Assembly (NCBI GenBank): GCA_938084715.1
Contig: CALKES010000009.1
Coordinates: 1-64,000, forward strand
DNA from: Candidatus Bipolaricaulota bacterium
GTDB taxonomy: Bacteria; Bipolaricaulota; Bipolaricaulia; Bipolaricaulales; Bipolaricaulaceae
Length of the DNA: 64,000 bases
Direction of reading: 5' to 3'
Made by a program: the position numbers and the translations under genes. This document shows, piece after piece, positions 1 through 64,000 of this stretch. A model generated the notes under the pieces. It was given only the letters and a program-made list of their open reading frames with translations. It searched no databases and was not told where the DNA came from. Every line of letters starts with the position of its first letter. Positions within the stretch are counted from its first letter, which is position 1.

Positions 1-592
1 GGGACGAACGGCCGCTTGTAGACGAGGTCCCGGAGGGCGTTCCGGGGCGAGAAGCGGTGCTCGGTGGACCGATCGCGGGCCGCAATCCGGGCAATGAGCT
101 TGGGGCTAAAGAGCCCTCCGCCGGAGCCGGCACCGTCAGGAAAACACAGGGTTCCCCGCTCGTCCTTCGTCCCCCCAAACCCGTACGGGGAGCCAGGGCC
201 CACGAGGGTCGCCGTCCACCAGCGACGGGGGTACCGGGCAAGGAGGTGGTAGACGATGACCCCCCCAGGGAGTTCCCCACGAGGTGGGCCCGCTCGATGC
301 CAAGCTCGTCGAGGAGGGCCACCGCGTCGTCGGCAAGGTCCCCGAGGCCCCGCCGGGCGTCGATCTTCGCCTCGGGGTCGGCCTCCCCGTACCCCCGCTG
401 GTCGGGGGCGATCCCGCGGAACCCCTTGGGAAGCCGGAGCATCGTCTCCTCCCACCACGTCGCCGAGGCCAGGTTTCCGTGGAGGAACAGAACCGGGGTC
501 CCCTCCCGGGGACCGGAGAACAGGACCCGGGTCCGGAGCCGGCTCGTCTGCACCGTCCGCGCCTCAATCCCTCTCATCGTCGGAACCGTCAT
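1..592 (-). CDS. alpha/beta hydrolase, 3'-truncated by window edge
   Basis: Reading from an ATG at 592, the frame is open to the left edge, so the C-terminus lies outside the window. The visible ~197 residues show the alpha/beta hydrolase N-terminal half: an oxyanion strand ending in FLHGN, a DQRGYG turn, and the nucleophile elbow GNSLGG (Ser nucleophile) after a typical 'LGIERAHLVG' strand. The charge-relay Asp and His are not yet reached. The start overlaps the stop of the upstream hydrolase (ATGA), so the two are translationally coupled. The substrate cannot be inferred; such pairs are often esterases or lactonases. No signal peptide is seen, so it is probably cytoplasmic. Confidence 0.8.
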   Translation of the reverse strand, partial: MTVPTMRGIEARTVQTSRLRTRVLFSGPREGTPVLFLHGNLASATWWEETMLRLPKGFRGIAPDQRGYGEADPEAKIDARRGLGDLADDAVALLDELGIERAHLVGNSLGGSSSTTSLPGTPVAGGRRPSWALAPRTGLGGRRTSGEPCVFLTVPAPAEGSLAPSSLPGLRPAIGPPSTASRPGTPSGTSSTSGRSS

Positions 593-1386
593 CTGTGAAC
601 CTCCTCAGGCCGTCCCCGGGCGTGCTTGGCCAGAAACCCCAGGAGCGCGGTGTTGAACTCCTCCGGCCGCTCCAGGCACAGGGCATGGCCCGCCCCCGGG
701 ACGACCAACAACTCTGCCCCACGGATCCCCCGGGCCAGCGCCTCCGCGTGCCGCGGGGGCTTCAGGGCGTCCTCCCCTCCGGCCACGACGAGGGTGGGAG
801 CGCCTACCTCCCCGAGCCGGTCCGCGACGTCGTAACGGAGGAACGCCCGCAACAGCTCAGCCGCGGCCTGGAAGTCGAGGCCCGTGTACCGCCGCTCTCC
901 CGCCCGGAGCTCGTCGGGATGGGCCTCGACCCAGGCGGCGGAAAAGCTCGTGCTCAGCACCAGGCGCCACAGCAGGGCAGGGTCCTCCCGCACCGCGGCG
1001 GCGATCCAACCCTCGATCTGGGCCCGCAGGACGGGGTCTGGGCGGGCCACCGCTGACGACAGAAACAGGCTCGCCACCCGATCCGGGTGGCGCAGGGCGC
1101 AGACCAGGCCGACCTCGGCCCCGTAGGAGATCCCCGCGAGGTGGGCCCGGTCGACGCCCAGGAAGTCGAGGAGCCCCACCAGGTCGTCGGCGTGAACCTC
1201 CCGGCTGTACGGCCCCGGGGGGTGCTCGGACCGCCACATCCCCCGCCACGCCCAGGGCGGCCCGGAACCCCCGCTCCCTCTCAACCCGCAGGAACACCGG
1301 ATCGAGCCGGAGCGCCTGGAGGGCGAGAGCTTCTCCCCTGGCGTAAGCCGCCTTCCGTTCCCCCTCCGGGAGATAGGCCTCGGCAA
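589..1386 (-). pseudogene. alpha/beta hydrolase lacking its N-terminal strand
   Basis: From about position 1235 downward the product is a clear alpha/beta hydrolase: nucleophile elbow GISYGA, a late acidic residue in GGEDALKPP and the His in PGAGHALCLERP. The first ~50 residues are Arg/Pro-rich, resemble no hydrolase and lack the HG oxyanion motif; the homologous part begins only at the 'HPPGPYS' loop that normally follows the DxRGxGxS turn. The preceding frame encodes the tail of a different, decayed gene. A deletion probably joined the two and removed strands beta1-beta4. The protein could still be made but is unlikely to be a normal hydrolase. It overlaps the next hydrolase start by 4 nt. 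Confidence 0.6.
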
Positions 1387-1638
1387 GCTCGCAGTGAGCC
1401 CGGGAAAGCTTCACGAGGACCTTGCCCCGAAGATCCCCACCCAGCTCGCCCGACGCCAGGGCCTCCCCCCACAGGGCGATCGCCCCCCCTCAGCCGGGCC
1501 GCGTAGGAAGCAAACTCACGATCGTACAAGGCGTCCGCTTGGGCCAGAACTTCTAAAGTAGACCCCAACCCCGCTCAAGCCAACGACCGTCGTCACCACC
1601 GCAGCCACCGCCCCACCCCAGTTCCCGATCGCACGCAT
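1230..1638 (-). pseudogene. frameshifted, truncated exported helical-repeat protein
   Basis: Three reading-frame segments join into one plausible protein: an N-terminal signal-like segment (MRAIGNWGG...TTVVGLSG), then a helix 'TLEVLAQADALYDREFASY' in a second frame, then 'AIALWGEALASGEL' and a helix pair ending near 'ALALQALRLDPVF' in a third. The second switch lies in a run of seven G. The helices resemble TPR-type solute-processing proteins such as TRAP-associated TatT, but this is inference. The 3' part is lost and runs into the truncated hydrolase. A TATGAT box six bases before the ATG supports this start. Sequencing indels could explain the frameshifts but not the missing 3' half. Confidence 0.5.
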
Positions 1639-1644
1639 GGCGCG

Positions 1645-1650
1645 ATCATA
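1645..1650 (-). promoter_or_regulatory. -10 box TATGAT for leaderless start
   Basis: TATGAT on the minus strand ends six bases before the ATG at 1638, a spacing that places the transcription start at or next to the start codon. The same arrangement recurs before many first genes in this window. Confidence 0.45.
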
Positions 1651-1919
1651 CCGATATCCAACAGCCCCAAGCTCGGTGGAGGACAACGGATCTTCGGACC
1701 GAGCTCGCCCAGGAGCCCCCATGAACGCTGCGGCTCTGCTTCGTAGAGCACGGAGGCATCCGCGCGCTCCCCCCCAGGCCGGCGGTCCAGGGCGCTCCGG
1801 GAACCCCAAAGGAGAAGTCCCTCGTCAGCTCTCCAATTCCCCCTCGGGCAAAGGGGCCTCCGACCACTGGACCCTGGGAGTCTCCCCTTGAACCCGGGGG
1901 CTGCGAACGGTTAACCTCC
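1651..1919. other. intergenic region between divergent genes
   Basis: No convincing gene or structured RNA seen. It separates the decayed helical-repeat gene from the diguanylate cyclase; both promoters must lie here. A TAACCT hexamer close to the cyclase start is the only -10-like candidate for that gene. Confidence 0.4.
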
Positions 1920-4900
1920 ATGAGGGAGGACATGCCGCGCCGGCGGAAAACGACGTGGGTGGTGGATTTCCTGCGGGAACTGCACCAGGGGAGGGATCTC
2001 CCCGGGCTGCTGGGACAGGTGTTGCGCCATGCGCTGAGCCTGGTCCCCGCAGCCCAGAGCGGGACCGTTCTCCTTCTCGACAAGGACGCAGGGGTCTTCC
2101 GGTTTGCGGCCGCCGAGGGATGGGACCTGGAGGCCCTCTCCCGGATTGCCATTCCCAAAGACCAATTCATCCAGAGCCGGCTTCCCCTTGACCGACCGTC
2201 GATCATCCGGAACCCCCTGGCCCAGAACGTCGCCCTCGTAGGGGAAGAACTGGCTGGGACCATCTCGGCCCTGGGATCGGTGACGGCAGTCCTATCCGCC
2301 CCCGTAACCGATGGAACAGAGCTCGTGGGGGTCCTCAACCTCGACAGTCGGGACGACCCAGAGGCCTTCACGGAGGCCGACGTGCGCCGCCTGGGTGCAG
2401 CGTGGGAGGAGATCGCCTTGGCGGTGGTCGCTGCCCGAAGCCAGGCCGGGCTCCGGGAGCGGGAGGAGCTCCTCCGGCTTCTGTTGGAGCGCTGGTCCGA
2501 CGGGGTGCTCATCGTCGCCCCCGATGGGACGATCCTAGAGGCCAACCCTGCGGCCGCACGCCAGACGGGCTACAGCCAAGATGACCTTCGGGGGATGAAC
2601 CTCGGTCAGCTCGTGGTCTCACCCGCGCCACTTCCCCTTGCGGACATCCTCGCCCGCCTGCGAGCGGAAGAAACCTTCGCCCTGGAGGTCGAAAAGCGGT
2701 GCAAGGACGGGACCACGGTCCGAGCCGAAGGCGTCCTGGCCCCCACGGAACACCAGGGGACACCCGCCCTGCTGTTCCTGGTCCGGCCCCTCGGGGATGA
2801 GCAGGCCAAGCGCCGGCAAGCCCTGGAGGCCCTGCTCCGGGCCCTCCCAGGCATCGCCGGAGCCCGCGACCCCCGGGAGGCGGTGGAGCGGATCGTCGCC
2901 GCGGCCCGGGAGATCGCCCACGCCGACCACGCCAATGTGCTCCTGTTCACGCCCAAAGGCGATCTCGCTCAGGTCTTCGATCCCCACGGCGCCCCGCCGA
3001 TCCCGGTCCGGATCCGAAGGGAAGGCTTCACCCGCTGGATCCTGGAGACGGGCCAACCGCTCATCCTCGACGACATCCGTCCCGACGGAACGACGTCCCC
3101 ACCCGTCCCCAACCGCGAGGGGAACCCGATCCCAGCGAGCCCGGTCCTCGTCCGGGAGGGCATCCGGTCCCTGGTGGGGCTCCCCCTGACCGTGGGAGGG
3201 GAGCGGCGGGGGATCCTCTACGTCCACAGCCGCCAGCCGGGGGGACTCCATGACCAGCTCCCCGTCCTCTCCCTCCTCGCCGCCCAGGCCGGGGTGGCGA
3301 TGACCAACGCCCTCCTCTTCCGGGACCTCCAGGAGCGGGAAGGGCGTCTGCAAACCCTGTTCGCCCTCTCCCCGGTCTCCCTGTTGATCGAGGACTTCTC
3401 CGCCGTTCGGGAGCGCCTGGAGGCGCTGCGGGCCCAAGGGGTAACCGACCTCCGCCGCTACCTCGAGGAACACGAGGGGTTTGCCGCCGCCACCGTGGCC
3501 CTCCTCCGGGTCATCGATGTAAACCAAGCTACCCTCGACCTGTACGGGGTGCGCGACCGGGACGACCTCCAGGGCCGCCTCCCCAGCCTCGTCCCCCCGG
3601 AGGCCCTTCCCCTGTGGATCGAGGAGCTCGTGGCGATCTGGGAGGGGCGGCCCTCGTTTGAGGGGGAGGGGGTGAACCGAACGGCGGATGGCCGCCCCCT
3701 CCACGTCCGGATCGGGTGGCGGGTCCTCCCCGGGCACGAGGAGCGCTACGATCGGGTGCTGGTTTCCGTCCACGACCTCACGGCCCGGGTGGAGGCGGAG
3801 GAGGCCCTGGCCCGGCGGGGGGCGGTGCTCCGCGCCGCGGCGTTCGCCGCCGAGACGCTCCTCCGCGAGCCATCCCTCCCGGCAGCGGTCCCCGCCGTGC
3901 TCGCCCGGCTGGGGGAGGCGGCCGGGGTGAGCCGGGTGTACGTGTTTGAGGAGAGCCGGGACGAACGGGGCCGGCCGCGGGTAAGCCAGCGGTACGAGTG
4001 GGTCGCCCCCGGGATCCAGCCCCAACAGGAGAACCCCGCTCTCCAGGACTTCCCCTACGCCGACGCCGGCTTCGCCCGGTGGGTGGAGGCGTTCGACCGG
4101 GGGGAGCCCATCCACGGCCGGGTCGCCGATTTCCCCGAGGAGGAGCGGCCGTTCCTCCAGGCCCAGGACATCCGGGCCCTGGCGGTGTTGCCGATTCAGG
4201 TGGGGGGGAAGCGGTGGGGGTTTGTCGGGTTCGACGACTGCGTCGGGGAGCGGATCTGGACCGAAGGAGAGCTCGACGCCCTTCGGATTGCCGCCCAGGC
4301 CCTGGGGGCAGGGCTGGAGCGGGCGGGGCTGGAAGAGGAGCTCCGCCAGCGGCAGGCGGAGCTGGCGGGGTTGTTTGGGGTCGCTGCCACCCTGGGGGAG
4401 GAGCTCGAGCTGGAGACGCTGCTGACCCGGGTCCACGCCCAGCTCGCCCCGGTCGTTCCCAGCGATGCGTTCCTGCTGGCGCTGGTGGAGCCCAACGGCC
4501 GCGAGCTGCGCCTGGCCTACGGAGTAGAGGACGGGGAGAGGCTTCCCCCGCTGGTGGTCCCCCTGGACCCGGGGGAGTCGCTGAGCGCCTGGGTGGCCCA
4601 CCACCGATCCCCCCTCCTCATCCGGGACGTCCCACAGGAGTGGGACCGGCTCCCCGCCCGAGCTAGGCAGGTCGGGCGGTTGGTCCGGAGCTGGGTCGGG
4701 GTCCCGCTCGTGGTCAAGGACCAAGTGGTGGGGGTCCTGTCCGTCCAGAGCTTTGCCCCGGGGGCGTTCAGCGAGGGCCACGTCCGGCTCCTTCAGGCGG
4801 CCGCCGCTCCGGTGGCGCAAGCGGTGCGCAACGCCCAGGCCTTCGCCGCCCTGGCGGGCCTGGAACAGAGGCTTCGCGCAGTGGAAGAGGCGTCCCGGAA

Positions 4901-6293
4901 GTTGAAGCTCGCCCACAACCGGGAGGATCTGTTCGGGACGACCCTGGACCTGGTGGGAGCGGTCCTCGGCTACGGGCCGTGCGCGATCCTCGCCCGGCAA
5001 GGGGAGGATCTGGTCGTGGTGGCGGCCCACCAGGAGCTCGTCTGGACCCAGGGGAAGCGCCTTCCCCTCCATGGCCCCGGGATCACCGTGGCCGCGTTTT
5101 GGTCCCGGGAGCCGGTGTACGCCCCCGACGTCCGGGCCGACCCGCGGTACGTCCCGGGCAACCCCACCACCCGCAGCGAGCTCGCCCTCCCCCTGGTGGT
5201 GGGGGAGGAGGTCCTGGGGGTCCTGGATGTGGCGTCCTCTGAGGTCGACGGGATCCCCCCCGAGGACCGCGAACTCCTGGGCATCCTTGCCTCCGGGCTG
5301 GCGGTTTCGTGGGCGGGCCTGGTGCGCCTGGAGCGCCTCGGGGATCTGAGCCGGAGGCTCGCCCGCCTCCATGAGGCCTCGCGGACCCTGTCCAAGGCCT
5401 CGACACAGGAGGAGGTTTGCGAGCAAGGGGTGCGGGCGCTGGTGGAGACCCTGGGCTTTGAGCACGCCAACATCGGGCTTGGCCAGGGGGAGCTCCTCGT
5501 CCCGGTGGCGGGGGCGGGAGCCCTCACGGGCGGGGCCCGGCCGTTCCGCCGCGGCGAGGGGATCGCAGGCCGGGTTTGGGAAACGAGGGCTGTCCTGTGG
5601 GGCAACCTCGACCAGTTCCCGTTTGCCCGACCCACAACTCCGGCCATCCAGTCCGTCCTGGCGGTGCCAATCGGGGACCTGGGGGTGATCCAGGTCGTCG
5701 CCACCCACCGGGACGCCTTCACCGCCGACGATGTCGAGCTGGTGGGGATCCTGGCCCGCCACGTCGAGCACGAGCTGCGGCGGGTCGAGCTCGAGGCGGA
5801 ACTCCGGGAGCAGGCGATCCGGGACCCCCTCACCGAGCTCTACAACCGCCGGTTCCTGACGGAGGTGCTGGCGCGGGAGGTGGAGCGGGCCAGGCGGTAC
5901 GGCCACCCCCTGACCCTGGTCCTCGCCGACATCGACGACTTCAAGCGGGTGAACGACCGGTACGGCCATGGGGCGGGGGACACCGCCCTCTGCGCCGTGG
6001 CCCAGTGCCTGCGGGAAAGCGTCCGCGCCGGGGACTACGTGTTCCGCTACGGGGGGGAGGAGTTCGTGGTCCTCCTCCCCGAGACCGGGAACGGGGGGAG
6101 CGACGTCGTCCGCCGCCTGGGGGACAAGCTGTCGGCGGTGGAGGTAGGGGGGGTGCCGGGCCTGAGGGTCAGCGTCAGCCTGGGCCACGTCACCTGGGAC
6201 CCGGGGCGGGACGGCCCGGCCAGCCCCGAGGACCTTCTTCAGCAGGCTGACTCTGTCCTGTACGAGATCAAGCGCCGCCGGGGAGGCCGGTGA
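1920..6293 (+). CDS. multi-GAF/PAS diguanylate cyclase (GGDEF)
   Basis: A 1457-residue sensor that should make cyclic di-GMP from two GTP. Rough order: GAF (25-165), PAS (190-285), GAF (300-467), a second PAS-like module (475-625), GAF (640-800), GAF (810-975), GAF (990-1135), GAF (1150-1295), GGDEF (1297-1457). The catalytic loop reads RYGGEEF near residue 1377. An RAGD inhibitory-site motif sits exactly five residues before it, so product feedback is expected. No transmembrane segment or signal peptide is seen, so it is probably a cytosolic receiver of several small-molecule or redox cues. The start may be ATG 1920 or the in-frame ATG 12 bases later. Three c-di-GMP riboswitches lie within 10 kb, making it the likely local signal source. 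No EAL or HD-GYP partner is visible here. Confidence 0.93.
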   Translation: MREDMPRRRKTTWVVDFLRELHQGRDLPGLLGQVLRHALSLVPAAQSGTVLLLDKDAGVFRFAAAEGWDLEALSRIAIPKDQFIQSRLPLDRPSIIRNPLAQNVALVGEELAGTISALGSVTAVLSAPVTDGTELVGVLNLDSRDDPEAFTEADVRRLGAAWEEIALAVVAARSQAGLREREELLRLLLERWSDGVLIVAPDGTILEANPAAARQTGYSQDDLRGMNLGQLVVSPAPLPLADILARLRAEETFALEVEKRCKDGTTVRAEGVLAPTEHQGTPALLFLVRPLGDEQAKRRQALEALLRALPGIAGARDPREAVERIVAAAREIAHADHANVLLFTPKGDLAQVFDPHGAPPIPVRIRREGFTRWILETGQPLILDDIRPDGTTSPPVPNREGNPIPASPVLVREGIRSLVGLPLTVGGERRGILYVHSRQPGGLHDQLPVLSLLAAQAGVAMTNALLFRDLQEREGRLQTLFALSPVSLLIEDFSAVRERLEALRAQGVTDLRRYLEEHEGFAAATVALLRVIDVNQATLDLYGVRDRDDLQGRLPSLVPPEALPLWIEELVAIWEGRPSFEGEGVNRTADGRPLHVRIGWRVLPGHEERYDRVLVSVHDLTARVEAEEALARRGAVLRAAAFAAETLLREPSLPAAVPAVLARLGEAAGVSRVYVFEESRDERGRPRVSQRYEWVAPGIQPQQENPALQDFPYADAGFARWVEAFDRGEPIHGRVADFPEEERPFLQAQDIRALAVLPIQVGGKRWGFVGFDDCVGERIWTEGELDALRIAAQALGAGLERAGLEEELRQRQAELAGLFGVAATLGEELELETLLTRVHAQLAPVVPSDAFLLALVEPNGRELRLAYGVEDGERLPPLVVPLDPGESLSAWVAHHRSPLLIRDVPQEWDRLPARARQVGRLVRSWVGVPLVVKDQVVGVLSVQSFAPGAFSEGHVRLLQAAAAPVAQAVRNAQAFAALAGLEQRLRAVEEASRKLKLAHNREDLFGTTLDLVGAVLGYGPCAILARQGEDLVVVAAHQELVWTQGKRLPLHGPGITVAAFWSREPVYAPDVRADPRYVPGNPTTRSELALPLVVGEEVLGVLDVASSEVDGIPPEDRELLGILASGLAVSWAGLVRLERLGDLSRRLARLHEASRTLSKASTQEEVCEQGVRALVETLGFEHANIGLGQGELLVPVAGAGALTGGARPFRRGEGIAGRVWETRAVLWGNLDQFPFARPTTPAIQSVLAVPIGDLGVIQVVATHRDAFTADDVELVGILARHVEHELRRVELEAELREQAIRDPLTELYNRRFLTEVLAREVERARRYGHPLTLVLADIDDFKRVNDRYGHGAGDTALCAVAQCLRESVRAGDYVFRYGGEEFVVLLPETGNGGSDVVRRLGDKLSAVEVGGVPGLRVSVSLGHVTWDPGRDGPASPEDLLQQADSVLYEIKRRRGGR

Positions 6294-6299
6294 GGGCCC

Positions 6300-9158
6300 T
6301 CAGGGGACCACCTCGACGAGGATCCCCAACCGGTCCGACTCCCCCTCGTCGTCGACCACGGTCAACGTCACGAGGTAGAACCCCGGGGAGGGGAACGTCC
6401 ACCGCGGGCGAGGCCCCTCCTCGTCGGCCTGTCCATCCCCGGTGAAGTCCCAGGCGTACGAGACGATGGCCCCCAAGGAGACGGAGGCGTCGAAGGCAAC
6501 TTCCTCTCCAACCCGCGGCAGAGCGGGCTCCCAGCGGAAATCGGCCAGGGGGGGGCGGTAGACAACGACCACGGGCCGTGGCTCAACGCGGAAGGCCACC
6601 TCCTCCACCGCTCCGGGGCCAAGGAGGACCTCCTGTTCGGCGGCGCCCACGAGGACCACGGCGGCCGAGAGGGTTGCCACGTCCACGCGGACCCGATAGG
6701 CTCCCGCGGGGAGGCCGGGCCAGGCGAACCGGCCAAGGGGATTCGTGAAGGCATCGACGGGTTCCCTCCCCTCCCCGTGGAGCACCACCCGAACCCCAGC
6801 CAGGCCGCGCTCTCCCTCGCCTTGGGTCCCGCCACCGTCGAGATCCTCGAACACAACACCGGCGATCTCCCCCAGCCGCTCGACGGGGAGGAAGACTGTT
6901 GTCCGGCCAGCGAGGACGACTTCCACTTCCACGGGAACCGGGACCCGCAGCCGCACCCCCTCCGGAAGGGACTCTACGGCGAGCGCGTAGCGTCCCGGGG
7001 CGAGGGGTGGGAAGACGAAGCGGCCGCCCCTCCCGGTAGCCACCTGGCCTCCCCCGGCCGAGAGCACCGCACCCTCCACCCCCGCCTCCCCTGGGTCGGG
7101 TTGATCGTCCCCGTCCTCGTCCACAAAGACCCGCCCCTCGAGCCAACCGCGGGCCGGGAGAAACGGGGGGGTGAGGGAGAAACGACGCTCAAAGCTGACT
7201 CCTAGCCGAAGCCAGCGAACTTCCCCTTGCCCCGTCCAGGCCACATCGAGCCGAAACCCCACCGCGGCGAGGGGGGACAAGGCCACGGGGAGGCCCACCC
7301 CCAACGCCCCCCCGCCTGAGGCAAAACGGGCAGTCAGGGTCAGGTCCCCGGGGATCCGGAGGTCAAGGTCCACTCCCCCGCCGAGTTCGGGGGGGCCCCC
7401 CCTGGGGACCCGCACGGCTTGGGTGAGGTTCAGGGACGCCTTGGTTCGGCCGAGGGTCAGGATCAGCCGCTGGCTGTACTCCTCGACCCGGACCGTGGTG
7501 GACAGGGCCTGGTCCTCCTCCCACCGCCAGCGGCCCCCGAGCCGGAGGAGGAGGGGGCTGTCCCCCAGAACCCCTCCGAGGTCCACGGTTCTCGTCCGCC
7601 AGTCCAGGGCCGGCCCGGAGCCCACGTTCTGGGTCCGGCGAAGGGAGAGCCCGGTGACCAGGGACAAGAGGGGAACGGGCGTCCAATCCGCAGCTACGGT
7701 CAGCTCAGATCGGGCCAGGGTCGGGCCGGGGGCGTTCGCCACGTTGTCCCGCTCCCACCGGGTATTGAAGCGAACCCCAATGGGCTGAACGCTCAGCTGA
7801 CCGCTGAGGGTGAACCCCATCCGGTCAGCCCGCGGGCTGGGGAGGCCGGGACCCACCGCGTAGGCCTCGAGGAGGAGCCCGGCTTGGGGAGCTTCCCCCG
7901 CGCTCGTTCGGAGAAGAACGGCCCCGTCAAGGGGCGGCCCCGCCAGGGCCGCCTCCAGCCCCAGGGTCCAGCCCTCCACCGGGAAGACCTGAACCCACGC
8001 CGCCCCACCCTGGGTCCCCCCGGTTACGGCCCGCAGGGCCAGGCCCAGTTCGGCCCACGGGAGCGTCCAAAGCCCCCGGGCCCCCCACTGACCCTCGTCT
8101 CCAATCCAGCCCGTGAGGAGTTCGACCCGTCCCGGATTCCCCCAGATCCCTCCCGCCATCCCCACCGCCCCCAGGGAGGTGAGGAGGGAACTCAGCGTCA
8201 GCTGGGTCTCCCCCACCTCGGCCCACACCCAGTCCCCCTCATAGCGGAGGAACCCCCGGGTCAGGCGGAACGGGGCGGGGCCCAACGGCCCCTCCCCGCG
8301 GAGGGCGAGGGCCACTCGCCCGCCCAGCACCTCCCCGTCGCCCCCCAGGGAGAGCTCGGACCGGACTTGCCCGGAGAGGAGGTCGAACCCCAGGGCCCCG
8401 CCCCCGGTCATCGCCAGCTCGGAGAGGATCGTCCCCACGATCGCCTCCGGCCCCGGAGGCAGGACCCGGGTCGGCCACGTCGCCCGGGCCTCGGCGCCCC
8501 CCTCCGACGTCACGACCACGGAGAGAAGCTCCCGGCCCGTCGGCGCCCCGGGGGGAATCGTCAGGACGACCTCCACCCGACCGGACTCCAGGGGGCGGAG
8601 GAGGAGCTCCCGGGGTGCGGTGCGGACCGGCCAGCCGCGGGCAGAACTGACCTCGATGAACAACCGGTCGATGGCGTTCCCCCGGTTCACCACCTCCAGG
8701 GTGTAGGTCACCGCGTCCCCGGGCTGACCCTGCTCAGACACCGGAGGGACCACGACCACATCGGCCACGGGGATCACCCGGACCTCGCCCTCCGCCGAGG
8801 CCGCCCCCCCCGGCCAGGACGCGTCAAGGCCCACCCGGTACCGCCCGGCCTCCGCACCCCGGGGAACGACAACGGCCAGAAACACGACTTCGTCCTCCCC
8901 AGGCCCAAGGACGACGGACGAGGGAACCCCCAGGTCCGTCCAACCGGCGGGCAGCGCGGCGGTCAACGCCACCGCCACCGTGGAAGGAGTCTCGTTTTGG
9001 AGAGCAAATGCATGCAGGGCGACCTCACCGGGGGAGACGGTGCGCGGGGGGGTGAGGACCTCGATCGTCACCGCCCCCACCGCCGCCTTCCCCCACACAC
9101 CGACCAACCCCAGGGCCACCGGGAAGAGCGTGGAGCGTAGCAAGCCGCGCCGCAGCAT
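6300..9158 (-). CDS. secreted beta-barrel protein with SdrD-like and PKD domains
   Basis: 952 residues. After a signal peptide (about 1-29) come two Ig-like NEW3/CARDB-type segments (30-240), a long region of alternating hydrophobic residues and turns that looks like an outer-membrane beta-barrel (about 240-680), two SdrD/Cna-B-like modules beginning GRVFVDEDGD (about 690) and GVVFEDLDGG (about 775), and a C-terminal PKD domain with the typical YAWDFTGDG signature (about 870-952). It is the last gene of the minus-strand surface cluster, after subunit-like and chaperone-like genes. That position matches the usher in archaic chaperone-usher operons, but I see no diagnostic usher motif. Alternatives are a porin-like anchor or an adhesin. 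Confidence 0.65.
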   Translation of the reverse strand: MLRRGLLRSTLFPVALGLVGVWGKAAVGAVTIEVLTPPRTVSPGEVALHAFALQNETPSTVAVALTAALPAGWTDLGVPSSVVLGPGEDEVVFLAVVVPRGAEAGRYRVGLDASWPGGAASAEGEVRVIPVADVVVVPPVSEQGQPGDAVTYTLEVVNRGNAIDRLFIEVSSARGWPVRTAPRELLLRPLESGRVEVVLTIPPGAPTGRELLSVVVTSEGGAEARATWPTRVLPPGPEAIVGTILSELAMTGGGALGFDLLSGQVRSELSLGGDGEVLGGRVALALRGEGPLGPAPFRLTRGFLRYEGDWVWAEVGETQLTLSSLLTSLGAVGMAGGIWGNPGRVELLTGWIGDEGQWGARGLWTLPWAELGLALRAVTGGTQGGAAWVQVFPVEGWTLGLEAALAGPPLDGAVLLRTSAGEAPQAGLLLEAYAVGPGLPSPRADRMGFTLSGQLSVQPIGVRFNTRWERDNVANAPGPTLARSELTVAADWTPVPLLSLVTGLSLRRTQNVGSGPALDWRTRTVDLGGVLGDSPLLLRLGGRWRWEEDQALSTTVRVEEYSQRLILTLGRTKASLNLTQAVRVPRGGPPELGGGVDLDLRIPGDLTLTARFASGGGALGVGLPVALSPLAAVGFRLDVAWTGQGEVRWLRLGVSFERRFSLTPPFLPARGWLEGRVFVDEDGDDQPDPGEAGVEGAVLSAGGGQVATGRGGRFVFPPLAPGRYALAVESLPEGVRLRVPVPVEVEVVLAGRTTVFLPVERLGEIAGVVFEDLDGGGTQGEGERGLAGVRVVLHGEGREPVDAFTNPLGRFAWPGLPAGAYRVRVDVATLSAAVVLVGAAEQEVLLGPGAVEEVAFRVEPRPVVVVYRPPLADFRWEPALPRVGEEVAFDASVSLGAIVSYAWDFTGDGQADEEGPRPRWTFPSPGFYLVTLTVVDDEGESDRLGILVEVVP

Positions 9159-9228
9159 CGCCCGAGGATGACGGGCCAGAGGTCCCCCCGGTAGGACGGG
9201 GGTGCATCGGCGAGGGGAAATCCTCCTG

Positions 9229-10233
9229 CTACGGCCTTGCTCGGGCCAGAAACGCCTTCAGGGACTCCACGTCCGCCGCGTCGACCCGGCCGCTGTTGTC
9301 GAAGTCAAAGGCCCGGGCGTTTCCCTGGACCCCGGGGGTATCCCAGGTTTGGGAGAACAGACGGACGTCCTCTTCGTCGAACACGCCGTTGCCATCTACA
9401 TCCTCGTGCAGACCGTCCCCGTCCAGGTCCTGGGGGACCCCCAACCCCGGGGCAAGGGGAACCAGATTCAAGGGCCGGACCCGCAGCGTGGCCTGCGCCC
9501 CTAGGATCTCCTCGCCCCCGAAGTCGACCCGGACCAGCACCACGTAGGTCCCAGGCCCAGGGCGGAGATCGGTCTCTGCCACGATCCACCGGACGCTCCC
9601 TGGGAGGGAGGGGACCGGCAAGGCCTCCACCCGGACGAGCTCCCGGCCCTGGGCGTCGTGGACTTGAACCTCGGCTCGGACCTCGCGGATGTGGACCAGG
9701 CCGGAGTTGACAAACTCCAGGGTCACCCACAGGGGGTTGAGGCCCCGGACCTCGAGCTTCCGCACGGTCCCCTGGGGCCGCGGGCTTCCCACCGTGGCGT
9801 ACACCTTGATCCCAATCCGCTTGGCCACCATCACCGTCGTTCCCCCGTACTCCACAGGCCGAGGCTCGCCGTGAACGAAGACGATCCCCCAGTACGTTCC
9901 GGCGGAAACTCCGGCGGGGACCGTCACAACTCCCCGGATCTCCCGGGCTTCCCCTGGACCCAGAACAAACGCGGCGGGTCCCACGGTGATCCACGGGGCC
10001 AGAGAGCGAGGGAGCGTTCCTGGTGGGTAGAACCTGTTCTCCCCCCACTCGTCCCGATCCCAGTCCCCGGTGTACAGGCCCAACCGCTCAGGGATCGTCA
10101 GCTCGTTGCGAACGACGAAGGAAAACTCATAACGTCCCCCGGGAGCCACGGCGAGATTGACCTCAAGCAGATTGACCTCGAGGGCCAGTCCCCCGAGGGA
10201 AAGGGCGCACACCAAAATTCCCAGGTATCTCAT
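9229..10233 (-). CDS. secreted Ig-fold chaperone/WxLIP-like protein with dockerin
   Basis: 334 residues. A short signal peptide precedes two Ig-like domains (about 20-260) with features of DUF916/WxL-interacting or PapD-type proteins: 'SFVVRNE', then 'VTVPAGVSAGTYWGIVF', then a VEVRG-like second domain. The last ~66 residues form a type I dockerin-like pair of calcium loops (DLDGDG... and DFDNSGRVDAADV). Dockerins bind cohesins; none is visible in this window. Its position, downstream of three small beta proteins and upstream of a barrel, suggests it handles or anchors those proteins outside the cytoplasm. A TATAAT box lies nine bases before the ATG, so an extra leaderless transcript is likely in addition to operon read-through. 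Confidence 0.7.
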   Translation of the reverse strand: MRYLGILVCALSLGGLALEVNLLEVNLAVAPGGRYEFSFVVRNELTIPERLGLYTGDWDRDEWGENRFYPPGTLPRSLAPWITVGPAAFVLGPGEAREIRGVVTVPAGVSAGTYWGIVFVHGEPRPVEYGGTTVMVAKRIGIKVYATVGSPRPQGTVRKLEVRGLNPLWVTLEFVNSGLVHIREVRAEVQVHDAQGRELVRVEALPVPSLPGSVRWIVAETDLRPGPGTYVVLVRVDFGGEEILGAQATLRVRPLNLVPLAPGLGVPQDLDGDGLHEDVDGNGVFDEEDVRLFSQTWDTPGVQGNARAFDFDNSGRVDAADVESLKAFLARARP

Positions 10234-10242
10234 CGCGGGCGC

Positions 10243-10248
10243 ATTATA
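10243..10248 (-). promoter_or_regulatory. -10 box TATAAT, near-leaderless
   Basis: A perfect TATAAT on the minus strand ends nine bases before the ATG at 10233. The transcript would start within a few bases of the start codon, without room for a Shine-Dalgarno site. Confidence 0.55.
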
Positions 10249-10254
10249 CGGCCC

Positions 10255-11169
10255 TTACGGGGCGACGAGGGTGTAGGTGAAGGAAAGCTGGTACGTTCCA
10301 GGGGAGGTCGTCTCGTAGTCCACCCTCACCCGGAACGTGACCTCAATCCACAGTCCAATCCCCGCTGTACCCTTCGCAACCTGGGTTTCAGCAATGGCGA
10401 GTGGAGTGAACGTCGTGCGGGGTACCGTGACCCCGGGCCCAGCCGCGCTCACCCTCCACTCGAGGTGGCCGCAGGGCTTCGCCAGGGCGGGAAACGAGCC
10501 CGTGTAGAGCCAGGTTGGGCTATCTGCGGCCACGGAGACGATCCACGCCCGGTTGCTCGTCACCGTGATCCGCTGGACTCCGGACCACTCCGCCCAGCCT
10601 GCGTCGTAGTGGGCAAGGGTGAGGGAGCCGAAATCGACCACCTCCGGGGCGACGGTGAGGCTCCCGGGAAGTTCGGCCCGGTAGTAGACACGGACAGCCA
10701 CCCAGTCAAGCCGAACGGCGTTGACCGCCCAAAGGCGAACCAGGAGGGCCCCCCACCCCACCTCGGCTGGGGTCCACGTGCGCCCCCAGAGGTTTGTGGG
10801 CCCGCCCACGGTGAGCTCTCGCCACGCCCCGGTGAACGGGCCAGCCTGATGGCCCGTCGCGGTCCAGCTGGCACCCCCGTTCCACGAAAGTTCGACCTCA
10901 AGGGAGGCGTTGGTAACCCCATCCTTCTTGGCCCGGAGGAGGACCTCGATCCCCACGATCTCCACCTCCCCGGGAAGGGAAACAGCAAAGCCACCGTAGT
11001 GGTGGACTGCGCCACCGGCCCCGACCGCGTAGAGGTTGTCCCGAAAGTAGCCCCGAGGGCCGTTCTGGAACTTCCCGTAGTCAAGGTTGGGGTTGACCCA
11101 AGGGGTGCTCTGGGCTGCCCCCCCGAGCCCCACACCGAGTACAAGGATTCCCAGGAGCCTCAGGCCCAT
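10255..11169 (-). CDS. secreted beta protein, WxL/pilin-subunit-like
   Basis: 304 residues from the ATG at 11169, where a clean signal peptide (MGLRLLGILVLGVGLGGAA) begins; the frame is open further upstream. The first half is a jelly-roll-like region with 'LDWVAVRVYY'. The second half (about 185-304) repeats the domain of the next protein upstream: 'VVDFGSLT', then 'VTSNRAWIVSVA', and a C-terminal 'YQLSFTYTLVAP'. The conserved Trp after the SN pair and the terminal TYTL strand recall WxL domains, and the xDFGxL strand recalls spore-coat-U/Csu-type subunits. Homology to either is inference. It belongs to the c-di-GMP-controlled surface cluster; a GC-rich hairpin precedes it. Confidence 0.65.
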   Translation of the reverse strand: MGLRLLGILVLGVGLGGAAQSTPWVNPNLDYGKFQNGPRGYFRDNLYAVGAGGAVHHYGGFAVSLPGEVEIVGIEVLLRAKKDGVTNASLEVELSWNGGASWTATGHQAGPFTGAWRELTVGGPTNLWGRTWTPAEVGWGALLVRLWAVNAVRLDWVAVRVYYRAELPGSLTVAPEVVDFGSLTLAHYDAGWAEWSGVQRITVTSNRAWIVSVAADSPTWLYTGSFPALAKPCGHLEWRVSAAGPGVTVPRTTFTPLAIAETQVAKGTAGIGLWIEVTFRVRVDYETTSPGTYQLSFTYTLVAP

Positions 11170-11195
11170 GGTCCGCCTTCCGTGACAAGAGACCA

Positions 11196-11227
11196 GGGGG
11201 CAGCCCTGGTGGGCCAGAGCTGCCCCC
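11196..11227 (-). other. intercistronic GC-rich hairpin
   Basis: GGGGGCAGC and GCTGCCCCC form a 9-bp stem, extended after one mismatch by CTGG/CCAG. It lies between two paralogous secreted-protein genes. There is no U tract, so it is more likely an mRNA stability or processing element than an intrinsic terminator. Confidence 0.5.
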
Positions 11228-11240
11228 ATTCTGTGTTCCA

Positions 11241-11744
11241 TCACGGGGCCGTGAGCGTGTAGGTGAAGCCCAGGGTGTAGTCCCCTGGGAGGTCCTCAGC
11301 CCAGTCCACCAAAAGCTCGAAGGCGAACTTGACGGCGATGTTGCCTCCCCGGGACCCCGTGGCCGCCTGAGTAGCGCCCAGGGTCAGCGCGGTCCAACTC
11401 CCCTGGTACCACGTCACCCGGGAGTCCACCGCGACCACCTGCCACCGCAGGTCCGTGGACGGCTTGGCCCACGGGCCCGTCCAGGTGGCACTCGTGGCGG
11501 CAACGGAAAGGCTCCAATCTCGGTTGCTCCACACCCGGACTTCCTGCGGATTCAACGCGTCCTTGCGGCCAGCGTCGAAGTCCGCGTCGGTCAAGGTCCC
11601 AAAGTCCACGATCGCGGGATACACCGTGAGCCGAATCAGCGTCGGCACAGTGAACTGCGCCGTCGAACCCTGGGATACCTGCCCCATTCCCATCACGCCC
11701 ACGATCAGCCCCAATGCCAGAATTCCTACAACACGAACCTTCAT
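11241..11744 (-). CDS. small secreted beta protein, WxL/pilin-subunit-like
   Basis: 167 residues with a signal peptide (MKVRVVGILALGLIVGVMG). The mature part carries 'TVPTLIRLTVYPAIVDFGTL', 'RVWSNRDWSLSVAA' (a literal W-x-L) and the C-terminal 'YTLGFTYTLTAP'. It is paralogous to the C-terminal half of its downstream neighbour and more distantly to the gene starting at 12481. The start has a strong Shine-Dalgarno GGAGGT six bases upstream, which is the target of an upstream c-di-GMP riboswitch and sequestering hairpin. The likely role is a polymerising or wall/outer-membrane-associated surface subunit; no enzymatic motif is visible. Confidence 0.7.
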   Translation of the reverse strand: MKVRVVGILALGLIVGVMGMGQVSQGSTAQFTVPTLIRLTVYPAIVDFGTLTDADFDAGRKDALNPQEVRVWSNRDWSLSVAATSATWTGPWAKPSTDLRWQVVAVDSRVTWYQGSWTALTLGATQAATGSRGGNIAVKFAFELLVDWAEDLPGDYTLGFTYTLTAP

Positions 11745-11749
11745 CCCTG

Positions 11750-11791
11750 CACCTCCAAGAAAGTTTGAATGTACTGCGTTTCTTGGAGGTG
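11750..11791 (-). promoter_or_regulatory. Shine-Dalgarno-sequestering hairpin (riboswitch expression platform)
   Basis: In the minus-strand mRNA, CACCUCCAAGAAA (plus 11779-11791) is perfectly complementary over 13 bases to UUUCUUGGAGGUG (plus 11750-11762), with a 16-nt loop. The second arm contains the GGAGGU ribosome site of the gene at 11744. The first arm overlaps the 3' strand of riboswitch stem P1 (ACACCUC), so the two pairings exclude each other. Confidence 0.75.
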
Positions 11792-11874
11792 TTTCGGCAG
11801 CCCAGCCATCTCCCTGGGGGAGATCTGTGGCTTTGCGCCCCCGGGTCGCCCCGGGTTTGCCCGTTCGACACCTC
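11786..11874 (-). promoter_or_regulatory. cyclic di-GMP-I (GEMM-I) riboswitch no. 3
   Basis: The minus-strand RNA has the GEMM-I hallmarks in order: GGGCAAACC, a hairpin capped by a GCGA (GNRA) tetraloop, GGGGCGCAAAGCC, a P3 stem AUCUCCC/GGGAGAU, and GGCUGGGCUGCCG. Stem P1 is GAGGUGU/ACACCUC. The G equivalent to Vc2 G20 (inside GGG before CAAACC) is present by hand alignment, which favours c-di-GMP over cGAMP. It controls the secreted subunit gene starting at 11744. Because P1 captures the anti-Shine-Dalgarno ACCUCC, ligand binding should free the ribosome site, predicting a translational ON switch. Confidence 0.88.
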
Positions 11875-12010
11875 GCAGTTGCTCTTCCAACCTGCTCCTG
11901 CTGCGTTCTCCTGCCCCATCACCTCCCTTCAGTTGCCGCATGATGCAGCCCGCACCGGCGGGCCCTCGGCCACACAATCAGATCACCTACTTCTCCCCTC
12001 CAGCTAACCT

Positions 12011-12481
12011 CTAGCCTTCGATCCTGCAGACAAGGGGAACCACGCGCCCAGGATCTCCATCGACCAGGGAAAGGTCAACCCGGAAATGAACCAACAGCGC
12101 ATGGGCGCCAGGCCCCCCCCCGGCCAGCACGGTCCCGTCGTCGCCCACCACCCGGTACGGGCCCCTGCCCACCCAGACCGCAACCGCTCCTGCCCATCGC
12201 GGATCCGAAACCCAAACCCGCACCCTCCACTGGATGTTGCTGTGGACAATAACCGGGACCGGCTCCGCTAGCTCCGCCCATCCCCCACGGCCCTCGCCCA
12301 ACCCACCCAGGTCGACCCCGATGGTGACCTCCCGACCCGAGAGGCCCGTCCCCGGCAGCGTGATTCGACCGATTGCAGGAACCGTGACGCTGGCTTGAGC
12401 CGGGACGCCCACGCTCCCGGCCCAGCCCGCACCTCCCCGCACGCAGGCGAGCACCATCAGCGCCAACGCTAGTCTGGACAC
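12011..12481 (-). CDS. small secreted beta protein, first gene of surface cluster
   Basis: 156 residues from a GTG at 12481; the frame extends upstream through the riboswitch, but that part translates the RNA element and is not protein-like. A signal peptide (VSRLALALMVLACVRG) is followed by 'VTVPAIGRITLPG' and 'VIVHSNIQWRVRVWV', which parallel the TVP...RLTV strand and the SN-x-x-W motif of the two downstream secreted proteins. It is therefore a divergent third paralogue. No Shine-Dalgarno is obvious; the start codon lies at the 3' edge of riboswitch stem P1, so ligand-dependent folding could directly mask or expose it. Confidence 0.6.
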   Translation of the reverse strand: MSRLALALMVLACVRGGAGWAGSVGVPAQASVTVPAIGRITLPGTGLSGREVTIGVDLGGLGEGRGGWAELAEPVPVIVHSNIQWRVRVWVSDPRWAGAVAVWVGRGPYRVVGDDGTVLAGGGPGAHALLVHFRVDLSLVDGDPGRVVPLVCRIEG

Positions 12482-12562
12482 GCTTCGGCAACCCGGCCAT
12501 CCCCGAGGGACCCGTAGGCTTTGCGCCCCCACGTTGCCGTGGGTTTGCCCTTGTCGGACGGT
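12480..12562 (-). promoter_or_regulatory. cyclic di-GMP-I (GEMM-I) riboswitch no. 1
   Basis: The minus-strand RNA reads GACAAGGGCAAACC, hairpin CACG-GCAA-CGUG (GNRA loop), GGGGGCGCAAAGCC, a P3 region and GAUGGCCGGGUUGCCGAAGCG, matching the GEMM-I core in order. It sits between a good promoter (TTGACG-16-TATAAT) and the GTG start at 12481. A short 5' GACA can pair with the UGUC that contains part of the start codon. The expression platform is less clear than in no. 3, so I do not assign ON or OFF. Confidence 0.88.
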
Positions 12563-12613
12563 CGTCCCTTATAGCTGCCTGGCGCCACCTCCCGGTCAAA
12601 CCAAGTGTCCTCA

Positions 12614-12641
12614 ATTATATTCACCTTGCCCTTGCCGTCAA
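12614..12641 (-). promoter_or_regulatory. promoter TTGACG-16-TATAAT of surface cluster
   Basis: Minus-strand TTGACG and TATAAT are separated by 16 bases inside an AT-rich island, unusual for this GC-rich sequence. The predicted start near 12607 gives a ~125-nt leader holding GEMM-I no. 1. Confidence 0.75.
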
Positions 12642-12802
12642 GTGTTTGACGTACCTTTGGGAGATCGATCCCGGTCGGCCCTTGGGCCCTGTCCTCCCAA
12701 GGATAGAATCGAGCGCGGCTCACGTCATGGTCGGGACTTGGAGGGATAGCAGTGGAGCAGGGAGGCCGGGGCACTTCCGGCCCACATGAGGAAGCGTCAA
12801 CG

Positions 12803-13390
12803 GTGAGGATCCGCAGAGCCAGCACAGACGATCTCGCGGCGCTCGCCGCAATCGAGGCGCGGAGCTTCCCCGATCCCTGGCCGCCGGAGCTCCTCGGGGG
12901 GTACCTCGAGGACCCCCAGGCGGTGGTCCTCCTCGCCGAAGATCGAAAGCCCCTGGGGTTTCTAATCGCTAGACTGGAGCGCCGGGGCCGGGAGAGGTCC
13001 TTCCACATCCACGACCTGGCCGTGGATCCCGCGCACCGCGGACACGGTACAGGTCGAGCCCTGGTGCGGGCGCTCGCCTCCACGGCCCGGCGGCGGCGCG
13101 TTCCCCGGGTCCTCCTCGAGGTGCGGGAGGGGAACACCGCAGCGCAGGCGCTCTACAGGACCCTGGGGTTTCGGGTCATCCACCACCTCCCGAACTACTA
13201 CGAGGACGGGGAGCCTGCCCTACGGATGGAACTTGACCTTGGGCTCCCTAGGGGCCCGGCGTCGGAGCGAGGGAGAGGACGAGAAGCATCACCCCCGCCC
13301 ATCCGGCCACCATCGCCAGAGCCAGCAGCTGGGAGGAAAGCAGCCGACCGCCTCGACGGAGCCGAAGGAAGAGCAGGCCCAGGGCCATGA
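12803..13390 (+). CDS. rimI: GNAT acetyltransferase, RimI-like
   Basis: A GNAT-fold enzyme; RimI-type members acetylate protein N-termini such as that of S18. Motif A is intact ('VDPAHRGHGTGRALV', acetyl-CoA binding) and motif B follows ('NTAAQALYRTLGF', 'NYYEDGEPALRMELDL'). I chose GTG 12803 (GAGGAAG site upstream) over an in-frame GTG at 12752, since the fold begins at once with VRIRRAS. The RimI-length domain ends near residue 150; the remaining ~46 Pro/Arg/Gly-rich residues are read antisense to the exchanger gene and look like run-through. A TAGAAT box at 12704-12709 may be the promoter. RimI and other GNAT functions cannot be told apart here. Confidence 0.75.
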   Translation: MRIRRASTDDLAALAAIEARSFPDPWPPELLGGYLEDPQAVVLLAEDRKPLGFLIARLERRGRERSFHIHDLAVDPAHRGHGTGRALVRALASTARRRRVPRVLLEVREGNTAAQALYRTLGFRVIHHLPNYYEDGEPALRMELDLGLPRGPASERGRGREASPPPIRPPSPEPAAGRKAADRLDGAEGRAGPGP

Positions 13391-14255
13391 GGAGCACCGC
13401 TCCCACCCCCGCCGCCACGTGGGACCGGTCCAGGAAGGCGAAGATCGGTCGCCCGTAGAAGAGATCGGCCAGGCCGAGGATCGCCACGTTGAACGCACAG
13501 CTTCCGTATACGTTCCCTAGGGCCATCTCCTCCGACCCAAGCCGGAGGGACCCCCAGGTCACGCTCGTCTCGGGCATCGTCGTCACCAGGGCCACGGCGA
13601 GGACCCCCATGAAGCTCCCCGACAGCCCGAGGAGATCCGCCAACCGGTCGGCGCTGGCGGCGAGGAGGGGGGCCCCGACGAGGACTCCCGCGGCAGCCAG
13701 GGCGAACTTGAGCCACGCCCGACGCCGTTCGCGCCCCTGCCCGTTCGCCTCCCGGCCCGCCTCGGACTCCGCCGGCCGGGCGCGGTAGACCGCCCGCATG
13801 CCCACAGCGTACCCCCCGAGGATGACCAGGGAACCCACGCTGATCGGTCCCGCGTTCCCCCAGTCATCGAGCAGCACCAGGCCGGTGGCGAGCGCGGTCA
13901 GCACGAGGGCGGTGACGACGAGGATCCGCTGGTCCCCCGTGACCGGGCGAACCACCACCTTCGGAAAGAGGCTTACCAGGGATACAAGGACCACCGCGTT
14001 GAGCATGTTGGCCCCGAGGATGTTCCCCCCGGCCAGGGCCGGCGCATTGAGCCGGACTGCGGACAGGTTCGTCACAAGCTCAGGAAGGGACGTGGCGATG
14101 GCGAGGAGAATCGTCCCCACCCACAGCCGTCCCAGGCCCGTGGCCTCGGCAATGCGGTCTCCAGCCCGGGAGAGGCTCAACCCGCTCCGGATCACGACGG
14201 TCGCGCTCGCCGCGAACACCAGGAACCAACCAACAAGGGGAATCACGGGGCGCAC
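13248..14255 (-). CDS. sodium/calcium exchanger family protein (CaCA)
   Basis: A membrane antiporter of the CaCA family with two inverted alpha repeats: alpha-1 'AIATSLPELVTNLSA' and alpha-2 'LVTTMPETSVTWGS' followed by 'GNVYGSCAFN'. These acidic (E) and Ser/Thr residues form the cation site. About ten hydrophobic segments flank a cytosolic Arg/Glu-rich loop (roughly residues 160-185). The start is set at GTG 14255, where the first membrane segment begins (VRPVIPLVGWFLV); the frame is open to about 14366 but the extra residues are charged and unlike the family. Its 3' end overlaps the convergent acetyltransferase by about 140 bases. The exact ion (Ca2+ or another) is not predictable. Confidence 0.85.
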   Translation of the reverse strand: MRPVIPLVGWFLVFAASATVVIRSGLSLSRAGDRIAEATGLGRLWVGTILLAIATSLPELVTNLSAVRLNAPALAGGNILGANMLNAVVLVSLVSLFPKVVVRPVTGDQRILVVTALVLTALATGLVLLDDWGNAGPISVGSLVILGGYAVGMRAVYRARPAESEAGREANGQGRERRRAWLKFALAAAGVLVGAPLLAASADRLADLLGLSGSFMGVLAVALVTTMPETSVTWGSLRLGSEEMALGNVYGSCAFNVAILGLADLFYGRPIFAFLDRSHVAAGVGAVLLMALGLLFLRLRRGGRLLSSQLLALAMVAGWAGVMLLVLSLAPTPGP

Positions 14256-14700
14256 CTCGCCGACGGCTTTCGGCTCACGGGCCCCGATCTTCTCCGCTTC
14301 GCCTGCCACCCGCAAGGCCTTGGCCCCAGACCCCACCTGCGGCATCGAGGGCCCACGCCGGGGCAAATAGGGTGGCAGACCGCTCGGAAGTTCGCCGCGC
14401 CAAGCTCCTCCAGCCCCGGCAGCAAGGATTCGTCACCCGCACGATCTCCACCTCCCGCAGCCTGAACGGGACGTCCGTCGAAGGAGGAGGAAGAGAAGCA
14501 GACCTCCGGTCAGGAGATCGCTATCCCCACAGGGGCTGGGAGACGACCGTTGCTACCTGCGGAGCCGGCGTGTGAAGCAGACCCAGCACGTGGAGCAGTC
14601 AGCAAACCTGGGTCCTCCACGATCACTTCCTGCAGCGAGCCTACGCTGGGAACCCAGCTGCCCTCCGGCTCACCACCGGGCTCTCAAGCCCTTCTCGGGC
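14256..14700. other. 445-bp region with no recognised gene
   Basis: This holds the exchanger's upstream DNA (possible N-terminal extension to about 14366) and the 3' side of the RHH-MshEN gene. I see no convincing coding frame, tRNA or strong terminator; short GC-rich frames on both strands lack protein character. Confidence 0.4.
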
Positions 14701-15024
14701 TCATCTAGCTCCGGCATACCGGCCCTGCACCACCAGGGCCCGTCGCACGAGCTCATCCTGGACGCTCCCCTTTTCGACGAGGATCTCGCCCAACTTTCGG
14801 GGTCGACCGCCCGCGCGCTGCTCCGCCAGCGCCTCCTCGACCTCCCGCACCGAAACCGCCCCCATGTCCACCAGGATCTCTCCCAGTCGCTTGCCGCGTT
14901 CGAAATATTCCTCCAGGATCGACATGATCACCGCCGAACGCGACTTACGCTGCTGCTCCGCGAGCTGATCCACCAGCTCCAGGAGGTAACGGTCTTCGCC
15001 GCTGTAGTACAACGTCACCTGCAT
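14701..15024 (-). CDS. RHH DNA-binding domain fused to MshEN c-di-GMP-binding domain
   Basis: 107 residues. Residues 2-43 fit a ribbon-helix-helix (CopG/Arc-type) fold: strand VTLYYSGED, helix A, turn RKSRSA, helix B 'VIMSILEEYF'. Residues 46-100 are a tandem repeat matching the MshEN/GspE-N nucleotide-binding motif: RLGEILVDMGAVS...Q69 and KLGEILVEKGSVQ...Q100, with the hallmark LG, L/V, G and terminal Q. In type II secretion and pilus ATPases this module binds c-di-GMP; here no ATPase follows. The simplest reading is a small c-di-GMP-responsive transcription factor. It is monocistronic, and its mRNA carries a c-di-GMP riboswitch, so the same ligand would act on both RNA and protein. Target sites are unknown. 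Confidence 0.75.
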   Translation of the reverse strand: MQVTLYYSGEDRYLLELVDQLAEQQRKSRSAVIMSILEEYFERGKRLGEILVDMGAVSVREVEEALAEQRAGGRPRKLGEILVEKGSVQDELVRRALVVQGRYAGAR

Positions 15025-15066
15025 GCTACTGCCCTCCCCGCCCAGGACAAAACCGGGCTCCAGGTC

Positions 15067-15144
15067 ACCCTGGCAGCCCGGCTACCCGTTCTGGGCCCGT
15101 CGCTTTGCGCCCCCACGTTCCCGTGGGTTTGCCCTTTTCAGGGT
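15067..15144 (-). promoter_or_regulatory. cyclic di-GMP-I (GEMM-I) riboswitch no. 2
   Basis: The minus-strand RNA contains AAAAGGGCAAACC, hairpin CACG-GGAA-CGUG (GNRA loop), GGGGGCGCAAAGC, a P3 region and GGUAGCCGGGCUGCC; P1 is ACCCUG/CAGGGU. Just downstream, CCAGG-GUGA-CCUGG forms a hairpin that competes with the P1 3' strand. A GC stem then precedes the GGGGAGGG ribosome site of the RHH-MshEN gene. Core identity to the two other copies is very high. Confidence 0.88.
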
Positions 15145-15162
15145 TGGTTTTGGATGGTTTAC

Positions 15163-15190
15163 AGTTTAGAGCCGCCCCGCCCTCCGTCAA
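15163..15190 (-). promoter_or_regulatory. promoter TTGACG-16-TAAACT
   Basis: Same -35 hexamer and same 16-base spacing as the promoter of riboswitch no. 1. It overlaps the stop codon of the upstream subtilase and would give a short leader consisting of the riboswitch. Confidence 0.65.
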
Positions 15191-16254
15191 GGGGACACCT
15201 GTCCCGATCCTTGTCCGTCGCCTCGGCGCGCCACGGTGGCGGGAGTGACGGCCCTCCCTGCATTCACCAGGCCGGTACCGCACCGTGGGTCGGCCCCTTC
15301 CCCCACCGGGCTCGCGCTTTGGAGGACGAGCTCCACGGCCTTGCTTTCCGCCAGGGTTGGATCGGCGGACACGATGAGGGCAAGGGTTCCGGTCACGTGG
15401 GGCGCGGCGAAGGAAGTCCCGCAGTGGCGGGCCTCCGTTCCGCCAGGGAGAAGAGAGGTCACCTCGCAGCCCGGGGCAGCGAGCGCCACCTCCGGTCCCC
15501 ACGAGCTGAACGGGGCCAGCCGGTCCGCGGTGTCGGAAGCGGAAACCGCGAGCACGGTGGGGTACCGGCCGGGGTAGAGAACCCCCGCTTTCCCCTCGTT
15601 TCCAGCAATTCCGACCACAATCACGCCGCAGGAGCCCGCGTAGGCGAGGGCTTGCTCCACAATCGCGGGCGGTTTCCCCTCAGCGTACAAGCTCAAGTTG
15701 ATGATCCTCGCTCCGTTGTCTAGCGCGTAGCAAAGGGCGCGGGCCAATGCGTCCCAGTCCCTGGTCGTAAACAGTCCGCGAGAGTCAAGGAACCGCACGT
15801 CCATGATCCGTACGCGCGGTGCCACACCGGTAAGGTTCCCCTCGCTGAACCGCCCGGCAACGATTCCCGCAACAAACGTCCCGTGCCAGTGAAGGGGGGC
15901 GACAGCGTGGGCCGGGACATCGTCCCGGAAGTCCCACCCGTAAGCATCGTCCCGGTAACCGTTTTCGTCATCATCCACGCCATTCCCAGGCACCTCCCCG
16001 GGGTTGGTCCAGGGGATGGCGGCGAGCTCGGGAAGGCTCCAGTCGATTCCGCTATCGATGATCGCCACCACGATCTCCGGTCTACCGGTGGTCCCGGGCC
16101 AGGCCTCCGGGGCACCGATGCGCTGTGGATTCCAGGGAAGGGAAATCCCGACACGGGGCAGCCCCACGCTGCCCACTCCCCCAGCCACCTCAGGGTGCCC
16201 CAAGGACGACCACCGCGATGGCCCAGCGCCATGCCAGCCCCTCGTGTGGTCCAT
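15187..16254 (-). CDS. subtilisin-like serine protease (S8)
   Basis: 355 residues with a complete catalytic triad: Asp in VVAIIDSGID, His in HWHGTFVAGI and Ser in GTSFAAPHVTG; the oxyanion-region 'GIAGNEG' is also present. Subtilases of this form are normally exported. No signal peptide is found in this frame, but a hydrophobic stretch 'WAIAVVVLGAP' appears in another frame at about 16200-16235, just before this frame becomes protein-like. The true N-terminus is therefore probably disrupted by a frameshift (real or sequencing). ATG 16254 is a formal choice. The gene has its own promoter and a folded leader and lies directly upstream of riboswitch no. 2. It may process the neighbouring secreted proteins, which is inference. 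Confidence 0.85.
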   Translation of the reverse strand: MDHTRGWHGAGPSRWSSLGHPEVAGGVGSVGLPRVGISLPWNPQRIGAPEAWPGTTGRPEIVVAIIDSGIDWSLPELAAIPWTNPGEVPGNGVDDDENGYRDDAYGWDFRDDVPAHAVAPLHWHGTFVAGIVAGRFSEGNLTGVAPRVRIMDVRFLDSRGLFTTRDWDALARALCYALDNGARIINLSLYAEGKPPAIVEQALAYAGSCGVIVVGIAGNEGKAGVLYPGRYPTVLAVSASDTADRLAPFSSWGPEVALAAPGCEVTSLLPGGTEARHCGTSFAAPHVTGTLALIVSADPTLAESKAVELVLQSASPVGEGADPRCGTGLVNAGRAVTPATVARRGDGQGSGQVSP

Positions 16255-16326
16255 GCGGCAGCCCGTCTGTCCCCGTGGGACCCAGAAGGGTCTGCCCTTG
16301 GCGTGGCCCGCCTCGCGGAGGACCAC
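16246..16326 (-). ncRNA. candidate structured 5' leader of the subtilase gene
   Basis: After a TATAAT box, the transcript has a perfect 7-bp closing stem GUGGUCC/GGACCAC. Inside are hairpin CCUC-CGC-GAGG, hairpin ACCC-UUCU-GGGU and pairing GGCAG/CUGCC. The GGGCAGACCC and CGGGCUGCCG segments resemble parts of the GEMM-I cores nearby, but the invariant CGCAAAGCC is missing. It could be a decayed GEMM-I copy or another leader element; possible start codons lie at its 3' edge. Confidence 0.4.
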
Positions 16327-16339
16327 TTGGTTCCAGTGG

Positions 16340-16345
16340 ATTATA
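16340..16345 (-). promoter_or_regulatory. -10 box TATAAT of the subtilase gene
   Basis: Perfect TATAAT on the minus strand, with a weak TGAACA 17 bases upstream. It would start transcription at about 16333, just before the structured leader. Confidence 0.5.
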
Positions 16346-16491
16346 CGTGGATAGGATGGAGCTGTTCAGCACCTGCCCAAAACGGCAGAGGAAACGGGTT
16401 TGACGTCGTTCGCAGATGGACCTTCGGCCGCTGCCCTAGCCTAGACAGCCGCGCGGGCGAACGAGAAGCACCCAGTGGAAGCTGGATGAGG

Positions 16492-16567
16492 TGGTGGAGC
16501 CGACGGGACTTGAACCCGTGGCCTCTAGCATGCCATGCTAGCGCTCTCCCAACTGAGCTACGGCCCC
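16492..16567 (-). tRNA. tRNA-Ala(GGC)
   Basis: Complete cloverleaf: acceptor GGGGCCG/CGGCUCC, D-arm GCUC-AGUUGGGA-GAGC, anticodon stem CUAGC/GCUAG with loop AUGGCAU (anticodon GGC), T-loop UUCAAGU. Discriminator A followed by an encoded CCA. Confidence 0.95.
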
Positions 16568-16602
16568 ACGGAAATTCTCCCCGGCCCGGCGCCGGATGCA
16601 AC

Positions 16603-18510
16603 CTAGATGTCGAGGGCGGCGACCCGGTGGGCGTTTTCCCGGATGAAGTCCCGCCTCCGGGCGACGTCGGTCCCCATGAGGGTGGTGAACACCTCGTCCG
16701 CCTCGAGGGCATCGCGGATCGTGACCTGGCGGAGGATCCGGGTCTGGGGGTTCATCGTCGTCTCCCAAAGCTCCTCGGGGTTCATCTCCCCGAGCCCCTT
16801 GAACCGCCGGACCGTGTACTTCCCGTCCTCCCGGGCCTGGAACTCCCGCAGCTCCTCGTCGGAGTAGAGGTAGACCCGGGTCGTCCCCTTCTGGGCGAGG
16901 TACAGAGGGGCCTTGGCGATGTAGACGTGCCCCCGCTCGATGAGGGGCCGGAGGTTCCGGAAGAAGAACGTGAGGAGGAGGGTCCGGATGTGGGAGCCGT
17001 CCACGTCGGCGTCGGCCATGAGGATCACCTTGTGGTAGCGGAGCTCCTCGGGGTTGAGCTCCTCCCGGATCCCCGTCCCCAGCGCGGTGATGATCGCCCG
17101 GAGCTCCTGGTTGTCGAGGAGCTTCCCGAGACGCGCCTTCTCCACGTTGAGGACCTTCCCCCGGAGGGGGAGGATCGCCTGGAACGTCCGGTCCCGGCCT
17201 TGCTTGGCCGACCCGCCGGCCGAGTCCCCCTCGACGATGAACAGCTCGCACTCCTCGGGGTTGCTGCTTGTGCAGTCGGCGAGCTTCCCGGGCAGGCCGC
17301 CGCCAAAGAGGGCGCCTTTGCGGCGGACGAGCTTGCGGGCCTTGGCCGCCGCCTCCCGCGCCCGGTGGGCGGACAAGGCGTTTTCGAGGATCGCCCGCGC
17401 CACGCCGGGGTTCTTGGCTAGGTACTGCCCAAGCTGCTCCCGGACGACCTCCTCCACGAACGCCCGGACCCCGGGGCTCCCCAGCTTCGTCTTCGTCTGA
17501 CCCTCGAACTCCGGCCCCTGGAGCTTCACCGAGACGATGGCCACCAGCCCCTCCCGGATCGCCTCCCCGGGGAGGGCCTCGTCCTCCTGACGGAGGATCC
17601 GCTTCTCCCGGGCGTAGTCGTTGAGGACCTTGGTGAGGGCGGTCCGGAACCCGGTGAGGTGGGTTCCCCCCTCTCGGGTGTTGATGTTGTTGGCGAAGGT
17701 GAAGATCTCCTCCTCCATCGCGTCGGTGAAGAGCATCGCGATCTCCACGGACTGGGTGCCGCGGTCCTCGGCGAGGTAGATGGGCTCCGGATGGAGGGGT
17801 TCCTTCCCCGTGGCGAGCTCCTTCACGAACGCCGCGATCCCACCCTCGGCGTGGAACGTCCGCTTGACCCCGCTCAACCGGTTGTCGAGGTGGATCGTGA
17901 GCCCCGCGTTGAGGTAGGCCAGTTCCTGGAGCCGGTGGGCGAGCTTGGAGAAGTTGTAGTGAATCTCCCCGAAGATCTCCCGGTCGGGGAGGAAGGTGAT
18001 CGTGGTCCCGGTCCCCGCGGCCTCCCCCACGACCTCGAGTTCCGTGGCCTTCCGGCCGCGGCGGAACCTCTGGCGGTAGACCTTCCCATCCCGCCAGCGG
18101 ACCTCGACCTCGAGCTCCTCGGACAGGGCGTTCACCGCCGAGACCCCGACCCCGTGGAGGCCGCCGGAGACCTTGTACCCCCCCTCCTCGAACTTCCCCC
18201 CCGCGTGGAGGGTGGTGAGAACGAGCTCCACCGTGGGGATCCCCGCCTCGGGGTGGATCCCCACCGGGATCCCCCGCCCGTCGTCCCGGACGGTGATCCG
18301 CTTGTCCTCGTGGACGGTGATGTCGATCGTCGTGCAGTAACCGGCGAGGGCCTCGTCCACCGAGTTGTCAACGACCTCGTAGATCATCTGGAGGAGGCCG
18401 TCGGGGCCGGTGGACCCGATGTACATCCCCGGCCGCTTCCGGACCGCCTCGATGTCCTCGAGGACCTGGATCTTGTCGACGTCGTAGCTTGGGTCGTGGG
18501 TGACCGCCAT
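16603..18510 (-). CDS. gyrB: DNA gyrase subunit B
   Basis: 635 residues; the ATPase and strand-passage half of gyrase, which supercoils DNA with GyrA. The GHKL ATPase motifs are present: VDNSVDEALAG, DGRGIPVGIHPE and GGLHGVGVSAVNALS. The TOPRIM domain shows EGDSAGGSAKQGRDR and DADVDGSHI, with C-terminal 'FKGLGEMNPEELWETTMNP'. Length fits a GyrB without the enterobacterial insertion. ATG 18510 matches the family N-terminus. Downstream on the same strand is tRNA-Ala; upstream, sucC is divergent. A TAGACT box eight bases before the ATG and the lack of a ribosome site suggest a leaderless mRNA. ParE is the alternative, but Gly/Met-rich motif details favour GyrB. Confidence 0.93.
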   Translation of the reverse strand: MAVTHDPSYDVDKIQVLEDIEAVRKRPGMYIGSTGPDGLLQMIYEVVDNSVDEALAGYCTTIDITVHEDKRITVRDDGRGIPVGIHPEAGIPTVELVLTTLHAGGKFEEGGYKVSGGLHGVGVSAVNALSEELEVEVRWRDGKVYRQRFRRGRKATELEVVGEAAGTGTTITFLPDREIFGEIHYNFSKLAHRLQELAYLNAGLTIHLDNRLSGVKRTFHAEGGIAAFVKELATGKEPLHPEPIYLAEDRGTQSVEIAMLFTDAMEEEIFTFANNINTREGGTHLTGFRTALTKVLNDYAREKRILRQEDEALPGEAIREGLVAIVSVKLQGPEFEGQTKTKLGSPGVRAFVEEVVREQLGQYLAKNPGVARAILENALSAHRAREAAAKARKLVRRKGALFGGGLPGKLADCTSSNPEECELFIVEGDSAGGSAKQGRDRTFQAILPLRGKVLNVEKARLGKLLDNQELRAIITALGTGIREELNPEELRYHKVILMADADVDGSHIRTLLLTFFFRNLRPLIERGHVYIAKAPLYLAQKGTTRVYLYSDEELREFQAREDGKYTVRRFKGLGEMNPEELWETTMNPQTRILRQVTIRDALEADEVFTTLMGTDVARRRDFIRENAHRVAALDI

Positions 18511-18518
18511 CGCGTCCA

Positions 18519-18524
18519 AGTCTA
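18519..18524 (-). promoter_or_regulatory. -10 box TAGACT before gyrB
   Basis: Ends eight bases before the gyrB ATG; there is no Shine-Dalgarno between them, consistent with a leaderless transcript. Confidence 0.4.
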
Positions 18525-18633
18525 ACCCAGACGAGGAAAAGCTGCAAACCGACGAGATTTCCCCTGGCCGCGGCTGCCCGCGCTGGTCCGGGCCGCGGGG
18601 GCCGGGTAACCTTGCGGGGCAAAGGAGGCGCGG

Positions 18634-19752
18634 GTGCGGCTTCTGGAATGGCAAGGGCGCGACATCTTCGAGCGGGCGGGGATCCCCGTTCCCCGGGGCG
18701 GGGTGGCCCGGACCCCGGCGGAGGCCCGGGCAGCGGCCTCTGAAGCCCAAGGTCCGGTCGTCCTCAAGGCCCAGGTGCCCGTGGGGGGGCGGGGGAAGGC
18801 GGGGGGGATCCGCCCGGCCCGGGACCCCGCCGAGGCGGAACGGGTGGCCCGGGAGATGCTTGGGCGGGAGCTCAAGGGCCTCCCGATCGAGGCCCTCCTC
18901 GTGGTGGAACAGGTGGAGGCCGGAGAAGAGCACTACCTCTCCGTGACCCTGGACCGCCGAAGCCGGTCGCCGGTGATGATCTACTCGCCCCAAGGCGGGG
19001 TGGACATCGAGGAGGTCGCCCGGGCGCACCCGGAGGCGATCAAGCAGGTCCAGATTCCCCCCTTGGAGGGTCCGCTCCCGTTCCGGCTGCGGGCGCTCGT
19101 GTCCCTCGCCCGCCCCGAGCTCCGCAAGCCCCTGGCCGAGCTCGCCGGGAAGCTCTACGACCTGTTCGTCCGCTACGAGGCGAGCCTCGTCGAGATCAAT
19201 CCTCTGGCCGTCACTGAGCGCGGGCTTATCGCCCTCGACGCGAAGGTGATCCTCGACGACGACCACCGCCCGGGGGAGCAGTTCGCAGGGCTGGCCGAGG
19301 CCGTGGTGGACCCCCTGGAGGCGGAGGCCAAGGCGGCGGGGATGAGCTACGTCCGCCTGGACGGGGAGGTGGGGATCCTTGGGAACGGGGCCGGCCTCGT
19401 CATGGCGACCCTCGACCTCGTGGCCCAGGCCGGCGGCAGGCCGGCGAACTTCCTCGACATCGGGGGCGGGGCCCGGGCGGAGCGGGTCCGCAAAGGGGTC
19501 GAGCTCATCCTCAAGGACGGCCGGGCCAAGGTCCTGTTCGTCAACGTCTTCGGCGGGATCACCCGCTGCGACGAGGTCGCCCAGGGGGTCGTGGAGGCAA
19601 CGAAGGACGTTCGGCTCCCCATGGTCATCCGCCTCGCGGGGACGAACGAGCGGGAGGGACGGGAGGTCCTGGCCCGGGCGGGGTTGACCCCAGTCCGGAC
19701 GATGGAGGAGGGCGCGGCCCGGGCCGTGGCCCTGGCCAAGGAGGTGCGATGA
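18634..19752 (+). CDS. sucC: succinyl-CoA ligase (ADP-forming) beta subunit
   Basis: 372 residues. Beta subunit of succinyl-CoA synthetase, which couples succinyl-CoA hydrolysis to NDP phosphorylation. ATP-grasp features: VLKAQVPVGGRGKAGGI, 'VEINPLAVTERG' and 'FVNVFGGITRCDEVA' near the C-terminus. GTG 18634 follows an AAAGGAGG ribosome site. A TAACCT hexamer at 18607-18612 is a possible -10. The alpha subunit gene sucD, usually next, is absent; instead the stop overlaps the next start (ATGA) with an S55 peptidase-like gene. Either sucD lies elsewhere or the protein serves a related acyl-CoA ligase (beta subunits of ADP-forming acetyl-CoA synthetases are similar). Confidence 0.9.
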   Translation: MRLLEWQGRDIFERAGIPVPRGGVARTPAEARAAASEAQGPVVLKAQVPVGGRGKAGGIRPARDPAEAERVAREMLGRELKGLPIEALLVVEQVEAGEEHYLSVTLDRRSRSPVMIYSPQGGVDIEEVARAHPEAIKQVQIPPLEGPLPFRLRALVSLARPELRKPLAELAGKLYDLFVRYEASLVEINPLAVTERGLIALDAKVILDDDHRPGEQFAGLAEAVVDPLEAEAKAAGMSYVRLDGEVGILGNGAGLVMATLDLVAQAGGRPANFLDIGGGARAERVRKGVELILKDGRAKVLFVNVFGGITRCDEVAQGVVEATKDVRLPMVIRLAGTNEREGREVLARAGLTPVRTMEEGAARAVALAKEVR

Positions 19753-21464
19753 GGTACGGACTGGCACTGGCGATTGTAGGGCTGGGGCTTCTTGCCCTGG
19801 GAGCGGAGGTCCTCCCGTTGGCCGAGGTGCGGCCGGGGATGACGGGGTACGGGCTCACCGTGGTCGCGGGGACGGAGATCGAGCGGTTCGAGGTCGAGGT
19901 GGTGGCGGTGCTCGACGAGCCCGGGGACCGGGGGGACTTCATCGTCGTTCGGGTCTCCGGACCCGCCATCACCCGCTCCGGGGGTGTGGCCCAGGGGATG
20001 TCGGGGAGCCCGATCTACCTTGACGGGAAGCTCGCTGGAGCCCTGTCCCGGGCCGCCCCGTGGTCTGCGGACCGGGACCGCCCCCTCGCCTTCGTGACCC
20101 CGATCGAGGCCATGCTTAAGGTCCTCGCCGAGGTCGTTCCGCCCAAGGGGGAACCCGTCCCCGCGGACGGACCCCGGGCCGAGGACCCGGTCCTCCCAGC
20201 GCCCTTCCTCGCCAGTCCTGTGGCCGTGAGCGGCCTTTCCCCCCGTGCCCTCGCCACCCTGGAGAGGGGGTTCGACCTTCGGCTGATCTCGCATCCATGG
20301 ATCGAGCTCCTCCCCCCTTGGCGGGCGGAGGTTCCCGGGCTCCGGGCGCTCGGCGTCCCCCGGGTCGTGGCCGCCCCAACCGTTTCGGGCCGTGGGGCCG
20401 CCATGGACCTTGTTCCCGGTGCCCCGGTGGGGGTGGGGCTCGCCCTGGGGGACCTCACGATCGGGGCCCTGGGGACGGTGACCCTGGTTGAGGACGGCGC
20501 CGTCCTCGCCTTCGGGCACCCGTTCCTGTTCACCGGTCCGAGCCGCTACTTCCTGACCGAGGCCCACGTCCTGGACACGGTGGCCGCCTACGACTTCTCC
20601 TACAAGCTCGGGACCGTGGGGGAGGTCCGGGGCGGGGTGTTTTCCGACCGCTGGGCGGCGGTGGCGGGGGTGATCGGCCGTACGCCAGCGGGGATCACCG
20701 CGCAGTTTCGCGTCCGGGACCTCGGACGGGGGACGGAGCGGGTCCTCCAGACCCGGCTCGTCGAGGAGCCGCGGCTCTCGTCGCTCCTGTTCTACGTGGC
20801 GGGCCTCGAGGCGGTGGATCAAGCCCTGGACCGGATCGGGCCGGGGACGGCCACCGTGAAGTACACCCTCAGGGGCCGAGGGCTTCCCCGGCCCTTGACC
20901 CGGGAGAACGTCTTCCTCTCCACCGAGGACGTCGCCCTTCTCGTCCCCTGGGAACTCGCCCTGGTAGCGGACGTGCTGGCGTACAACGAGTTCTCCGATC
21001 CTGGGCTGACCGTGGTAGAGCTCGAGGCGTCGGTGAGCCCGGGGTTCTCCGCCGCCGAGGTCGTGTCCCTGGTTGCGGAGCGGGACCGCTACGCCCCGGG
21101 GGACCGGGTCCGGTTCGAGGTCACCCTGCGCCGGTGGCGAGGGGGCACCGAGACCTGGGAGGGTTGGCTGAAGATCCCAGAGGACCTCAACTCCCCGTAC
21201 GTCGAGCTCCGGGCTTACGGGGGGCCCCGCCTCCGGGAGAAGGGGGAAGAACCGCCGGCCCTGGAATCGGTGGACGACCTCCTCCGCTACATCGAGGGGA
21301 TCCCATCCTACGACACCCTGACCGTGGAGCTGTTCGCCCTCCACCCCCTCTCAGGGCTCGTGGGGGAGAGGTGGCTCTACGGGGTGGACGAGGCCTCGGA
21401 CCGGATCCCCGGGGTCGTGGTGTACGGGGAGGTCCGGGTCATCCTGCTCCTCCAGGGGGACTAG
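19749..21464 (+). CDS. SpoIVB-type S55 domain exported protein
   Basis: 571 residues with an N-terminal signal sequence (MRYGLALAIVGLGLLALG). Residues about 25-125 match the S55 (SpoIVB peptidase) core: 'VRPGMTGYGLTVV', then 'GGVAQGMSGSPIYLDGKLAG' with the candidate nucleophile Ser in GMSGSP. The remainder is beta-rich, with a membrane/periplasm-type 'AFGHPFLF' segment near residue 255. Such proteins occur widely in non-sporulating bacteria and their role is unclear; a cell-envelope protease or processing factor is likely. It is translationally coupled to sucC upstream and abuts murF downstream. No sporulation genes accompany it. Confidence 0.8.
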   Translation: MRYGLALAIVGLGLLALGAEVLPLAEVRPGMTGYGLTVVAGTEIERFEVEVVAVLDEPGDRGDFIVVRVSGPAITRSGGVAQGMSGSPIYLDGKLAGALSRAAPWSADRDRPLAFVTPIEAMLKVLAEVVPPKGEPVPADGPRAEDPVLPAPFLASPVAVSGLSPRALATLERGFDLRLISHPWIELLPPWRAEVPGLRALGVPRVVAAPTVSGRGAAMDLVPGAPVGVGLALGDLTIGALGTVTLVEDGAVLAFGHPFLFTGPSRYFLTEAHVLDTVAAYDFSYKLGTVGEVRGGVFSDRWAAVAGVIGRTPAGITAQFRVRDLGRGTERVLQTRLVEEPRLSSLLFYVAGLEAVDQALDRIGPGTATVKYTLRGRGLPRPLTRENVFLSTEDVALLVPWELALVADVLAYNEFSDPGLTVVELEASVSPGFSAAEVVSLVAERDRYAPGDRVRFEVTLRRWRGGTETWEGWLKIPEDLNSPYVELRAYGGPRLREKGEEPPALESVDDLLRYIEGIPSYDTLTVELFALHPLSGLVGERWLYGVDEASDRIPGVVVYGEVRVILLLQGD

Positions 21465-22844
21465 ATGTGGGACCTGCGGGAGGCGGCGGAGGCCCTGGAG
21501 GCGCGGCTGCTCCGGCCCACGGCCCCGTTCGCCGCCTCCGGGGCGGCGTGCGACTCCCGCCGGGTGCGGCCGGGGGACGTGTTCGTGGCCCTTCCGGGGA
21601 CCCGGGCCAACGGCCATGACTTCGCCCGCGACGCCTTTGCCCGGGGGGCAGTGGGGGCGCTCGTCTCCCGCGACCCCGGGGTGGGGAACAACCTCCTCCT
21701 CGTCTCCGATGTCCAGGCCGCCCTGTGGGAGCTTGCGGCGTGGCGCAGGGCAGCGATCGAGGCCACGATCGTGGGAGTCACGGGATCGTTTGGGAAGACC
21801 ACGACGAAGGAGCTCGTGGCCGCCGCCCTCTCCGCCCGGTACCGGACCTACCGGGCCCCGGAGAACTACAACACCGAGATCGGGGTTCCCCTTGCCCTCC
21901 TCTCGATCCCTGACGACGTCGAGGCCGCGGTGTTTGAGCTGGCCATGACCACCCAGGGCGAGATCCGCAGGCTCGCCGACCTCCTCCAGCCCTGGGCGGG
22001 GGTCATCACCACCGTCGGCCCGGCCCACCTCGGCCAGCTCGGGTCCCTGGAGGCCATCGCCGACGCCAAGTGGGAGCTCGCCGAGGCGATTCCGGAGGAG
22101 GGAATCCTCGTCGTCGGCTGGGATTCCCCCGAGCTCCGGTCCCGGGCCGACCGCTGCTCCGGCCTCTGCCTCCGGTTCGGGCGGAGCCCTGAGGCGGACT
22201 TCCACCCCCGGGAGGTCGCCGCCGATCGGCCCGAGGGGGTGGCGTTCCGGGCCGTGACCCCCGCGGGGGAGGTTCCCGTCCAGCTCAAGCTCCTCGGGGA
22301 GCACGTCCCGGTTCTGGCCTGCGGGGCGATCGCGCTGGCCTGGGGCATGGGGGTTCCCGAGCGAAGTGCGGCCCAGGCCTTGTCCCACGTCGAGCCCGTC
22401 CCCCACCGCCTCCATCTCCGGCCGGCCCCGTTCGGCTGGATCCTCGATGACTGCTATAACGCCAACCCCCTTTCCATGGGGGCAGCCCTGCGCACCCTCG
22501 CCACCCTCAAGCTTCCGGTGGCCCAGCGGGCCGCCCTCCTGGGGGACATGCTCGAGCTTGGGGCGGAGGAGGACCGGTACCACGCCCACGCCGTCCAGGA
22601 AGCCAAGGAGTATGGGATCGACGCCCTGTTCTGCTACGGCCCCCGGGCGGCCAAGGCGTTCCGCCACTGGAAGGGGCGGGGGGCCGCCGAACCCGAGGAC
22701 CTCGAAGCCCTCCTCCCCGCCGTGCGGCGAGAGGTGTGGACCGCCCCCACCCTCCTCCTCGTCAAGGGCTCCCGAGGGATGGCCTTGGAACGGGCGGTGG
22801 ACGCCTTGGTCCTCAACGCCTCGGGGGCCGATCCCACAGGCTGA
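21465..22844 (+). CDS. murF: UDP-MurNAc-tripeptide--D-Ala-D-Ala ligase
   Basis: 459 residues. Adds D-Ala-D-Ala to UDP-MurNAc-tripeptide, the last cytoplasmic step of the peptidoglycan stem peptide. Mur-ligase features: ATP loop GVTGSFGKTTTKE (about 103-115), 'ENYNTEIGVP', 'VGPAHLGQLGSLEAIA', 'DDCYNANPLSM' and C-terminal 'LLVKGSRGMALER'. The 'YNANPLSM' signature is typical of MurF rather than MurC-E. ATG directly follows the stop of the S55 gene. The last ~32 bases overlap the convergent MFS gene. It is the only mur gene in the window. Confidence 0.93.
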   Translation: MWDLREAAEALEARLLRPTAPFAASGAACDSRRVRPGDVFVALPGTRANGHDFARDAFARGAVGALVSRDPGVGNNLLLVSDVQAALWELAAWRRAAIEATIVGVTGSFGKTTTKELVAAALSARYRTYRAPENYNTEIGVPLALLSIPDDVEAAVFELAMTTQGEIRRLADLLQPWAGVITTVGPAHLGQLGSLEAIADAKWELAEAIPEEGILVVGWDSPELRSRADRCSGLCLRFGRSPEADFHPREVAADRPEGVAFRAVTPAGEVPVQLKLLGEHVPVLACGAIALAWGMGVPERSAAQALSHVEPVPHRLHLRPAPFGWILDDCYNANPLSMGAALRTLATLKLPVAQRAALLGDMLELGAEEDRYHAHAVQEAKEYGIDALFCYGPRAAKAFRHWKGRGAAEPEDLEALLPAVRREVWTAPTLLLVKGSRGMALERAVDALVLNASGADPTG

Positions 22845-24027
22845 ACCCCCCTGCGGCCAGGGCCCCCACGGCCGCCACCGTCCCCCACGTCCCGAGGGGC
22901 CACCCAGGGAACGCGTCGAGCAGGACGCCCCCCACGAACCCGCCCAGGGACCAGCCCAGGGTCTCCGCAAGCCCGTAGACCCCGAAGTACCGCCCCCTGT
23001 CCTTCCCCCCAGCCAACTCGGCGGTCACCGCCAGGGCACTCGGCGCAAACAGCATCTCCCCCCCTGTCACCACCACCATCGCCAGGAGAAGCATCGGGTA
23101 GGCCCGGAACAGGCCGAACGCAAGGTAACCCAGGCCGTAGAGGACGCTTCCCCCCACGAGGAGGCCCCGGCGAGACAAACGGGCAGCCGCCCGGGCAACC
23201 GGGTACTGGAAGGCGACGACGAGGAGGCCGTTCAGGGTAAGCAATCCCCCGAAGTGGGCCTCCGACAGGCCGAGGCGATCCACCGTGAACACGGACAGGG
23301 TGGACACAAGCTGCCCCGCCACCACGAACACAAGGAGCGAGAGGGCCATGAACCCCAGAAACCGGCGATCGGCGACGATCTCCCGCAATCCGGCGGGCGC
23401 CCCCAGAGCCTCCTCCCCCTGGCCCCCGTCCCGGACATGCCAGGCGAGGAGCCCCAGTGCCCCGGCCGTCAGCCCCGCCGTGGCCACAAACAGGGTCCAG
23501 TATGGGAGACGGGAGGCCATGATCCCACCCAGGGCCGGTCCCGCCGCCCAGCCCACATTCCCTCCAACCCGGAGAAGCCCGTAGGCTTCAACCCTCTGGC
23601 CCGCCTCGGCCACGTCGGCCACCAACGCCGTGATGGCGGTCATGGCCAGCGCCCCGGTGATCCGAACGGCCAGGTACACCCCGACTATGGCCCACACCGG
23701 TCCCTCCATGGCCAACAGGCCGGCCAGACCGAGGAACAGGACCACCCGACACCCCACACCGCCTAGAAGCGTCGAGCGCCTCCCCACCCGGTCCGCCAGC
23801 TCTCCCCCCGCCACCCGGCCCAGCGCGCTCACGGCCCCGTTGGCCAGGGCGATCGCCCCCACCACGGTCATGGAAAGGCCCCGCTCCCGATGGAGGTAGA
23901 GGGAGATGAAGGGAAGTGCCAGAGAAAACCCGGCCGAGGTGATCATCTGTCCGACGACAAGGGCCCACAGGAGGCGGTCAAACCGCCCCACCCCAGCCCG
24001 CCGCCCACCTCCCCGGCGCGGGATCAC
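22813..24027 (-). CDS. MFS transporter
   Basis: 404 residues with 12 predicted membrane segments. The motif between TM2 and TM3, GELADRVGRRSTLLGG, is the major facilitator motif A, and a similar 'ARLSRRGLLVGGS' occurs at the equivalent place in the second half. The substrate is unknown; drug-efflux-like MFS proteins look like this. GTG 24027 overlaps the TGA of the DUF554 gene (GTGA), so they are coupled; a second in-frame GTG at 23991 just before GRFDRLLW is also possible. The C-terminus overlaps murF antisense by about 32 bases. Confidence 0.88.
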   Translation of the reverse strand: MIPRRGGGRRAGVGRFDRLLWALVVGQMITSAGFSLALPFISLYLHRERGLSMTVVGAIALANGAVSALGRVAGGELADRVGRRSTLLGGVGCRVVLFLGLAGLLAMEGPVWAIVGVYLAVRITGALAMTAITALVADVAEAGQRVEAYGLLRVGGNVGWAAGPALGGIMASRLPYWTLFVATAGLTAGALGLLAWHVRDGGQGEEALGAPAGLREIVADRRFLGFMALSLLVFVVAGQLVSTLSVFTVDRLGLSEAHFGGLLTLNGLLVVAFQYPVARAAARLSRRGLLVGGSVLYGLGYLAFGLFRAYPMLLLAMVVVTGGEMLFAPSALAVTAELAGGKDRGRYFGVYGLAETLGWSLGGFVGGVLLDAFPGWPLGTWGTVAAVGALAAGGFSLWDRPPRR

Positions 24028-24716
24028 AGGTGGGAGAGGAGCCACGCGAGGAAGGGCGCGAGGGCGAGAGCCGGAAGGAAGTCCGCCGCCCGGAGGTCCC
24101 GAAGCCGGAGAAGGGAGATCCCCAGGGCCAAGACCACCGCCCCCCCCGCGGCGGAGAGCTCCACCACCGCGGGGGTGCCGGGGGAGAGGCCCGCCAGGTG
24201 GGACGAAAGGAGGGCCGCCGCCCACGTGATCCCTCCCTGGTAGAGGAGGATCACCCCGAGGGAGAGGAGGACGCCGGGCCCAAGGGCTGCCGCGAGGGTC
24301 AGGGCCGAAATCCCATCCAAGATCGACTTCGCCGCCAAGAGGGACCAGTCCCCGTACAAGCCGTCCTGGAGCGCCCCAAGGAGGGCCATCGGCCCGACGC
24401 AGAACAGCAGGCTCGCCGTAAGCCACCCCTCCCCCACCGGTCGCCCCCGGAACAAACCCTCCGCCCGCCCCGTGAGGTGCTCGATCCTCTCCCCAAGCCG
24501 CGCCCAGCTCCCCAACGCCCCCCCCAGGATGACCGCCAGGAGAAGCACCACCACGTTCTGGGTCTCCAGGGCAAGACGGAGCCCGAGTACGACCGTGGCC
24601 AGCCCCACTCCGACCGTCGCCCCCTCCCGCACCCGGGCCGGGACCCGCGCCCCAAGACCCCATCCCACAAGGCCCCCCACCAGGACCGTCCCCACGTTGA
24701 TCCACGTCCCGGTCAC
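24024..24716 (-). CDS. DUF554 membrane protein
   Basis: 230 residues, about seven membrane helices, Gly/Ala/Leu rich. The N-terminus 'TGTWINVGTVLVGGLVGWGLG' and central 'AKSILDGISALTLAAALGPGVLLS' with 'LYQGGIT' are the DUF554 family signature. Its function is not established; a transport role is often assumed. GTG 24716 is chosen because the family begins at this residue and because TACCAT lies six bases upstream, the leaderless spacing seen elsewhere. The gene is divergent from mscL and overlaps the downstream MFS gene. Confidence 0.8.
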   Translation of the reverse strand: MTGTWINVGTVLVGGLVGWGLGARVPARVREGATVGVGLATVVLGLRLALETQNVVVLLLAVILGGALGSWARLGERIEHLTGRAEGLFRGRPVGEGWLTASLLFCVGPMALLGALQDGLYGDWSLLAAKSILDGISALTLAAALGPGVLLSLGVILLYQGGITWAAALLSSHLAGLSPGTPAVVELSAAGGAVVLALGISLLRLRDLRAADFLPALALAPFLAWLLSHL

Positions 24717-24722
24717 GGGCGG

Positions 24723-24728
24723 ATGGTA
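24723..24728 (-). promoter_or_regulatory. -10 box TACCAT before DUF554 gene
   Basis: Ends six bases before GTG 24716, placing the transcription start at about the start codon. Confidence 0.4.
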
Positions 24729-24759
24729 GCCGGAAACCGGCAATCGGGAAGGACCAAAG

Positions 24760-24789
24760 TTGACAGGCCGGTCGAATCCCCGCTAGAGT
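24760..24789 (+). promoter_or_regulatory. mscL promoter TTGACA-18-TAGAGT
   Basis: Perfect -35 TTGACA, 18-base spacer and TAGAGT; the predicted start near 24796 leaves a short leader containing the AAGGAGGT ribosome site of mscL. Confidence 0.65.
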
Positions 24790-24812
24790 CCCCACCAAGG
24801 AGGTGGGTCACG

Positions 24813-25250
24813 ATGGGGAAGGAGTTCAAGGCGTTCATCACCAAGGGCAACCTGGTCCAGATTGCGGTGGCGTTCATCATGGGCGTGGCGTTTGGCGCGG
24901 TGGTGAGCTCCTTTGTGAACGATGTTGTCATGCCCATCGTCGGGAAGCTCATCGGGAACGTGGACTTCGCGAACCTGTACCTCAACCTATCGGGGGAGAG
25001 CTACCCCTCGGCCAAGGCCGCCCGGGACGCCGGGGCGGCGGCGATCTACTACGGGTCCTTCATCAACGCCCTCGTGAACTTCCTCATCGTCGCCTGGGTC
25101 ATGTTCCTCCTCGTCAAGGCTTACGGGAGGCTGGAGAGGCCGAAGGTCGCGCCGGCCCCGACGACGAAGGAGTGCCCGTTCTGCAAGACCCAAATCCCCC
25201 TGGGGGCGGTCCGGTGCCCGCACTGCACCTCGGAGCTAGGGGGAAAGTAG
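24813..25250 (+). CDS. mscL: large-conductance mechanosensitive channel with C-terminal zinc ribbon
   Basis: 145 residues. MscL opens under membrane tension and releases solutes on hypo-osmotic shock. N-terminal 'EFKAFITKGNLVQIAVAFIMGVAFGAVVSSFVNDVVMPIVG' spans the amphipathic helix and TM1 (the conserved pore region), and TM2 lies at about 85-105. The periplasmic loop is short. After a Pro-rich linker the C-terminus carries a zinc ribbon, CPFC-x10-CPHC, in place of the usual helical bundle. A strong ribosome site AAGGAGGT precedes the ATG. Its own promoter is visible and no other gene is in the operon. Confidence 0.92.
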   Translation: MGKEFKAFITKGNLVQIAVAFIMGVAFGAVVSSFVNDVVMPIVGKLIGNVDFANLYLNLSGESYPSAKAARDAGAAAIYYGSFINALVNFLIVAWVMFLLVKAYGRLERPKVAPAPTTKECPFCKTQIPLGAVRCPHCTSELGGK

Positions 25251-25257
25251 GCACGCC

Positions 25258-25350
25258 CTAGGCGGACCGGGCCACCAAGGGCACGGCGACCATCGCTGCA
25301 AGAGCGAGGAAGGCAGCGAGGAAGATCAGCCATCGATCGCGGTTGGCCAT
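25258..25350 (-). CDS. 30-residue single-pass membrane protein
   Basis: An ATG with an AAGGAG ribosome site nine bases upstream opens a 30-codon frame: a short MANRDR head, then one continuous hydrophobic helix (about 7-27, Leu/Ala/Phe/Val rich) and an RSA tail. It lies 88 bases downstream of the ACT-domain gene on the same strand. Composition and ribosome site support a real small protein, but no homologue is recognised. Function unknown. Confidence 0.5.
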   Translation of the reverse strand: MANRDRWLIFLAAFLALAAMVAVPLVARSA

Positions 25351-25438
25351 GGGCTAGAACTCCTTCGGGAGGGCGGGGATTCTCCCCGGGGAGGCGCCCC
25401 GCCAGGGGGGCACCCGTCCCCCGGCCGGGGGACACCGG

Positions 25439-25843
25439 CTACTTCTCCCGGAGGAGCTGGACAGCTCTACCGTTGTTCGAGCAGGAGAAGACGACGAGCG
25501 TGCTCTGGCCCTCCTCGAAAGCGCTCGCGTAGAGGTAGCGGATGTCCAACCCCTGACGGGCCAGGGCCTCGGTGATCCGCCGCAGGAACCCCGCCCGGTG
25601 GGGCAGTTCCACAAGGACCACATCCCGCTCCTCCACCTCGTACTCCGCCTTCCGGAGGGCGTCCAGGGCGTAGCTCGGGGCGTCGGGGACGAGGTGGAGG
25701 ACCGCCTGGCTGTCTTGGACCATGACCGCGAGGGCGAGGATGTTGATCCCCTGCTCCGAGAGGAGCCGGGCAATGGAGGCGAGCACCCCCACCCGGTTCT
25801 CCGTGTGGACCACGAGCTCTTTTCCGATCGTCGCCTCGCGCAT
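25439..25843 (-). CDS. tandem ACT-domain regulatory protein
   Basis: 134 residues forming two ACT domains: residues ~5-60 ('LVVHTENRVGVLASIARLLS', 'GINILAL') and ~70-130 ('VVLVELPHRAGFLRRI', 'LDIRYLYASA'). The RVGVLASIA turn with its Gly is the amino-acid-binding site in ACT proteins. Stand-alone double-ACT proteins of this kind are thought to sense amino acids. ATG 25843 has GAGGGCGG upstream and a TACACT box at 25860-25865. It is divergent from metG. A perfect palindrome GTCCCCC-GGCC-GGGGGAC lies just after the gene. Confidence 0.82.
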   Translation of the reverse strand: MREATIGKELVVHTENRVGVLASIARLLSEQGINILALAVMVQDSQAVLHLVPDAPSYALDALRKAEYEVEERDVVLVELPHRAGFLRRITEALARQGLDIRYLYASAFEEGQSTLVVFSCSNNGRAVQLLREK

Positions 25844-25907
25844 TCCGCCCTCGGCAGAGCGTAGTGTACCCGGAGGGCGGGCTCCCTGCCCAGCGGAGGA
25901 CGGTCGG

Positions 25908-25913
25908 TATAAT
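25908..25913 (+). promoter_or_regulatory. -10 box TATAAT of metG
   Basis: Perfect TATAAT 22 bases before the metG GTG; the short leader would contain the GGGGAG ribosome site, so this gene is not leaderless. Confidence 0.6.
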
Positions 25914-25935
25914 CGGCAACTCGACGGGGAGAGCC

Positions 25936-27900
25936 GTGGACAAGAACGTCAAGCGGATTCTCGTGTGCAGCGCCTGGCCCTATGGCTCGGGCGTCCCCCA
26001 CCTGGGGAACCTCATCGGGTGCCTTCTCTCCGGGGACGCCTTCACCCGGTTCTGGCGCCTGCGGGGCTACGAGGTCGTCCACGTCTCGGGGACCGATGCC
26101 CACGGGACAAAGGTCGAGTACGAGGCGGCGCGGCTTGGGCTCACGCCCCGGGAGCTCGCCGAGAAGGTCCACGCCGAGATCGTCGACATCCTCAGGAAGT
26201 TCGAGATCGCGATCGACAACTACACGACCACCGAGTCGCCCGTCCACTACGCGTTTGTGACCGAGATCTACCGGCAGATGGCCGAGCGGGGGTACATCCT
26301 CGTCCAGGAGGAGGAGCGGGCGTTCTGCCAGGGTTGCTCCCGGTTCCTCGCCGATCGGTTCATCGTCGGGACCTGCCCCCACTGCGGCTACCTCCACGCC
26401 CAGGGGAACCAGTGCGACGCCTGCGGGGCGCTTCTGGAGCCCGAGAGCTTGCGGGAGCCCCGCTGCGCGTTCTGCGGCTCCCGGGACGTCGTCCTCCGAC
26501 CCACGCGGCATTGGTACCTGGACCTTGCCAAGCTCACCCCCGACCTCGTCCGCTACGTGAGGAGCCGGGACTTCCGGGGGAACGTGAAACTCTTCACCGA
26601 GCGGATGATCGAGGACGGGCTCCGACCCCGGGCGGTGACCCGGGACATCACCTGGGGGATCCCCGCCCCGTTCCCCGGCGCCGAGGGGAAGGTGATCTAC
26701 GTGTGGGCCGAGGCCGCGTTGGGGTACGTCTCGGCTACGATCGAGCACTTCCAGCGGCAGGGTCAGGAGGAGCGGTGGCGGGAGTTCTGGTTTGGGGACG
26801 AGGTGTGGCAGATCTACACCCAGGCCAAGGACAACATCCCGTTCCACACGATCATCTTCCCGGCCCAGCTCCTCGCCGCGGGCCAGGGATACCACCTCCC
26901 GGACCAGATCGCCGCCACGGAGTACCTGAACTGGATCGGGGGGGAACAGTTCTCGAAGACCCGCCGGGTCGGGATCTTCGCCGACGAGGCCCTGGAACTC
27001 CTTCCCCCCGTCTACTGGCGGTTCTACCTCTTCTACAACCGCCCGGAATCCAAGGACGTGGAGTTCTCCTGGGAGGAGTTCGACAAGGCGGTGAACCGCG
27101 TCCTGGTGGACAACGTCGCGAACTTCATCCACCGGGTGCTTTCCTACGTCTGGAACCGCCACGGGGGGGTGGTCCCCGACCATCCCACGGACCCGGAGGT
27201 CCTCCAGGCGATCGCGGAGACGGCGGCGGAGGCCGTGCGGACGATCGAGGGAGGGGCGCTCGCCCCGGCCATCCGCGCGGCGGCGCTCCTGGCGGGGAAG
27301 GGAAACGAGTACGTTCAGCGGAAGGCCCCGTGGAAGACGGGGGACGAGGGGGCGGTGGCCTCGGCCGCCCACCTCGTCCAAGCGGTGGCGATCCTCCTGG
27401 AACCGTTTGTGCCCATGCTCTCCCGGGAGGTCTACGCCCTGCTGGGGGTGGACCCGCCGGCGTGGGGGGACCTCGCCATTGGCGTCGGGGGAAAGCGGCT
27501 CGCTGCCGAACCGCGGCCCCTCCTCGCCCACGTGGACGTGGAGGAGCTCCAGAGGAGGTACCAGATGATGAAGGAAGAGGGTCTGGTGTCGATTGAGGAG
27601 TTCGGGAAGCTCGACCTCCGGGTGGGGCGGATCCTCGCCGCAGAGGAGGTCCCGGGAGCCGACAAGCTCCTCCGGCTTACCATCGATCTAGGGGACCGCC
27701 AGGCCCAGGCCGTGGCGGGGATTCGGCTCCACTACCCCCCGGCGTCCCTTCCCGGCAAGCTCGTGGCCGTGGTGGCCAACTTGAAGCCGGCCACGATCCG
27801 GGGGATCCGCTCCGAGTGCATGATCCTCGCCGCGGGGGACGGGACGCTTTCCCTCCTCACCCCGGACCGGGGGGTGGAACCGGGAGCCCGGATCCGCTAG
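25936..27900 (+). CDS. metG: methionyl-tRNA synthetase with fused tRNA-binding domain
   Basis: 654 residues. Charges tRNA-Met. The class I HIGH-type motif is PYGSGVPHLGN; the KMSKS-type loop is FSKTR. The connective insert holds four Cys pairs (CQGC, CPHC, CDAC, CAFC), the two-zinc form. The C-terminal 110 residues ('FGKLDLRVGRILAAEEVPGADKLLRL') are an EMAP/Trbp111 tRNA-binding domain. GTG 25936 with GGGGAG upstream fits the family N-terminus (VKRILVCSAWPYG); the frame is open upstream to 25864 but the extra residues are not family-like. It has its own promoter. Confidence 0.95.
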   Translation: MDKNVKRILVCSAWPYGSGVPHLGNLIGCLLSGDAFTRFWRLRGYEVVHVSGTDAHGTKVEYEAARLGLTPRELAEKVHAEIVDILRKFEIAIDNYTTTESPVHYAFVTEIYRQMAERGYILVQEEERAFCQGCSRFLADRFIVGTCPHCGYLHAQGNQCDACGALLEPESLREPRCAFCGSRDVVLRPTRHWYLDLAKLTPDLVRYVRSRDFRGNVKLFTERMIEDGLRPRAVTRDITWGIPAPFPGAEGKVIYVWAEAALGYVSATIEHFQRQGQEERWREFWFGDEVWQIYTQAKDNIPFHTIIFPAQLLAAGQGYHLPDQIAATEYLNWIGGEQFSKTRRVGIFADEALELLPPVYWRFYLFYNRPESKDVEFSWEEFDKAVNRVLVDNVANFIHRVLSYVWNRHGGVVPDHPTDPEVLQAIAETAAEAVRTIEGGALAPAIRAAALLAGKGNEYVQRKAPWKTGDEGAVASAAHLVQAVAILLEPFVPMLSREVYALLGVDPPAWGDLAIGVGGKRLAAEPRPLLAHVDVEELQRRYQMMKEEGLVSIEEFGKLDLRVGRILAAEEVPGADKLLRLTIDLGDRQAQAVAGIRLHYPPASLPGKLVAVVANLKPATIRGIRSECMILAAGDGTLSLLTPDRGVEPGARIR

Positions 27901-27943
27901 GATAGCCTTTGCCCGGGGGCCCATCCCGATGAGCGAGGTGCCT

Positions 27944-28261
27944 ATGTACGCTGTGGTCGAAATCGGTGGAAAACAGTACCGTGTGGAGGAGAAGGCGGAG
28001 ATCGTGCACGAGCTTCTCCCGGCGGTGGCCGTGGGGAGCCAGGTCACGTTCGAGAGGGTCCTCCTCGTCCGCAACGGGAAAGGCGTCGAGGTTGGCCGAC
28101 CCTACGTTCCCGGGGTCCAGGTGGTGGGGGAAGTGGTCGAGGCCGGCCGGGGACCCAAGGTCATCATCCAGCGGTTCCTCCCCAAGAAGGGGTACCGCCG
28201 GAAGAAGGGCCACCGCCAACCCTACATGCGGACGCGGATCCTCGCCATCCGGAGGGGGTAG
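27944..28261 (+). CDS. rplU: 50S ribosomal protein bL21
   Basis: 105 residues. 'MYAVVEIGGKQYRVEEKAEI' at the N-terminus and 'KKGYRRKKGHRQPYMRTRI' at the C-terminus are diagnostic of bL21. ATG 27944 is preceded by GAGGTG; an upstream in-frame ATG gives five non-family residues. First gene of the rplU/prp-like/rpmA/obg group; a TAGGAT hexamer just after the metG stop may be its -10. Confidence 0.96.
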   Translation: MYAVVEIGGKQYRVEEKAEIVHELLPAVAVGSQVTFERVLLVRNGKGVEVGRPYVPGVQVVGEVVEAGRGPKVIIQRFLPKKGYRRKKGHRQPYMRTRILAIRRG

Positions 28262-28265
28262 GACG

Positions 28266-28580
28266 ATGGTGGAGGTCGTGGTCGAGCGGGACGAGGACGG
28301 CCGGGTCCTCACCGTGACCGTCCACGGGGACGACTCCCCGGAGGCCCGGGTGGCGACCGCCCTCGTCGAAGCCCCGATCCTGGGGCTGCGGGACTACCTC
28401 CACCTCGACCCCGCGGTCCGGCGGGAGGGGCGCACCCTCCGCCTCGAGGTGGACCGCTCCGACTTCTTCCTCGACCGGGAAGTGGACGCGGTGATGGAGA
28501 CGCTGGTCCTCGGGCTGCGGTCCCTTGCCCGGGATGGGGGGATCCTCCTCCGCGAGGTGGGGGAGAGCATTCGGGTGTAA
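28266..28580 (+). CDS. Prp-like protein lacking catalytic residues
   Basis: 104 residues, located between rplU and rpmA exactly where the ribosomal-processing cysteine protease Prp (YsxB) sits in Firmicutes. The overall Prp pattern is recognisable: an N-terminal strand set, 'VTVHGDDS' in place of the GHA motif, 'ALVEAPILGLRDYLHL' in place of the AxCAxVS helix, and 'MVLGL'-like 'LVLGLRSLARDGG' plus 'LREV'. No Cys occurs in the protein, so it cannot be an active cysteine protease. The bL27 encoded next begins directly with MAHKTSGG and has no cleavable extension, so no protease is needed. It may act in bL27 or ribosome assembly; that is inference. Confidence 0.7.
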   Translation: MVEVVVERDEDGRVLTVTVHGDDSPEARVATALVEAPILGLRDYLHLDPAVRREGRTLRLEVDRSDFFLDREVDAVMETLVLGLRSLARDGGILLREVGESIRV

Positions 28581-28589
28581 GAGGTCAGG

Positions 28590-28850
28590 ATGGCGCACAA
28601 GACAAGCGGCGGTTCAACCCAAAACGTCCACGACTCCCCGGGCCAGCGGCTGGGGATCAAGCGGTTTGGTGGGGAGCTGGTCCGGCCGGGCTGCATCATC
28701 GTCCGCCAGCGGGGGACGCGGTTCCACCCCGGAGACGGGGTGGGCATGGGCCGGGACTTCACGATCTTCGCCACCCGGGAAGGGCGGGTGCGGTTCGCCG
28801 GACACAAGCGCGTCTACGTGAACGTGGACCCCATCCAGCCCGGGGCCTAG
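28590..28850 (+). CDS. rpmA: 50S ribosomal protein bL27
   Basis: 86 residues. '[29 protein letters not shown]' pattern and '[23 protein letters not shown]' identify bL27, whose N-terminus reaches the peptidyl-transferase centre. It starts at the mature N-terminus, without the Firmicute pro-segment. GAGGTCAGG supplies the ribosome site. Confidence 0.96.
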
Positions 28851-28856
28851 CCCCGG

Positions 28857-30128
28857 ATGTGGGTCGATGAGGCAAAGATCCACGTCGCCTCGGGGCGGGG
28901 GGGGGACGGCCTCATCCACTTCCACAAGACCCGGCACAACCCCCGGGGGTCACCCGCGGGCGGGACCGGGGGGCGGGGAGGCGATGTGGTCCTCCGCGCC
29001 AGCCGGTCCGTGGCCACGTTGGGCCAATTTCAAAAGCAAGTCCACTTCCGAGCTCCCAGCGGGGAACCCGGCGGGCCCCGGGGGCGGCACGGCCGGGACG
29101 GGGACGACCTCGTGATCCACGTTCCCGTGGGGACGATCGTCCGCGACGCGCGGACCGGGGAGGTCCTCGCGGACCTCGCCACCGAAGGGGCGGAGGTGGT
29201 GGTCGCCCGGGGCGGCCGGGGGGGGCGGGGGAACCGGGCGTTCACCACCGCGTACCGCCAGGCCCCGCGGATCCGGGAGCTGGGGGAGGAGGGCGAAGCT
29301 CGGTGGCTCCTCCTCGAGCTCCGGGTCCTGGCCGACGTGGGCATCGTGGGGTTCCCCAACGCGGGGAAGTCCTCGCTTCTGTCGCGGCTGGCCCGGAAGC
29401 GGGTCAAGGTCGCCCCCTACCCGTTCACCACCCTCTCCCCCAACCTGGGGATGGTCGAGGTCGCCCCGGGGAAGACGGTGGTCTTCGCCGACCTCCCCGG
29501 CCTCATCGAGGGCGCCCACGAGGGCCGGGGCCTGGGGGACCGCTTCCTCCGCCACGCCTCCCGGGCCCGGGTCCTCCTCCACCTCGTGGACCTCGCCGGG
29601 GTCGATGGTCGGGATCCATTGACCGATTACTGGACCCTCCGGCACGAGCTGGAGGCGTGGGAGGAGCTCCGGGACAAGCCGGAGGTCGTGGCCGGGAACA
29701 AGATCGACCTCCTGCCGCCCGAGCGGGTCGCGGCGGAGGCCGCGCGGTTTGGTGAAGCGGGCGTTGTTCTCCACCCTGTCTCCGCCGTAACGGGTCAGGG
29801 GATCCCGGAGCTTGTCCACGCCGTGGGGAAGGCCCTGGAGGAGGTCCCCCCTCGGCCTGCGGAGCCCGCGGCCCCTTCCCGACGGGTATGGCGTCTCACC
29901 CCCGACGGACCGCCGTTTGAGATCGTCGAAGCGGAGGGTGGAGTCGTGGTGCGGGGGCGGGCGGTGGAGCCCCTCGCCCGGCGGCTTGACCTCTCCACCC
30001 CCGATGCCCAGGCCTACTTCTACCGTCGGCTGGAGCGGCTGGGGGTCCTCGCCGCCCTCCGGCGCCGCGGGGTTGCGCCGGGCACCACCGTCCGCATTGG
30101 AGGCTACGCCTTTGAGTTTGAAGGGTAG
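28857..30128 (+). CDS. obgE: GTPase Obg
   Basis: 423 residues. Ribosome-assembly and stress GTPase. The Gly-rich Obg fold (1-155, with 'GGRGGDVVL' and 'GGRGGRGNRAF'), the G domain (G1 GFPNAGKSS, G3 DLPGLIEGAHEGRGLG, G4 NKID) and a C-terminal OCT domain (about 335-423) are all present. No strong ribosome site: ATG 28857 follows six bases after the rpmA stop, so translation is probably coupled. It overlaps nadD at its end. Confidence 0.95.
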   Translation: MWVDEAKIHVASGRGGDGLIHFHKTRHNPRGSPAGGTGGRGGDVVLRASRSVATLGQFQKQVHFRAPSGEPGGPRGRHGRDGDDLVIHVPVGTIVRDARTGEVLADLATEGAEVVVARGGRGGRGNRAFTTAYRQAPRIRELGEEGEARWLLLELRVLADVGIVGFPNAGKSSLLSRLARKRVKVAPYPFTTLSPNLGMVEVAPGKTVVFADLPGLIEGAHEGRGLGDRFLRHASRARVLLHLVDLAGVDGRDPLTDYWTLRHELEAWEELRDKPEVVAGNKIDLLPPERVAAEAARFGEAGVVLHPVSAVTGQGIPELVHAVGKALEEVPPRPAEPAAPSRRVWRLTPDGPPFEIVEAEGGVVVRGRAVEPLARRLDLSTPDAQAYFYRRLERLGVLAALRRRGVAPGTTVRIGGYAFEFEG

Positions 30129-30720
30129 GACGGGCCTCTTCGGCGGGACGTTCAACCCGATCCACATCGGCCACCTCCGGGTGGCCGAGGAGGCCCTGCG
30201 GCACTTCGGACTCCGGGAAGTCGTGTTCCTCCCCACCGGGGTCCCCCCCCACCGCGCCGTGGACGAGGGCGTTCCCGCCGAGGCCCGGTACGAGATGGTC
30301 CGCCTAGCGGTGGCCGGCCACCCCCACTTCTCCGTCTCGCGGATCGAGGTGGACCGCCCCGGGCCCTGCTACACGGTGGACACGATCGCGGCGATGAAGG
30401 AGCTTCACCCCGAGGGCATCGCCTACATCGTGGGGGCGGACATCTTCTCCCGGATCGAGACCTGGCACGACTGGCCCCGGCTCCTCAGGAGCTGCCCGTT
30501 CATCGTCGCCCCCCGCCCGGGGATCTCCCCGGCCACGTTCCGGCGCCCCCCCTTTGACCGGGCGGAGGTCCACCTCCTCCCGATGCCCCTCATCGCCGTC
30601 TCGTCCTCGGAGGTCCGGCGGCGGTACCGCGAGGGGCTCCCGGTGGAGGGGCTGGTCCCCCCCGGGGTGGACGCGTGGATCCGAAGCCACGGCCTGTACG
30701 GCGTCCGCGGGGGAAGTTAG
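30112..30720 (+). CDS. nadD: nicotinate-nucleotide adenylyltransferase
   Basis: 202 residues. Makes nicotinate adenine dinucleotide in NAD synthesis. The nucleotidyltransferase motif GGTFNPIHIGHLRVAEEAL and C-terminal 'LIAVSSSEVRRRYREG' with 'YIRSHGLY'-like 'WIRSHGLYG' are diagnostic. I place the start at TTG 30112 because GGAGG lies eight bases upstream; TTG 30118 is also possible. Either way it overlaps the obg 3' end. Its stop codon overlaps the infC -10 box. Confidence 0.92.
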   Translation: MSLKGRTGLFGGTFNPIHIGHLRVAEEALRHFGLREVVFLPTGVPPHRAVDEGVPAEARYEMVRLAVAGHPHFSVSRIEVDRPGPCYTVDTIAAMKELHPEGIAYIVGADIFSRIETWHDWPRLLRSCPFIVAPRPGISPATFRRPPFDRAEVHLLPMPLIAVSSSEVRRRYREGLPVEGLVPPGVDAWIRSHGLYGVRGGS

Positions 30721-30723
30721 AAT
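30718..30723 (+). promoter_or_regulatory. -10 box TAGAAT of the infC operon
   Basis: Overlaps the nadD stop codon. Transcription from about 30730 would give a very short leader that keeps the GAGGAGG ribosome site of infC. Confidence 0.4.
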
Positions 30724-30743
30724 AGAGGTATGAGGAGGAACCC

Positions 30744-31298
30744 ATTCCGCGGGAGTTTCGGGTAAACGAGCAGATCCGCGCGCGCGAAGTTCTCCTGATC
30801 GACCCCAACGGCCGCAGCCTTGGGGTCCAGCCGTTGGAGAAGGCGCTCGGGCTGGCCCGGGAGCAGGGCCTGGACCTGGTGGAGGTGGCCCCGGACGCCA
30901 ACCCCGTGGTGTGCAAGATCGTCAACTACGGGAAGTACCGGTACCAGCAGGGGAAGCGCGAAAAGAAACAACAGAAGGCGGTTCGGCTCAAAGAGGTGAA
31001 ATTCACCATCCAGACCGGGGAACACGACTTCCAGACCAAGCTCACCCGGATCCGGGAGTTTTTGGAGGGGGGCCACAAGGTTCGGGTGTCCGTGTTCTTC
31101 AAGGGGCGCCAGATCATCCACCTCGGCAAGGGGGAGGAGATCCTGGCCCGGGTCGCGGCGGCCACGGGGGACGTGGCCAAGGTGGACCAGGACACGGTGA
31201 GCAAGGGACGAACGCTCCAGATGCTGCTCGTTCCTCTTCCCCGCAAAGGAGGGAAGAATGAAGGCAAAGACGCACCGAGCAACGGCGAAACGGGTTAA
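30744..31298 (+). CDS. infC: translation initiation factor IF-3, AUU start
   Basis: 184 residues. IF-3 controls start-codon fidelity and subunit separation. The N-terminal domain ('REFRVNEQIRA', 'VLLIDPNGRSLGVQPLEKAL'), the Lys/Arg linker with 'CKIVNYGKYRYQQGKREKK' and the C-terminal domain ('VRVSVFFKGRQI') are complete. Reading back in frame to the upstream stop, no ATG, GTG or TTG precedes the domain; the only near-cognate codon is ATT 30744, with GAGGAGG five to six bases upstream. An AUU start is the classical autoregulatory feature of infC. A start at TTG 30834 would cut off half of the N-terminal domain. It overlaps rpmI by 41 bases. Confidence 0.93.
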   Translation: MPREFRVNEQIRAREVLLIDPNGRSLGVQPLEKALGLAREQGLDLVEVAPDANPVVCKIVNYGKYRYQQGKREKKQQKAVRLKEVKFTIQTGEHDFQTKLTRIREFLEGGHKVRVSVFFKGRQIIHLGKGEEILARVAAATGDVAKVDQDTVSKGRTLQMLLVPLPRKGGKNEGKDAPSNGETG

Positions 31299-31449
31299 GG
31301 TCACGGCCACGGGGCGGATCTTCCACCACCGGGCCAACCGCCAACACAAGCTTTCCAAGGTCCGGCCCGCCTACCGCCGGGAGGCCGCCCGGCCGGTGGA
31401 GGCCCGCGGCGCGGACCGGAAACGACTGCGCAGGCTTCTCAACATCTAG
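31258..31449 (+). CDS. rpmI: 50S ribosomal protein bL35
   Basis: 63 residues: 'MKAKTHRATAKRVKVTATG' and 'HHRANRQHKLSK' identify bL35. ATG is preceded by AAAGGAGGGAAG. It overlaps the end of infC in the conserved infC-rpmI-rplT order. Confidence 0.95.
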   Translation: MKAKTHRATAKRVKVTATGRIFHHRANRQHKLSKVRPAYRREAARPVEARGADRKRLRRLLNI

Positions 31450-31459
31450 GAGGTGGACG

Positions 31460-31816
31460 TTGCGCGTTCCTGGAGGAGTGAAGCACGGTCGTCGGCGCCG
31501 CAAGATCCGGAACCTCGCCAAGGGGTTTAAGGGCAAGCGCCGCACCTGCTACCGGATTGCCAAGCAATCGGTGTTCAAGGCGCTGCGGCACATGTACGTG
31601 TCGCGGAAGCTGGAGAAGCGGCGGATGCGGCAGCTTTGGATGGTGCGGATCGGGGCCGCGACGCGCCGCCACGGGATGTCCTACTCGGCGTTCATGGGCG
31701 GGCTCCACAAGGCAGGGGTGACCCTGAACCGGAAGATGCTCGCGGATCTCGCGTTTCGCGACCCGGAGGCGTTCGCCTCCGTGGTGGCCCTCGCCAAGGA
31801 GGCCCGGCACGCCTAG
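31460..31816 (+). CDS. rplT: 50S ribosomal protein bL20
   Basis: 118 residues: 'MRVPGGVKHGRRRRKI', 'AKGFKGKRRTCYRIAKQ' and 'SYSAFMGGLHKAGVTLNRKML' are diagnostic of bL20. The start is TTG 31460 with AGGAGGT upstream. Last gene of the infC operon; in other bacteria bL20 represses this operon, but I see no clear operator here. Confidence 0.95.
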   Translation: MRVPGGVKHGRRRRKIRNLAKGFKGKRRTCYRIAKQSVFKALRHMYVSRKLEKRRMRQLWMVRIGAATRRHGMSYSAFMGGLHKAGVTLNRKMLADLAFRDPEAFASVVALAKEARHA

Positions 31817-31911
31817 GGCCGGCGGGCGGCCACTTCCGACCCGAGCCGCAGGAAGAGGGGTTCTCCGCCCCCTGCGGCTCGACTTCTTGCGTCCCAACCC
31901 AGGGGGGGCCT

Positions 31912-33153
31912 ACGCTCAAGGGTAACCACATCCTGATCACGGCGGCGCCCGCCGAGGAGGGGGTCCGCCGTCGGGTCGCCGTGATCGAGGACGGAGAGCT
32001 CGTGGAGGTCCACTTCGAACGCTCCTCCCCACAGCCCGGGGTGGGCACGATCTACCTCGGCCGGGTGGAGACCGTGCTCCCGGGGATGGGGGCCGCGTTT
32101 GTCGACGTGGGTGAGGGGAAAGCCCTCTTCCTCTCCGAGCAGGAGCTCTCGGAGGCCCTCCTGCGGTCCCGCGGCCTCGAACCCGGGAAGGACCCCGTGG
32201 CCATTGGAAAGGTCCTCCGGGCCGGAGACCCCGTCACGATCCAGGTGCGCCGGGGAGGGATCGGGAAGAAGAACCCCCAGGGGACCACGAAGGTCAGCCT
32301 CCCGGGGCGGTACTGGGTGTACCTCCCCACCCAGGGCCGGCTTGGGGTCTCCCGGCGGGTGGACGCCCCCCGGGAGGCCCAGCGGCTCCGGGAGATCGCC
32401 CGGGAGCTCCGTGCGGAAGGCGAAGGCCTCATCGCCCGCACCGCCGCGATCGGGACATCCCGGGAGGAGCTCGAACTGGACCTCCGGTACCTCCGGGAGC
32501 AGTGGGGGGACATCGAGGCCCGAGCGCGGGCAGCTTCCCCCCCGGCCCTCCTCTACCGGCCCCCGGACCTCGTCCGGACCCTCATCCGGGACCGCTTTCT
32601 CGATGGAGTCAGCTCGGTTCTGGTGGACGATGAAGCGCTGCGGGACGAGATCCTGACCTACCTCGACGAGCTCCGGCTCTCCGACCTCCGGCGGCGGGTC
32701 CGGCTCTACCGGGGGACGGTCCCCCTCTTCGTCCGGTTCGATATCGAGCGGCGGCTGCGGGAGGTGCTGGGGCGGAGGATCCCCCTCCGAGGCGGGGGGT
32801 TCCTCGTGGTGGACGAGACCGAGGCCCTCACGGCCATCGACGTGAACACCGGCTCCGACGTTCGCCACCGCCGCCAGAGCTCGGCCATCCTCAACACGAA
32901 CCTCGAGGCCGCCCGGGCGATCCCCCGCATCCTGCGCCTGCGGAAGATCTCGGGGATCATCATCGTCGACTTCGTGGACATGGAAAGCGAATCCGACCTG
33001 CAGCAGGTCATGGCGACCCTCGAGGGGGAGCTGCGGAAGGACCGGGTACCGGCCGACCTCATCGGGGTCACCAAGCTGGGCTTGGTGGAGATCACCCGGC
33101 GTCGGGAGGGGGAATCCCTCCTCGTGGTCCTGGAGGAGCCGGACGAGGCCTAG
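31912..33153 (+). CDS. rng: ribonuclease E/G family protein, start codon unresolved
   Basis: About 410 residues. Processes rRNA and mRNA. An embedded S1 domain ('GTIYLGRVETVLPGMGAAFVDVG') is followed by the catalytic region: 'DETEALTAIDVNTGS' (first metal Asp) and 'IIIVDFVDM' (second). The C-terminal Zn-link CPxCxG and small domain are missing; the protein ends soon after 'GLVEITRRR', so tetramer assembly by zinc is not expected. The family N-terminus ('NHILITAAPAEEGVRRRVAVIEDG') needs a start near 31912-31935, but no ATG, GTG or TTG exists in frame there; GTG at about 31978 would delete the first strand. A non-canonical start or a sequence error is likely. It directly follows the infC operon. 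Confidence 0.85.
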   Translation, partial: TLKGNHILITAAPAEEGVRRRVAVIEDGELVEVHFERSSPQPGVGTIYLGRVETVLPGMGAAFVDVGEGKALFLSEQELSEALLRSRGLEPGKDPVAIGKVLRAGDPVTIQVRRGGIGKKNPQGTTKVSLPGRYWVYLPTQGRLGVSRRVDAPREAQRLREIARELRAEGEGLIARTAAIGTSREELELDLRYLREQWGDIEARARAASPPALLYRPPDLVRTLIRDRFLDGVSSVLVDDEALRDEILTYLDELRLSDLRRRVRLYRGTVPLFVRFDIERRLREVLGRRIPLRGGGFLVVDETEALTAIDVNTGSDVRHRRQSSAILNTNLEAARAIPRILRLRKISGIIIVDFVDMESESDLQQVMATLEGELRKDRVPADLIGVTKLGLVEITRRREGESLLVVLEEPDEA

Positions 33154-33154
33154 G

Positions 33155-33183
33155 TTGAAGCCGGCACGGGCGAACGCTACCAT
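33155..33183 (+). promoter_or_regulatory. tRNA-Val promoter TTGAAG-17-TACCAT
   Basis: The -10-like TACCAT ends nine bases before the mature tRNA 5' end, so the pre-tRNA would have almost no 5' leader. Confidence 0.5.
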
Positions 33184-33192
33184 CCCCCGCGC

Positions 33193-33265
33193 GGGCGGAT
33201 AGCTCAGTTGGTAGAGCGCTCCCTTCACGGGGGAGATGCCGGGGGTTCAAGTCCTCCTCCGCCCA
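33193..33265 (+). tRNA. tRNA-Val(CAC)
   Basis: Acceptor GGGCGGA/UCCGCCC, D-arm GCUC-AGUUGGUA-GAGC, anticodon stem CUCCC/GGGAG with loop UUCACGG (anticodon CAC), T-loop UUCAAGU. Discriminator A; CCA is not encoded (ACCC follows). The next ATG begins nine bases after the tRNA end. Confidence 0.93.
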
Positions 33266-33273
33266 CCCGCCCC

Positions 33274-34554
33274 ATGCACGTCTCCCTGGAGGGACTCCCC
33301 GCGGTGGGCAAGTCCGAGGTCCTCGCCCTCCTCCGCCTCTACTACCCCGATCAGGTCCTTGTCCTCCCCGAGCTCGTCAAGGAGGTCGCCGAACGGGAAG
33401 GGCTTGACCTATTTCGCGATCGCCCTCGGCTGGGTACGAGGATTTGGGACGCGCTCCCAGCCCGGATGGAGGCGATCCACGCTGCCCAGGAGACGGGGAA
33501 GGTCGTCCTAGAGGAGTCCCACCTCGGCGTCCACGCCGCCTACGCCGCAGCCCTGGGGGACGAGGAGTTCCTCGCCCAGTTTCGGAAGCGGGAGGGGGAA
33601 ATCCGGTGGCCGGACCGGTTCATCCGACTCGGAGCCCCAATCCCGGTGTCCCTCGTCCGCCAGGCCGCCCGAGGGGACCCCCGGTACACGGTGCCCCAAG
33701 ACGTGCTCGTTCGGATGCTCACCGCCCTCGATGCCTGGCACCTCCAGCGGAAGAGCGCCCTTGGGGTGATCGACGCCGACCGCCCTCCCGCCGAGGTGGT
33801 AGCCGAGCTCGTGGGCACCCTTGGGCTCACCTACCGCGCTCCGTCTCTGGGCCCCGTCATTCCCTACCTCTTCCTCCTCGGCCGCCCGGCCTCCGGGAAG
33901 TCCGAGCTCATCCAGTTCCTTCGCGGGCTTTCTCCCGAAGAAAGGGCGACGACGTACCATCTAGGAACCCTTCGGGGCCTCGATGATTTCCCGATCCTGT
34001 GGCGGCTCTTCCTCGAAGACGACCTATGGGAGCGGATCGGCCGGGGTCGGCTCCACTCCCGGAGGGCTGGAGAAAACTACGCCGTGGCCAACGACCACGT
34101 GTGGCCGTTCCTCACCCTCCGCCTCGTCGAAGAGCTCGCCCAGCGGCCGGCCGGGCCGGGGGAAACCGTGATCGTTGAATTCGCCCGAGGGGGGGTGGAC
34201 GGCTACCGGAAGACGCTGGGGCTTTTCCCAACCTCCATCCTTCGGGAAGCGGCCCTCCTATACCTCAGCGTCCCCGCTCAAGAATCCTGGCGGCGGAACC
34301 TCGCCCGCTACGACCGGGCCCGCCGAGACGGGATCCTCACCCACTCCGTCCCCGAGGAGGAGATGGCACGGACCTACGCGGTCGACGACTGGATCTCCCT
34401 CGCCCCCAAGCCAGAGGGCCACCTCACCGTCCGAGGGATCCCAGTCCCCTACGTCACGGTCCCCAACGTCCCCGAGCCCCTTGTCCCCGCGGACTTCGCC
34501 CGCCGGTTCCGGCCGGCCCTGGAGGCCCTGTGGGCCCTCCACCGGGCCCGCTAG
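33274..34554 (+). CDS. tandem P-loop kinase (thymidylate/deoxynucleoside kinase-like)
   Basis: 426 residues with two nucleotide kinase domains. The first has Walker A GLPAVGKSE (about 8-16) and a following 'EESHLGVHAAY' like the substrate-binding region of deoxynucleoside kinases. The second has Walker A GRPASGKSE (about 202-210), 'NDHVWPFLTLRLVEEL' and an Arg-rich lid 'RRNLARYDRARRDG'. The substrate cannot be read from the sequence. ATG 33274 starts the first domain immediately; the frame extends upstream but only through the tRNA. tRNA 3' processing would leave fewer than ten bases of leader. It ends tail-to-tail with the redox island (shared CTAG). Confidence 0.75.
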   Translation: MHVSLEGLPAVGKSEVLALLRLYYPDQVLVLPELVKEVAEREGLDLFRDRPRLGTRIWDALPARMEAIHAAQETGKVVLEESHLGVHAAYAAALGDEEFLAQFRKREGEIRWPDRFIRLGAPIPVSLVRQAARGDPRYTVPQDVLVRMLTALDAWHLQRKSALGVIDADRPPAEVVAELVGTLGLTYRAPSLGPVIPYLFLLGRPASGKSELIQFLRGLSPEERATTYHLGTLRGLDDFPILWRLFLEDDLWERIGRGRLHSRRAGENYAVANDHVWPFLTLRLVEELAQRPAGPGETVIVEFARGGVDGYRKTLGLFPTSILREAALLYLSVPAQESWRRNLARYDRARRDGILTHSVPEEEMARTYAVDDWISLAPKPEGHLTVRGIPVPYVTVPNVPEPLVPADFARRFRPALEALWALHRAR

Positions 34555-36032
34555 AGGTACCCCAGCCGCACCCCCACGATCATCCCAATCCCGATCAGGA
34601 CCATCACAAGCCCGGTTGTGAAGTGAAGGGTCCCCAGCCTCGCCTGCCGCCACCGCTCCGCGCGGGCCGTGGTCGTGAACCCAAAGTGGACAAGGAGCGT
34701 GATCGCGATCATGGGGAGGATGAAGATGAAGTTGTACAGGAGAAGCCACAGCGCCCCCTGAACCCGCGCCGTCGTCTGGGAGAGCAGGGTCAGGATCACG
34801 ATGTAGGGGCCCGACGTGCACGGGGCAAGAAACAGGGAGTCTAGAAGTCCGATCACAAACGCGCCGGGAATGGACACCACCGACGCTGTGATCTTCTTTA
34901 CCGACGGCTTCCAGCGGTCGGGAACCTCGATCGAGAACCACTTCCCGTACCAGAGGAGGTCCTTCATCTCCCACAACCCCACAAGGATTGCCAAGGACGA
35001 CACGGCGTAGATGAACGGTTGCCGGAACGAGCGGGTCCCCACGGTGACCCCGAGGATGGAGTAGAGAACAAACCCCATCGTGAAGTAGGCGACGAAGATC
35101 CCGAACGCGAACGCAAGTCCAGCCCAGATGACCTTGACCCGCTTTCCGACCACCAGGAGGGTCCCGAGGAGGAGGACGAGGACCGCGAAGTCGCACGGGT
35201 TGATCGAGTCGAGGACTGCCCCGACGACGACCGCGCCCAGGGTGAGCTGCTCCCGGAGCCGCAGCCGATCGAGGGGCGACGTTGCCCGCGTCTCCACCGC
35301 CCGCGCGATCGCCCCAACCAAGGCGCTCATCCCCTCTGAATCGGTCAAGGACCGGGGAGGCTGGCGAGGGAGAAACACCGTTGCCCCCACCACCGCGGCG
35401 TCACCCACGAACAGGGCGGGCAGCTCCCCCCGGGCCCCGTAGAGGCGCTTGAGCTTCTCCAGGGTCGAGGCCCCATCCGGGGTCGAGGGGTCCAGGCGCC
35501 GGATTCCGAGGGTGGGAAACCGCTCCGCCCACCGGACGAGGAGGTCCTCAAGAAGGGGACAGTCCGGACAGCCCTCCGCAGGGACGAACAGCACAGCCTC
35601 CGTGGCGGTGGGAGGGAGCTTCGTGAGGGGGGAAGGGGCTCCGGCCGCCAGGGCCTGGCGGATCGCGTCCTCCAAGGTCAGCTCTTGAGCGACACCGCTC
35701 CGGACAACGGGAGCGGGCCCGAGCCCGTAAAACGTCGTCCCCACCATGACCACATCCCCCACAAACACCATCGGCACCGGTCCCAACTCCGCCCTGTACG
35801 CCGAAAGAAGCCGCTGCAGCAGGCTCCAGCCCTCCGCGCTGTGGATCTCGTGGCGTTGCACGTGGAACTCCAGTCCCCCCCGCTGGAGGTCGGTCAAGAA
35901 CCCCTCGATCTGCCGGCAGTGGGGACAGCCCTCCTCGTAGAAGAGGAGGACTTCCAGCCCCTGTCCGATGGCCACCCCCGAACCGACGGTGAGGGCCACG
36001 AGCAGGCCAACAGCCAGCCCACGAGTTCCCAT
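34551..36032 (-). CDS. double thioredoxin domain fused to CcdA/DsbD-type membrane domain
   Basis: 493 residues. A signal sequence (MGTRGLAVGLLVALTVGSG) leads into two thioredoxin-like domains, the first with GCPHC and the second with GCPDC active sites. About eight membrane helices follow, with CcdA/DsbD-type Cys in 'DSINPCDFAVLVLLL' and 'FLAPCTSGPY'. Such proteins move reducing equivalents across the membrane to extracytoplasmic thioredoxins. Two periplasmic-type thioredoxins in front of the transporter domain is an unusual order. ATG 36032 begins the signal peptide. It is the last gene of the long metalloid/redox operon, two bases after arsC. Confidence 0.85.
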   Translation of the reverse strand: MGTRGLAVGLLVALTVGSGVAIGQGLEVLLFYEEGCPHCRQIEGFLTDLQRGGLEFHVQRHEIHSAEGWSLLQRLLSAYRAELGPVPMVFVGDVVMVGTTFYGLGPAPVVRSGVAQELTLEDAIRQALAAGAPSPLTKLPPTATEAVLFVPAEGCPDCPLLEDLLVRWAERFPTLGIRRLDPSTPDGASTLEKLKRLYGARGELPALFVGDAAVVGATVFLPRQPPRSLTDSEGMSALVGAIARAVETRATSPLDRLRLREQLTLGAVVVGAVLDSINPCDFAVLVLLLGTLLVVGKRVKVIWAGLAFAFGIFVAYFTMGFVLYSILGVTVGTRSFRQPFIYAVSSLAILVGLWEMKDLLWYGKWFSIEVPDRWKPSVKKITASVVSIPGAFVIGLLDSLFLAPCTSGPYIVILTLLSQTTARVQGALWLLLYNFIFILPMIAITLLVHFGFTTTARAERWRQARLGTLHFTTGLVMVLIGIGMIVGVRLGYL

Positions 36033-36033
36033 G

Positions 36034-36441
36034 TCAGCTCCCTCCCTGAATGAACCGCTCGCCAATCCAGTGCCACAGGTCGTCCCGCACCAACCGGAAC
36101 GCCTCCGGAGTTCCCTGGGCGGCTGGGTCAGGAAACGGAACGTGTTCCTGCACGCGCCCTGGGAAGAACGGGCAGCTTCCTGGGGCGTCGTCCCCGCACA
36201 GGGTGATCACGATGTCAAACTCCTGCCCCAGGAACTCCCGAACGTCCTTGGACTTCTGTCCTGAAATATCCACGCCCCGTTCGGCGAGGACCTCGACTGC
36301 CAGCGGGTGAACCGAGGTCGGCCGGCTCCCCGCGCTCGCCACCTCGTAGCGGTCTCCAGCCAGGTGGCGGAGGATCCCCTCCGCCATTTGGGACCGGGCG
36401 GAGTTGTGCACGCACAGGAAGAGCACCCTCGGCTTCCTCAT
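36034..36441 (-). CDS. arsC: arsenate reductase, thioredoxin-linked (LMW-PTP fold)
   Basis: 135 residues. Reduces arsenate to arsenite with thioredoxin. P-loop CVHNSARSQ (Cys-x5-Arg) at the N-terminus, and the redox Cys pair in 'TLCGDDAPGSCPFF' as in the S. aureus pI258-type enzyme; 'PFPDPAAQGTPEAF' is typical of the family. The ATG overlaps the stop of the upstream gene (TGATG). The presence of all three Cys argues against a plain tyrosine phosphatase. Neighbouring ACR3 and several thioredoxins supply efflux and reductant. Confidence 0.92.
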   Translation of the reverse strand: MRKPRVLFLCVHNSARSQMAEGILRHLAGDRYEVASAGSRPTSVHPLAVEVLAERGVDISGQKSKDVREFLGQEFDIVITLCGDDAPGSCPFFPGRVQEHVPFPDPAAQGTPEAFRLVRDDLWHWIGERFIQGGS

Positions 36442-36899
36442 CACCGGGCCACAAGGAGCAGCACAACCACACCCACAGCGAGAATGAGCAGGATCTCCAG
36501 CGGGCTCAGGACGCGGCGGAGCTTCGCCGGGAGGCGCTCCATGGGCGACGGACAGCCTTCAGTCCGGCAGCGGAGGACCTCCTCCTCAATCTGGAGCTCC
36601 ACTGCCAGGCCCACGCCCGTCACCGCGAGGCCCCCCACGAACACCGTCGGCGTGACCTCCTTGGTGAGCCCGTAGGCCTTCCCCAGGGTCACCATGAGCC
36701 GCCAGTTATCGGGGTTGAACGTGACTTCGTGCGCCACCACCCGCAGCTCAGGGTAGGCCTCCTGAAGCCGGGCAAGGTACGCCTTCATCACCAGGCAGTC
36801 GGGGCAGGTCGCCGACCAAAAGTAGTGGAGCTCGACCTCCGCCCCCGCCCCAACCGTAGCCAGGCCGAGGAACAAGAGAATACAGGCAACTCTTCCCAT
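36441..36899 (-). CDS. membrane-anchored thioredoxin-like protein
   Basis: 152 residues: signal sequence (MGRVACILLFLGLATVGAGA), a thioredoxin-fold domain with active site SATCPDCLVMK and cis-Pro region 'VTPTVFVGG', then a C-terminal membrane helix ('ILLILAVGVVVLLLVAR'). Extracytoplasmic disulfide or metalloid redox role inferred. GGAGGTGG gives a strong ribosome site. The ATG overlaps the restored ACR3 stop (TGATG), and its own stop overlaps arsC. Confidence 0.78.
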   Translation of the reverse strand: MGRVACILLFLGLATVGAGAEVELHYFWSATCPDCLVMKAYLARLQEAYPELRVVAHEVTFNPDNWRLMVTLGKAYGLTKEVTPTVFVGGLAVTGVGLAVELQIEEEVLRCRTEGCPSPMERLPAKLRRVLSPLEILLILAVGVVVLLLVAR

Positions 36900-38027
36900 C
36901 AGGCCACCTCCTGCGCCGGGCGCCCCCGGGGGGCAAACCAGCGTTGCGTCCGCAGGCGCACCCGGACGAGCATGAGCATCACCGGAACCTCGACAAGCAC
37001 CCCACCACCGTCGCCAGCGCCGCTCCCGCGGAGCCCCCATAACGCATCGTCGCCGGGGCGATCGCGACCTCGCAGTGATTCGAAGTGCCGACCATCGCCA
37101 ACGGAGCCGGATCTTCGTACCGGAAGCGGAGGGCCCGCGCGAGGGCGTACGTGATTCCAAAGCTAAGCCCGGTCTGAGGCAGGAGCGGAATCGCAATCCG
37201 CAGGATCGTGAGCGGGTTCTCGACGATCGTCTCCCCCTTGAACCCAAACAGAAGGACCAGCGTCAGGAGGAGCGCGACCACCGACACCGGGGTCAGCCAG
37301 GGGACAAACCGTTCGCCAAACCACGCCTCCCCCATCCGTCCGACGAGCCACCGCCAGGTGAGGTACCCCGCAAGGAGCGGGAGGGCCCCGTAGATCACGA
37401 TTGAGAGGAGGAGCGCCTGCCAGGGGACGGGCATCCGGTTGATCCCAAGGAGGAGCTTCCCAAGTGGCCCGTACAGGAGGAGCATCGTGACGGAGTTGAT
37501 CGCCACCATGACCAGGGTGTGGCCTTGGTTTCCCCGGGCGAGGAACCCCCACACGAGGACCATCGCCGTGCACGGGGCGATCCCAAGGAGGATTGCCCCC
37601 GAGATGTAGGACCGGAAGAGCTCGACCTGGGTTCCGTCCTTCACGATCTCCACCCCGGGAAGAGGGGGGCGAAAGAGAACCCCGAGGAACAGGGTCGCGA
37701 TCCCCAACATCGTGAACGGCTTGATCCCCCAGTTGACGAGGAGGGTCAGGAGGACCGGCCTCACGCTCTTCCCCGCGCGGAGGACCTCGCCGAAGTCGAT
37801 CTTGACCATGATCGGGTACATCATGAAGAACAGGGCCGCGATCGGGATGGACACAACCGGTGCCCCGCCCACGTAGATCGCCAGTGAGTCGAGGTATCGG
37901 GCCGCCTCGGGTGCGACCCGGCCGAGGAGGATCCCCCGCCGATGCAGAGGAGGACCCACAGGGTCAGGTACCGCTCAAACGCGCCCCGGCCCGGTCCTTG
38001 CCGAGCCTGGGATTCCTTGACCGCCAT
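36899..38027 (-). pseudogene. acr3: arsenite efflux permease ACR3, two frameshifts
   Basis: The frame 36979-37959 encodes most of an ACR3 permease (ten membrane helices; Cys in '[18 protein letters not shown]', Glu in '[13 protein letters not shown]'). The N-terminus 'MAVKESQ...[16 protein letters not shown]' is in another frame up to about 37930, and the C-terminus '[16 protein letters not shown]...AQEVA' in another from about 36985. Both switches occur at runs of G. Joined, the protein has normal length, an ATG right after the stop of the rhodanese gene and a stop overlapping the next ATG. The perfect operon fit suggests sequencing indels in an intact gene rather than decay, though I cannot exclude a true pseudogene. 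Confidence 0.8.
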
Positions 38028-38030
38028 CGC

Positions 38031-39101
38031 TTACTGGGAGGGGTACAACAGCGTGTCGCCGTACGTCGCCCGCCAGCCAGCCACCCCGCCAAGAAGCGCC
38101 CGGGCCTTCGCGAACCCCAAGCTCCGAAGGTACTGAGCAATCGGGACGGCCCGCGTTCCGTCCTCATCGATGATCCACAGGGCGAGCTGGGTCCCTGGGA
38201 GGGGGCGGGGAAGGGTGGCCGCCCAGGCCTCGGTCTCCTTCTGCGTCGGGAGCTGGACGTTCACGGCGCCGGGGAAGTGGCCCGCGGCGTACGCCTCCGG
38301 GGATCGGACATCCACGATGTACAAGAAGTTCTGGGCCAACCGGCTGGGGTCGACCACAGCGAACGTCCCGTAGAAGGGGGAGCCGACCGGGGGCGTCCGG
38401 GAGGCGCCAGGGGCCCACGTGAAGAACAGCTCTCCGTACAGCTGCCACCAGCGGGCCAGTCCGCCGCTGAGGGCCCGGACCAGGCTGAACCCGTTCCCCT
38501 GCAACAACTGTGCCGCCTGGACAGCCTGAATCCCCGTCTCGTCGTAGAGGTAGATCACCCGATCCCGGGGGAGCTCCCCCATCCGCGCCGCGAGGTCGGA
38601 GAACGGGATGTTCAACGCCCCCAGGAGCCGCCCCTGGGCGTAGGCCTCGGCCGGGCGGAGGTCCACCAGGACGTAGAACTCGTCGTAGAGGGTCTTGGGA
38701 GTCCCCTCAAACGGGGCCAGCGTCCGAACGGTCCCGCGGATCCAGACCGTGATCCGGGGCCGCTGGGGGTCGCTTGAGGTCACCGTCACCGAGGTCCCTG
38801 TGGGTTGAGAGTAGCGGCTGTAGCCCGTCGTATCGTACCGGATGGCCACCGACACGCTCTCCCCCGGGAGGAGGAGGCTCTTGGGGAGCGGCGCGCTCGT
38901 GCAGCCGCAGCTCGGCACGACCCGAATGTTCTCCAGCGGCGCATCCCCCGCGTTCTGGATCACCAGGTCAAACTGGACCACGTAGCCGTCGATCACGGTC
39001 CCGAAGTCGTATGACTCGGGGGTAACGACGATCCTTGGCCCGGCGAAGCCCGCCAACCCCAAGAGGACGAGCCCCCCAACGATTCCTGCGTTCCGCTTCA
39101 T
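38031..39101 (-). CDS. exported DUF1573 protein with two rhodanese-like domains
   Basis: 356 residues. After a signal peptide (about 1-20), a DUF1573 Ig-like domain ('YDFGTV', 'VVPSCGCTSAPLPKSLLLPGES') spans to about 115. Two rhodanese-fold domains follow (about 125-215 and 240-350; 'VLVDLRPAEAYAQGRLLGALNIPFS' pattern in the first, 'YIVDVRSPEAYAAGHFPGAVNV' in the second). Both lack the catalytic Cys: the active-site loops read YDETG and IDEDG. They should therefore not transfer sulfur; they may bind anions or partner proteins. Coded within the metalloid/redox operon, just before ACR3. Confidence 0.85.
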   Translation of the reverse strand: MKRNAGIVGGLVLLGLAGFAGPRIVVTPESYDFGTVIDGYVVQFDLVIQNAGDAPLENIRVVPSCGCTSAPLPKSLLLPGESVSVAIRYDTTGYSRYSQPTGTSVTVTSSDPQRPRITVWIRGTVRTLAPFEGTPKTLYDEFYVLVDLRPAEAYAQGRLLGALNIPFSDLAARMGELPRDRVIYLYDETGIQAVQAAQLLQGNGFSLVRALSGGLARWWQLYGELFFTWAPGASRTPPVGSPFYGTFAVVDPSRLAQNFLYIVDVRSPEAYAAGHFPGAVNVQLPTQKETEAWAATLPRPLPGTQLALWIIDEDGTRAVPIAQYLRSLGFAKARALLGGVAGWRATYGDTLLYPSQ

Positions 39102-39117
39102 CGTCCCTCCTTTCCTG

Positions 39118-39366
39118 TCAGCCGCGTTTCGCGGCCAAGAGCTGCTTCTTGATCTCCTCGACGGGAGCGATGTGACCGGCGACGACGATCTTCCCGTCGA
39201 TGGCCAGCGCCGGGGTCATCATCACCCCCCGCTCCATCATTTGGGCCAGATCTTCCACCTTCACCACCTTGGCCTCCACGCCCAACTCCGCCACCGCCTG
39301 TTCGGCGTTCCGCACCGTCGCCTTGCACTTCGGACATCCTGTCCCAAACACCTCGATCAGATGCAT
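39118..39366 (-). CDS. small thioredoxin-like redox protein (MTH895/TM0996 type)
   Basis: 82 residues: glutaredoxin-sized fold with active site GTGCPKCKATV and cis-Pro in 'VMMTPALAIDGKIV'. This family (thioredoxin_3) is common next to arsenic and permease genes. Ribosome site GGAGGTGTAG. Cytoplasmic; it could supply electrons to ArsC or the permease complex (inference). A TAGAGT hexamer 12 bases before the ATG may give an internal promoter. Confidence 0.87.
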   Translation of the reverse strand: MHLIEVFGTGCPKCKATVRNAEQAVAELGVEAKVVKVEDLAQMMERGVMMTPALAIDGKIVVAGHIAPVEEIKKQLLAAKRG

Positions 39367-39428
39367 CTACACCTCCACACTCTACCGAGTTTCACCGCTA
39401 CCCATCGTGTCCCCACCAAGCTCTCCAA

Positions 39429-40127
39429 TCACGGTGCCGCGTAGATCAGGTACAGGCCCGCCAGGATCACCAGGACCCCACAGGCCGCCTTGACAATCTT
39501 CGTCCCCCGCGACCGCTCATTCCAGTGGAGGTACCGCTGGACCATGCCCATCGACGTCCCCGCCAAGACGATCACCGCGCAGTGGCCAACCGCGTAGGTT
39601 CCGAGGAGCAAGCCGGCGTAGGCGAGGTTCTGGGAGGCCAGCCCGAACGTAACCGCGAGCATCGGGGCCATGTAGGCGAACGTGCAGGGGCCCAGGGCGG
39701 CCCCAAACAGGAGCCCCAGGAGCGCCGCCCCCCAGTACCCCTTCGACCCCACGCCCAAGGTACCCAGTCCCCCCCCCGGAAGTCGGATCACGTCAAGCAG
39801 GTACAGCCCCACGAGGAAGAACACCGCCGCCACGGCGTAGTTCGCGTACGGCCCCACGTCCCCCAGCATCCGGCCGGCGAGGGCGGTGATCGCCCCCACG
39901 ATCCCGATCGTGACGAGGATCCCCAGGGAGAACACGGTTGAGATGGCAAGGGATCTGCCCACGGTGGGCTTCCCTTGACGGTTGATGTACCCCACGATCA
40001 GGGGGATGCTCGCTAGGTGGCATGGACTGAGGACCACGCTCAGCACACCCCACGCAAGCGACCCTGCCACCGCCAGAAGCGGCGTCCCCTCGACCGCTTG
40101 GTTCAGCGCGGCGAACCATCCCCCCAC
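39429..40127 (-). CDS. ccdA: CcdA/DsbD-family thiol electron transporter
   Basis: 232 residues, six to seven membrane helices. Paired Cys regions 'VLSPCHLASIPLIVGY' and 'AALGPCTFAYMAPML' are the CcdA redox Cys. It should pass electrons from cytosolic thioredoxin to the membrane-anchored thioredoxin encoded immediately upstream. GTG 40127 is chosen: it starts three bases after that gene's stop with a G-rich ribosome site; the open frame upstream is antisense-like composition. Confidence 0.85.
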   Translation of the reverse strand: MGGWFAALNQAVEGTPLLAVAGSLAWGVLSVVLSPCHLASIPLIVGYINRQGKPTVGRSLAISTVFSLGILVTIGIVGAITALAGRMLGDVGPYANYAVAAVFFLVGLYLLDVIRLPGGGLGTLGVGSKGYWGAALLGLLFGAALGPCTFAYMAPMLAVTFGLASQNLAYAGLLLGTYAVGHCAVIVLAGTSMGMVQRYLHWNERSRGTKIVKAACGVLVILAGLYLIYAAP

Positions 40128-40129
40128 CG

Positions 40130-40771
40130 CTAGCGCCCCCCCACATCGACCCCAAGTTGCCTCCACTTGGCGAGGATTTGTTCCTTCGAGTAGAAGCCTG
40201 TGTGGCGGAACAGCTCCTTGCCGTCCGCGCCGTAGAAGATCTGGGTGGGGATGATGCGGATCTTGTACTTGTCCGCCTCCGCGGGGTTCTTCCACACGTC
40301 GATGAACACGACCTCGAACACCCCGGCGTACTGGACCCGCAGCTCCTCGAGGATCGGCGCCATCTGCTTGCAGGGGATGCACTTATCCGCCCCGAGGTCG
40401 AGGAGCTTGGGCAGGGGCTTGGGGGGCTCGGGAGTCGCCGGCGGCTCCTCGAGGACGGTGGGCGAGGCCGTGATCGCGGGTTCGGCCGCTGGATTGGCCT
40501 CCTCGCCGCCCGGTGTCTCTGCCATCGTGTCGCCCCCGGGACCAACGGCAACCGCCCTCACCGCTGGCAGTTCAGGCTGAGCGAGGGAGACCTCCGGTTC
40601 CGCAACCCCAGCGGTGGGCTGATCCGCCAGCCCTTCGGAGGCGACTCCTGGCTGGGAAAGCGTCCCCTGCCGGAGGTAGACGGCCCCGACCACGCCCAGC
40701 GCGACGAGGGCCACCACCCCCAGCCGAAAGAGCACCTTCCTCGTCTCTGCCGAACCCTTCTTCTGATCCAT
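40130..40771 (-). CDS. membrane-anchored thioredoxin with Pro/Glu-rich stalk
   Basis: 213 residues: N-terminal anchor helix (about 12-32), a long Pro/Glu/Ala-rich stalk (to about 115), then a thioredoxin domain with active site DKCIPCKQMAP, 'VVFIDVWKNP' and cis-Pro 'IIPTQIFYGADGKE'. It faces outside the cytoplasm and is the natural partner of CcdA coded next. ATG 40771 has GAGGAG upstream inside the end of the DGC gene; an in-frame GTG at 40801 is less likely. Confidence 0.87.
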   Translation of the reverse strand: MDQKKGSAETRKVLFRLGVVALVALGVVGAVYLRQGTLSQPGVASEGLADQPTAGVAEPEVSLAQPELPAVRAVAVGPGGDTMAETPGGEEANPAAEPAITASPTVLEEPPATPEPPKPLPKLLDLGADKCIPCKQMAPILEELRVQYAGVFEVVFIDVWKNPAEADKYKIRIIPTQIFYGADGKELFRHTGFYSKEQILAKWRQLGVDVGGR

Positions 40772-40775
40772 CTTC

Positions 40776-41150
40776 TCACTCCTCTGATCGGCCTTGTTCA
40801 CGCAACGCCTCCCGGATCGCCACTTCCGCCCGCTCGCGGTCCATATCGCTCAGACCCGAGGGCGGTCCCTTCGGGATCTTGAGATCTTCCGACAGGACCA
40901 GAGCCGCGTGGGGGGGAAAGCCTGCCCGCTCGGCAATCCGCCGGGCGCAGGCGAGCGGACAGCCGTCCACGGCCACGATCCGCCGCGCTTCGCGCAGGCG
41001 CCTCTCGACCATCGGATCCCCGTTGGCGAGCGAGGCCAGGCAAAAGATCGTTCCTTCTCCCGCCTTCGCGACCTCGAGCGCCGCCAGACCGGTCAAGGTT
41101 CCCACGTTGGACATCCCCCCGAAGCACACAAGCAACGCCCGTTCACCCAC
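40776..41150 (-). CDS. DGC-domain putative zinc-binding protein
   Basis: 124 residues matching the DGC family: 'CFGGMSNVGTLTGLAAL', 'CLASLANG' and 'VAVDGCPLACARRI' (the D-G-C motif) with conserved Cys. Family function is not established; members occur beside ArsP/DUF318 permeases and thioredoxins, exactly as here. GTG start; overlaps the preceding small gene by eight bases. Confidence 0.82.
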   Translation of the reverse strand: MGERALLVCFGGMSNVGTLTGLAALEVAKAGEGTIFCLASLANGDPMVERRLREARRIVAVDGCPLACARRIAERAGFPPHAALVLSEDLKIPKGPPSGLSDMDRERAEVAIREALREQGRSEE

Positions 41151-41391
41151 GATCCATCACCACCTGCCGCTCATAGGCGGCGTAGAGGGCCCTCGCGTAC
41201 GCCGCCTCCTGGCCGGGGGGGATCCAGTTTTCCTTCCCCACCCGCTCCAGGAGCGCTCGAGCGATCGCCTCGCGATCCCCAAGCCCAAGGGCCGCGACCT
41301 CGTCGAGCGCCCGGCGCAAACCGAGGATGCCCACCCGCCGCCCCTCAACCTCGATGGCCCCCAGCCCCGAGAGGTCACAACACCCGCTCAT
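41143..41391 (-). CDS. small conserved-looking protein between permease and DGC genes
   Basis: 82 residues beginning MSGCCDLSGLG, with two adjacent Cys, then an alpha-helical body ('ALGLGDREAIARALLERVG', 'AYARALYAAYERQ'). I do not recognise the family. Its tight placement (ATGA overlap with the permease, eight-base overlap with the DGC gene) and the N-terminal CC suggest a cytosolic metal- or thiol-handling partner. Confidence 0.7.
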   Translation of the reverse strand: MSGCCDLSGLGAIEVEGRRVGILGLRRALDEVAALGLGDREAIARALLERVGKENWIPPGQEAAYARALYAAYERQVVMDRG

Positions 41392-42695
41392 CGACCGACC
41401 ACCGTCCCGTAGAGCTTTCCGGCCAACGTAGACAGGACCACCACCAGGAAGACGAACGCCGCCGTCTTCCTGGTTCCCAGGATTCGCCGAATGACGAGCA
41501 TCGACGGAAGCGACAGGGCGGGCCCCGCAAGGAGAAGAGCCAGCGCCGGCCCCTGGCCCATCCCGGAGCCGAGAAGCCCCTGGAGGATCGGGACCTCGGT
41601 GAGGGTGGCGAAGTACATGAGAGCCCCCGCCACGGAGGCCACCGCGCACGACGCCCACGAGTTCCCTCCCACCGCAGCCTGGACCCATCGGGCGGGGATG
41701 AGCGCCTGCTCCCCTGGCCGCCCGAGGAGGAACCCGGCCACGAGCACCCCCCCGAAGAGGTAGGGCAGGATGAGGAGCGCGTAGTCCCAGGTGGACCGAA
41801 CCCACGCCTTCCCTTCATCCCTCCCCACCCAAGACGGAACAAGGGCCACAAGCAAGAGGAGAACGACCGCGGCCACGGCGTAGCGGTACTGCCACAAGGT
41901 GGTGTAGGCCGATGGGCTGTAGGCGAGATGTGAAATCTCCGTCTTGGGGAGGGACACGAGCCCCTCCTCCAGCTTCACCAGGAGGGAGGACGCATCCTCC
42001 CCGGCGCGGGTGCCGGAGAGCACAGTGCCATCCCGAAGCGCCACCGTGACCCCCGTGGGCCGCCCCCAGTTGGCCACCACAAGAACCGCAAGCATCAGGG
42101 CAAAGAGCACGGCCGTCTTCCACAGGGGGCGGCTGGGCCGATCGGGCTGGGGGGCGGCGAGGGCCGCCTCGGCCTTCTCCCGCTCCTCGGTGCGGAACAG
42201 GAAGTGCATCGCCAGCCCGATGGCGATCGAGAAGAGCACCGCACCCATCGCCCGGGCAATCCCGAGGGACGGCCCGAGCACGCGGGCGGTGAGGATGATC
42301 GCGAGCACGTTGATCGCCGGGCCAGAGTAGAGGAACGCCACCGCCGGCCCGAGGCCCGCTCCCCGGGTGTAGATCCCGGCAAACAGGGGGAGCACCGTGC
42401 AGGAGCAAACCGCGAGCACCGTCCCCGACACCGAAGCCACCCCGTAGGCGAGGGCCTTCTTTGCCCGGTACCCCAGGTACCGAATGACCGAGGCTTGGGA
42501 CACGAAGACCGCGATCGCCCCAGCGATGAACAGGGCGGGGATGAGGCAGGTGAGGACGTGCTCCCGGGCGTAGTCCTGGAGGAGGAGAAAGGCCTCAGCG
42601 AGGGCTTTCTGAACCGTCGGGGACGACCAGGGGACCAAGTACGCAGCGAGGAACGTCCCGCCAAGCAGCAGGGACAGACGCACCTCTCGTTTCAT
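41388..42695 (-). CDS. ArsP/DUF318-type permease
   Basis: 435 residues with two permease repeats of about four helices each. 'VCSCTVLPLFAGIYTRGAGLG' plus 'YSGPAINVLAI' in the first repeat and 'GALMYFATLTEVPILQGLL' plus 'LAGPALSLPSM' in the second are the DUF318 signature. ArsP members export organoarsenicals; others have unknown substrates. A ~60-residue soluble insert between the repeats contains an SH3-like strand set (DGTVLSGT...LVSLPKTEISHL). It directly follows arsR (ATGA overlap). Confidence 0.87.
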   Translation of the reverse strand: MKREVRLSLLLGGTFLAAYLVPWSSPTVQKALAEAFLLLQDYAREHVLTCLIPALFIAGAIAVFVSQASVIRYLGYRAKKALAYGVASVSGTVLAVCSCTVLPLFAGIYTRGAGLGPAVAFLYSGPAINVLAIILTARVLGPSLGIARAMGAVLFSIAIGLAMHFLFRTEEREKAEAALAAPQPDRPSRPLWKTAVLFALMLAVLVVANWGRPTGVTVALRDGTVLSGTRAGEDASSLLVKLEEGLVSLPKTEISHLAYSPSAYTTLWQYRYAVAAVVLLLLVALVPSWVGRDEGKAWVRSTWDYALLILPYLFGGVLVAGFLLGRPGEQALIPARWVQAAVGGNSWASCAVASVAGALMYFATLTEVPILQGLLGSGMGQGPALALLLAGPALSLPSMLVIRRILGTRKTAAFVFLVVVLSTLAGKLYGTVVGR

Positions 42696-43024
42696 TTGGG
42701 CTCCTTGGGGCAACGGAGTTGGGCAAGACACGCCAGAACCCGTGGAAGGTCTGGGCTGGCGAGCCCCCACATGATCCGGACCCCGTCCCGCCGGGGAACG
42801 ACGAGACCGGCCCGGGCGAGGACCGAAAGGTGCCGCGAGACGACGGACGGATCCAGGCCCAGGAGGGGGACGAACTCGCAGCCGCACCGTTCCCCCTCCT
42901 CAAGAAGCCGGAGGAGCTTGACCCGAGCCGGGTGGGCAAGGGCCTTGCCGATCGTGCTCACAACCTCTTCGAATGCCGCGGCCGCGTTATGTGTCATCTT
43001 GCACAACCCTGCAAAGATGCGCAT
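42692..43024 (-). CDS. arsR: ArsR-family repressor
   Basis: 110 residues from ATG 43024 (GGAGGTAGG just upstream); ATG 42997 is an alternative. Winged helix: 'ALAHPARVKLLRLLEEGERCGCEFVPLLGLDPSVVSRHLSVL' pattern, with CGCE in the region where ArsR metal thiolates lie (ELCVC in classical ArsR). It heads the long operon of permease, DGC and redox genes and should release its promoter when metalloid binds. An inverted repeat overlaps the alternative start. Confidence 0.9.
   Translation of the reverse strand: MRIFAGLCKMTHNAAAAFEEVVSTIGKALAHPARVKLLRLLEEGERCGCEFVPLLGLDPSVVSRHLSVLARAGLVVPRRDGVRIMWGLASPDLPRVLACLAQLRCPKEPK
42996..43018 (-). promoter_or_regulatory. candidate ArsR operator (inverted repeat)
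   Basis: ATCTTGCA and TGCAAAGAT are inverted around six bases. It overlaps the alternative ATG 42997 of arsR, so autorepression by ArsR is plausible. If it is the operator, the later start is favoured. Confidence 0.4.
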
Positions 43025-43236
43025 CCTACCTCCGACAGCCCATCGTGTCAAGGGCAAGCGAATCCCTCGGGCAGAGCTGAGACAGCCCTCCAAGGCATCG
43101 AGGTTCAGGCCGGGGACACCTGCTCAGGGAGAAGCGCCACTCCTGATGGAGGACCAGGCCCAGGCCCGCCGCCCACCGGGCCCGGGCCACGCCTTGACGG
43201 AGAGGTGAGCGGCCATATACTTCGATAAATAAACTA

Positions 43237-43695
43237 ATGATCAGCGAGACACTGCTCGAGGCGCTGGACGGACTGCGCCGACTGGAGGCAGGGCGGCACC
43301 CCCTGCGGAACGTGCCCCTCAGCCCCCCGCTGCTCGCCCTGCTCGCCCAGATCATCCGGAGCCCCGGTGCGCACTGCCGGGAGATCGCCGCCGCGTTGGG
43401 GGTCACCGCCCCCACGGTCAGCGTGGCCGTACGTCGGCTGGAAGCAGCCGGTTTCGTGGAGCGCCGGCCCGATCCCGACGATCGTCGCGTGGTGAGACTC
43501 TTCCCAACTGGCAAAGGGCGGGCCCTGCACCGCCAAGTACAGGGATTCCGGCGAAAGAAGGTCAACCGGCTCCTCGCGGGGCTCTCTCCGGAGGAGCGGG
43601 CGACCCTGTGTGCCCTTCTCCAGAAGGCCCTCCAGCACGCCGAGGGCGGCACAGAGGGGGGTGAGGAAGGGTGTCCACCACGGCCTGGATCGTGA
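43237..43695 (+). CDS. MarR-family regulator
   Basis: 152 residues with a winged helix: 'CREIAAALGVTAPTVSVAVRRLEAAGFVERRPDPDDRRVVRLFPTGKG' pattern including the MarR wing DPDDRR. AT-rich upstream DNA holds TATACT at 43216-43221, about 15 bases before the ATG. Divergent from arsR; heads an operon with a split permease and a cupin. Ligand unknown; its Cys near residues 45 and 120 could allow thiol or metalloid sensing. Confidence 0.88.
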   Translation: MISETLLEALDGLRRLEAGRHPLRNVPLSPPLLALLAQIIRSPGAHCREIAAALGVTAPTVSVAVRRLEAAGFVERRPDPDDRRVVRLFPTGKGRALHRQVQGFRRKKVNRLLAGLSPEERATLCALLQKALQHAEGGTEGGEEGCPPRPGS

Positions 43696-44156
43696 ACGCC
43701 TTGGCCCTGCTCGGCCTCGTCCTGTCGCTCGCCACGGACAGGCGACGGACGCTGGCCGCCCTCAGGGTCGGAGCACGAACGGCCCTCCGGATCGCCCCCG
43801 CAATGGGCGCAGTCATCCTGGGGATCGGCCTCCTCCTCGGGTTCCTCCCTTCGGAGACCATCGCCCGCTCTCTCGGTGCACGGAGTGGCTTCGCGGGGAC
43901 ATTCCTGATTGCGCTGTTGGGGGCGGTGATGTACATCCCGGCCCTGGTCGCGTTCCCTTTGGCCGGCTCGCTCCTCGAGCGCGGGGCGGGCGTGACATCG
44001 GCGGCCGCGTTCATCACCACCCTGACCATGGTGGGCACGGTCACACTGCCGTTGGAGATCCAGGTGCTCGGGAAGGGGCTTGCCCTTCTCCGCAACGGGT
44101 TCAGCTTGGGGATCGCTCTCCTCATTGCAGCCCTCATGGGGTGGGCTCTCTCATGA
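43671..44156 (+). CDS. DUF318-like permease, first half
   Basis: 161 residues, about five membrane helices ('IVNALALLGLVLSLA', 'MGAVILGIGLLLGFL', 'GTFLIALLGAVMYIPALVAFPLAGSLL'). The Gly-Ala-x-MYIPALVAFP segment resembles the second-repeat signature of ArsP-type permeases. GTG 43671 has GAGGAAGG upstream and overlaps the marR end. It is half the length of a normal DUF318 protein; the following gene provides the other half. Confidence 0.7.
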   Translation: MSTTAWIVNALALLGLVLSLATDRRRTLAALRVGARTALRIAPAMGAVILGIGLLLGFLPSETIARSLGARSGFAGTFLIALLGAVMYIPALVAFPLAGSLLERGAGVTSAAAFITTLTMVGTVTLPLEIQVLGKGLALLRNGFSLGIALLIAALMGWALS

Positions 44157-44687
44157 TCCCACCGGAAGCCCGCCCACCGAAGAAGCCGCGACTGGCTCGT
44201 CTTCGCCCTGTGCGCCGGAGTGTTCGCCTCCCTCACCGTGCTCTACCCCCCCCAAGGGATAGCCAGCGCCCGCGCTGCGTGGCGCTATTCCTTGGAGATG
44301 ATCCAGATCATGCCCGCTGTGCTCGTCCTGATGGGACTGTTCTCAGTGTGGGTCTCCCAGGAGGCCGTGGTTCGCTACCTCGGGCAGGGTTCCGGGATCA
44401 AGGGAACTACCATCGCGCTCTTGTTCGGGACCTTGCCCACCGGTCCCCTCGACGTCGCGTTCCCACTGGCGCGGACCCTCCTCGACAAAGGGGCGAGCGT
44501 GCGCAACGTAGTGGTGTTCCTCTCGGCGTGGGCATGCATCAAGATCCCCCAGGAACTCGTGGAGATCGAGTTCCTCGGCCTGGGGTTCGCCGCCCTGCGG
44601 CTGGGATGGACGGTGGTGTTCGTGGCTCTCATGGGGTGGACGATCGAGACGATCTTGGGATGGGCACAGAGGAGGAGGGGAAGATGA
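44153..44687 (+). CDS. DUF318-like permease, second half, frameshift near N-terminus
   Basis: About 175 residues. From about 44190 the frame gives helices 'WLVFALCAGVFASLTVL', 'MIQIMPAVLVLMGLFSVWV', 'RYLGQGSGIKGTTIALLFGTLPTGPLDVAFPLARTLLDKG' regions, the DUF318 permease pattern. No standard start precedes the first helix in this frame. ATG 44153, overlapping the previous stop (ATGA), opens a different frame (MIPPEARPPKK) that would need a shift near 44190; GTG 44220 would cut the first helix. Either a frameshift (real or sequencing) or an alternative start applies. Confidence 0.6.
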
Positions 44688-44989
44688 TCAAGAAGGAACA
44701 TGTGCGCGAACTCGTGGCGTTCTCATCGGACGGACCGGCCAAGCGGGACTTTCACCGCGGTGAGGACTTCAACGTGCTTGTCATCGGGCTGGAGCGGGGC
44801 CAGGAAATCCCCGTGCACACTGAACCCTACAACGTGTTCTTCTTTGTGGTTTCAGGTAAGGGCCTGTTCACGCTCCACGGGGAGCGGTTCGAGCTGGGCG
44901 CGGGCGAGATGGTCTACTCCCCCGCCGGGGAGCGAGGGATCGTGGCCTTGGACCGGCTGTCCCTCCTCGGGATCCAGGAGCCCCACTAG
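44684..44989 (+). CDS. small cupin-domain protein
   Basis: 101 residues forming one cupin barrel: 'GLERGQEIPVHTEPYNVFFFVVSGKG' and 'GERFELGAGEMVYSPAGERGIVAL'. Motif 1 has a single His and Glu, fewer metal ligands than usual. The ATG overlaps the previous stop and is preceded by GGAGGAGGGGAAG. Last gene of the marR operon; function unknown, perhaps small-molecule or metalloid binding. Confidence 0.82.
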   Translation: MIKKEHVRELVAFSSDGPAKRDFHRGEDFNVLVIGLERGQEIPVHTEPYNVFFFVVSGKGLFTLHGERFELGAGEMVYSPAGERGIVALDRLSLLGIQEPH

Positions 44990-45076
44990 AAGGGGGGCAC
45001 CGACCCGTCTGTCGGGTGACGTGCCGCGGGAGATCGATCGGCGGAACTCACCCCGCTCGCGCGAAGCTCGCCGTCG

Positions 45077-45952
45077 TCAGGCAATCACGTGCAAGGCGCG
45101 GGGCCGCAGCGAGATCTCGAGCTCTTCGACGAGCTCCGGCAGGAGCTCCCCGTCCATGTGCACCGGCAGAGGGCGGTCGCTCTGGATCTTCACCTGAGCA
45201 GCCCTCTTGGCGTGAACCCGCGCCAGGTTGACGTAGCTCCCATCGCGGGTCCTGGGAAGCACCACGAACCGCACCAGTCGCGGATAGTTCCCGATCAGCC
45301 CCACATCGAGGGCGCCATCGTCCACCTGGGCCCCGGGGGCGAGGCGGTACCCTCCCCCGGCGTAGGGGCCGTTCATCACCGAGACCGAGAGGAGCTTCCC
45401 CGCAAACGACCACCCGTCACCCGCCACCTCGGCCCGGAACGCCCGGAACCGGACGACCTCGAGGATCGTCGCGTAGAGGTACCCAAGCTCGCCCTTGAGG
45501 AACCGCATCCGCTTGTAGTCGGCAGCGATCTGTCCCTCCACCCCCATCCCAAACGAGTTGAGGGCGAACTCGTCCGCAACCCTGGCCACGTCCACGGTCC
45601 GAATCCGACCGCGGGCAAGGACCGCCACCGCCCCGGAAAGGTCCCTCGGGATCCCCAGAGCGCGGATGTAGTCGTTCCCCGATCCCATGGGGAGGATACC
45701 CAGAGCGGCTTCTGCCCCGACGAGGGCCTGGGCCACCTCGTGAATCGTCCCGTCCCCGCCGGCGGCAGCGATGAGTGGCGCCCCCTCCCGGACGGCCTGC
45801 TGGGCAAGTTCGGTGGCGTGACCGGGACGTTCGGTGCGCACGACCGCGGCCTCCACCCCCGCCGCCTGGAGGGCCCGTCGGAGCTCCTCCTCCCGCGCCC
45901 CGGCCCGGCCTCGGTCCGCCGCTGGATTGAGGATCACGTGTGCCTGAGCCAT
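45077..45952 (-). CDS. diacylglycerol/lipid kinase (YegS/DagK type)
   Basis: 291 residues. Phosphorylates a lipid alcohol such as diacylglycerol. The catalytic signature GGDGTIHEVA, 'LGILPMGSGNDYIRALG' and 'DVGLIGN' define the family; 'GYRLAPGAQVDDGALD' is also conserved. ATG 45952 starts the domain (AQAHVILNP). TAGAAT lies seven bases upstream with no ribosome site between, so the mRNA is probably leaderless. Confidence 0.9.
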   Translation of the reverse strand: MAQAHVILNPAADRGRAGAREEELRRALQAAGVEAAVVRTERPGHATELAQQAVREGAPLIAAAGGDGTIHEVAQALVGAEAALGILPMGSGNDYIRALGIPRDLSGAVAVLARGRIRTVDVARVADEFALNSFGMGVEGQIAADYKRMRFLKGELGYLYATILEVVRFRAFRAEVAGDGWSFAGKLLSVSVMNGPYAGGGYRLAPGAQVDDGALDVGLIGNYPRLVRFVVLPRTRDGSYVNLARVHAKRAAQVKIQSDRPLPVHMDGELLPELVEELEISLRPRALHVIA

Positions 45953-45959
45953 GGGCCCG

Positions 45960-45965
45960 ATTCTA
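45960..45965 (-). promoter_or_regulatory. -10 box TAGAAT before lipid kinase
   Basis: Ends seven bases before the ATG at 45952. Confidence 0.45.
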
Positions 45966-46071
45966 ACCTGTCCGGTTTCGCAGTAGCGTTGACAGGCGGT
46001 GGGTAGAACGGGCAAGGGTCACCGGGCCAAGCTCGCCAGGATTCCGACTAGAACCCAGGGAGGTAAGTCCA

Positions 46072-46281
46072 ATGACCCTCGAGGACGAGGTTCACGGTTT
46101 GGGGCTCCATGCGCTCCGCCGAGCCCAGGAACTGGGTAGCGTGAACGCGACGTGCCGGGAGCTTGGCATCCCCCGCGCGGTGTTCTACCTTGGGACGAGA
46201 ACACCACCCCCCTCAGCCCAACACCCCCAGAAGGCGCTCTTCAGTTACCGCAGCCCGTTACCCTGTCCCAAGCCCTATTGA
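46072..46281 (+). pseudogene. transposase/integrase N-terminal HTH remnant
   Basis: After a good ribosome site (GGGAGGT), about 44 residues read as a helix-turn-helix of an IS481/IS3-like transposase: 'GLHALRRAQELGSVNATCRELGIPRAVFYLG'. The rest of the frame is unrelated and ends at residue 69; the catalytic DDE domain is absent. It marks an old insertion-sequence remnant between a chromosomal gene and a tRNA pair. Confidence 0.6.
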
Positions 46282-46790
46282 ACAGATCCCAGTAAGCATC
46301 CCGGGTTGTTGGGTCATAGATGATCACGATGTCGTTCCAGTCAGAGTTAAGGCTTGTCCTGGTCCAGTTGGCCGATCTTGTCAGCACATAGTCACGAAAG
46401 ACGGCTACCTTGCGGTGAATCGTTGTCAGGCGGCGGGCGCTTAAACCCAGGCTCACCAACCAGACACAGCCGGCAGTTGTTCTCACAAGAACACGAACAT
46501 TAGCACCAGCCCTAGCAGCTGCCTGAAGTGGTTTGGCTATGCTCTCTAGGTCGAACCACGCAACCATGACGCCAATCGGTGCCCCTCGCGGTGAGGCCTG
46601 AATTGCGCGAATGATTACATCTTCAAGGTTAGATGACTCAAAACCATTGTTGAAGTATGTCTCGATGACAGGACAGGCAGTTGGTGTCCTTGGAGAGCCC
46701 GAAGATAGCCAAGATCAAGAACCAGACTAGCCAGCCTGTGAGGCATGAAACCAGCTCTGCCGCAGGATAGCGGGCGGAGGTTTCGGTTAG
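46241..46790 (-). pseudogene. phospholipase D-like protein, broken
   Basis: The frame open from 46714 to 46241 encodes one PLD half: 'VIETYFNNGFESSNLEDVIIRAIQ', 'PLQAAARAGANVRVLVRTTAG' and the HKD-like 'IHRKVAVFRDYVLTRSANWT'. Only one catalytic motif is present and no start codon precedes the first part (ATG 46567 would truncate it). A hydrophobic helix 'WLVWFLILAIFGLS' that could be its anchor lies in another frame at about 46690-46750. Codon use and base composition are lower in GC than the neighbours, suggesting acquisition and decay next to tRNA genes. Confidence 0.55.
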
Positions 46791-47037
46791 CAAAGAGACA
46801 AGCCTGCATCGGGCCCAGTAGTAGCAAATACGGCAATCGGCGGAGCGTGGCAACTGACCACTCCCCGCTAACGAACCTCGGCAGTGGCCACCCCCACGGG
46901 TTCTGAACGATTCGCTGCCGTGAGGACACCCTGCATAAGAATTCTTCAGCAATTGACCTCGTGCGGTCGACACTGGTTGTATCAACCGGGACAAGCGGGC
47001 GGTCCCCCGTGGGGAAGAAGCGGCGAATGGGACCTTC

Positions 47038-47114
<77 letters not shown>

Positions 47115-47165
47115 ACGGACGGGATCATAGCCCCCGGTCCAGTGACCCTCAACCGAGAGCGGACC

Positions 47166-47242
47166 TGGTGGAGGCGAGCGGGCTCGAACCGCCGACCCCC
47201 GGCGTGCAAAGCCGGTGCTCTCCCAAGCTGAGCTACGCCCCC
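47166..47242 (-). tRNA. tRNA-Ala(UGC)
   Basis: Acceptor GGGGGCG/CGCCUCC, D-arm GCUC-AGCUUGGGA-GAGC, anticodon stem CCGGC/GCCGG with loop UUUGCAC (anticodon UGC), T-loop UUCGAGC. Encoded CCA. Directly upstream of tRNA-Ile on the same strand, a pair often found in rRNA spacers but here without rRNA. Confidence 0.95.
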
Positions 47243-47323
47243 AAACGGACGCCCGGAAACGGGTTATACAGAACGTCCTCCCAGGGGTCAAGGAGGCCCG
47301 AGGCATGGGCGCCCCAGAGCGGG

Positions 47324-47329
47324 GATAAT
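47324..47329 (+). promoter_or_regulatory. -10 box GATAAT before GNAT gene
   Basis: Ends six bases before GTG 47336; same geometry as the neighbouring kinase gene. Confidence 0.35.
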
Positions 47330-47335
47330 GCCCCC

Positions 47336-48499
47336 GTGGCGTCGCTTATGATCGAGGAGATCCCCCTCGGGGACCGCAGGCTCCGGGACTTCGTCTCCGT
47401 CCCGTGGCGGATTCACCGCGGGGATCCCCACTGGACGCCCCCCCTCCGGGCCGACCTCCTCGGGAGCCGGATCCTCGGGCTCACGGGCCTCCTCACCCCC
47501 GCCCACCCCTACCACGAGACAGCCGAAGTCACCCACTTCGTCGCCCGGCGAGGGCGGGAGCTCCTCGGCCGGGTCTCAGCGGCCGTGAACGGTCGGTTCA
47601 ACGAGTACCACAGGACGAACCTCGGGTTCTTTGGGTTCTTCGAGACCGCCCCCGATTACGGGGTGACCGAGGCGCTCCTCGATAGCGCCCGGGCGTGGTT
47701 GGCCAAGCGCGGGGTGGAGGCCATGCGCGGCCCCGGCGGCTACTCCACCGCCACCCACGAGTCCCACCAGGGGGTCCTCGTCCGCGGGTTCGACACCCCC
47801 CCCACGGTGGAGCTCACCCACAACCCTCCCTACTACGGGGAGTTCCTCGAGCGATATGGGCTCCGGAAGGCCAAGGACTACCACGCCTACTGGTTCACCC
47901 CGTCCGGGTCCGGCGACCCCCGCCTCGAGCGGCTGGTGGAGGCGGCCCGGTCCCGCCGGGGGATCGAGACCCGGGCCTTGGACATGGGGCGCCTGGAGGA
48001 GGAAGTAGCCCTCATGGTGGCCATCTACAACGAGGCGTGGGCCGACAACTGGGGGTTTCTCCCCATCACCGTGGGCGAGGCCCACGCCTTGGCCCGGAGC
48101 CTGAAGGTCATCGCTGACCCCGACCTCATCCGGTTCGCCTACGTCGGGGGGGAGGTCGCGGCCATGATCGGTGCGATCCCCGACCCCAACGTCCTCCTCC
48201 GCCCGCGGTGGAGCCCCATCCTTGACCTCGACCTCGTCCGAGCCGGGCGCCTCCTCCTCTTCCGCCGCCGGATCCGCACCGGGCGGATCATGTTCTTCGG
48301 GATCCGTCCCCCCTACCGGAAGCTCGGCGTGGACGCCGTCCTCTTCCACGAGGTCCTGACCTTGGGCTGGAGCAATGGGTACCGGGGCGGGGAAGGATCG
48401 ATGCTTCTCGAGGACAACGACCTCATCCTCCGGGCGTGCGAGGCGATGGGAGGGCGGCTCTACAAGACGTGGCGGATCTACGAGATGCCCATCGGCTAG
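47336..48499 (+). CDS. large GNAT-fold N-acyltransferase-like protein
   Basis: 387 residues. The pattern 'FVSVPWRIHRGDPHWTPPLRADL' near the N-terminus, 'GFFGFFETAPD', 'RGPGGYSTATHESHQGVLV' and a C-terminal acyltransferase region ('YNEAWADNWGFLPITVGEA', 'GIRPPYRKLGVDAVLFHEV') match a widespread uncharacterised acyl-CoA N-acyltransferase family. The substrate is unknown. GTG 47336 follows GATAAT by six bases (leaderless); ATG 47348 is the alternative. The next gene has its own promoter inside the stop region. Confidence 0.8.
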   Translation: MASLMIEEIPLGDRRLRDFVSVPWRIHRGDPHWTPPLRADLLGSRILGLTGLLTPAHPYHETAEVTHFVARRGRELLGRVSAAVNGRFNEYHRTNLGFFGFFETAPDYGVTEALLDSARAWLAKRGVEAMRGPGGYSTATHESHQGVLVRGFDTPPTVELTHNPPYYGEFLERYGLRKAKDYHAYWFTPSGSGDPRLERLVEAARSRRGIETRALDMGRLEEEVALMVAIYNEAWADNWGFLPITVGEAHALARSLKVIADPDLIRFAYVGGEVAAMIGAIPDPNVLLRPRWSPILDLDLVRAGRLLLFRRRIRTGRIMFFGIRPPYRKLGVDAVLFHEVLTLGWSNGYRGGEGSMLLEDNDLILRACEAMGGRLYKTWRIYEMPIG

Positions 48500-48500
48500 C

Positions 48501-48506
48501 TATAAT
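48501..48506 (+). promoter_or_regulatory. -10 box TATAAT, leaderless start of ATP-cone kinase
   Basis: Perfect TATAAT six bases before GTG 48513. The start codon would be at or next to the first transcribed base. Confidence 0.6.
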
Positions 48507-48512
48507 TCGCCT

Positions 48513-49961
48513 GTGGCCGTTCAAAACCGAATCCGAAAAGTCCGGAAGCGGGACCGGTCCCTCGTCCCGTTCGACCAGGGCCGGATCGTCCACGCCATCC
48601 TCCGCGCCGCCCGCTCGGTGGGGGGATTTGCCCCGGACCACCTCCCCGGGGTGAACGACCGGATCTTCTCCTGCGGGGACGACGCGCACATCGCGGAGTT
48701 CCTCTCCGACGTCGTCGTGGCGACCCTCAACCGCGACCCCCGGCACTGGATCGCCAACTTCCCCCCCGAAATCGAGGAGATCCAGGACACGGTGATCCAC
48801 GTTCTGCGGAGCTTTGGGTTCGTGACCGTGGCCGACGCCTACGAGTGCTGGCGGTGGGGGCGGCACTGGGTCCGGGCGGGGGGCATCACCCCGGAGGAGT
48901 TCGTGGGGAACGGCTACCCGACCCCGTTTCACGAGGAGACGCTGGCCTGGAACCGGTCCCACGGCTGCGACACGGTGGAGGGTCTGAACGCCATCGTCCG
49001 CTCCGGGGAGCTCCCCGAGCTCGTGGCCGCGGCCACGGAGCGCTACGAGCGGTCGGTGGACGAGGCGGCGCGGAAGGTCCTGGCCCGGGCGGAGGCAGGC
49101 CTGCGGATGATCTGGGTCACCGGCCCCTCCTCCTCGGGGAAGACGACGACCACCGTGAAGCTCCTTGGGCGCCTGGAGCAGGAGGGAATGGAGTTCCTCA
49201 TGCTCAACCTCGACGACTACTTCTGGCCCCTCGTCGAACACCCCACGGACTGGCTCAACGACCGGAACTTCGAGACCCCGGAGGCCCTGGACATCCAGGG
49301 AATCAACCGCCACCTCCGGGCCCTTCTGGAGGGTCAAACGATTGCCAAGCCCATCTACAGCTTCAAGGAGGGCCGCCACGTGGGGACGAAGCCCATCCGA
49401 CTCCGGAAGGGCCAGTACCTCCTCCTCGACTGCCTCCACGGCCTCTACCCCCCCCTCACCGCGGGGATCGACCGGGGGGCGATGTTCTACCTCTACATCG
49501 AGGCGGCGAACATGCTCTACGAGGGGGACGGGACGAGCGAGCGGCTGACCCAGTTCACCGACGTCCGGCTCCTGCGGCGGATGCTCCGGGACACCAAGCA
49601 CCGGAACCACCCCCCGCTCCAGACCCTCCTCCACTGGCACTACGTCCGGGCGGGGGAGCTCTTCTCCATCATCCCCCTCATGGGTCGGGCCGACCACGTC
49701 GTGAACGGGGGGATGCCGTTCGACCTCCCCCTCCTCAAGCCGTTCTTCGTCCCCGACGGGATCTGGCCCAAGCCCGACGAGGTCGCTCCCTACGACACGT
49801 TCCTCGACGCCCGGATCCGCTACCGGAGGATCTCCGGGCTCCTTGGGGAGATCGCCGGGCTCACCCTGTGGGAAGCCGAGGACCACGCCCTCATCCCCGG
49901 CGACCACCTCGTCCGGGAGTTCATCGGGGGAAGCACGCTCAAGATCCCCCACAACGAGTAA
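48513..49961 (+). CDS. ATP-cone domain fused to uridine kinase/PRK-type P-loop kinase
   Basis: 482 residues. Residues ~5-95 form an ATP-cone ('IRKVRKRDRSLVPFDQGRIVHAIL'), the nucleotide-sensing module of ribonucleotide reductases. A helical linker follows, then a phosphoribulokinase/uridine kinase domain from about 200: Walker A VTGPSSSGKTTTT, 'MLNLDDYFWPLVEHP', 'EALDIQGINRHLRALLEG' and 'YLLLDCLHGLYPPL'. A nucleoside or sugar kinase with allosteric nucleotide control is likely; the substrate is open. GTG start with TATAAT six bases upstream. Single-gene unit ending in a strong hairpin. Confidence 0.88.
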   Translation: MAVQNRIRKVRKRDRSLVPFDQGRIVHAILRAARSVGGFAPDHLPGVNDRIFSCGDDAHIAEFLSDVVVATLNRDPRHWIANFPPEIEEIQDTVIHVLRSFGFVTVADAYECWRWGRHWVRAGGITPEEFVGNGYPTPFHEETLAWNRSHGCDTVEGLNAIVRSGELPELVAAATERYERSVDEAARKVLARAEAGLRMIWVTGPSSSGKTTTTVKLLGRLEQEGMEFLMLNLDDYFWPLVEHPTDWLNDRNFETPEALDIQGINRHLRALLEGQTIAKPIYSFKEGRHVGTKPIRLRKGQYLLLDCLHGLYPPLTAGIDRGAMFYLYIEAANMLYEGDGTSERLTQFTDVRLLRRMLRDTKHRNHPPLQTLLHWHYVRAGELFSIIPLMGRADHVVNGGMPFDLPLLKPFFVPDGIWPKPDEVAPYDTFLDARIRYRRISGLLGEIAGLTLWEAEDHALIPGDHLVREFIGGSTLKIPHNE

Positions 49962-49962
49962 G

Positions 49963-49992
49963 GCGCCTCCCCCGCGGGGGCGGGGGAGGCGC
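49963..49992. terminator. perfect 13-bp hairpin between convergent genes
   Basis: GCGCCTCCCCCGC and its exact complement flank a GGGG loop. It lies between the convergent kinase and PKD lipoprotein genes and could serve both directions. No U tract follows on either strand, so termination would be non-canonical. Confidence 0.55.
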
Positions 49993-50021
49993 GGAGGGGG
50001 GTGAGGGCGGAAGCGGGCTCT

Positions 50022-50660
50022 CTACCTGCGTCTCCCGCAGCCTCCCGAGCTACAGTCGTCCACCTTCACCAGCCGCGTGGCCCGCGCCTCGGCCCCGGCG
50101 CTATCGGTCACCGTGAGGATCACAAGGAACTCCCCCGGCCGGGCGTAGGAGTGGTTCACGATCCTCCCCTCGGCGGTCGCCCCGTCCCCGAAGTCCCAGA
50201 CATAGCGGGCGATGTCCCCGTCGGGGTCCGAGGAGGTTGAGGCGTCAAACGTCACCGACTCCCCCTCGAAGGGGTCCGTCGGGCTGAAGTTGAACGCGGC
50301 GGTGGGGGGGTTGTTGAGGGCGCGGATGAACGTCGTGGCCCGCCCGGTCCCCGAGGGGCCGACGACGACGAGGGTCACGAGGTACTCCCCGGCCCGGGCG
50401 TAGGTGTGTTCCACCTCCCGACCGGAGACAACCTCGCTTCCGTCCCCGAAGTCCCAGAGGTGGTCGGAGAGGGGGCCGGCGGGGTCCGTAGACGCGGAGG
50501 CGTCGAAGCGGACGGCGAGGGGGGCCTTCCCCTCCACGGGGTTGGCGACCACCGTCGCCCGGACCTTGGGTTCGGCCACCGGTTCCGGCGTGCAGCCGGC
50601 GAGAAGGAGGCCTGCACCGATCAGAACAGAGGCCAAGCCGATGTAGCGCCTCATCTTCAT
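50022..50660 (-). CDS. lipoprotein with two PKD domains
   Basis: 212 residues with a lipoprotein signal peptide ending LLLAGC. Two PKD domains follow (about 25-115 and 115-200), each with the signature 'DHLWDFGDGS' or 'RYVWDFGDGA'. The tail CSSGGCGRRR is Cys/Gly rich. PKD domains are surface or periplasmic interaction modules. ATG 50660 overlaps the stop of the upstream PKD gene (TGATG). Last gene of a three-gene envelope operon. Confidence 0.85.
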   Translation of the reverse strand: MKMRRYIGLASVLIGAGLLLAGCTPEPVAEPKVRATVVANPVEGKAPLAVRFDASASTDPAGPLSDHLWDFGDGSEVVSGREVEHTYARAGEYLVTLVVVGPSGTGRATTFIRALNNPPTAAFNFSPTDPFEGESVTFDASTSSDPDGDIARYVWDFGDGATAEGRIVNHSYARPGEFLVILTVTDSAGAEARATRLVKVDDCSSGGCGRRR

Positions 50661-51274
50661 CACCCCCCGCACCCCGGCCCGCCCTGGACCTCGATCACCA
50701 CGGTCACCTGGGCCGTGGCCCCGGCCTCGTCGGTCACGGTGAGGGTCACGGGGTAGGCACCCCCGTACCAGTACACGTACTCCACCTTCTCCCCCTTGGC
50801 CCAGGAGCCGTTCCCGAACGACCAGGAGTACTCGACGATCGCCCCGTTGGGGGAGGCCGAGGCCGAGGCGTCAAACCAGATCGTCTCTCCAGTCCCCGGG
50901 CGCCACGGGGCGTAGGTGAAGCTCGCCGTGGGTGATGGGAACTGGACCTCGACCTGGCTCACCCGGCGGCTGGAGAGGCCCTGGTCGTCGTAGACCTCGA
51001 GGGTGACCCGGTACGCCCCTCCACGGCGGTAGGTGTGGGAGACGATGGGCCCCAGGCCCCTTGTCCCGTCCCCGAAGTCCCAGAGGTACTCCACGATCTT
51101 CCCCCGCTCCGCGAACGAGAGTGACCCGTCGCACACCACCGTGAGAGGAGCCACCCCAGAGCTCGGCCGGATCGCGAACAAGGCCTCCGGGGGGACGGCC
51201 TCGAACTTGGGCGTGCACCCGCCCACGAGAAAGGCCACGGTTGCCCCGGCCAACACAAGGAACTTCTTCTTCAT
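50660..51274 (-). CDS. lipoprotein with two PKD domains, paralogue
   Basis: 204 residues: lipobox VGGC at about 17-20, then two PKD domains ('EYLWDFGDGTRG' and 'EYSWSFGNGSWAKG'). C-terminal Gly/Cys tail GGPGCGG, like its downstream paralogue. ATG 51274 with GGAGGGG upstream; overlaps the barrel gene end by four bases. Confidence 0.85.
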   Translation of the reverse strand: MKKKFLVLAGATVAFLVGGCTPKFEAVPPEALFAIRPSSGVAPLTVVCDGSLSFAERGKIVEYLWDFGDGTRGLGPIVSHTYRRGGAYRVTLEVYDDQGLSSRRVSQVEVQFPSPTASFTYAPWRPGTGETIWFDASASASPNGAIVEYSWSFGNGSWAKGEKVEYVYWYGGAYPVTLTVTDEAGATAQVTVVIEVQGGPGCGG

Positions 51275-52032
51275 CGCACATCCCCTCCGAGATCAAAGTC
51301 CACCCGCAGGGCTACCCCCAGCCAGACCCCCGAGAACGACACGGGATCCCCTAGCCCGTCGGCGTTGAGGTCGAGGACCGCCCCCCCAGCCCGGGGGATC
51401 CCCAGGGGAGCGAACCGGAACCCGACCTCAACCCCCGCCCGGAACCCTCCACCCAAGGGCAGCGACGCCCCCACCGCCAGGGAGCCCACGAACCCGCTCG
51501 TTGTGTATGTCCGTTCCTCGTTCTTGGGGAGGAAGGGGAGGGACCAGTCCGTGGGCAGGGTCCGGGGGAAGAGGCACCGGTACCCAACCCGGACCTGTCC
51601 CCACCCCGCGGACAGGGTCACAGTCAGGAGTTCCGCCACGGTGAGCCCGAGGTCGAGCCCGAGGGCGACGAAACCCACATCGAGGGCGATCTCCACGGGG
51701 TGGGAGGTCCCACCTTGGGACCACGCCCCCTGGACCCGGGTCCCGGCCCCGGCCACCCCGACCGAGGCCCCCAGCCGGAGGGCTCCCCCCAGGTCCTCCC
51801 CCAGCCGCAGCCCCACCCCCTGGCGGAGCTCGGGAAGTGCGGGGACAGGATCCCCGGTCACCCGCTCGTTCACGAAGGCCACGGTCCCGTTCGCGAGGCG
51901 GACGAAGGTGTTCAGGCTGCGGAGGTCCAGGGGGATCCACTGGGCCGAGGAACCGACGCCCAGGGTGAGCGCCCAGGCGCCCGCGCTCCACGCGGCCAGA
52001 ACCGGAACCACGGCCAGGCGGGTTCTCCTCAC
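51271..52032 (-). CDS. predicted outer-membrane beta-barrel protein
   Basis: 253 residues. Signal sequence (VRRTRLAVVPVLAAWSAGAWA) then alternating hydrophobic strands with Gly/Asn/Asp turns ('LTLGVGSSAQW', 'ALRLGASVGVAG', 'EIALDVGFVALGLDLGLTV', 'GSLAVGASLPLGGGFRAGVEVGFRF') and an aromatic-poor last strand ending in 'GVALRVDFDLG'. Looks like an 8-12-stranded barrel. GTG 52032 has TAGCCT seven bases upstream (leaderless). Heads an operon with two PKD lipoproteins, which may sit on its exposed side. Confidence 0.7.
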   Translation of the reverse strand: MRRTRLAVVPVLAAWSAGAWALTLGVGSSAQWIPLDLRSLNTFVRLANGTVAFVNERVTGDPVPALPELRQGVGLRLGEDLGGALRLGASVGVAGAGTRVQGAWSQGGTSHPVEIALDVGFVALGLDLGLTVAELLTVTLSAGWGQVRVGYRCLFPRTLPTDWSLPFLPKNEERTYTTSGFVGSLAVGASLPLGGGFRAGVEVGFRFAPLGIPRAGGAVLDLNADGLGDPVSFSGVWLGVALRVDFDLGGDVR

Positions 52033-52039
52033 GTGACGA

Positions 52040-52045
52040 AGGCTA
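52040..52045 (-). promoter_or_regulatory. -10 box TAGCCT before barrel operon
   Basis: Ends seven bases before GTG 52032; no ribosome site intervenes. Confidence 0.35.
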
Positions 52046-52099
52046 CGCTCCCCCGGGAGAAGGCCCCGGGACAGGGCCTCCCCCGCGGAGGGGGGTTCG

Positions 52100-53146
52100 T
52101 CACGCGCCCGCGGCCCGAAGTTCCTCCCCCACGAGGTCAACCGTCCGCTCGACGTCGGGGCGGGAGATCCCGAGGTGGGTCACCATCCGGATCTCCCTCG
52201 GGGAGGTCCCGGCCCCGGCCGGGGAGGCGAGGACCCCCCGGGCTCGCAACCGTTCGCAGAGCTCCGCGGCGTCCGGCCCCCGCTCGATCCGGAAAAGCAC
52301 GATGTTCGTCTCCGGGGGGACGACGGACAGCCCCGGGACCTGGGCCAGGCCCTCGGCGAGAAGTCGGGCGTGGAGGTGGTCCTCGGCGAGGCGGTCCACG
52401 TGGTGTTCGAGGGCGTAGAGGCCCGCGGCGGCAAGGATCCCCGCCTGGCGCATCCCGCCCCCGAGGGCCTTCCGCACCCGCCGCCCCTCGGCGATGAACG
52501 CCCGGGAACCGCAGAGGACGGACCCCACCGGGCAGCCGAGGCCCTTGGAGAGGCAGAACATAACCGAGTCGAACCCCGCGGCGAGCTCCCCCGCCGGGAC
52601 GCCAAGGGCCACCGCGGCGTTGAAGATCCGGGCGCCATCGAGGTGGACGGGGATTCCCCGGGCGTGGGCCAGGGCGAGGACCTCCCGCGCCCCGTCCAGG
52701 GGCCAGATCCGGCCCCCGGCCGCGTTGTGGGTGTTCTCCAGGCATACGAGGCCCGTGGGGGAGAGGTAGTAGAGGTCGGGTCGGATCGCCAAGGCGACCT
52801 GGGGCGCGGTGAACACGCCTCGGTCCCCGACGAGGACCCGGGGCTGGACCCCGGAGAAGCGGGCCATCGTCCCGAGCTCCACGTTGTAGATGTGGGACGA
52901 GGCCTCGACGATCACCTCCTGACCCGGGTAGGTGTGGCAGGCGATGGCGACCTGGTTCCCCATCGTCCCCGAGGGGACGAAGAGGGCGGCCTCCGTCCCG
53001 AGGAGCTCCGCCGCCCGCTCCTCCAGGCGGCGGACCGTGGGGTCCTCGCCGTAGACGTCGTCCCCCACCTCGGCCGCGGCCATCGCCGCCCGCATCGCCG
53101 GGGTGGGGAGGGTCACCGTGTCTGAACGGAGATCGATCAAGGCCAT
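52100..53146 (-). CDS. ltaE: low-specificity L-threonine aldolase
   Basis: 348 residues, PLP fold type I. Splits L-threonine or allo-threonine into glycine and acetaldehyde. '[39 protein letters not shown]' pattern, '[12 protein letters not shown]', '[10 protein letters not shown]', '[12 protein letters not shown]' and the PLP-Lys in '[12 protein letters not shown]' are diagnostic. ATG 53146 has GGGGAGGAGGG upstream; it overlaps the pcm end. With the glycine cleavage genes in this window it could feed glycine-derived C1 units. Confidence 0.94.
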
Positions 53147-53790
53147 CCCTCCTCCCCGATGAGGGGGACGAACGTACACGGGCAGAGGACTTCGTGCAAA
53201 AACCGGTCCCCCTCCCGGCGGACGAGGGTCAGGTCCTGGTTCCACCGGCCGCCGACGGGGATCACGAGCCGCCCCCCGGGGGCGAGCTGGGAGAGGAGCG
53301 CCTCCGGGACCCTCGGGGCCCCGGCGGTGACGAGGATGGCGTGAAACGGGGCCTCCTCCGGCCAACCCAAGGTCCCATCGCCAACCCGAAACCGGACGTT
53401 CCGGTACCCGAGGGCCTCCAGCCGCTCCTGGGCCTCCCTCGAGAGCTCGGGAAGCCGCTCGATCGTGTACACCTCCCCGGCGAGCTCGGCCAGGACCGCC
53501 GTCTGGTACCCCGAGCCGGTGCCGACCTCGAGGACCCGATCGTCCGGCCGCAGGGCAAGGGCCTCGGTGGACAAGGCCACGATGTAGGTCTGGGAGATCG
53601 TCTGCCCGCTTCCGATCGGGAGCGGGCGGTCCTCGTAGGCGTAGGGGACGAGGTGGGGGGGGACGAAGCGGTGGCGGGGAACCCGGGCTAGGGCCGCAAG
53701 CACCCGCTTGTCTCGGATCCCCTGAGCTTCAAGCTCCTCGACGAGGAGGGCCCGAGCCCTGGCGAGGTCAGCTTCCGAGGGCCTCTCCAT
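53137..53790 (-). CDS. pcm: protein-L-isoaspartate O-methyltransferase
   Basis: 217 residues. Repairs isoaspartyl residues with SAM. '[36 protein letters not shown]' region, SAM motif [19 protein letters not shown] and '[29 protein letters not shown]' are diagnostic. ATG 53790 with GGGGGGAGG upstream; the longer open frame is not family-like. Overlaps the DUF2007 gene end and the ltaE start. Confidence 0.94.
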
Positions 53791-54016
53791 CCTCCCCCCC
53801 GGCCTCGAACGCCGCGAGGGCCTCCCGCGCCCGGTCGAGGTCCCCCGCCAGGACGAGGACCTGGACCTCGGCCAGCCCGTCCACGGTGAACGGGTAGACG
53901 GAAGGCGGAACGTGGGTTCGAAATTGAACAGGGATCCCTTCCGCCCGGAGGAAGGCCGCCAGGAGCTGGGCCCGGGGCTCACCGACCACGGTCGTCAGCA
54001 CGGTCCACTCGCTCAT
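53768..54016 (-). CDS. DUF2007-like small protein
   Basis: 82 residues: 'WTVLTTVVGEPRAQLLAAFLRAEGIPVQF', then 'EVQVLVLAGDLDRAREALAAFEAG'. This ferredoxin-like pattern matches DUF2007 (putative signal-transducing, PII-like), of unknown function. Overlaps trmY by four bases and pcm by about 20. Confidence 0.75.
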   Translation of the reverse strand: MSEWTVLTTVVGEPRAQLLAAFLRAEGIPVQFRTHVPPSVYPFTVDGLAEVQVLVLAGDLDRAREALAAFEAGGEDGEALGS

Positions 54017-54600
54017 GGAACACCTCGCAGGTCGAGTTCGTTGTGGACGAGGGTGATGCACTGGTGTCCCTGGAGGACGACGGGGCCCACGGAGACCTTG
54101 GGATACGGGGCGAGAAGCCTCTCCTCCTCGGGGGTGAAGTCCCGGTGATCCGAGAGGACGAACGCCGGCTGGGCGGGGAGCGCGGCCCCCCGCAGGGGCA
54201 TCCCCCGCTCGTCGAGGACCACGGGCCCGACCCCCTCTTCCTGGAGCCGGGAGAGAAGGGCGGCCAGCCCTCCCCGGCGGACGGTGATCCCCGGGGTCGC
54301 CGGCCTCTCCTCGCCGGGAGGAAGTCCTCGACCGACCCGCAAGGCCTCCCGGAGGAGGGCAGCGGTGGACCGCTCGTCGGGGTTGAGGTGGCGAAGCCTC
54401 TCCCCCACGAGGCGGATCGTGAGGGCGTCCTGGATCACGAAGTGGACGACAACCCCCTTCCGGATCCCGTGGGAGAGGAGGAACGCGTCGACGGCCGCCC
54501 GGCAGAGGACGTCGACCCGTCCCGCTCCCCCGGGGAGGTCGGAGAGGGAGAACTCCCCGTCCAGGGGCACGGTGTGGGCGACCACCACGAACGTCCGCAC
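54013..54600 (-). CDS. trmY: TrmY-like tRNA pseudouridine-54 N1-methyltransferase
   Basis: 195 residues of the SPOUT family, archaeal DUF358/TrmY type: 'FVVVAHTVPLDGEFSLSDLPGGAGRVDVLCRAAVDAFLLSHGIR' layout, 'RLRHLNPDERSTAALLREAL' and a C-terminal knot with 'SVGPVVLQGHQCITLVHNELD'. In archaea TrmY methylates pseudouridine 54 of tRNA. Bacteria normally make ribothymidine there, so the gene suggests archaeal transfer or another RNA target. GTG 54600 with TAGCAT six bases upstream (leaderless). First gene of trmY-DUF2007-pcm-ltaE; divergent from trkA. Confidence 0.85.
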   Translation of the reverse strand: MRTFVVVAHTVPLDGEFSLSDLPGGAGRVDVLCRAAVDAFLLSHGIRKGVVVHFVIQDALTIRLVGERLRHLNPDERSTAALLREALRVGRGLPPGEERPATPGITVRRGGLAALLSRLQEEGVGPVVLDERGMPLRGAALPAQPAFVLSDHRDFTPEEERLLAPYPKVSVGPVVLQGHQCITLVHNELDLRGVP

Positions 54601-54606
54601 CCACCC

Positions 54607-54612
54607 ATGCTA
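54607..54612 (-). promoter_or_regulatory. -10 box TAGCAT before trmY
   Basis: Ends six bases before GTG 54600. Confidence 0.4.
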
Positions 54613-54667
54613 CCCAGGCTGTTTGGGCACGCCAAGGGCGCCGTTGGACCCCCTGGCGGGCGAGGGG

Positions 54668-54673
54668 TACCAT
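54668..54673 (+). promoter_or_regulatory. -10 box TACCAT before trkA
   Basis: Ends eight bases before ATG 54682; no ribosome site between. Confidence 0.4.
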
Positions 54674-54681
54674 ACGCCTCC

Positions 54682-55344
54682 ATGTACCTGATCGTCGTGG
54701 GGGCGGGTGGGATCGGGTCTGCGATCATCGACCTCGCCGTCCGCGACCGCCACAACGTGGCGGTGATCGAACGGGACCCCAAACGGGCGGAAGCGATCAT
54801 CCGCCGCTACGACGTGCTCGTGTTCAACGCCGACGCGGCCTCGGCCGACGTCCTCCGGGAGGCGGGGGCGGAGCGGGCCGACGCCCTCATCGCCACCACC
54901 CACGACGACGCCACGAACCTCATGGTCATCGCCGCCGCCGGAGACCTCGGGGTCCCCACCATCGTCTCCGTGGTCAACAACCCGGAACACACCGACCTCT
55001 TCCGCCGCCTGGGGGCCCACGTGATGGAGAACCCCGACGTCATCGTCGCCGGCTACCTCTACCACGCCGCCTGGCACCCCCACGTCCGGGACCTCGTCGC
55101 CCTCCCCGGAGGCGCCCAGGTCTTCCGGATCACGATCACCGAGCGCTCGCCCCTGGTCGGCCTCTCCCTCCGCGAGGCGGGAAAGCAAGGCCTCATCCCC
55201 GATGGCCTCCTCATCGCCGCCGTGGAGCGGGAGGGCAACCTCGTGATCCCCTCCGGGAGCACGGTCCTCCGGGCCGGGGACAACGTGACCGTGTTCACCA
55301 AGGGCCACGTCCCCCAGTCGACGATCGAAGGGCTCACCGGCTAG
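54682..55344 (+). CDS. trkA: Trk potassium uptake regulator TrkA/KtrA
   Basis: 220 residues. Cytosolic RCK ring protein gating TrkH. Rossmann start 'MYLIVVGAGGIGSAIIDLAV', acidic end of strand 2 ('VIERDPKRAE'), 'FNADAASADVLREAGAERADALIATT', then an RCK-C domain ('VFRITITERSPLVGLSLREAG', 'RAGDNVTVF'). Followed at once by trkH. Probably leaderless. Confidence 0.92.
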   Translation: MYLIVVGAGGIGSAIIDLAVRDRHNVAVIERDPKRAEAIIRRYDVLVFNADAASADVLREAGAERADALIATTHDDATNLMVIAAAGDLGVPTIVSVVNNPEHTDLFRRLGAHVMENPDVIVAGYLYHAAWHPHVRDLVALPGGAQVFRITITERSPLVGLSLREAGKQGLIPDGLLIAAVEREGNLVIPSGSTVLRAGDNVTVFTKGHVPQSTIEGLTG

Positions 55345-55348
55345 ACCC

Positions 55349-56812
55349 ATGGGAACCAAGGACCTCCGCATCGTCCTCCGGGACGTGGGGCTTCTGGTGC
55401 CGGTGGTGGGGGCCATGGCCCTCCTCTCAATGCCGGTGGCCGCCGCGTTCGGGGAGTGGGGGCTTCTGCCGCCGCTGGCCTGGACCGCCCTCGCCTCCCT
55501 GGGCCTTGGGGCACTCCTCTACCTCCCGCTCCGCGGGGCGGGGGAGGCCCGGCTGAAGCACGGACTGATCACCGCTGCCCTGGGCTGGCTCCTTGTCGCC
55601 GCCCTCGGCTCCTTGCCCCTCCTCCTCGCCTCCCGGGCCGCCCCAGGCCTCCCCTACGGGGACCCGGCCAGCGCCTTCTTCGAGAGCGTCTCGGGGTTCA
55701 CGGGGACGGGGCTCACGGTGGCCCTCCGCCCCGACCTCCTCCCCCGGACCCTCCAGTGGTGGCGGTCGTTCACGGAGTGGATCGGGGGAATGGGCGTCAT
55801 CGTCCTCATGCTGACCCTCCTGGCCGGCCCGGGAATGGCCGCCGCCAACCTCTACTTCGCCGAGGCGCGGGGGGAGAAGATCCACCCCTCGGTCCTGTCC
55901 ACGGCCCGCACGATGTGGTGGATCTACCTCCTCTACACGTTCCTGGCCGTGGCCGCCCTGTGGGGGGTGGGGATGCCCCTGTGGGATGCCCTGAACCACG
56001 GGATGACCGGCGTGGCCACGGGGGGGTTCTCCCTCTGGCCAGAATCGGTCGGCCACTACAACTCTCTTTCCATCGAGCTCGTGGCGATCCTCGTCATGGT
56101 CGCCGGGGCGGTGAGCTTCGCCGTCCACTACCAGGCCCTCCAGCGGGGGCCCCGGATCCTGGCCCGCGATGTGCAGACCAGAACCCTGTTCTTCCTCCTC
56201 CTCGGCGGCACCGCCCTACTTGGGCTGGTCCTCCTCCGCCAGACCGTTCCGGGAGGGGCGTTCCGGATCGGGGCGTTTCAGTTCGCCTCTGCCCTCACCT
56301 GCACCGGGTTCCAAACCCTGCCCCTCGAGGCGCTCCCCGCCGGGGCGAAGCTCCTCCTCGTGGGGGCGATGGTCGTCGGAGGCGCGGCGGGGTCCACCGC
56401 GGGAGGGATCAAGCTCCTGCGCTTCGTCCTCCTCGCGCGGGGGGCGGGCTGGCAGCTTCGGCGGCTGGTCCGGTCCCCCGACGCAATGATCCCCCTCCGG
56501 CTCGGTGCGGAGAGCTGCCCGGAGGCGACGGCCTACCGCCGGATCGCCGAGGCCGCGATCGTGGCCACCCTGTGGGTCTTCTTCCTCGGCCTGGGAACCT
56601 ACGTCCTGGCCCTGCTCATCCCCGGGGTGGGCCTGGGGGACGCCCTGTTCGAGGTCGCCTCGGCCCAGGGGAACGTCGGGCTGTCGGTCGGGATCACCGG
56701 GTCGGGGATGCCCACCGGGGCGAAGCTGCTCCTTGCGTTCCACATGTGGGTGGGACGATTGGAGATCATCCCCGTCCTCATGCTGCTCCGGGCCGTCCTC
56801 GGGAGGGGGTAG
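55349..56812 (+). CDS. trkH: Trk/Ktr potassium transporter membrane subunit TrkH
   Basis: 487 residues with about ten membrane helices and four P-loop-like repeats; filters include 'ESVSGFTGTGLTV', 'TGVATGGFSLWPES', 'ALTCTGFQTL' and 'QGNVGLSVGIT'. 'GGAAGSTAGGIKLLRFVLL' is the conserved intramembrane/cytosolic segment. Works with TrkA encoded four bases upstream. Ends three bases before glmM. Confidence 0.93.
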   Translation: MGTKDLRIVLRDVGLLVPVVGAMALLSMPVAAAFGEWGLLPPLAWTALASLGLGALLYLPLRGAGEARLKHGLITAALGWLLVAALGSLPLLLASRAAPGLPYGDPASAFFESVSGFTGTGLTVALRPDLLPRTLQWWRSFTEWIGGMGVIVLMLTLLAGPGMAAANLYFAEARGEKIHPSVLSTARTMWWIYLLYTFLAVAALWGVGMPLWDALNHGMTGVATGGFSLWPESVGHYNSLSIELVAILVMVAGAVSFAVHYQALQRGPRILARDVQTRTLFFLLLGGTALLGLVLLRQTVPGGAFRIGAFQFASALTCTGFQTLPLEALPAGAKLLLVGAMVVGGAAGSTAGGIKLLRFVLLARGAGWQLRRLVRSPDAMIPLRLGAESCPEATAYRRIAEAAIVATLWVFFLGLGTYVLALLIPGVGLGDALFEVASAQGNVGLSVGITGSGMPTGAKLLLAFHMWVGRLEIIPVLMLLRAVLGRG

Positions 56813-56815
56813 ACC

Positions 56816-58123
56816 GTGCCGAAGCTCTTCGGGACCGACGGGGTGCGGGGGGTGGCGGGGGTCGAGCTCACCGCCGACCTCGCCCACCGGCTGGGCCGGG
56901 CCGCGGGCCGGGCCCTGGGCGCCCGGCGGGCCCTCCTCGCCCGGGACACCCGGCTCTCGGGGCCGGATCTCGAGCGGGCTTGCGCCGAAGGCCTCGCCGC
57001 GGCGGGGGTCGACGTCCACCTCGCCGGAGTTCTCCCCTCCCCCGCCGTCTCCCACCTCGTCCGCCTCGGGGGCTACGACCTTGGGGTCGTGATCTCCGCC
57101 TCCCACAACCCGCCCGAGGACAACGGGATCAAGTTCTACGACCGGGAGGGCCTCAAGCTCTCCCCGGAGGAGGAGGACCGGGTGGAGGCCCGCCTGGGGG
57201 ATCCCCCGTCGACGGGGCGGCGGGGGAAGTGGGCCTCGGCCGAAGGAGCGGGCGAGGCCTACACGAGGTTTCTCCGAGGGGCCGTCCCCGACCTCTCCCT
57301 CGCCGGGATGGCCATCGCCCTGGACTGCGCCTATGGGGCCACCTGGGAGGTCGCCCCGCAGCTCTTCCGCTCCTTGGGCGGGAAACTCGTCCTCCTCGGG
57401 GCGGAGCCCGATGGGGGGAGGATCAACGCCACCGGGGCCGCCTCCCTGGGCGCCCTCCAGGCGGCGGTCAAGAGCGGCGGAGCCGAGCTCGGGGTCGCCT
57501 TCGACGGGGACGGGGACCGGGCGCTGTTCGTGACCCAGGAGGGCGTGGTCGTGGAGGGGGACCGGCTCCTCGCCGCCCTGGCCCCCCTCCTCGGGGAATG
57601 GGGGGAACTCCGGGCCCCGGCGGTCGTGTTCACCGTCCTCGCCAACGGGGGGGCGGAGCGGTACCTCTCCAGGCGGGGGTTCCGCGTCGTCCGCGTCTCC
57701 GTGGGGGACCGGAACGTTTCCTGGGCGATGCGGGAGGAGGGGATTGACCTCGGGGGCGAGCCCTCGGGCCACCTCGTGTTCGGTCGGTACGCCCTCACCG
57801 GGGACGGGATCCTCACCGCCCTCCTCGTCCTGCGGGCCCTCCGCCGGGCGGGCTGGTCCCTCACCGAGCTCGTGGCCCCGGTCCCCCTCGACCCCCAAGT
57901 CCGGGAGGATGTCCCGGTGCGGGACCGGGAGGCCGCCTTCGCCTCGCCCGCCCTACACGAGGCCGTGGCCGAGGCCGAGCGGCTCCTCGGAGGAAAGGGG
58001 CGGATCGTCGTCCGCCCGTCGGGGACGCAGCCCCTCATCCGGGTCCTCGCCGAGGGGCCGGAGGAGGGTCTCCTCCGCCAAGCGGTAGAGCTCGTCGTCC
58101 GGGCCTTGGAGGCGTTCCGCTAG
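56816..58123 (+). CDS. glmM: phosphoglucosamine mutase
   Basis: 435 residues. Converts glucosamine-6-phosphate to glucosamine-1-phosphate for UDP-GlcNAc. 'FGTDGVRGVAG' start, active Ser in VVISASHNPPEDNGIKF, metal loop FDGDGDR, sugar loop GGEPSGH and phosphate site RPSGTQPLIRV. GTG 56816 right after trkH. Its stop overlaps the convergent gcvPB stop region. Confidence 0.95.
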   Translation: MPKLFGTDGVRGVAGVELTADLAHRLGRAAGRALGARRALLARDTRLSGPDLERACAEGLAAAGVDVHLAGVLPSPAVSHLVRLGGYDLGVVISASHNPPEDNGIKFYDREGLKLSPEEEDRVEARLGDPPSTGRRGKWASAEGAGEAYTRFLRGAVPDLSLAGMAIALDCAYGATWEVAPQLFRSLGGKLVLLGAEPDGGRINATGAASLGALQAAVKSGGAELGVAFDGDGDRALFVTQEGVVVEGDRLLAALAPLLGEWGELRAPAVVFTVLANGGAERYLSRRGFRVVRVSVGDRNVSWAMREEGIDLGGEPSGHLVFGRYALTGDGILTALLVLRALRRAGWSLTELVAPVPLDPQVREDVPVRDREAAFASPALHEAVAEAERLLGGKGRIVVRPSGTQPLIRVLAEGPEEGLLRQAVELVVRALEAFR

Positions 58124-59568
58124 GACTTCTCGAACTGAATCCGGAGCCTTGGCTCCCGCACCGCCCGGGCCTCGTCGAGCCTCCGGACCGGGGTCCCGTG
58201 GGGGGCCTCCTTGAGGAGCTGAGGGTCCTCCCTCGCCTCCCGGGCGATCGCCCGCAGGGCCTCGGCAAACGCGTCCAGGACCTCCTTGGGCTCCGTCTCG
58301 GTGGGCTCGATCATCAGGGCCTCGGGGACGATGAGGGGGAAGTAGATCGTCGGGGGGTGGAACCCGTAGTCCATGAGCCGCTTGACAACGTCCAGCGTCC
58401 GGATCCCCTCCCCGAGGCCCGCCCCGGAGAGGACGAACTCGTGCTTCACGAGCCGATCGTAGGGGACCCGGTAGACGTCCTGGAGGAGGGCCTTGAGGTA
58501 GTTCGCCGCCAGGACCGCCCCCGCTGAGACCTCCCGCATCCCCTCGTCCCCCAGGGTGAGGATGTAGGCCAGGGCCCGGACGGCGACGAGGAAGTTCCCG
58601 TGGTAGGGGTGGACCCGGCCAACCGACTTCGGCCGGTCCCAATCGAGCTCGAAGCGGTCCCCCCTCCGGACGATCCCCGGGACGGGGAGGTAGGGAACGA
58701 GGGCCTCGGACACGGTGACAGGCCCCGCCCCCGGTCCGCCGCCCCCGTGGGGGGTGGAGAACGTCTTGTGGAGGTTGATGTGGAAGATGTCCGCCCCCAT
58801 GTCCCCAGGGCGAGCGCGGCCGAGGTAGGCGTTGAAGTTCGCCCCGTCGAAGTAGCAGAGGCCCCCTGCCCCGTGGACGAGCTCGGTGATCTCCAGGATG
58901 TCCTCCTCGAAGATCCCCAGGGTGTTGGGGACGGTGAGCATGATCCCCGCGACGTCCGGACCCAGAGCCCGCTTCAGGGCCTCAAGGTCCACCATCCCCC
59001 GCCGGTCCGAGGGGAGGGAGACCACTGTGAAGCCGACCATCGCCGCCGAGGCAGGGTTTGTCCCGTGGGCGGAGTCGGGGAGGAGGACCTTCGTCCGCCC
59101 CGTCTCCCCCCGATCCTCGAGCCACCGCTTGAGGAGGAGCATCCCCGTGAGCTCGCCGTGGGCCCCGGCCGCGGGCTGAAGCGTCACCCCCGGCATCCCG
59201 GTGATCCCCTGGAGGAGCTCCCCGAGCTCCCAGAGGACGGCGAGGGCCCCCTGGCACTCCTCGGGGGGGAGGAGGGGGTGGAGGCCGGAGAAGCCCGGAA
59301 GCCGGGCCAGGTCCTCGTGGAGCTTGGGGTTGTACTTCATCGTGCACGAGCCCAAGGGGTAGAACCCCGTGTCCACCCCGTAGTTCATCCGGGAGAGTTC
59401 GGTGTAGTGGCGGACGAGCTCGGGCTGGGACACCTCCGGGAGGCGAGGCGGGTTCCGCCGGCGAAGGGCGGGGGGAAGCTCCAAGAGGAGCTCCTCTTCC
59501 GAGTTCTGAAGCGCGGGCAGGGCCACGGCCCTCCGCCCGGGGGCCCCGCGGTCGTAGATCGTGCTCAT
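58120..59568 (-). CDS. gcvPB: glycine dehydrogenase (decarboxylating) subunit 2
   Basis: 482 residues. PLP-binding half of the two-subunit P protein of the glycine cleavage system. 'RHYTELSRMNYGVDTGFYPLGSCTMKYNPK' region, 'LQPAAGAHGELTGMLL', 'FDGANFNAYLGRARPGDMGADI' and the PLP-Lys in 'HINLHKTFSTPHGGGGPGAG' are diagnostic. ATG 59568 with GGAGGGG upstream overlaps the gcvPA stop (ATGA). Confidence 0.95.
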   Translation of the reverse strand: MSTIYDRGAPGRRAVALPALQNSEEELLLELPPALRRRNPPRLPEVSQPELVRHYTELSRMNYGVDTGFYPLGSCTMKYNPKLHEDLARLPGFSGLHPLLPPEECQGALAVLWELGELLQGITGMPGVTLQPAAGAHGELTGMLLLKRWLEDRGETGRTKVLLPDSAHGTNPASAAMVGFTVVSLPSDRRGMVDLEALKRALGPDVAGIMLTVPNTLGIFEEDILEITELVHGAGGLCYFDGANFNAYLGRARPGDMGADIFHINLHKTFSTPHGGGGPGAGPVTVSEALVPYLPVPGIVRRGDRFELDWDRPKSVGRVHPYHGNFLVAVRALAYILTLGDEGMREVSAGAVLAANYLKALLQDVYRVPYDRLVKHEFVLSGAGLGEGIRTLDVVKRLMDYGFHPPTIYFPLIVPEALMIEPTETEPKEVLDAFAEALRAIAREAREDPQLLKEAPHGTPVRRLDEARAVREPRLRIQFEKS

Positions 59569-60884
59569 CTCCCCTCCAGCGCAGACACAAACAGGTCGAG
59601 CTCCTCGTCGGTCCGCTTCTCGGTGACGGCCACGGGAAAGCCCTGCCTCACCCCAAGGGGGGCGAGGAACTCCGGCGGGAGAACAGCGATTCCGGCCCGA
59701 CGGAGCTTCTCCACCGCTCCAGCCGGGTTCGAGCACCGGACCACGAACTCGTGGAAGAACGGCCCGGAGAAGGCGAGGCCGTACCCGGGGATTCGCCCGA
59801 TCCGCTCGGCGAGAACGTGGGCCCGCTCGTAGGCGAGGAGGGCCACCCGGCGGAGCCCCCCCGGCCCCAGGGCCGCCAGGTACACCGTGGCCGCCAGGGC
59901 ACACAGGGCGGAGTTGGTGCAGATGTTGGAGGTCGCACCCTCGCGGCGGATGTGCTGTTCCCGGGTCTGGAACGTCATCACGTACCCGACCTTCCCGTGG
60001 GCATCCCGGGTCTCCCCGGACACCCGCCCCGGCATCCGCCGAAGGTGCTCCATCCGCGTGGCGAAGAACCCAAGGAGCGGCCCCCCGAACGCGATGGGGT
60101 TCCCCAGAACCTGCCCCTCCCCCACGACGACGTCGGCCCCGAACGACCCCGGGGGCTCGACGACGGCGAGGACGATGGGGTTCGCGTAGGCGATGAGGAA
60201 CGCCTTCCCCAGGCGCTCCTTGAGGCCGGAGAGGTCCTCGAGGATCCCCAGGGCGTTGGGCTGCGCCACGACCAGGGCGCACGTCCCCTCGGGGACCGCG
60301 CCCAGGGCCATCCGCCCGTCGGGCCCGTAGGGGACGTCCGTCAGGGTCAGGCCCGCCCCCCAGGCGTAGGTGGCGAGGACCTCCCGGACGTGGGGGAGGA
60401 GGGACCGGGGGACAAGGACCGTCCTCCCGCCCGTGGCCCGGGCCGCCATGAGGACCGCCTCGGCCAGGGCGGTGGCCCCGTCGTACATCGAGGCGTTGGC
60501 CACCTCCATCCCCGTGAGCTCGCAGACCATCGTCTGGTACTCAAACATCCAGGTGAGGGTCCCCTGGGAAAGCTCCGCCTGATACGGGGTGTAGGCGGTG
60601 AAGAACTCGGACCGGGAGAGGACGTGCCCGACCACGGGCGGGATGTAGTGGTCGTAGAGGCCCCCCCCGAGGAAGGGGACGAGCCGGGCGCCCGTGGACT
60701 CCGCAGCACGGGAGCCGAGGTGCCGGCTCACCGCAAGCTCATCCCTCGCCGGGAGCCCGAGGGGTCGGTGGCGGGCCCTCACCTCGGGGGGGATGTCGGA
60801 AAACAGGCCCTCGACGTCCGAGATGCCGATCTTCTCGAGCATCCCCCGGACGTCGTCTGGGGTATGGGGGACGTAGGGGTTCAT
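59565..60884 (-). CDS. gcvPA: glycine dehydrogenase (decarboxylating) subunit 1
   Basis: 439 residues. 'YVPHTPDDVRGMLEKIGISDVEGLFSDIP' start, 'FLGGGLYDHYIPPVVGHVLSRSEFFTAYTPYQAELSQGTL' pattern, 'FQTREQHIRREGATSNICTNSALCALAA' region: all typical of GcvPA. Overlaps gcvH upstream and gcvPB downstream by four bases each. Confidence 0.95.
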   Translation of the reverse strand: MNPYVPHTPDDVRGMLEKIGISDVEGLFSDIPPEVRARHRPLGLPARDELAVSRHLGSRAAESTGARLVPFLGGGLYDHYIPPVVGHVLSRSEFFTAYTPYQAELSQGTLTWMFEYQTMVCELTGMEVANASMYDGATALAEAVLMAARATGGRTVLVPRSLLPHVREVLATYAWGAGLTLTDVPYGPDGRMALGAVPEGTCALVVAQPNALGILEDLSGLKERLGKAFLIAYANPIVLAVVEPPGSFGADVVVGEGQVLGNPIAFGGPLLGFFATRMEHLRRMPGRVSGETRDAHGKVGYVMTFQTREQHIRREGATSNICTNSALCALAATVYLAALGPGGLRRVALLAYERAHVLAERIGRIPGYGLAFSGPFFHEFVVRCSNPAGAVEKLRRAGIAVLPPEFLAPLGVRQGFPVAVTEKRTDEELDLFVSALEGR

Positions 60885-61264
60885 CGAGTTCCCTTCAGGA
60901 ACGCCTCGTAGCCAGCGGCGTCGAGGAGCCCGTCCACCTCGCCCGGAGCTGCCATCCGCAGGGCGAAGAGCCACCCTTGGCCGTAGGGGTCCTTGTTCAC
61001 GAGGTCCGGGGAACCTTCCACGGCGGGGTTCACCGCCACCACCTCCCCGGAGAGGGGGGCGTTCACCTCCCCCACCGCCTTCACCGACTCCACCGCCGCC
61101 ACCTTCTCCCCCCGCCGGACCCGTTTCCCCACCGGGGGGAGCTCCACAAACACGATGTCCCCGAGCTGACCCTGGGCATGGTGGGTGATCCCCACCACCG
61201 CCCGGTCTCCCTCCAGCCGAACCCACTCGTGATCCTCGGTGTACCGCAGGTCTTTGGGAATCAA
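60881..61264 (-). CDS. gcvH: glycine cleavage system H protein
   Basis: 127 residues. Lipoyl carrier: 'YTEDHEWVRLEGDRAVVGITHHAQGQLGDIVFVELP' layout, lipoyl-Lys in VESVKAVGEVNAPLSGEV. TTG start with AGGAGG upstream. First of gcvH-gcvPA-gcvPB; nine bases after dnaB on the same strand. gcvT and the L protein are not in this window. Confidence 0.94.
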   Translation of the reverse strand: MIPKDLRYTEDHEWVRLEGDRAVVGITHHAQGQLGDIVFVELPPVGKRVRRGEKVAAVESVKAVGEVNAPLSGEVVAVNPAVEGSPDLVNKDPYGQGWLFALRMAAPGEVDGLLDAAGYEAFLKGTR

Positions 61265-61273
61265 CGCTCCTCC

Positions 61274-62644
61274 TTAGAACGGGACGACCTTCTCCTCCTT
61301 GGCCGGGTCGAAGAACGTGGCCGAGCTCTTGTGGAACATGAGCCGGAACTTCCCAAGCGGCCCGTTCCTCTGCTTGGCGATGATGACCTCCGTCTCCGCC
61401 ACAGGGCCGGTCTGGTCAGGGTCGTCGTAGTAGTCGGGGCGGTAGATGAACACGACGAGGTCAGCGTCCTGCTCGATCGCCCCCGACTCCCGGAGGTCGG
61501 AGAGCTGGGGCCGCTTGGACTCCCGTCGCTCCACGGCCCGGTTGAGTTGAGAACAGGCGATGACCGGAACCTCGAGCTCGCGGGCGAGGGCCTTGAGGGC
61601 CCTCGAGATGTAGGCGATCTGCTGCTCCCGGACGTCGGTCTTGATCCCGGCGTCCACGAGCTGGAGGTAGTCCACCACCACGAGGTCCAGCCCACCGTAG
61701 CGCTTCATCATCTGCCGGGCCTTGGCCTTGATGGAGAGGACCGAGGCAGTGGACGAGTCGTCGATGAGGATCGTCGCCTTGTGGAGCCTACCGGCGGCCT
61801 CGGCGATGAGCCCCCACTTCGCGGGGGGGAGGTAGCCGTCCCGCAGCCGCTGGAGGTCGACCTGGGCCTCGGCGCAGAGAAGCCTCTCCAAGACCTGTTC
61901 TTTGGTCATCTCGAGGGAGAAGAGGCCCACCTTCTTCCCCTCCGCCACCGCGGCGTGGCGGACGATCCCCAGGGCGAGCGAGGTCTTCCCCGTCCCCGGG
62001 CGGCCGGCAAGGACGATGAGGTCGGAGCGCCGGAGCCCTGAGGTCAGGGCGTCGAACTCGGCGAACCCCGTGGACAGGGCCCCCACGGGCCGGCGGTGGG
62101 GGTCCTTGTGAATCTCCATCAGGGTGTCTAGGTGGTCCTCGAGGAAGTCCCCCACGGCGTGGAAGCTCGGGGCGGAGCGGCGCTCGGCGATGGAGAACAC
62201 CGCCTCCTCGGCCTGGTCCATCACCCGGTCCAGGGGGAGGTCCTCCTGATGGGCGAGCTCGGTCACCTTGCCGCCCACCGCGGCCAGCCACCTCCGGAGG
62301 GCCTTCTCCTCCACGATCGCGGCGTAGTGCTCCACCGCGGCGGTGGTGGTGACCCCGCCCACGAGGTCGGCCAGGTAGCTCCGGCCCCCGACCTTGGGGA
62401 GCTGCCCCCGCTCCTCGAGGCGGTTCGCCACCGCCACCGGGTCGGGGTGAACCCCCTCCTCAAACAGGTCGAGGATCGTCCGGAAGATGAGCTGGTGGGC
62501 CCGGGAGTAGAAGTGATCCGGGGTCAGGCGCTCAGCCACCAGGGGGACGACCTCCTCGGGCTCGAGCATCGCCGCCCCCAGGACGAGCTGCTCGGCCTCC
62601 GGGTTGCGCGGGACGCGGAGAACCCCTTCCTCGCGATCGGCCAC
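61274..62644 (-). CDS. dnaB: replicative DNA helicase DnaB
   Basis: 456 residues. N-terminal primase-binding helices (1-110: 'NPEAEQLVLGAAMLEPE') and a RecA-like motor: Walker A AGRPGTGKTSLA, 'LFSLEMTKEQVLERLL', Walker B 'DLVVVDYLQL', 'SRALKALARELEVPVIACSQLNR' and Arg finger region 'DLRESGAIEQDAD'. GTG 62644 with TAAGAT six bases upstream, so leaderless. Shares the upstream region with rpsB (divergent) and reads into gcvH. Confidence 0.95.
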   Translation of the reverse strand: MADREEGVLRVPRNPEAEQLVLGAAMLEPEEVVPLVAERLTPDHFYSRAHQLIFRTILDLFEEGVHPDPVAVANRLEERGQLPKVGGRSYLADLVGGVTTTAAVEHYAAIVEEKALRRWLAAVGGKVTELAHQEDLPLDRVMDQAEEAVFSIAERRSAPSFHAVGDFLEDHLDTLMEIHKDPHRRPVGALSTGFAEFDALTSGLRRSDLIVLAGRPGTGKTSLALGIVRHAAVAEGKKVGLFSLEMTKEQVLERLLCAEAQVDLQRLRDGYLPPAKWGLIAEAAGRLHKATILIDDSSTASVLSIKAKARQMMKRYGGLDLVVVDYLQLVDAGIKTDVREQQIAYISRALKALARELEVPVIACSQLNRAVERRESKRPQLSDLRESGAIEQDADLVVFIYRPDYYDDPDQTGPVAETEVIIAKQRNGPLGKFRLMFHKSSATFFDPAKEEKVVPF

Positions 62645-62650
62645 GGGACG

Positions 62651-62656
62651 ATCTTA
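62651..62656 (-). promoter_or_regulatory. -10 box TAAGAT before dnaB
   Basis: Ends six bases before GTG 62644. Confidence 0.4.
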
Positions 62657-62687
62657 CCGCCCGGCCGAAGGCCCGCACCAGGGCCCG

Positions 62688-62716
62688 TTGTCCTCCAGCG
62701 CGAGGGGGGCTATACT
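62688..62716 (+). promoter_or_regulatory. rpsB promoter TTGTCC-17-TATACT
   Basis: Predicted start near 62723 gives a ~38-nt leader with the AGGAGGAGGT ribosome site, unlike the leaderless genes around it. Confidence 0.55.
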
Positions 62717-62760
62717 TCGCCCACATCCTTGCCCCACGCGGCACAAAAGGAGGAGGTAGG

Positions 62761-63573
62761 TTGGCGCTTCTGTCCATGAAGGACCTCTTGGAGGCGGGGG
62801 TCCACTTCGGGCACCGGACCCGGAAGTGGAACCCCAAAATGGCCCGCTTCATCTACACCGAGCGGAAGGGCATCCACATCATCGACCTCGGGAAGACCCT
62901 GGAGCTCTTCGAGCGGGCGTACGATTTTGTGCGGTCCCAGTCCGCCAAGGGCAAGCCGATCCTGTTCGTGGGGACCAAACGCCAGGTCCAGCCCACGATC
63001 GAGGAGGAGGCCAAGCGCTGCGGCTGCCCGTACGTGAACCAGCGCTGGATCGGGGGAACCCTCACCAACTTCGAGGTCATCCGGCGGCGGATCCTCCACA
63101 TGCTGGAGCTGGAGCGGAACTTTGCCGAAGGGAAGTACGAGCGGCTCCCCTTGAAGGAGCGGATGAAGCTCGAGAAGGAGCTGAGCTACCTCCGGCGGAA
63201 CCTCGATGGGCTGCGGAGCCTGGACCGACTCCCCGGTGCGGTGTACGTGATCGACCCCACGGTGGAGGTCCACGCCGTCCGGGAGGCCAACCTCCTCCAC
63301 ATCCCCGTGGTGGCGATGTGCGACACCGACTCCGATCCCGACCTCGTCGACTACCCCATCCCGGGAAACGACGACGCGATCAAGTCCACCCGCCTCATCA
63401 CCGCCCGGATCGCCGACGCGGTGATCGAGGGCCGGGAGGGGCTCCAGGGGGAGGTGCCCGCCGAGCCGGCCGCGCCCGAGGTCATGCCCAAGCCGGAACT
63501 CATCGAGATCGAAACGGACAGCCACCTCATGGAGATGTGGGAGGAGCTGGCGGGCGAGGAAGGGAAGGACTGA
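62761..63573 (+). CDS. rpsB: 30S ribosomal protein uS2
   Basis: 270 residues. 'MKDLLEAGVHFGHRTRKWNPKMARFIYTERKGIHIIDL' pattern, 'GTKRQVQPTIEEEA', 'NQRWIGGTLTNFEVI' and 'DTDSDPDLVDYPIPGNDDAIKS' are diagnostic. TTG start after AGGAGGAGGTAGG. Acidic C-terminal tail. TGA overlaps the tsf ATG (TGATG). Confidence 0.96.
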   Translation: MALLSMKDLLEAGVHFGHRTRKWNPKMARFIYTERKGIHIIDLGKTLELFERAYDFVRSQSAKGKPILFVGTKRQVQPTIEEEAKRCGCPYVNQRWIGGTLTNFEVIRRRILHMLELERNFAEGKYERLPLKERMKLEKELSYLRRNLDGLRSLDRLPGAVYVIDPTVEVHAVREANLLHIPVVAMCDTDSDPDLVDYPIPGNDDAIKSTRLITARIADAVIEGREGLQGEVPAEPAAPEVMPKPELIEIETDSHLMEMWEELAGEEGKD

Positions 63574-64000
63574 TGCCGGAAGTAACCCTGGAGCTCATCA
63601 AGCGCCTCCGCGAGGAGACGGGGATTGGGATCGTGGACTGCAAGGAGGCCCTCCTCAAGGCCAAGGGGAACCTGGAGGAGGCCAAGAAGATCCTCCGGAT
63701 GGAGGGGAAGGAGTTCCTAGCCGGCCAGACCCGGGCCGCCAACGAGGGCCGGGTGGAGGCCTACGTCCACCACTCGGGCAAGGTGGGGGTGCTGCTGGAG
63801 GTGAACACCTCCACCGACTTTGCGGCCAACTCCGAGGCGTTCCGGGAGTTCATCCGAAACCTCGCGATGCAGATCGCGGCCGCCAAGCCCCGGTGGGTGA
63901 AGCCCGAGGACGTCCCCCCCGAGGTCCTGGCCGAGGAGCGGGAGGTCCAGCGCAAGCAGGCGGAGAAGGAGGGGAAGCCCCCCCACATCATCGAGAAGAT
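63573..64000 (+). CDS. tsf: elongation factor Ts, 3'-truncated by window edge
   Basis: About 142 residues visible. Exchanges GDP on EF-Tu. 'LIKRLREETGIGIVDCKEALLKAKGNLEEA' N-terminal UBA-like domain, then 'EGRVEAYVHHSGKVGVLLEVNTSTDFAANSEAFREF' core start, as in all EF-Ts. The frame is open to the edge. Coupled to rpsB. Confidence 0.96.
   Translation, partial: MPEVTLELIKRLREETGIGIVDCKEALLKAKGNLEEAKKILRMEGKEFLAGQTRAANEGRVEAYVHHSGKVGVLLEVNTSTDFAANSEAFREFIRNLAMQIAAAKPRWVKPEDVPPEVLAEEREVQRKQAEKEGKPPHIIEK

Follow-up and report, generated by a model that had tools for sequence, protein, structure and literature searches.

The 64,000-nucleotide stretch of Bipolaricaulota DNA analysed here (hereafter, the window) encodes a 107-residue protein that is probably a c-di-GMP-responsive ribbon-helix-helix (RHH) transcription factor, whose own synthesis would be induced by c-di-GMP through a riboswitch. 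Computation recovered both an RHH and an MshEN fold, conserved ligand-facing and DNA-facing residues, the riboswitch, and a terminator that overlaps it. The gene and its two halves are as follows.

14701–15024, minus strand: RHH-MshEN gene, ATG start, 107 amino acids, stop codon within these coordinates
14893–15024, minus strand: predicted RHH DNA-binding half, residues 1–44
14725–14889, minus strand: predicted MshEN c-di-GMP-binding half, motif 1 at residues 46–69 and motif 2 at residues 77–100

An RHH fold joined to an MshEN domain

The protein consists of an RHH fold (approximately residues 1–44) followed by a two-motif MshEN domain (residues 46–100). An AlphaFold2 model, calculated as a monomer with 65 homologues as input, had a mean pLDDT of 91.6, and contained an extended N-terminus and helices at residues 9–25, 29–42, 47–53, 59–71, 78–84 and 90–104. 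The fusion had been proposed in a first-pass annotation of this DNA, which named structure prediction as a means of overturning it; RHH and MshEN folds were both obtained with AlphaFold2 and Foldseek, and together with a match to the NCBIfam model NF053729 these confirm the proposal. The two MshEN repeats, previously placed at about residues 47–69 and 78–100, were located at 46–69 and 77–100, and the protein was correctly described as having no ATPase: both an ATPase domain and the MshEN C-subdomain are absent from the 107-residue open reading frame. No solved structure among the Foldseek matches listed from the PDB credibly covers both halves. An origin as a fragment of a type IV pilus ATPase is ruled out by the absence of the ATPase, by the conserved start, and by conservation of the RHH half in about 90 homologues.

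The MshEN half

The assignment of the C-terminal half to MshEN is firm. NF053729 (c-di-GMP_motif) matches residues 46–99 with E=6e-20 and 70.8 bits, against a cut-off of 38, and is matched by all 65 of the aligned family members. We compared the sequence with the published motif, RLGxx[LVI][LVI]xxG... LxxxLxxQ, which spans 24 residues and occurs in two copies with a short spacer. Motif 1 (residues 46–69, RLGEILVDMGAVSVREVEEALAEQ) fits the strict consensus, while motif 2 (residues 77–100, KLGEILVEKGSVQDELVRRALVVQ) has one deviation, S87 at a hydrophobic position; K77 replaces R as the first residue of motif 2, and the two motifs are separated by 7 residues instead of 5. In an alignment of 89 distinct full-length members, the published relaxed motif was present in 62, compared with 1 of 4450 shuffled copies.

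Placed on c-di-GMP-bound PilF GSPII-B (8pfa), the model agrees to an rmsd of 1.0 A over 56 columns (46% identity, Foldseek probability 1.00), and its MshEN half also matches MshE (5htl). A full-length profile found PilF, MshE and PilB as the only relatives in the PDB (best E=4e-20). Across the family, G48, L51, L66, Q69, G79, L97 and Q100 are near-invariant; the LG pairs, leucines and glutamines among them contact the ligand in MshE (PMC5013675) and PilF (PMC11731258). From these residues and the modelled fold, we predict that the MshEN half binds c-di-GMP.

It is quite unlikely that this half has degenerated into a structural or dimerisation module and lost c-di-GMP binding, leaving the riboswitch as the sole c-di-GMP input to an ordinary RHH regulator. 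The S87 deviation, a first residue of motif 2 that varies across the family, the loss of motif 1 G55 in roughly one member in four and the missing C-subdomain would all be compatible with degeneration, but the LG pairs, L66/L97 and Q69/Q100 stay near-invariant in a family whose identity ranges down to about 40%. Furthermore, K or L at the first residue of the motif gives tighter, not weaker, binding in PilF (PMC11731258), and the C-subdomain contact is dispensable in MshE (PMC5013675).

We additionally identified, in a congener assembled as a single contig (G004; locus L136, 4941–5165, minus strand), an in-frame deletion between two GEILV repeats that leaves a single MshEN motif, making this protein a natural half-site variant.

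The RHH half

The Pfam model RHH_1 scored 20.2 bits (E=5.8e-4) against the N-terminal half alone, below its cut-off of 20.5, and 17.2 bits against the whole protein, short of the gathering score; at E<0.01 it was found in 16 of 65 members. As the RHH_1 score lies below the Pfam cut-off, the assignment needed a test of fold. Foldseek matched the N-terminal half to Arc (1baz, probability 0.94) and DNA-bound CopG (1ea4, probability 0.92), with TM (target) of 0.73–0.81 and E-values of 1–2, which support an RHH at the level of fold only. A profile of this half retrieved CopG from the PDB at no better than E~1, so that the RHH call rests on fold and not on sequence. Further Foldseek matches were CdbA (6sbx, probability up to 0.75) and AmrZ, and the folds of TacA1 and VapB were also listed.

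Among the 93 family genes used for residue and upstream counts, the predicted ribbon carries Q2 in all 93, T4 in 91 and Y6 in 92, and this alternate-residue pattern fits that expected of a ribbon facing DNA. In the family alignment E38 is invariant, and D11, R26, S28 and S30 are invariant or nearly so. The AlphaFold2 model is a monomer, and the RHH dimer is therefore assumed. Fold and ribbon pattern together lead us to predict that this half binds DNA.

Two other functions of the RHH half were weighed. The protein could be a c-di-GMP-responsive nucleoid-associated protein resembling CdbA, binding many sites with modest specificity and altering chromosome compaction instead of acting at specific promoters. 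We consider this unlikely: there is precedent in CdbA, a small c-di-GMP-binding RHH protein that acts on the nucleoid (PMC7156744), whose structure the RHH half matches (6sbx, as above), but the invariant Q/T/Y triad of the ribbon suggests a specific site. The second function, an RHH antitoxin or plasmid-type partition regulator in which the MshEN domain would serve as a tail for binding a partner, is most improbable. Many RHH proteins of about 100 residues are antitoxins, consistent with the TacA1 and VapB folds in the Foldseek list; all aligned members, however, match the c-di-GMP motif model.

Distribution in Bipolaricaulota

At E<=1e-15, a search of 100 genomes found RHH-MshEN homologues in 69, nearly all of these proteins spanning both halves and nearly all coming from Bipolaricaulota/Acetothermia. 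A profile search gave matches in 73 of 100 Bipolaricaulota genomes, and in 31 of the 38 near-complete ones, a few of these being matches to MshEN only. The RHH half was absent from all 72 of the MshEN-encoding loci fetched elsewhere with the same query, and a viral scan returned two matches to the MshEN half only and no RHH-MshEN protein. The RHH-MshEN design is conserved across the little-studied Bipolaricaulota lineage. Paralogues number up to four or five in some genomes and the gene is missing from others, a distribution unlike that of an essential nucleoid protein.

A c-di-GMP riboswitch in the leader of the RHH-MshEN mRNA

The leader of the gene contains two overlapping RNA elements.

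15068–15142, minus strand: c-di-GMP-I-GGC aptamer (RF03167, 64.1 bits, gathering threshold 59) in the 5' leader of the RHH-MshEN gene
15048–15079, minus strand: terminator-like hairpin, GGGCTGCCAGG GTGA CCTGGAGCCC followed by GGTTTTG, its 5' arm being the 3' strand of the aptamer

The c-di-GMP riboswitch that had been claimed for the protein's own mRNA is real, its RF03167 score exceeding the gathering threshold, and the aptamer lies about 44 nucleotides before the start codon. Only three RF03167 matches lie above threshold in this genome, all of them inside the window; the genomes that carry the family genes have only about 1 to 16 each. On the same strand and no more than 400 nucleotides upstream, an aptamer precedes 53 of the 93 family genes, mostly at a distance of 40–70 nucleotides. 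The other 40 have none within 400 nucleotides, so that dual control is common in the family but not universal. Tandem GGC aptamers were observed upstream of two RHH-MshEN genes (L169, 1660–1940, minus strand; L188, 4693–4942, plus strand), which suggests stacked sensing in some members.

The 3' strand of the aptamer, GGGCUGCCAGG, can also pair with a downstream CCUGG(C)AGCCC, forming the terminator-like hairpin that is followed by U's. A terminator overlapping the aptamer 3' strand was identified in 38 of 54 family aptamers, compared with 1 of 58 aptamers of neighbouring genes and 9 of 270 shuffles; some f2 members of the family have the aptamer and lack the overlapping terminator. The aptamers of neighbouring genes mostly run directly into the ribosome-binding site, and RHH-MshEN genes clearly use a different expression platform. 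Since a ligand-stabilised aptamer and the terminator are mutually exclusive, c-di-GMP should switch the gene on; we predict an ON switch that acts on transcription.

The aptamer column G11 is invariant, and aligns with the c-di-GMP-contacting G20 of class-I riboswitches. Riboswitch variants of the cGAMP type carry an A at the equivalent position, and the conserved G points to c-di-GMP as the ligand. The protein might be as we propose and the riboswitch either not a simple ON switch or a sensor of another dinucleotide. This is quite improbable, given that the G20 equivalent is invariant where cGAMP-type variants have A, that the 5' arm of the terminator contains the aptamer 3' strand, and that the sole cyclase returned by a GGDEF search of the genome is a GGEEF-type enzyme. 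The suggested reading of the protein as a c-di-GMP-dependent regulator gains support from the predicted folds, from ligand-contact residues conserved in about 90 homologues, and from a conserved riboswitch on the mRNA.

Promoter and an adjoining palindrome

15163–15190, minus strand: sigma-70-type promoter of the RHH-MshEN gene, TTGACG-16-TAAACT
15192–15205, minus strand: palindrome GGGACAGGTGTCCC, abutting the -35 element and kept at the RHH-MshEN promoter within the same taxonomic family

The shared TTGACG-16 element, which had been put forward as a place to begin DNA-binding work, does recur at two of the three riboswitch promoters, where it forms the -35 and spacer, but it belongs to an ordinary sigma-70-type promoter and is not an operator. 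The palindrome, GGGACRN-ATGTCCC, lies 1–3 nucleotides upstream of the -35 at the RHH-MshEN promoter throughout the taxonomic family, except in one genus where it is about 10–11 nucleotides (one helical turn) further away. GGGACRNATGTCC is over-represented in the genomes relative to its reversed control. The palindrome persists in genomes without an RHH-MshEN gene (e.g. G009 and G017), and is absent in more distant members of the protein family that have the same ribbon residues. GGGAC-N4-GTCCC had the look of an autoregulatory operator, but we could not assign it to RHH-MshEN, as it is confined to a single taxonomic family and present in genomes lacking the gene. The nucleoid-protein explanation draws some support here, in that the palindrome could not be assigned to RHH-MshEN as a conserved operator.

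Within the genus, GGAC-RNR-TGTCC occurs upstream of many genes (e.g. L218, L226, L241 and L243), among them an ECF-sigma-like gene and one for a TauE-like transporter; in some cases TTGAC follows about 11–13 nucleotides downstream. As the palindrome is found in genomes without the gene and before unrelated genes, it may belong to another regulator, and its recurrence may mark the regulon of that separate regulator.

Genomic setting

The source genome is 1.38 Mb in size and 96% complete. The following features of the window surround the RHH-MshEN gene.

1920–6293, plus strand: GGDEF protein (PAS/GAF repeats plus GGDEF) with GGEEF and an RxxD I-site, the only GGDEF gene of the genome
11792–11870, minus strand: second GGC aptamer, before a 167-residue predicted exported protein
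12483–12558, minus strand: third GGC aptamer, at the start of a predicted exported protein (12011–12532)
15187–16326, minus strand: S8 subtilase gene, immediately upstream of the RHH-MshEN gene, with its own GGC riboswitch in relatives
16255–16305, minus strand: decayed c-di-GMP-I-GGC aptamer before the S8 subtilase gene

The GGDEF protein is presumed to be the source of c-di-GMP; GGDEF genes were found in 97 of 100 genomes of the class. No EAL domain scored above cut-off in the genome, and the only MshEN domain found is that of the RHH-MshEN protein. The sole GGDEF gene, the sole MshEN domain and the three intact GGC aptamers all fall within about 13 kb (1920–15142). The decayed subtilase aptamer has lost about 23 nucleotides of its core (the 3' side of P2 and GCAAAGCC), while at both ends it still aligns with the intact aptamers found in five relatives.

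In congeners, the RHH-MshEN gene is flanked on one side by an S8 subtilase gene and on the other by the gene of a large exported protein (LTD, Ig-like and DUF11-type domains), both of them under riboswitch control; in the window, this large exported gene was not found directly downstream. The RHH-MshEN gene is part of a riboswitch-controlled surface cassette, a location that argues against the nucleoid-protein explanation. The antitoxin explanation is likewise disfavoured, as the open reading frames read around the gene include no conserved toxin-like one adjoining it, and its neighbours are the subtilase, the large exported repeat protein and, in the window, an exchanger.

Three loci (L119, 5351–9232, plus strand; L123; L128) encode predicted exported proteins of about 1250–1600 residues with DUF11, Ig and LTD domains, riboswitch-controlled and directly downstream of the regulator, which are candidate c-di-GMP-controlled adhesins. 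A run of predicted exported genes in the window (6300–12532, minus strand) comprises PKD/SdrD-like, dockerin-bearing and unassigned members, two of them behind GGC aptamers.

Proposed mechanism

We infer c-di-GMP binding, DNA binding, the sign of the protein's action and its targets from the features above, and propose the following sequence of events. The PAS/GAF/GGDEF protein would make c-di-GMP, and transcription from the sigma-70-type promoter would run through the GGC-type aptamer. Binding of c-di-GMP to the nascent leader would stabilise the aptamer and block the terminator, turning RHH-MshEN synthesis on. The RHH half would dimerise, with Q2, T4 and Y6 of the paired beta-ribbon entering the DNA major groove, and the MshEN_N module of each subunit, with its two 24-residue motifs, would bind one c-di-GMP, shifting the MshEN modules and altering the affinity of the RHH half for its operator. 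The same ligand would then both induce and load the protein, giving a feed-forward or AND-type loop that could filter out brief pulses of c-di-GMP. The targets of the regulator are likely to be surface and attachment genes.

Relation to known systems and significance

Earlier reports place MshEN in ATPases, glycosyltransferases and a two-component response regulator (PMC5013675). With the MshEN/GSPII domains of Vibrio MshE and of Thermus PilF (GSPII-B), the window protein shares the two tandem 24-residue motifs, the fold at about 1 A and the ligand residues. Those domains have an ATPase (or glycosyltransferase) partner, whereas the window protein has an RHH, a 7-residue spacer and no MshEN C-subdomain.

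CdbA of Myxococcus is likewise a small RHH protein linked to c-di-GMP. It binds c-di-GMP through its RHH domain, other ligand-binding RHH proteins using extra domains (PMC7156744). In CdbA, a nucleoid protein, c-di-GMP on the RHH domain competes with DNA, in contrast to the separate MshEN module that follows the RHH here; the window protein is thus not an RHH-only member of the CdbA family, CdbA matching its RHH half only. NikR and the CopG/Arc/MetJ proteins have, like the window protein, an N-terminal RHH for DNA. In NikR the ligand is bound by a separate C-terminal domain; the sensor of the window protein differs in being MshEN, with c-di-GMP as its predicted ligand.

Vibrio tfoY resembles the present gene in having a c-di-GMP aptamer on a regulator mRNA. 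TfoY is not known to contain an MshEN-type c-di-GMP module, and the two differ in that here both RNA and protein are predicted to sense c-di-GMP. In Clostridioides difficile, an adhesin and a protease that sheds adhesins are both under c-di-GMP riboswitches (PMC6366702). The likeness to the subtilase and exported-protein cassette is one of logic only: riboswitch class, protease family and phylum all differ, and here a predicted c-di-GMP-binding regulator lies between the surface-protein and protease genes.

We found no description, in open-licence full texts, of MshEN fused to an RHH domain. The domains and the riboswitch class are known, and it is their combination that we did not find described. 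With somewhat less confidence than for the protein itself, we favour the view that RHH-MshEN proteins are lineage-wide one-piece transcription factors, the first to be based on MshEN, with c-di-GMP gating their synthesis through an antitermination riboswitch and their activity through the protein. One signal appears to control both the amount and the activity of the regulator.

Many makers and few receptors of c-di-GMP are known, and descriptions of MshEN have centred on its control of pilus and secretion ATPases and of glycosyltransferases. If our reading is true, a length of 107 residues would make this protein roughly the smallest modular c-di-GMP transcription factor, and a handy one for biosensors and structural studies. 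Dual gating by one second messenger could then be tested directly, since a single transcript would carry both an RNA and a protein sensor and the 1.4-Mb genome has one recognisable cyclase gene. In the smallest genomes, one cyclase, one regulator and a few riboswitches would, if this is true, account for most of the c-di-GMP network that can be recognised.
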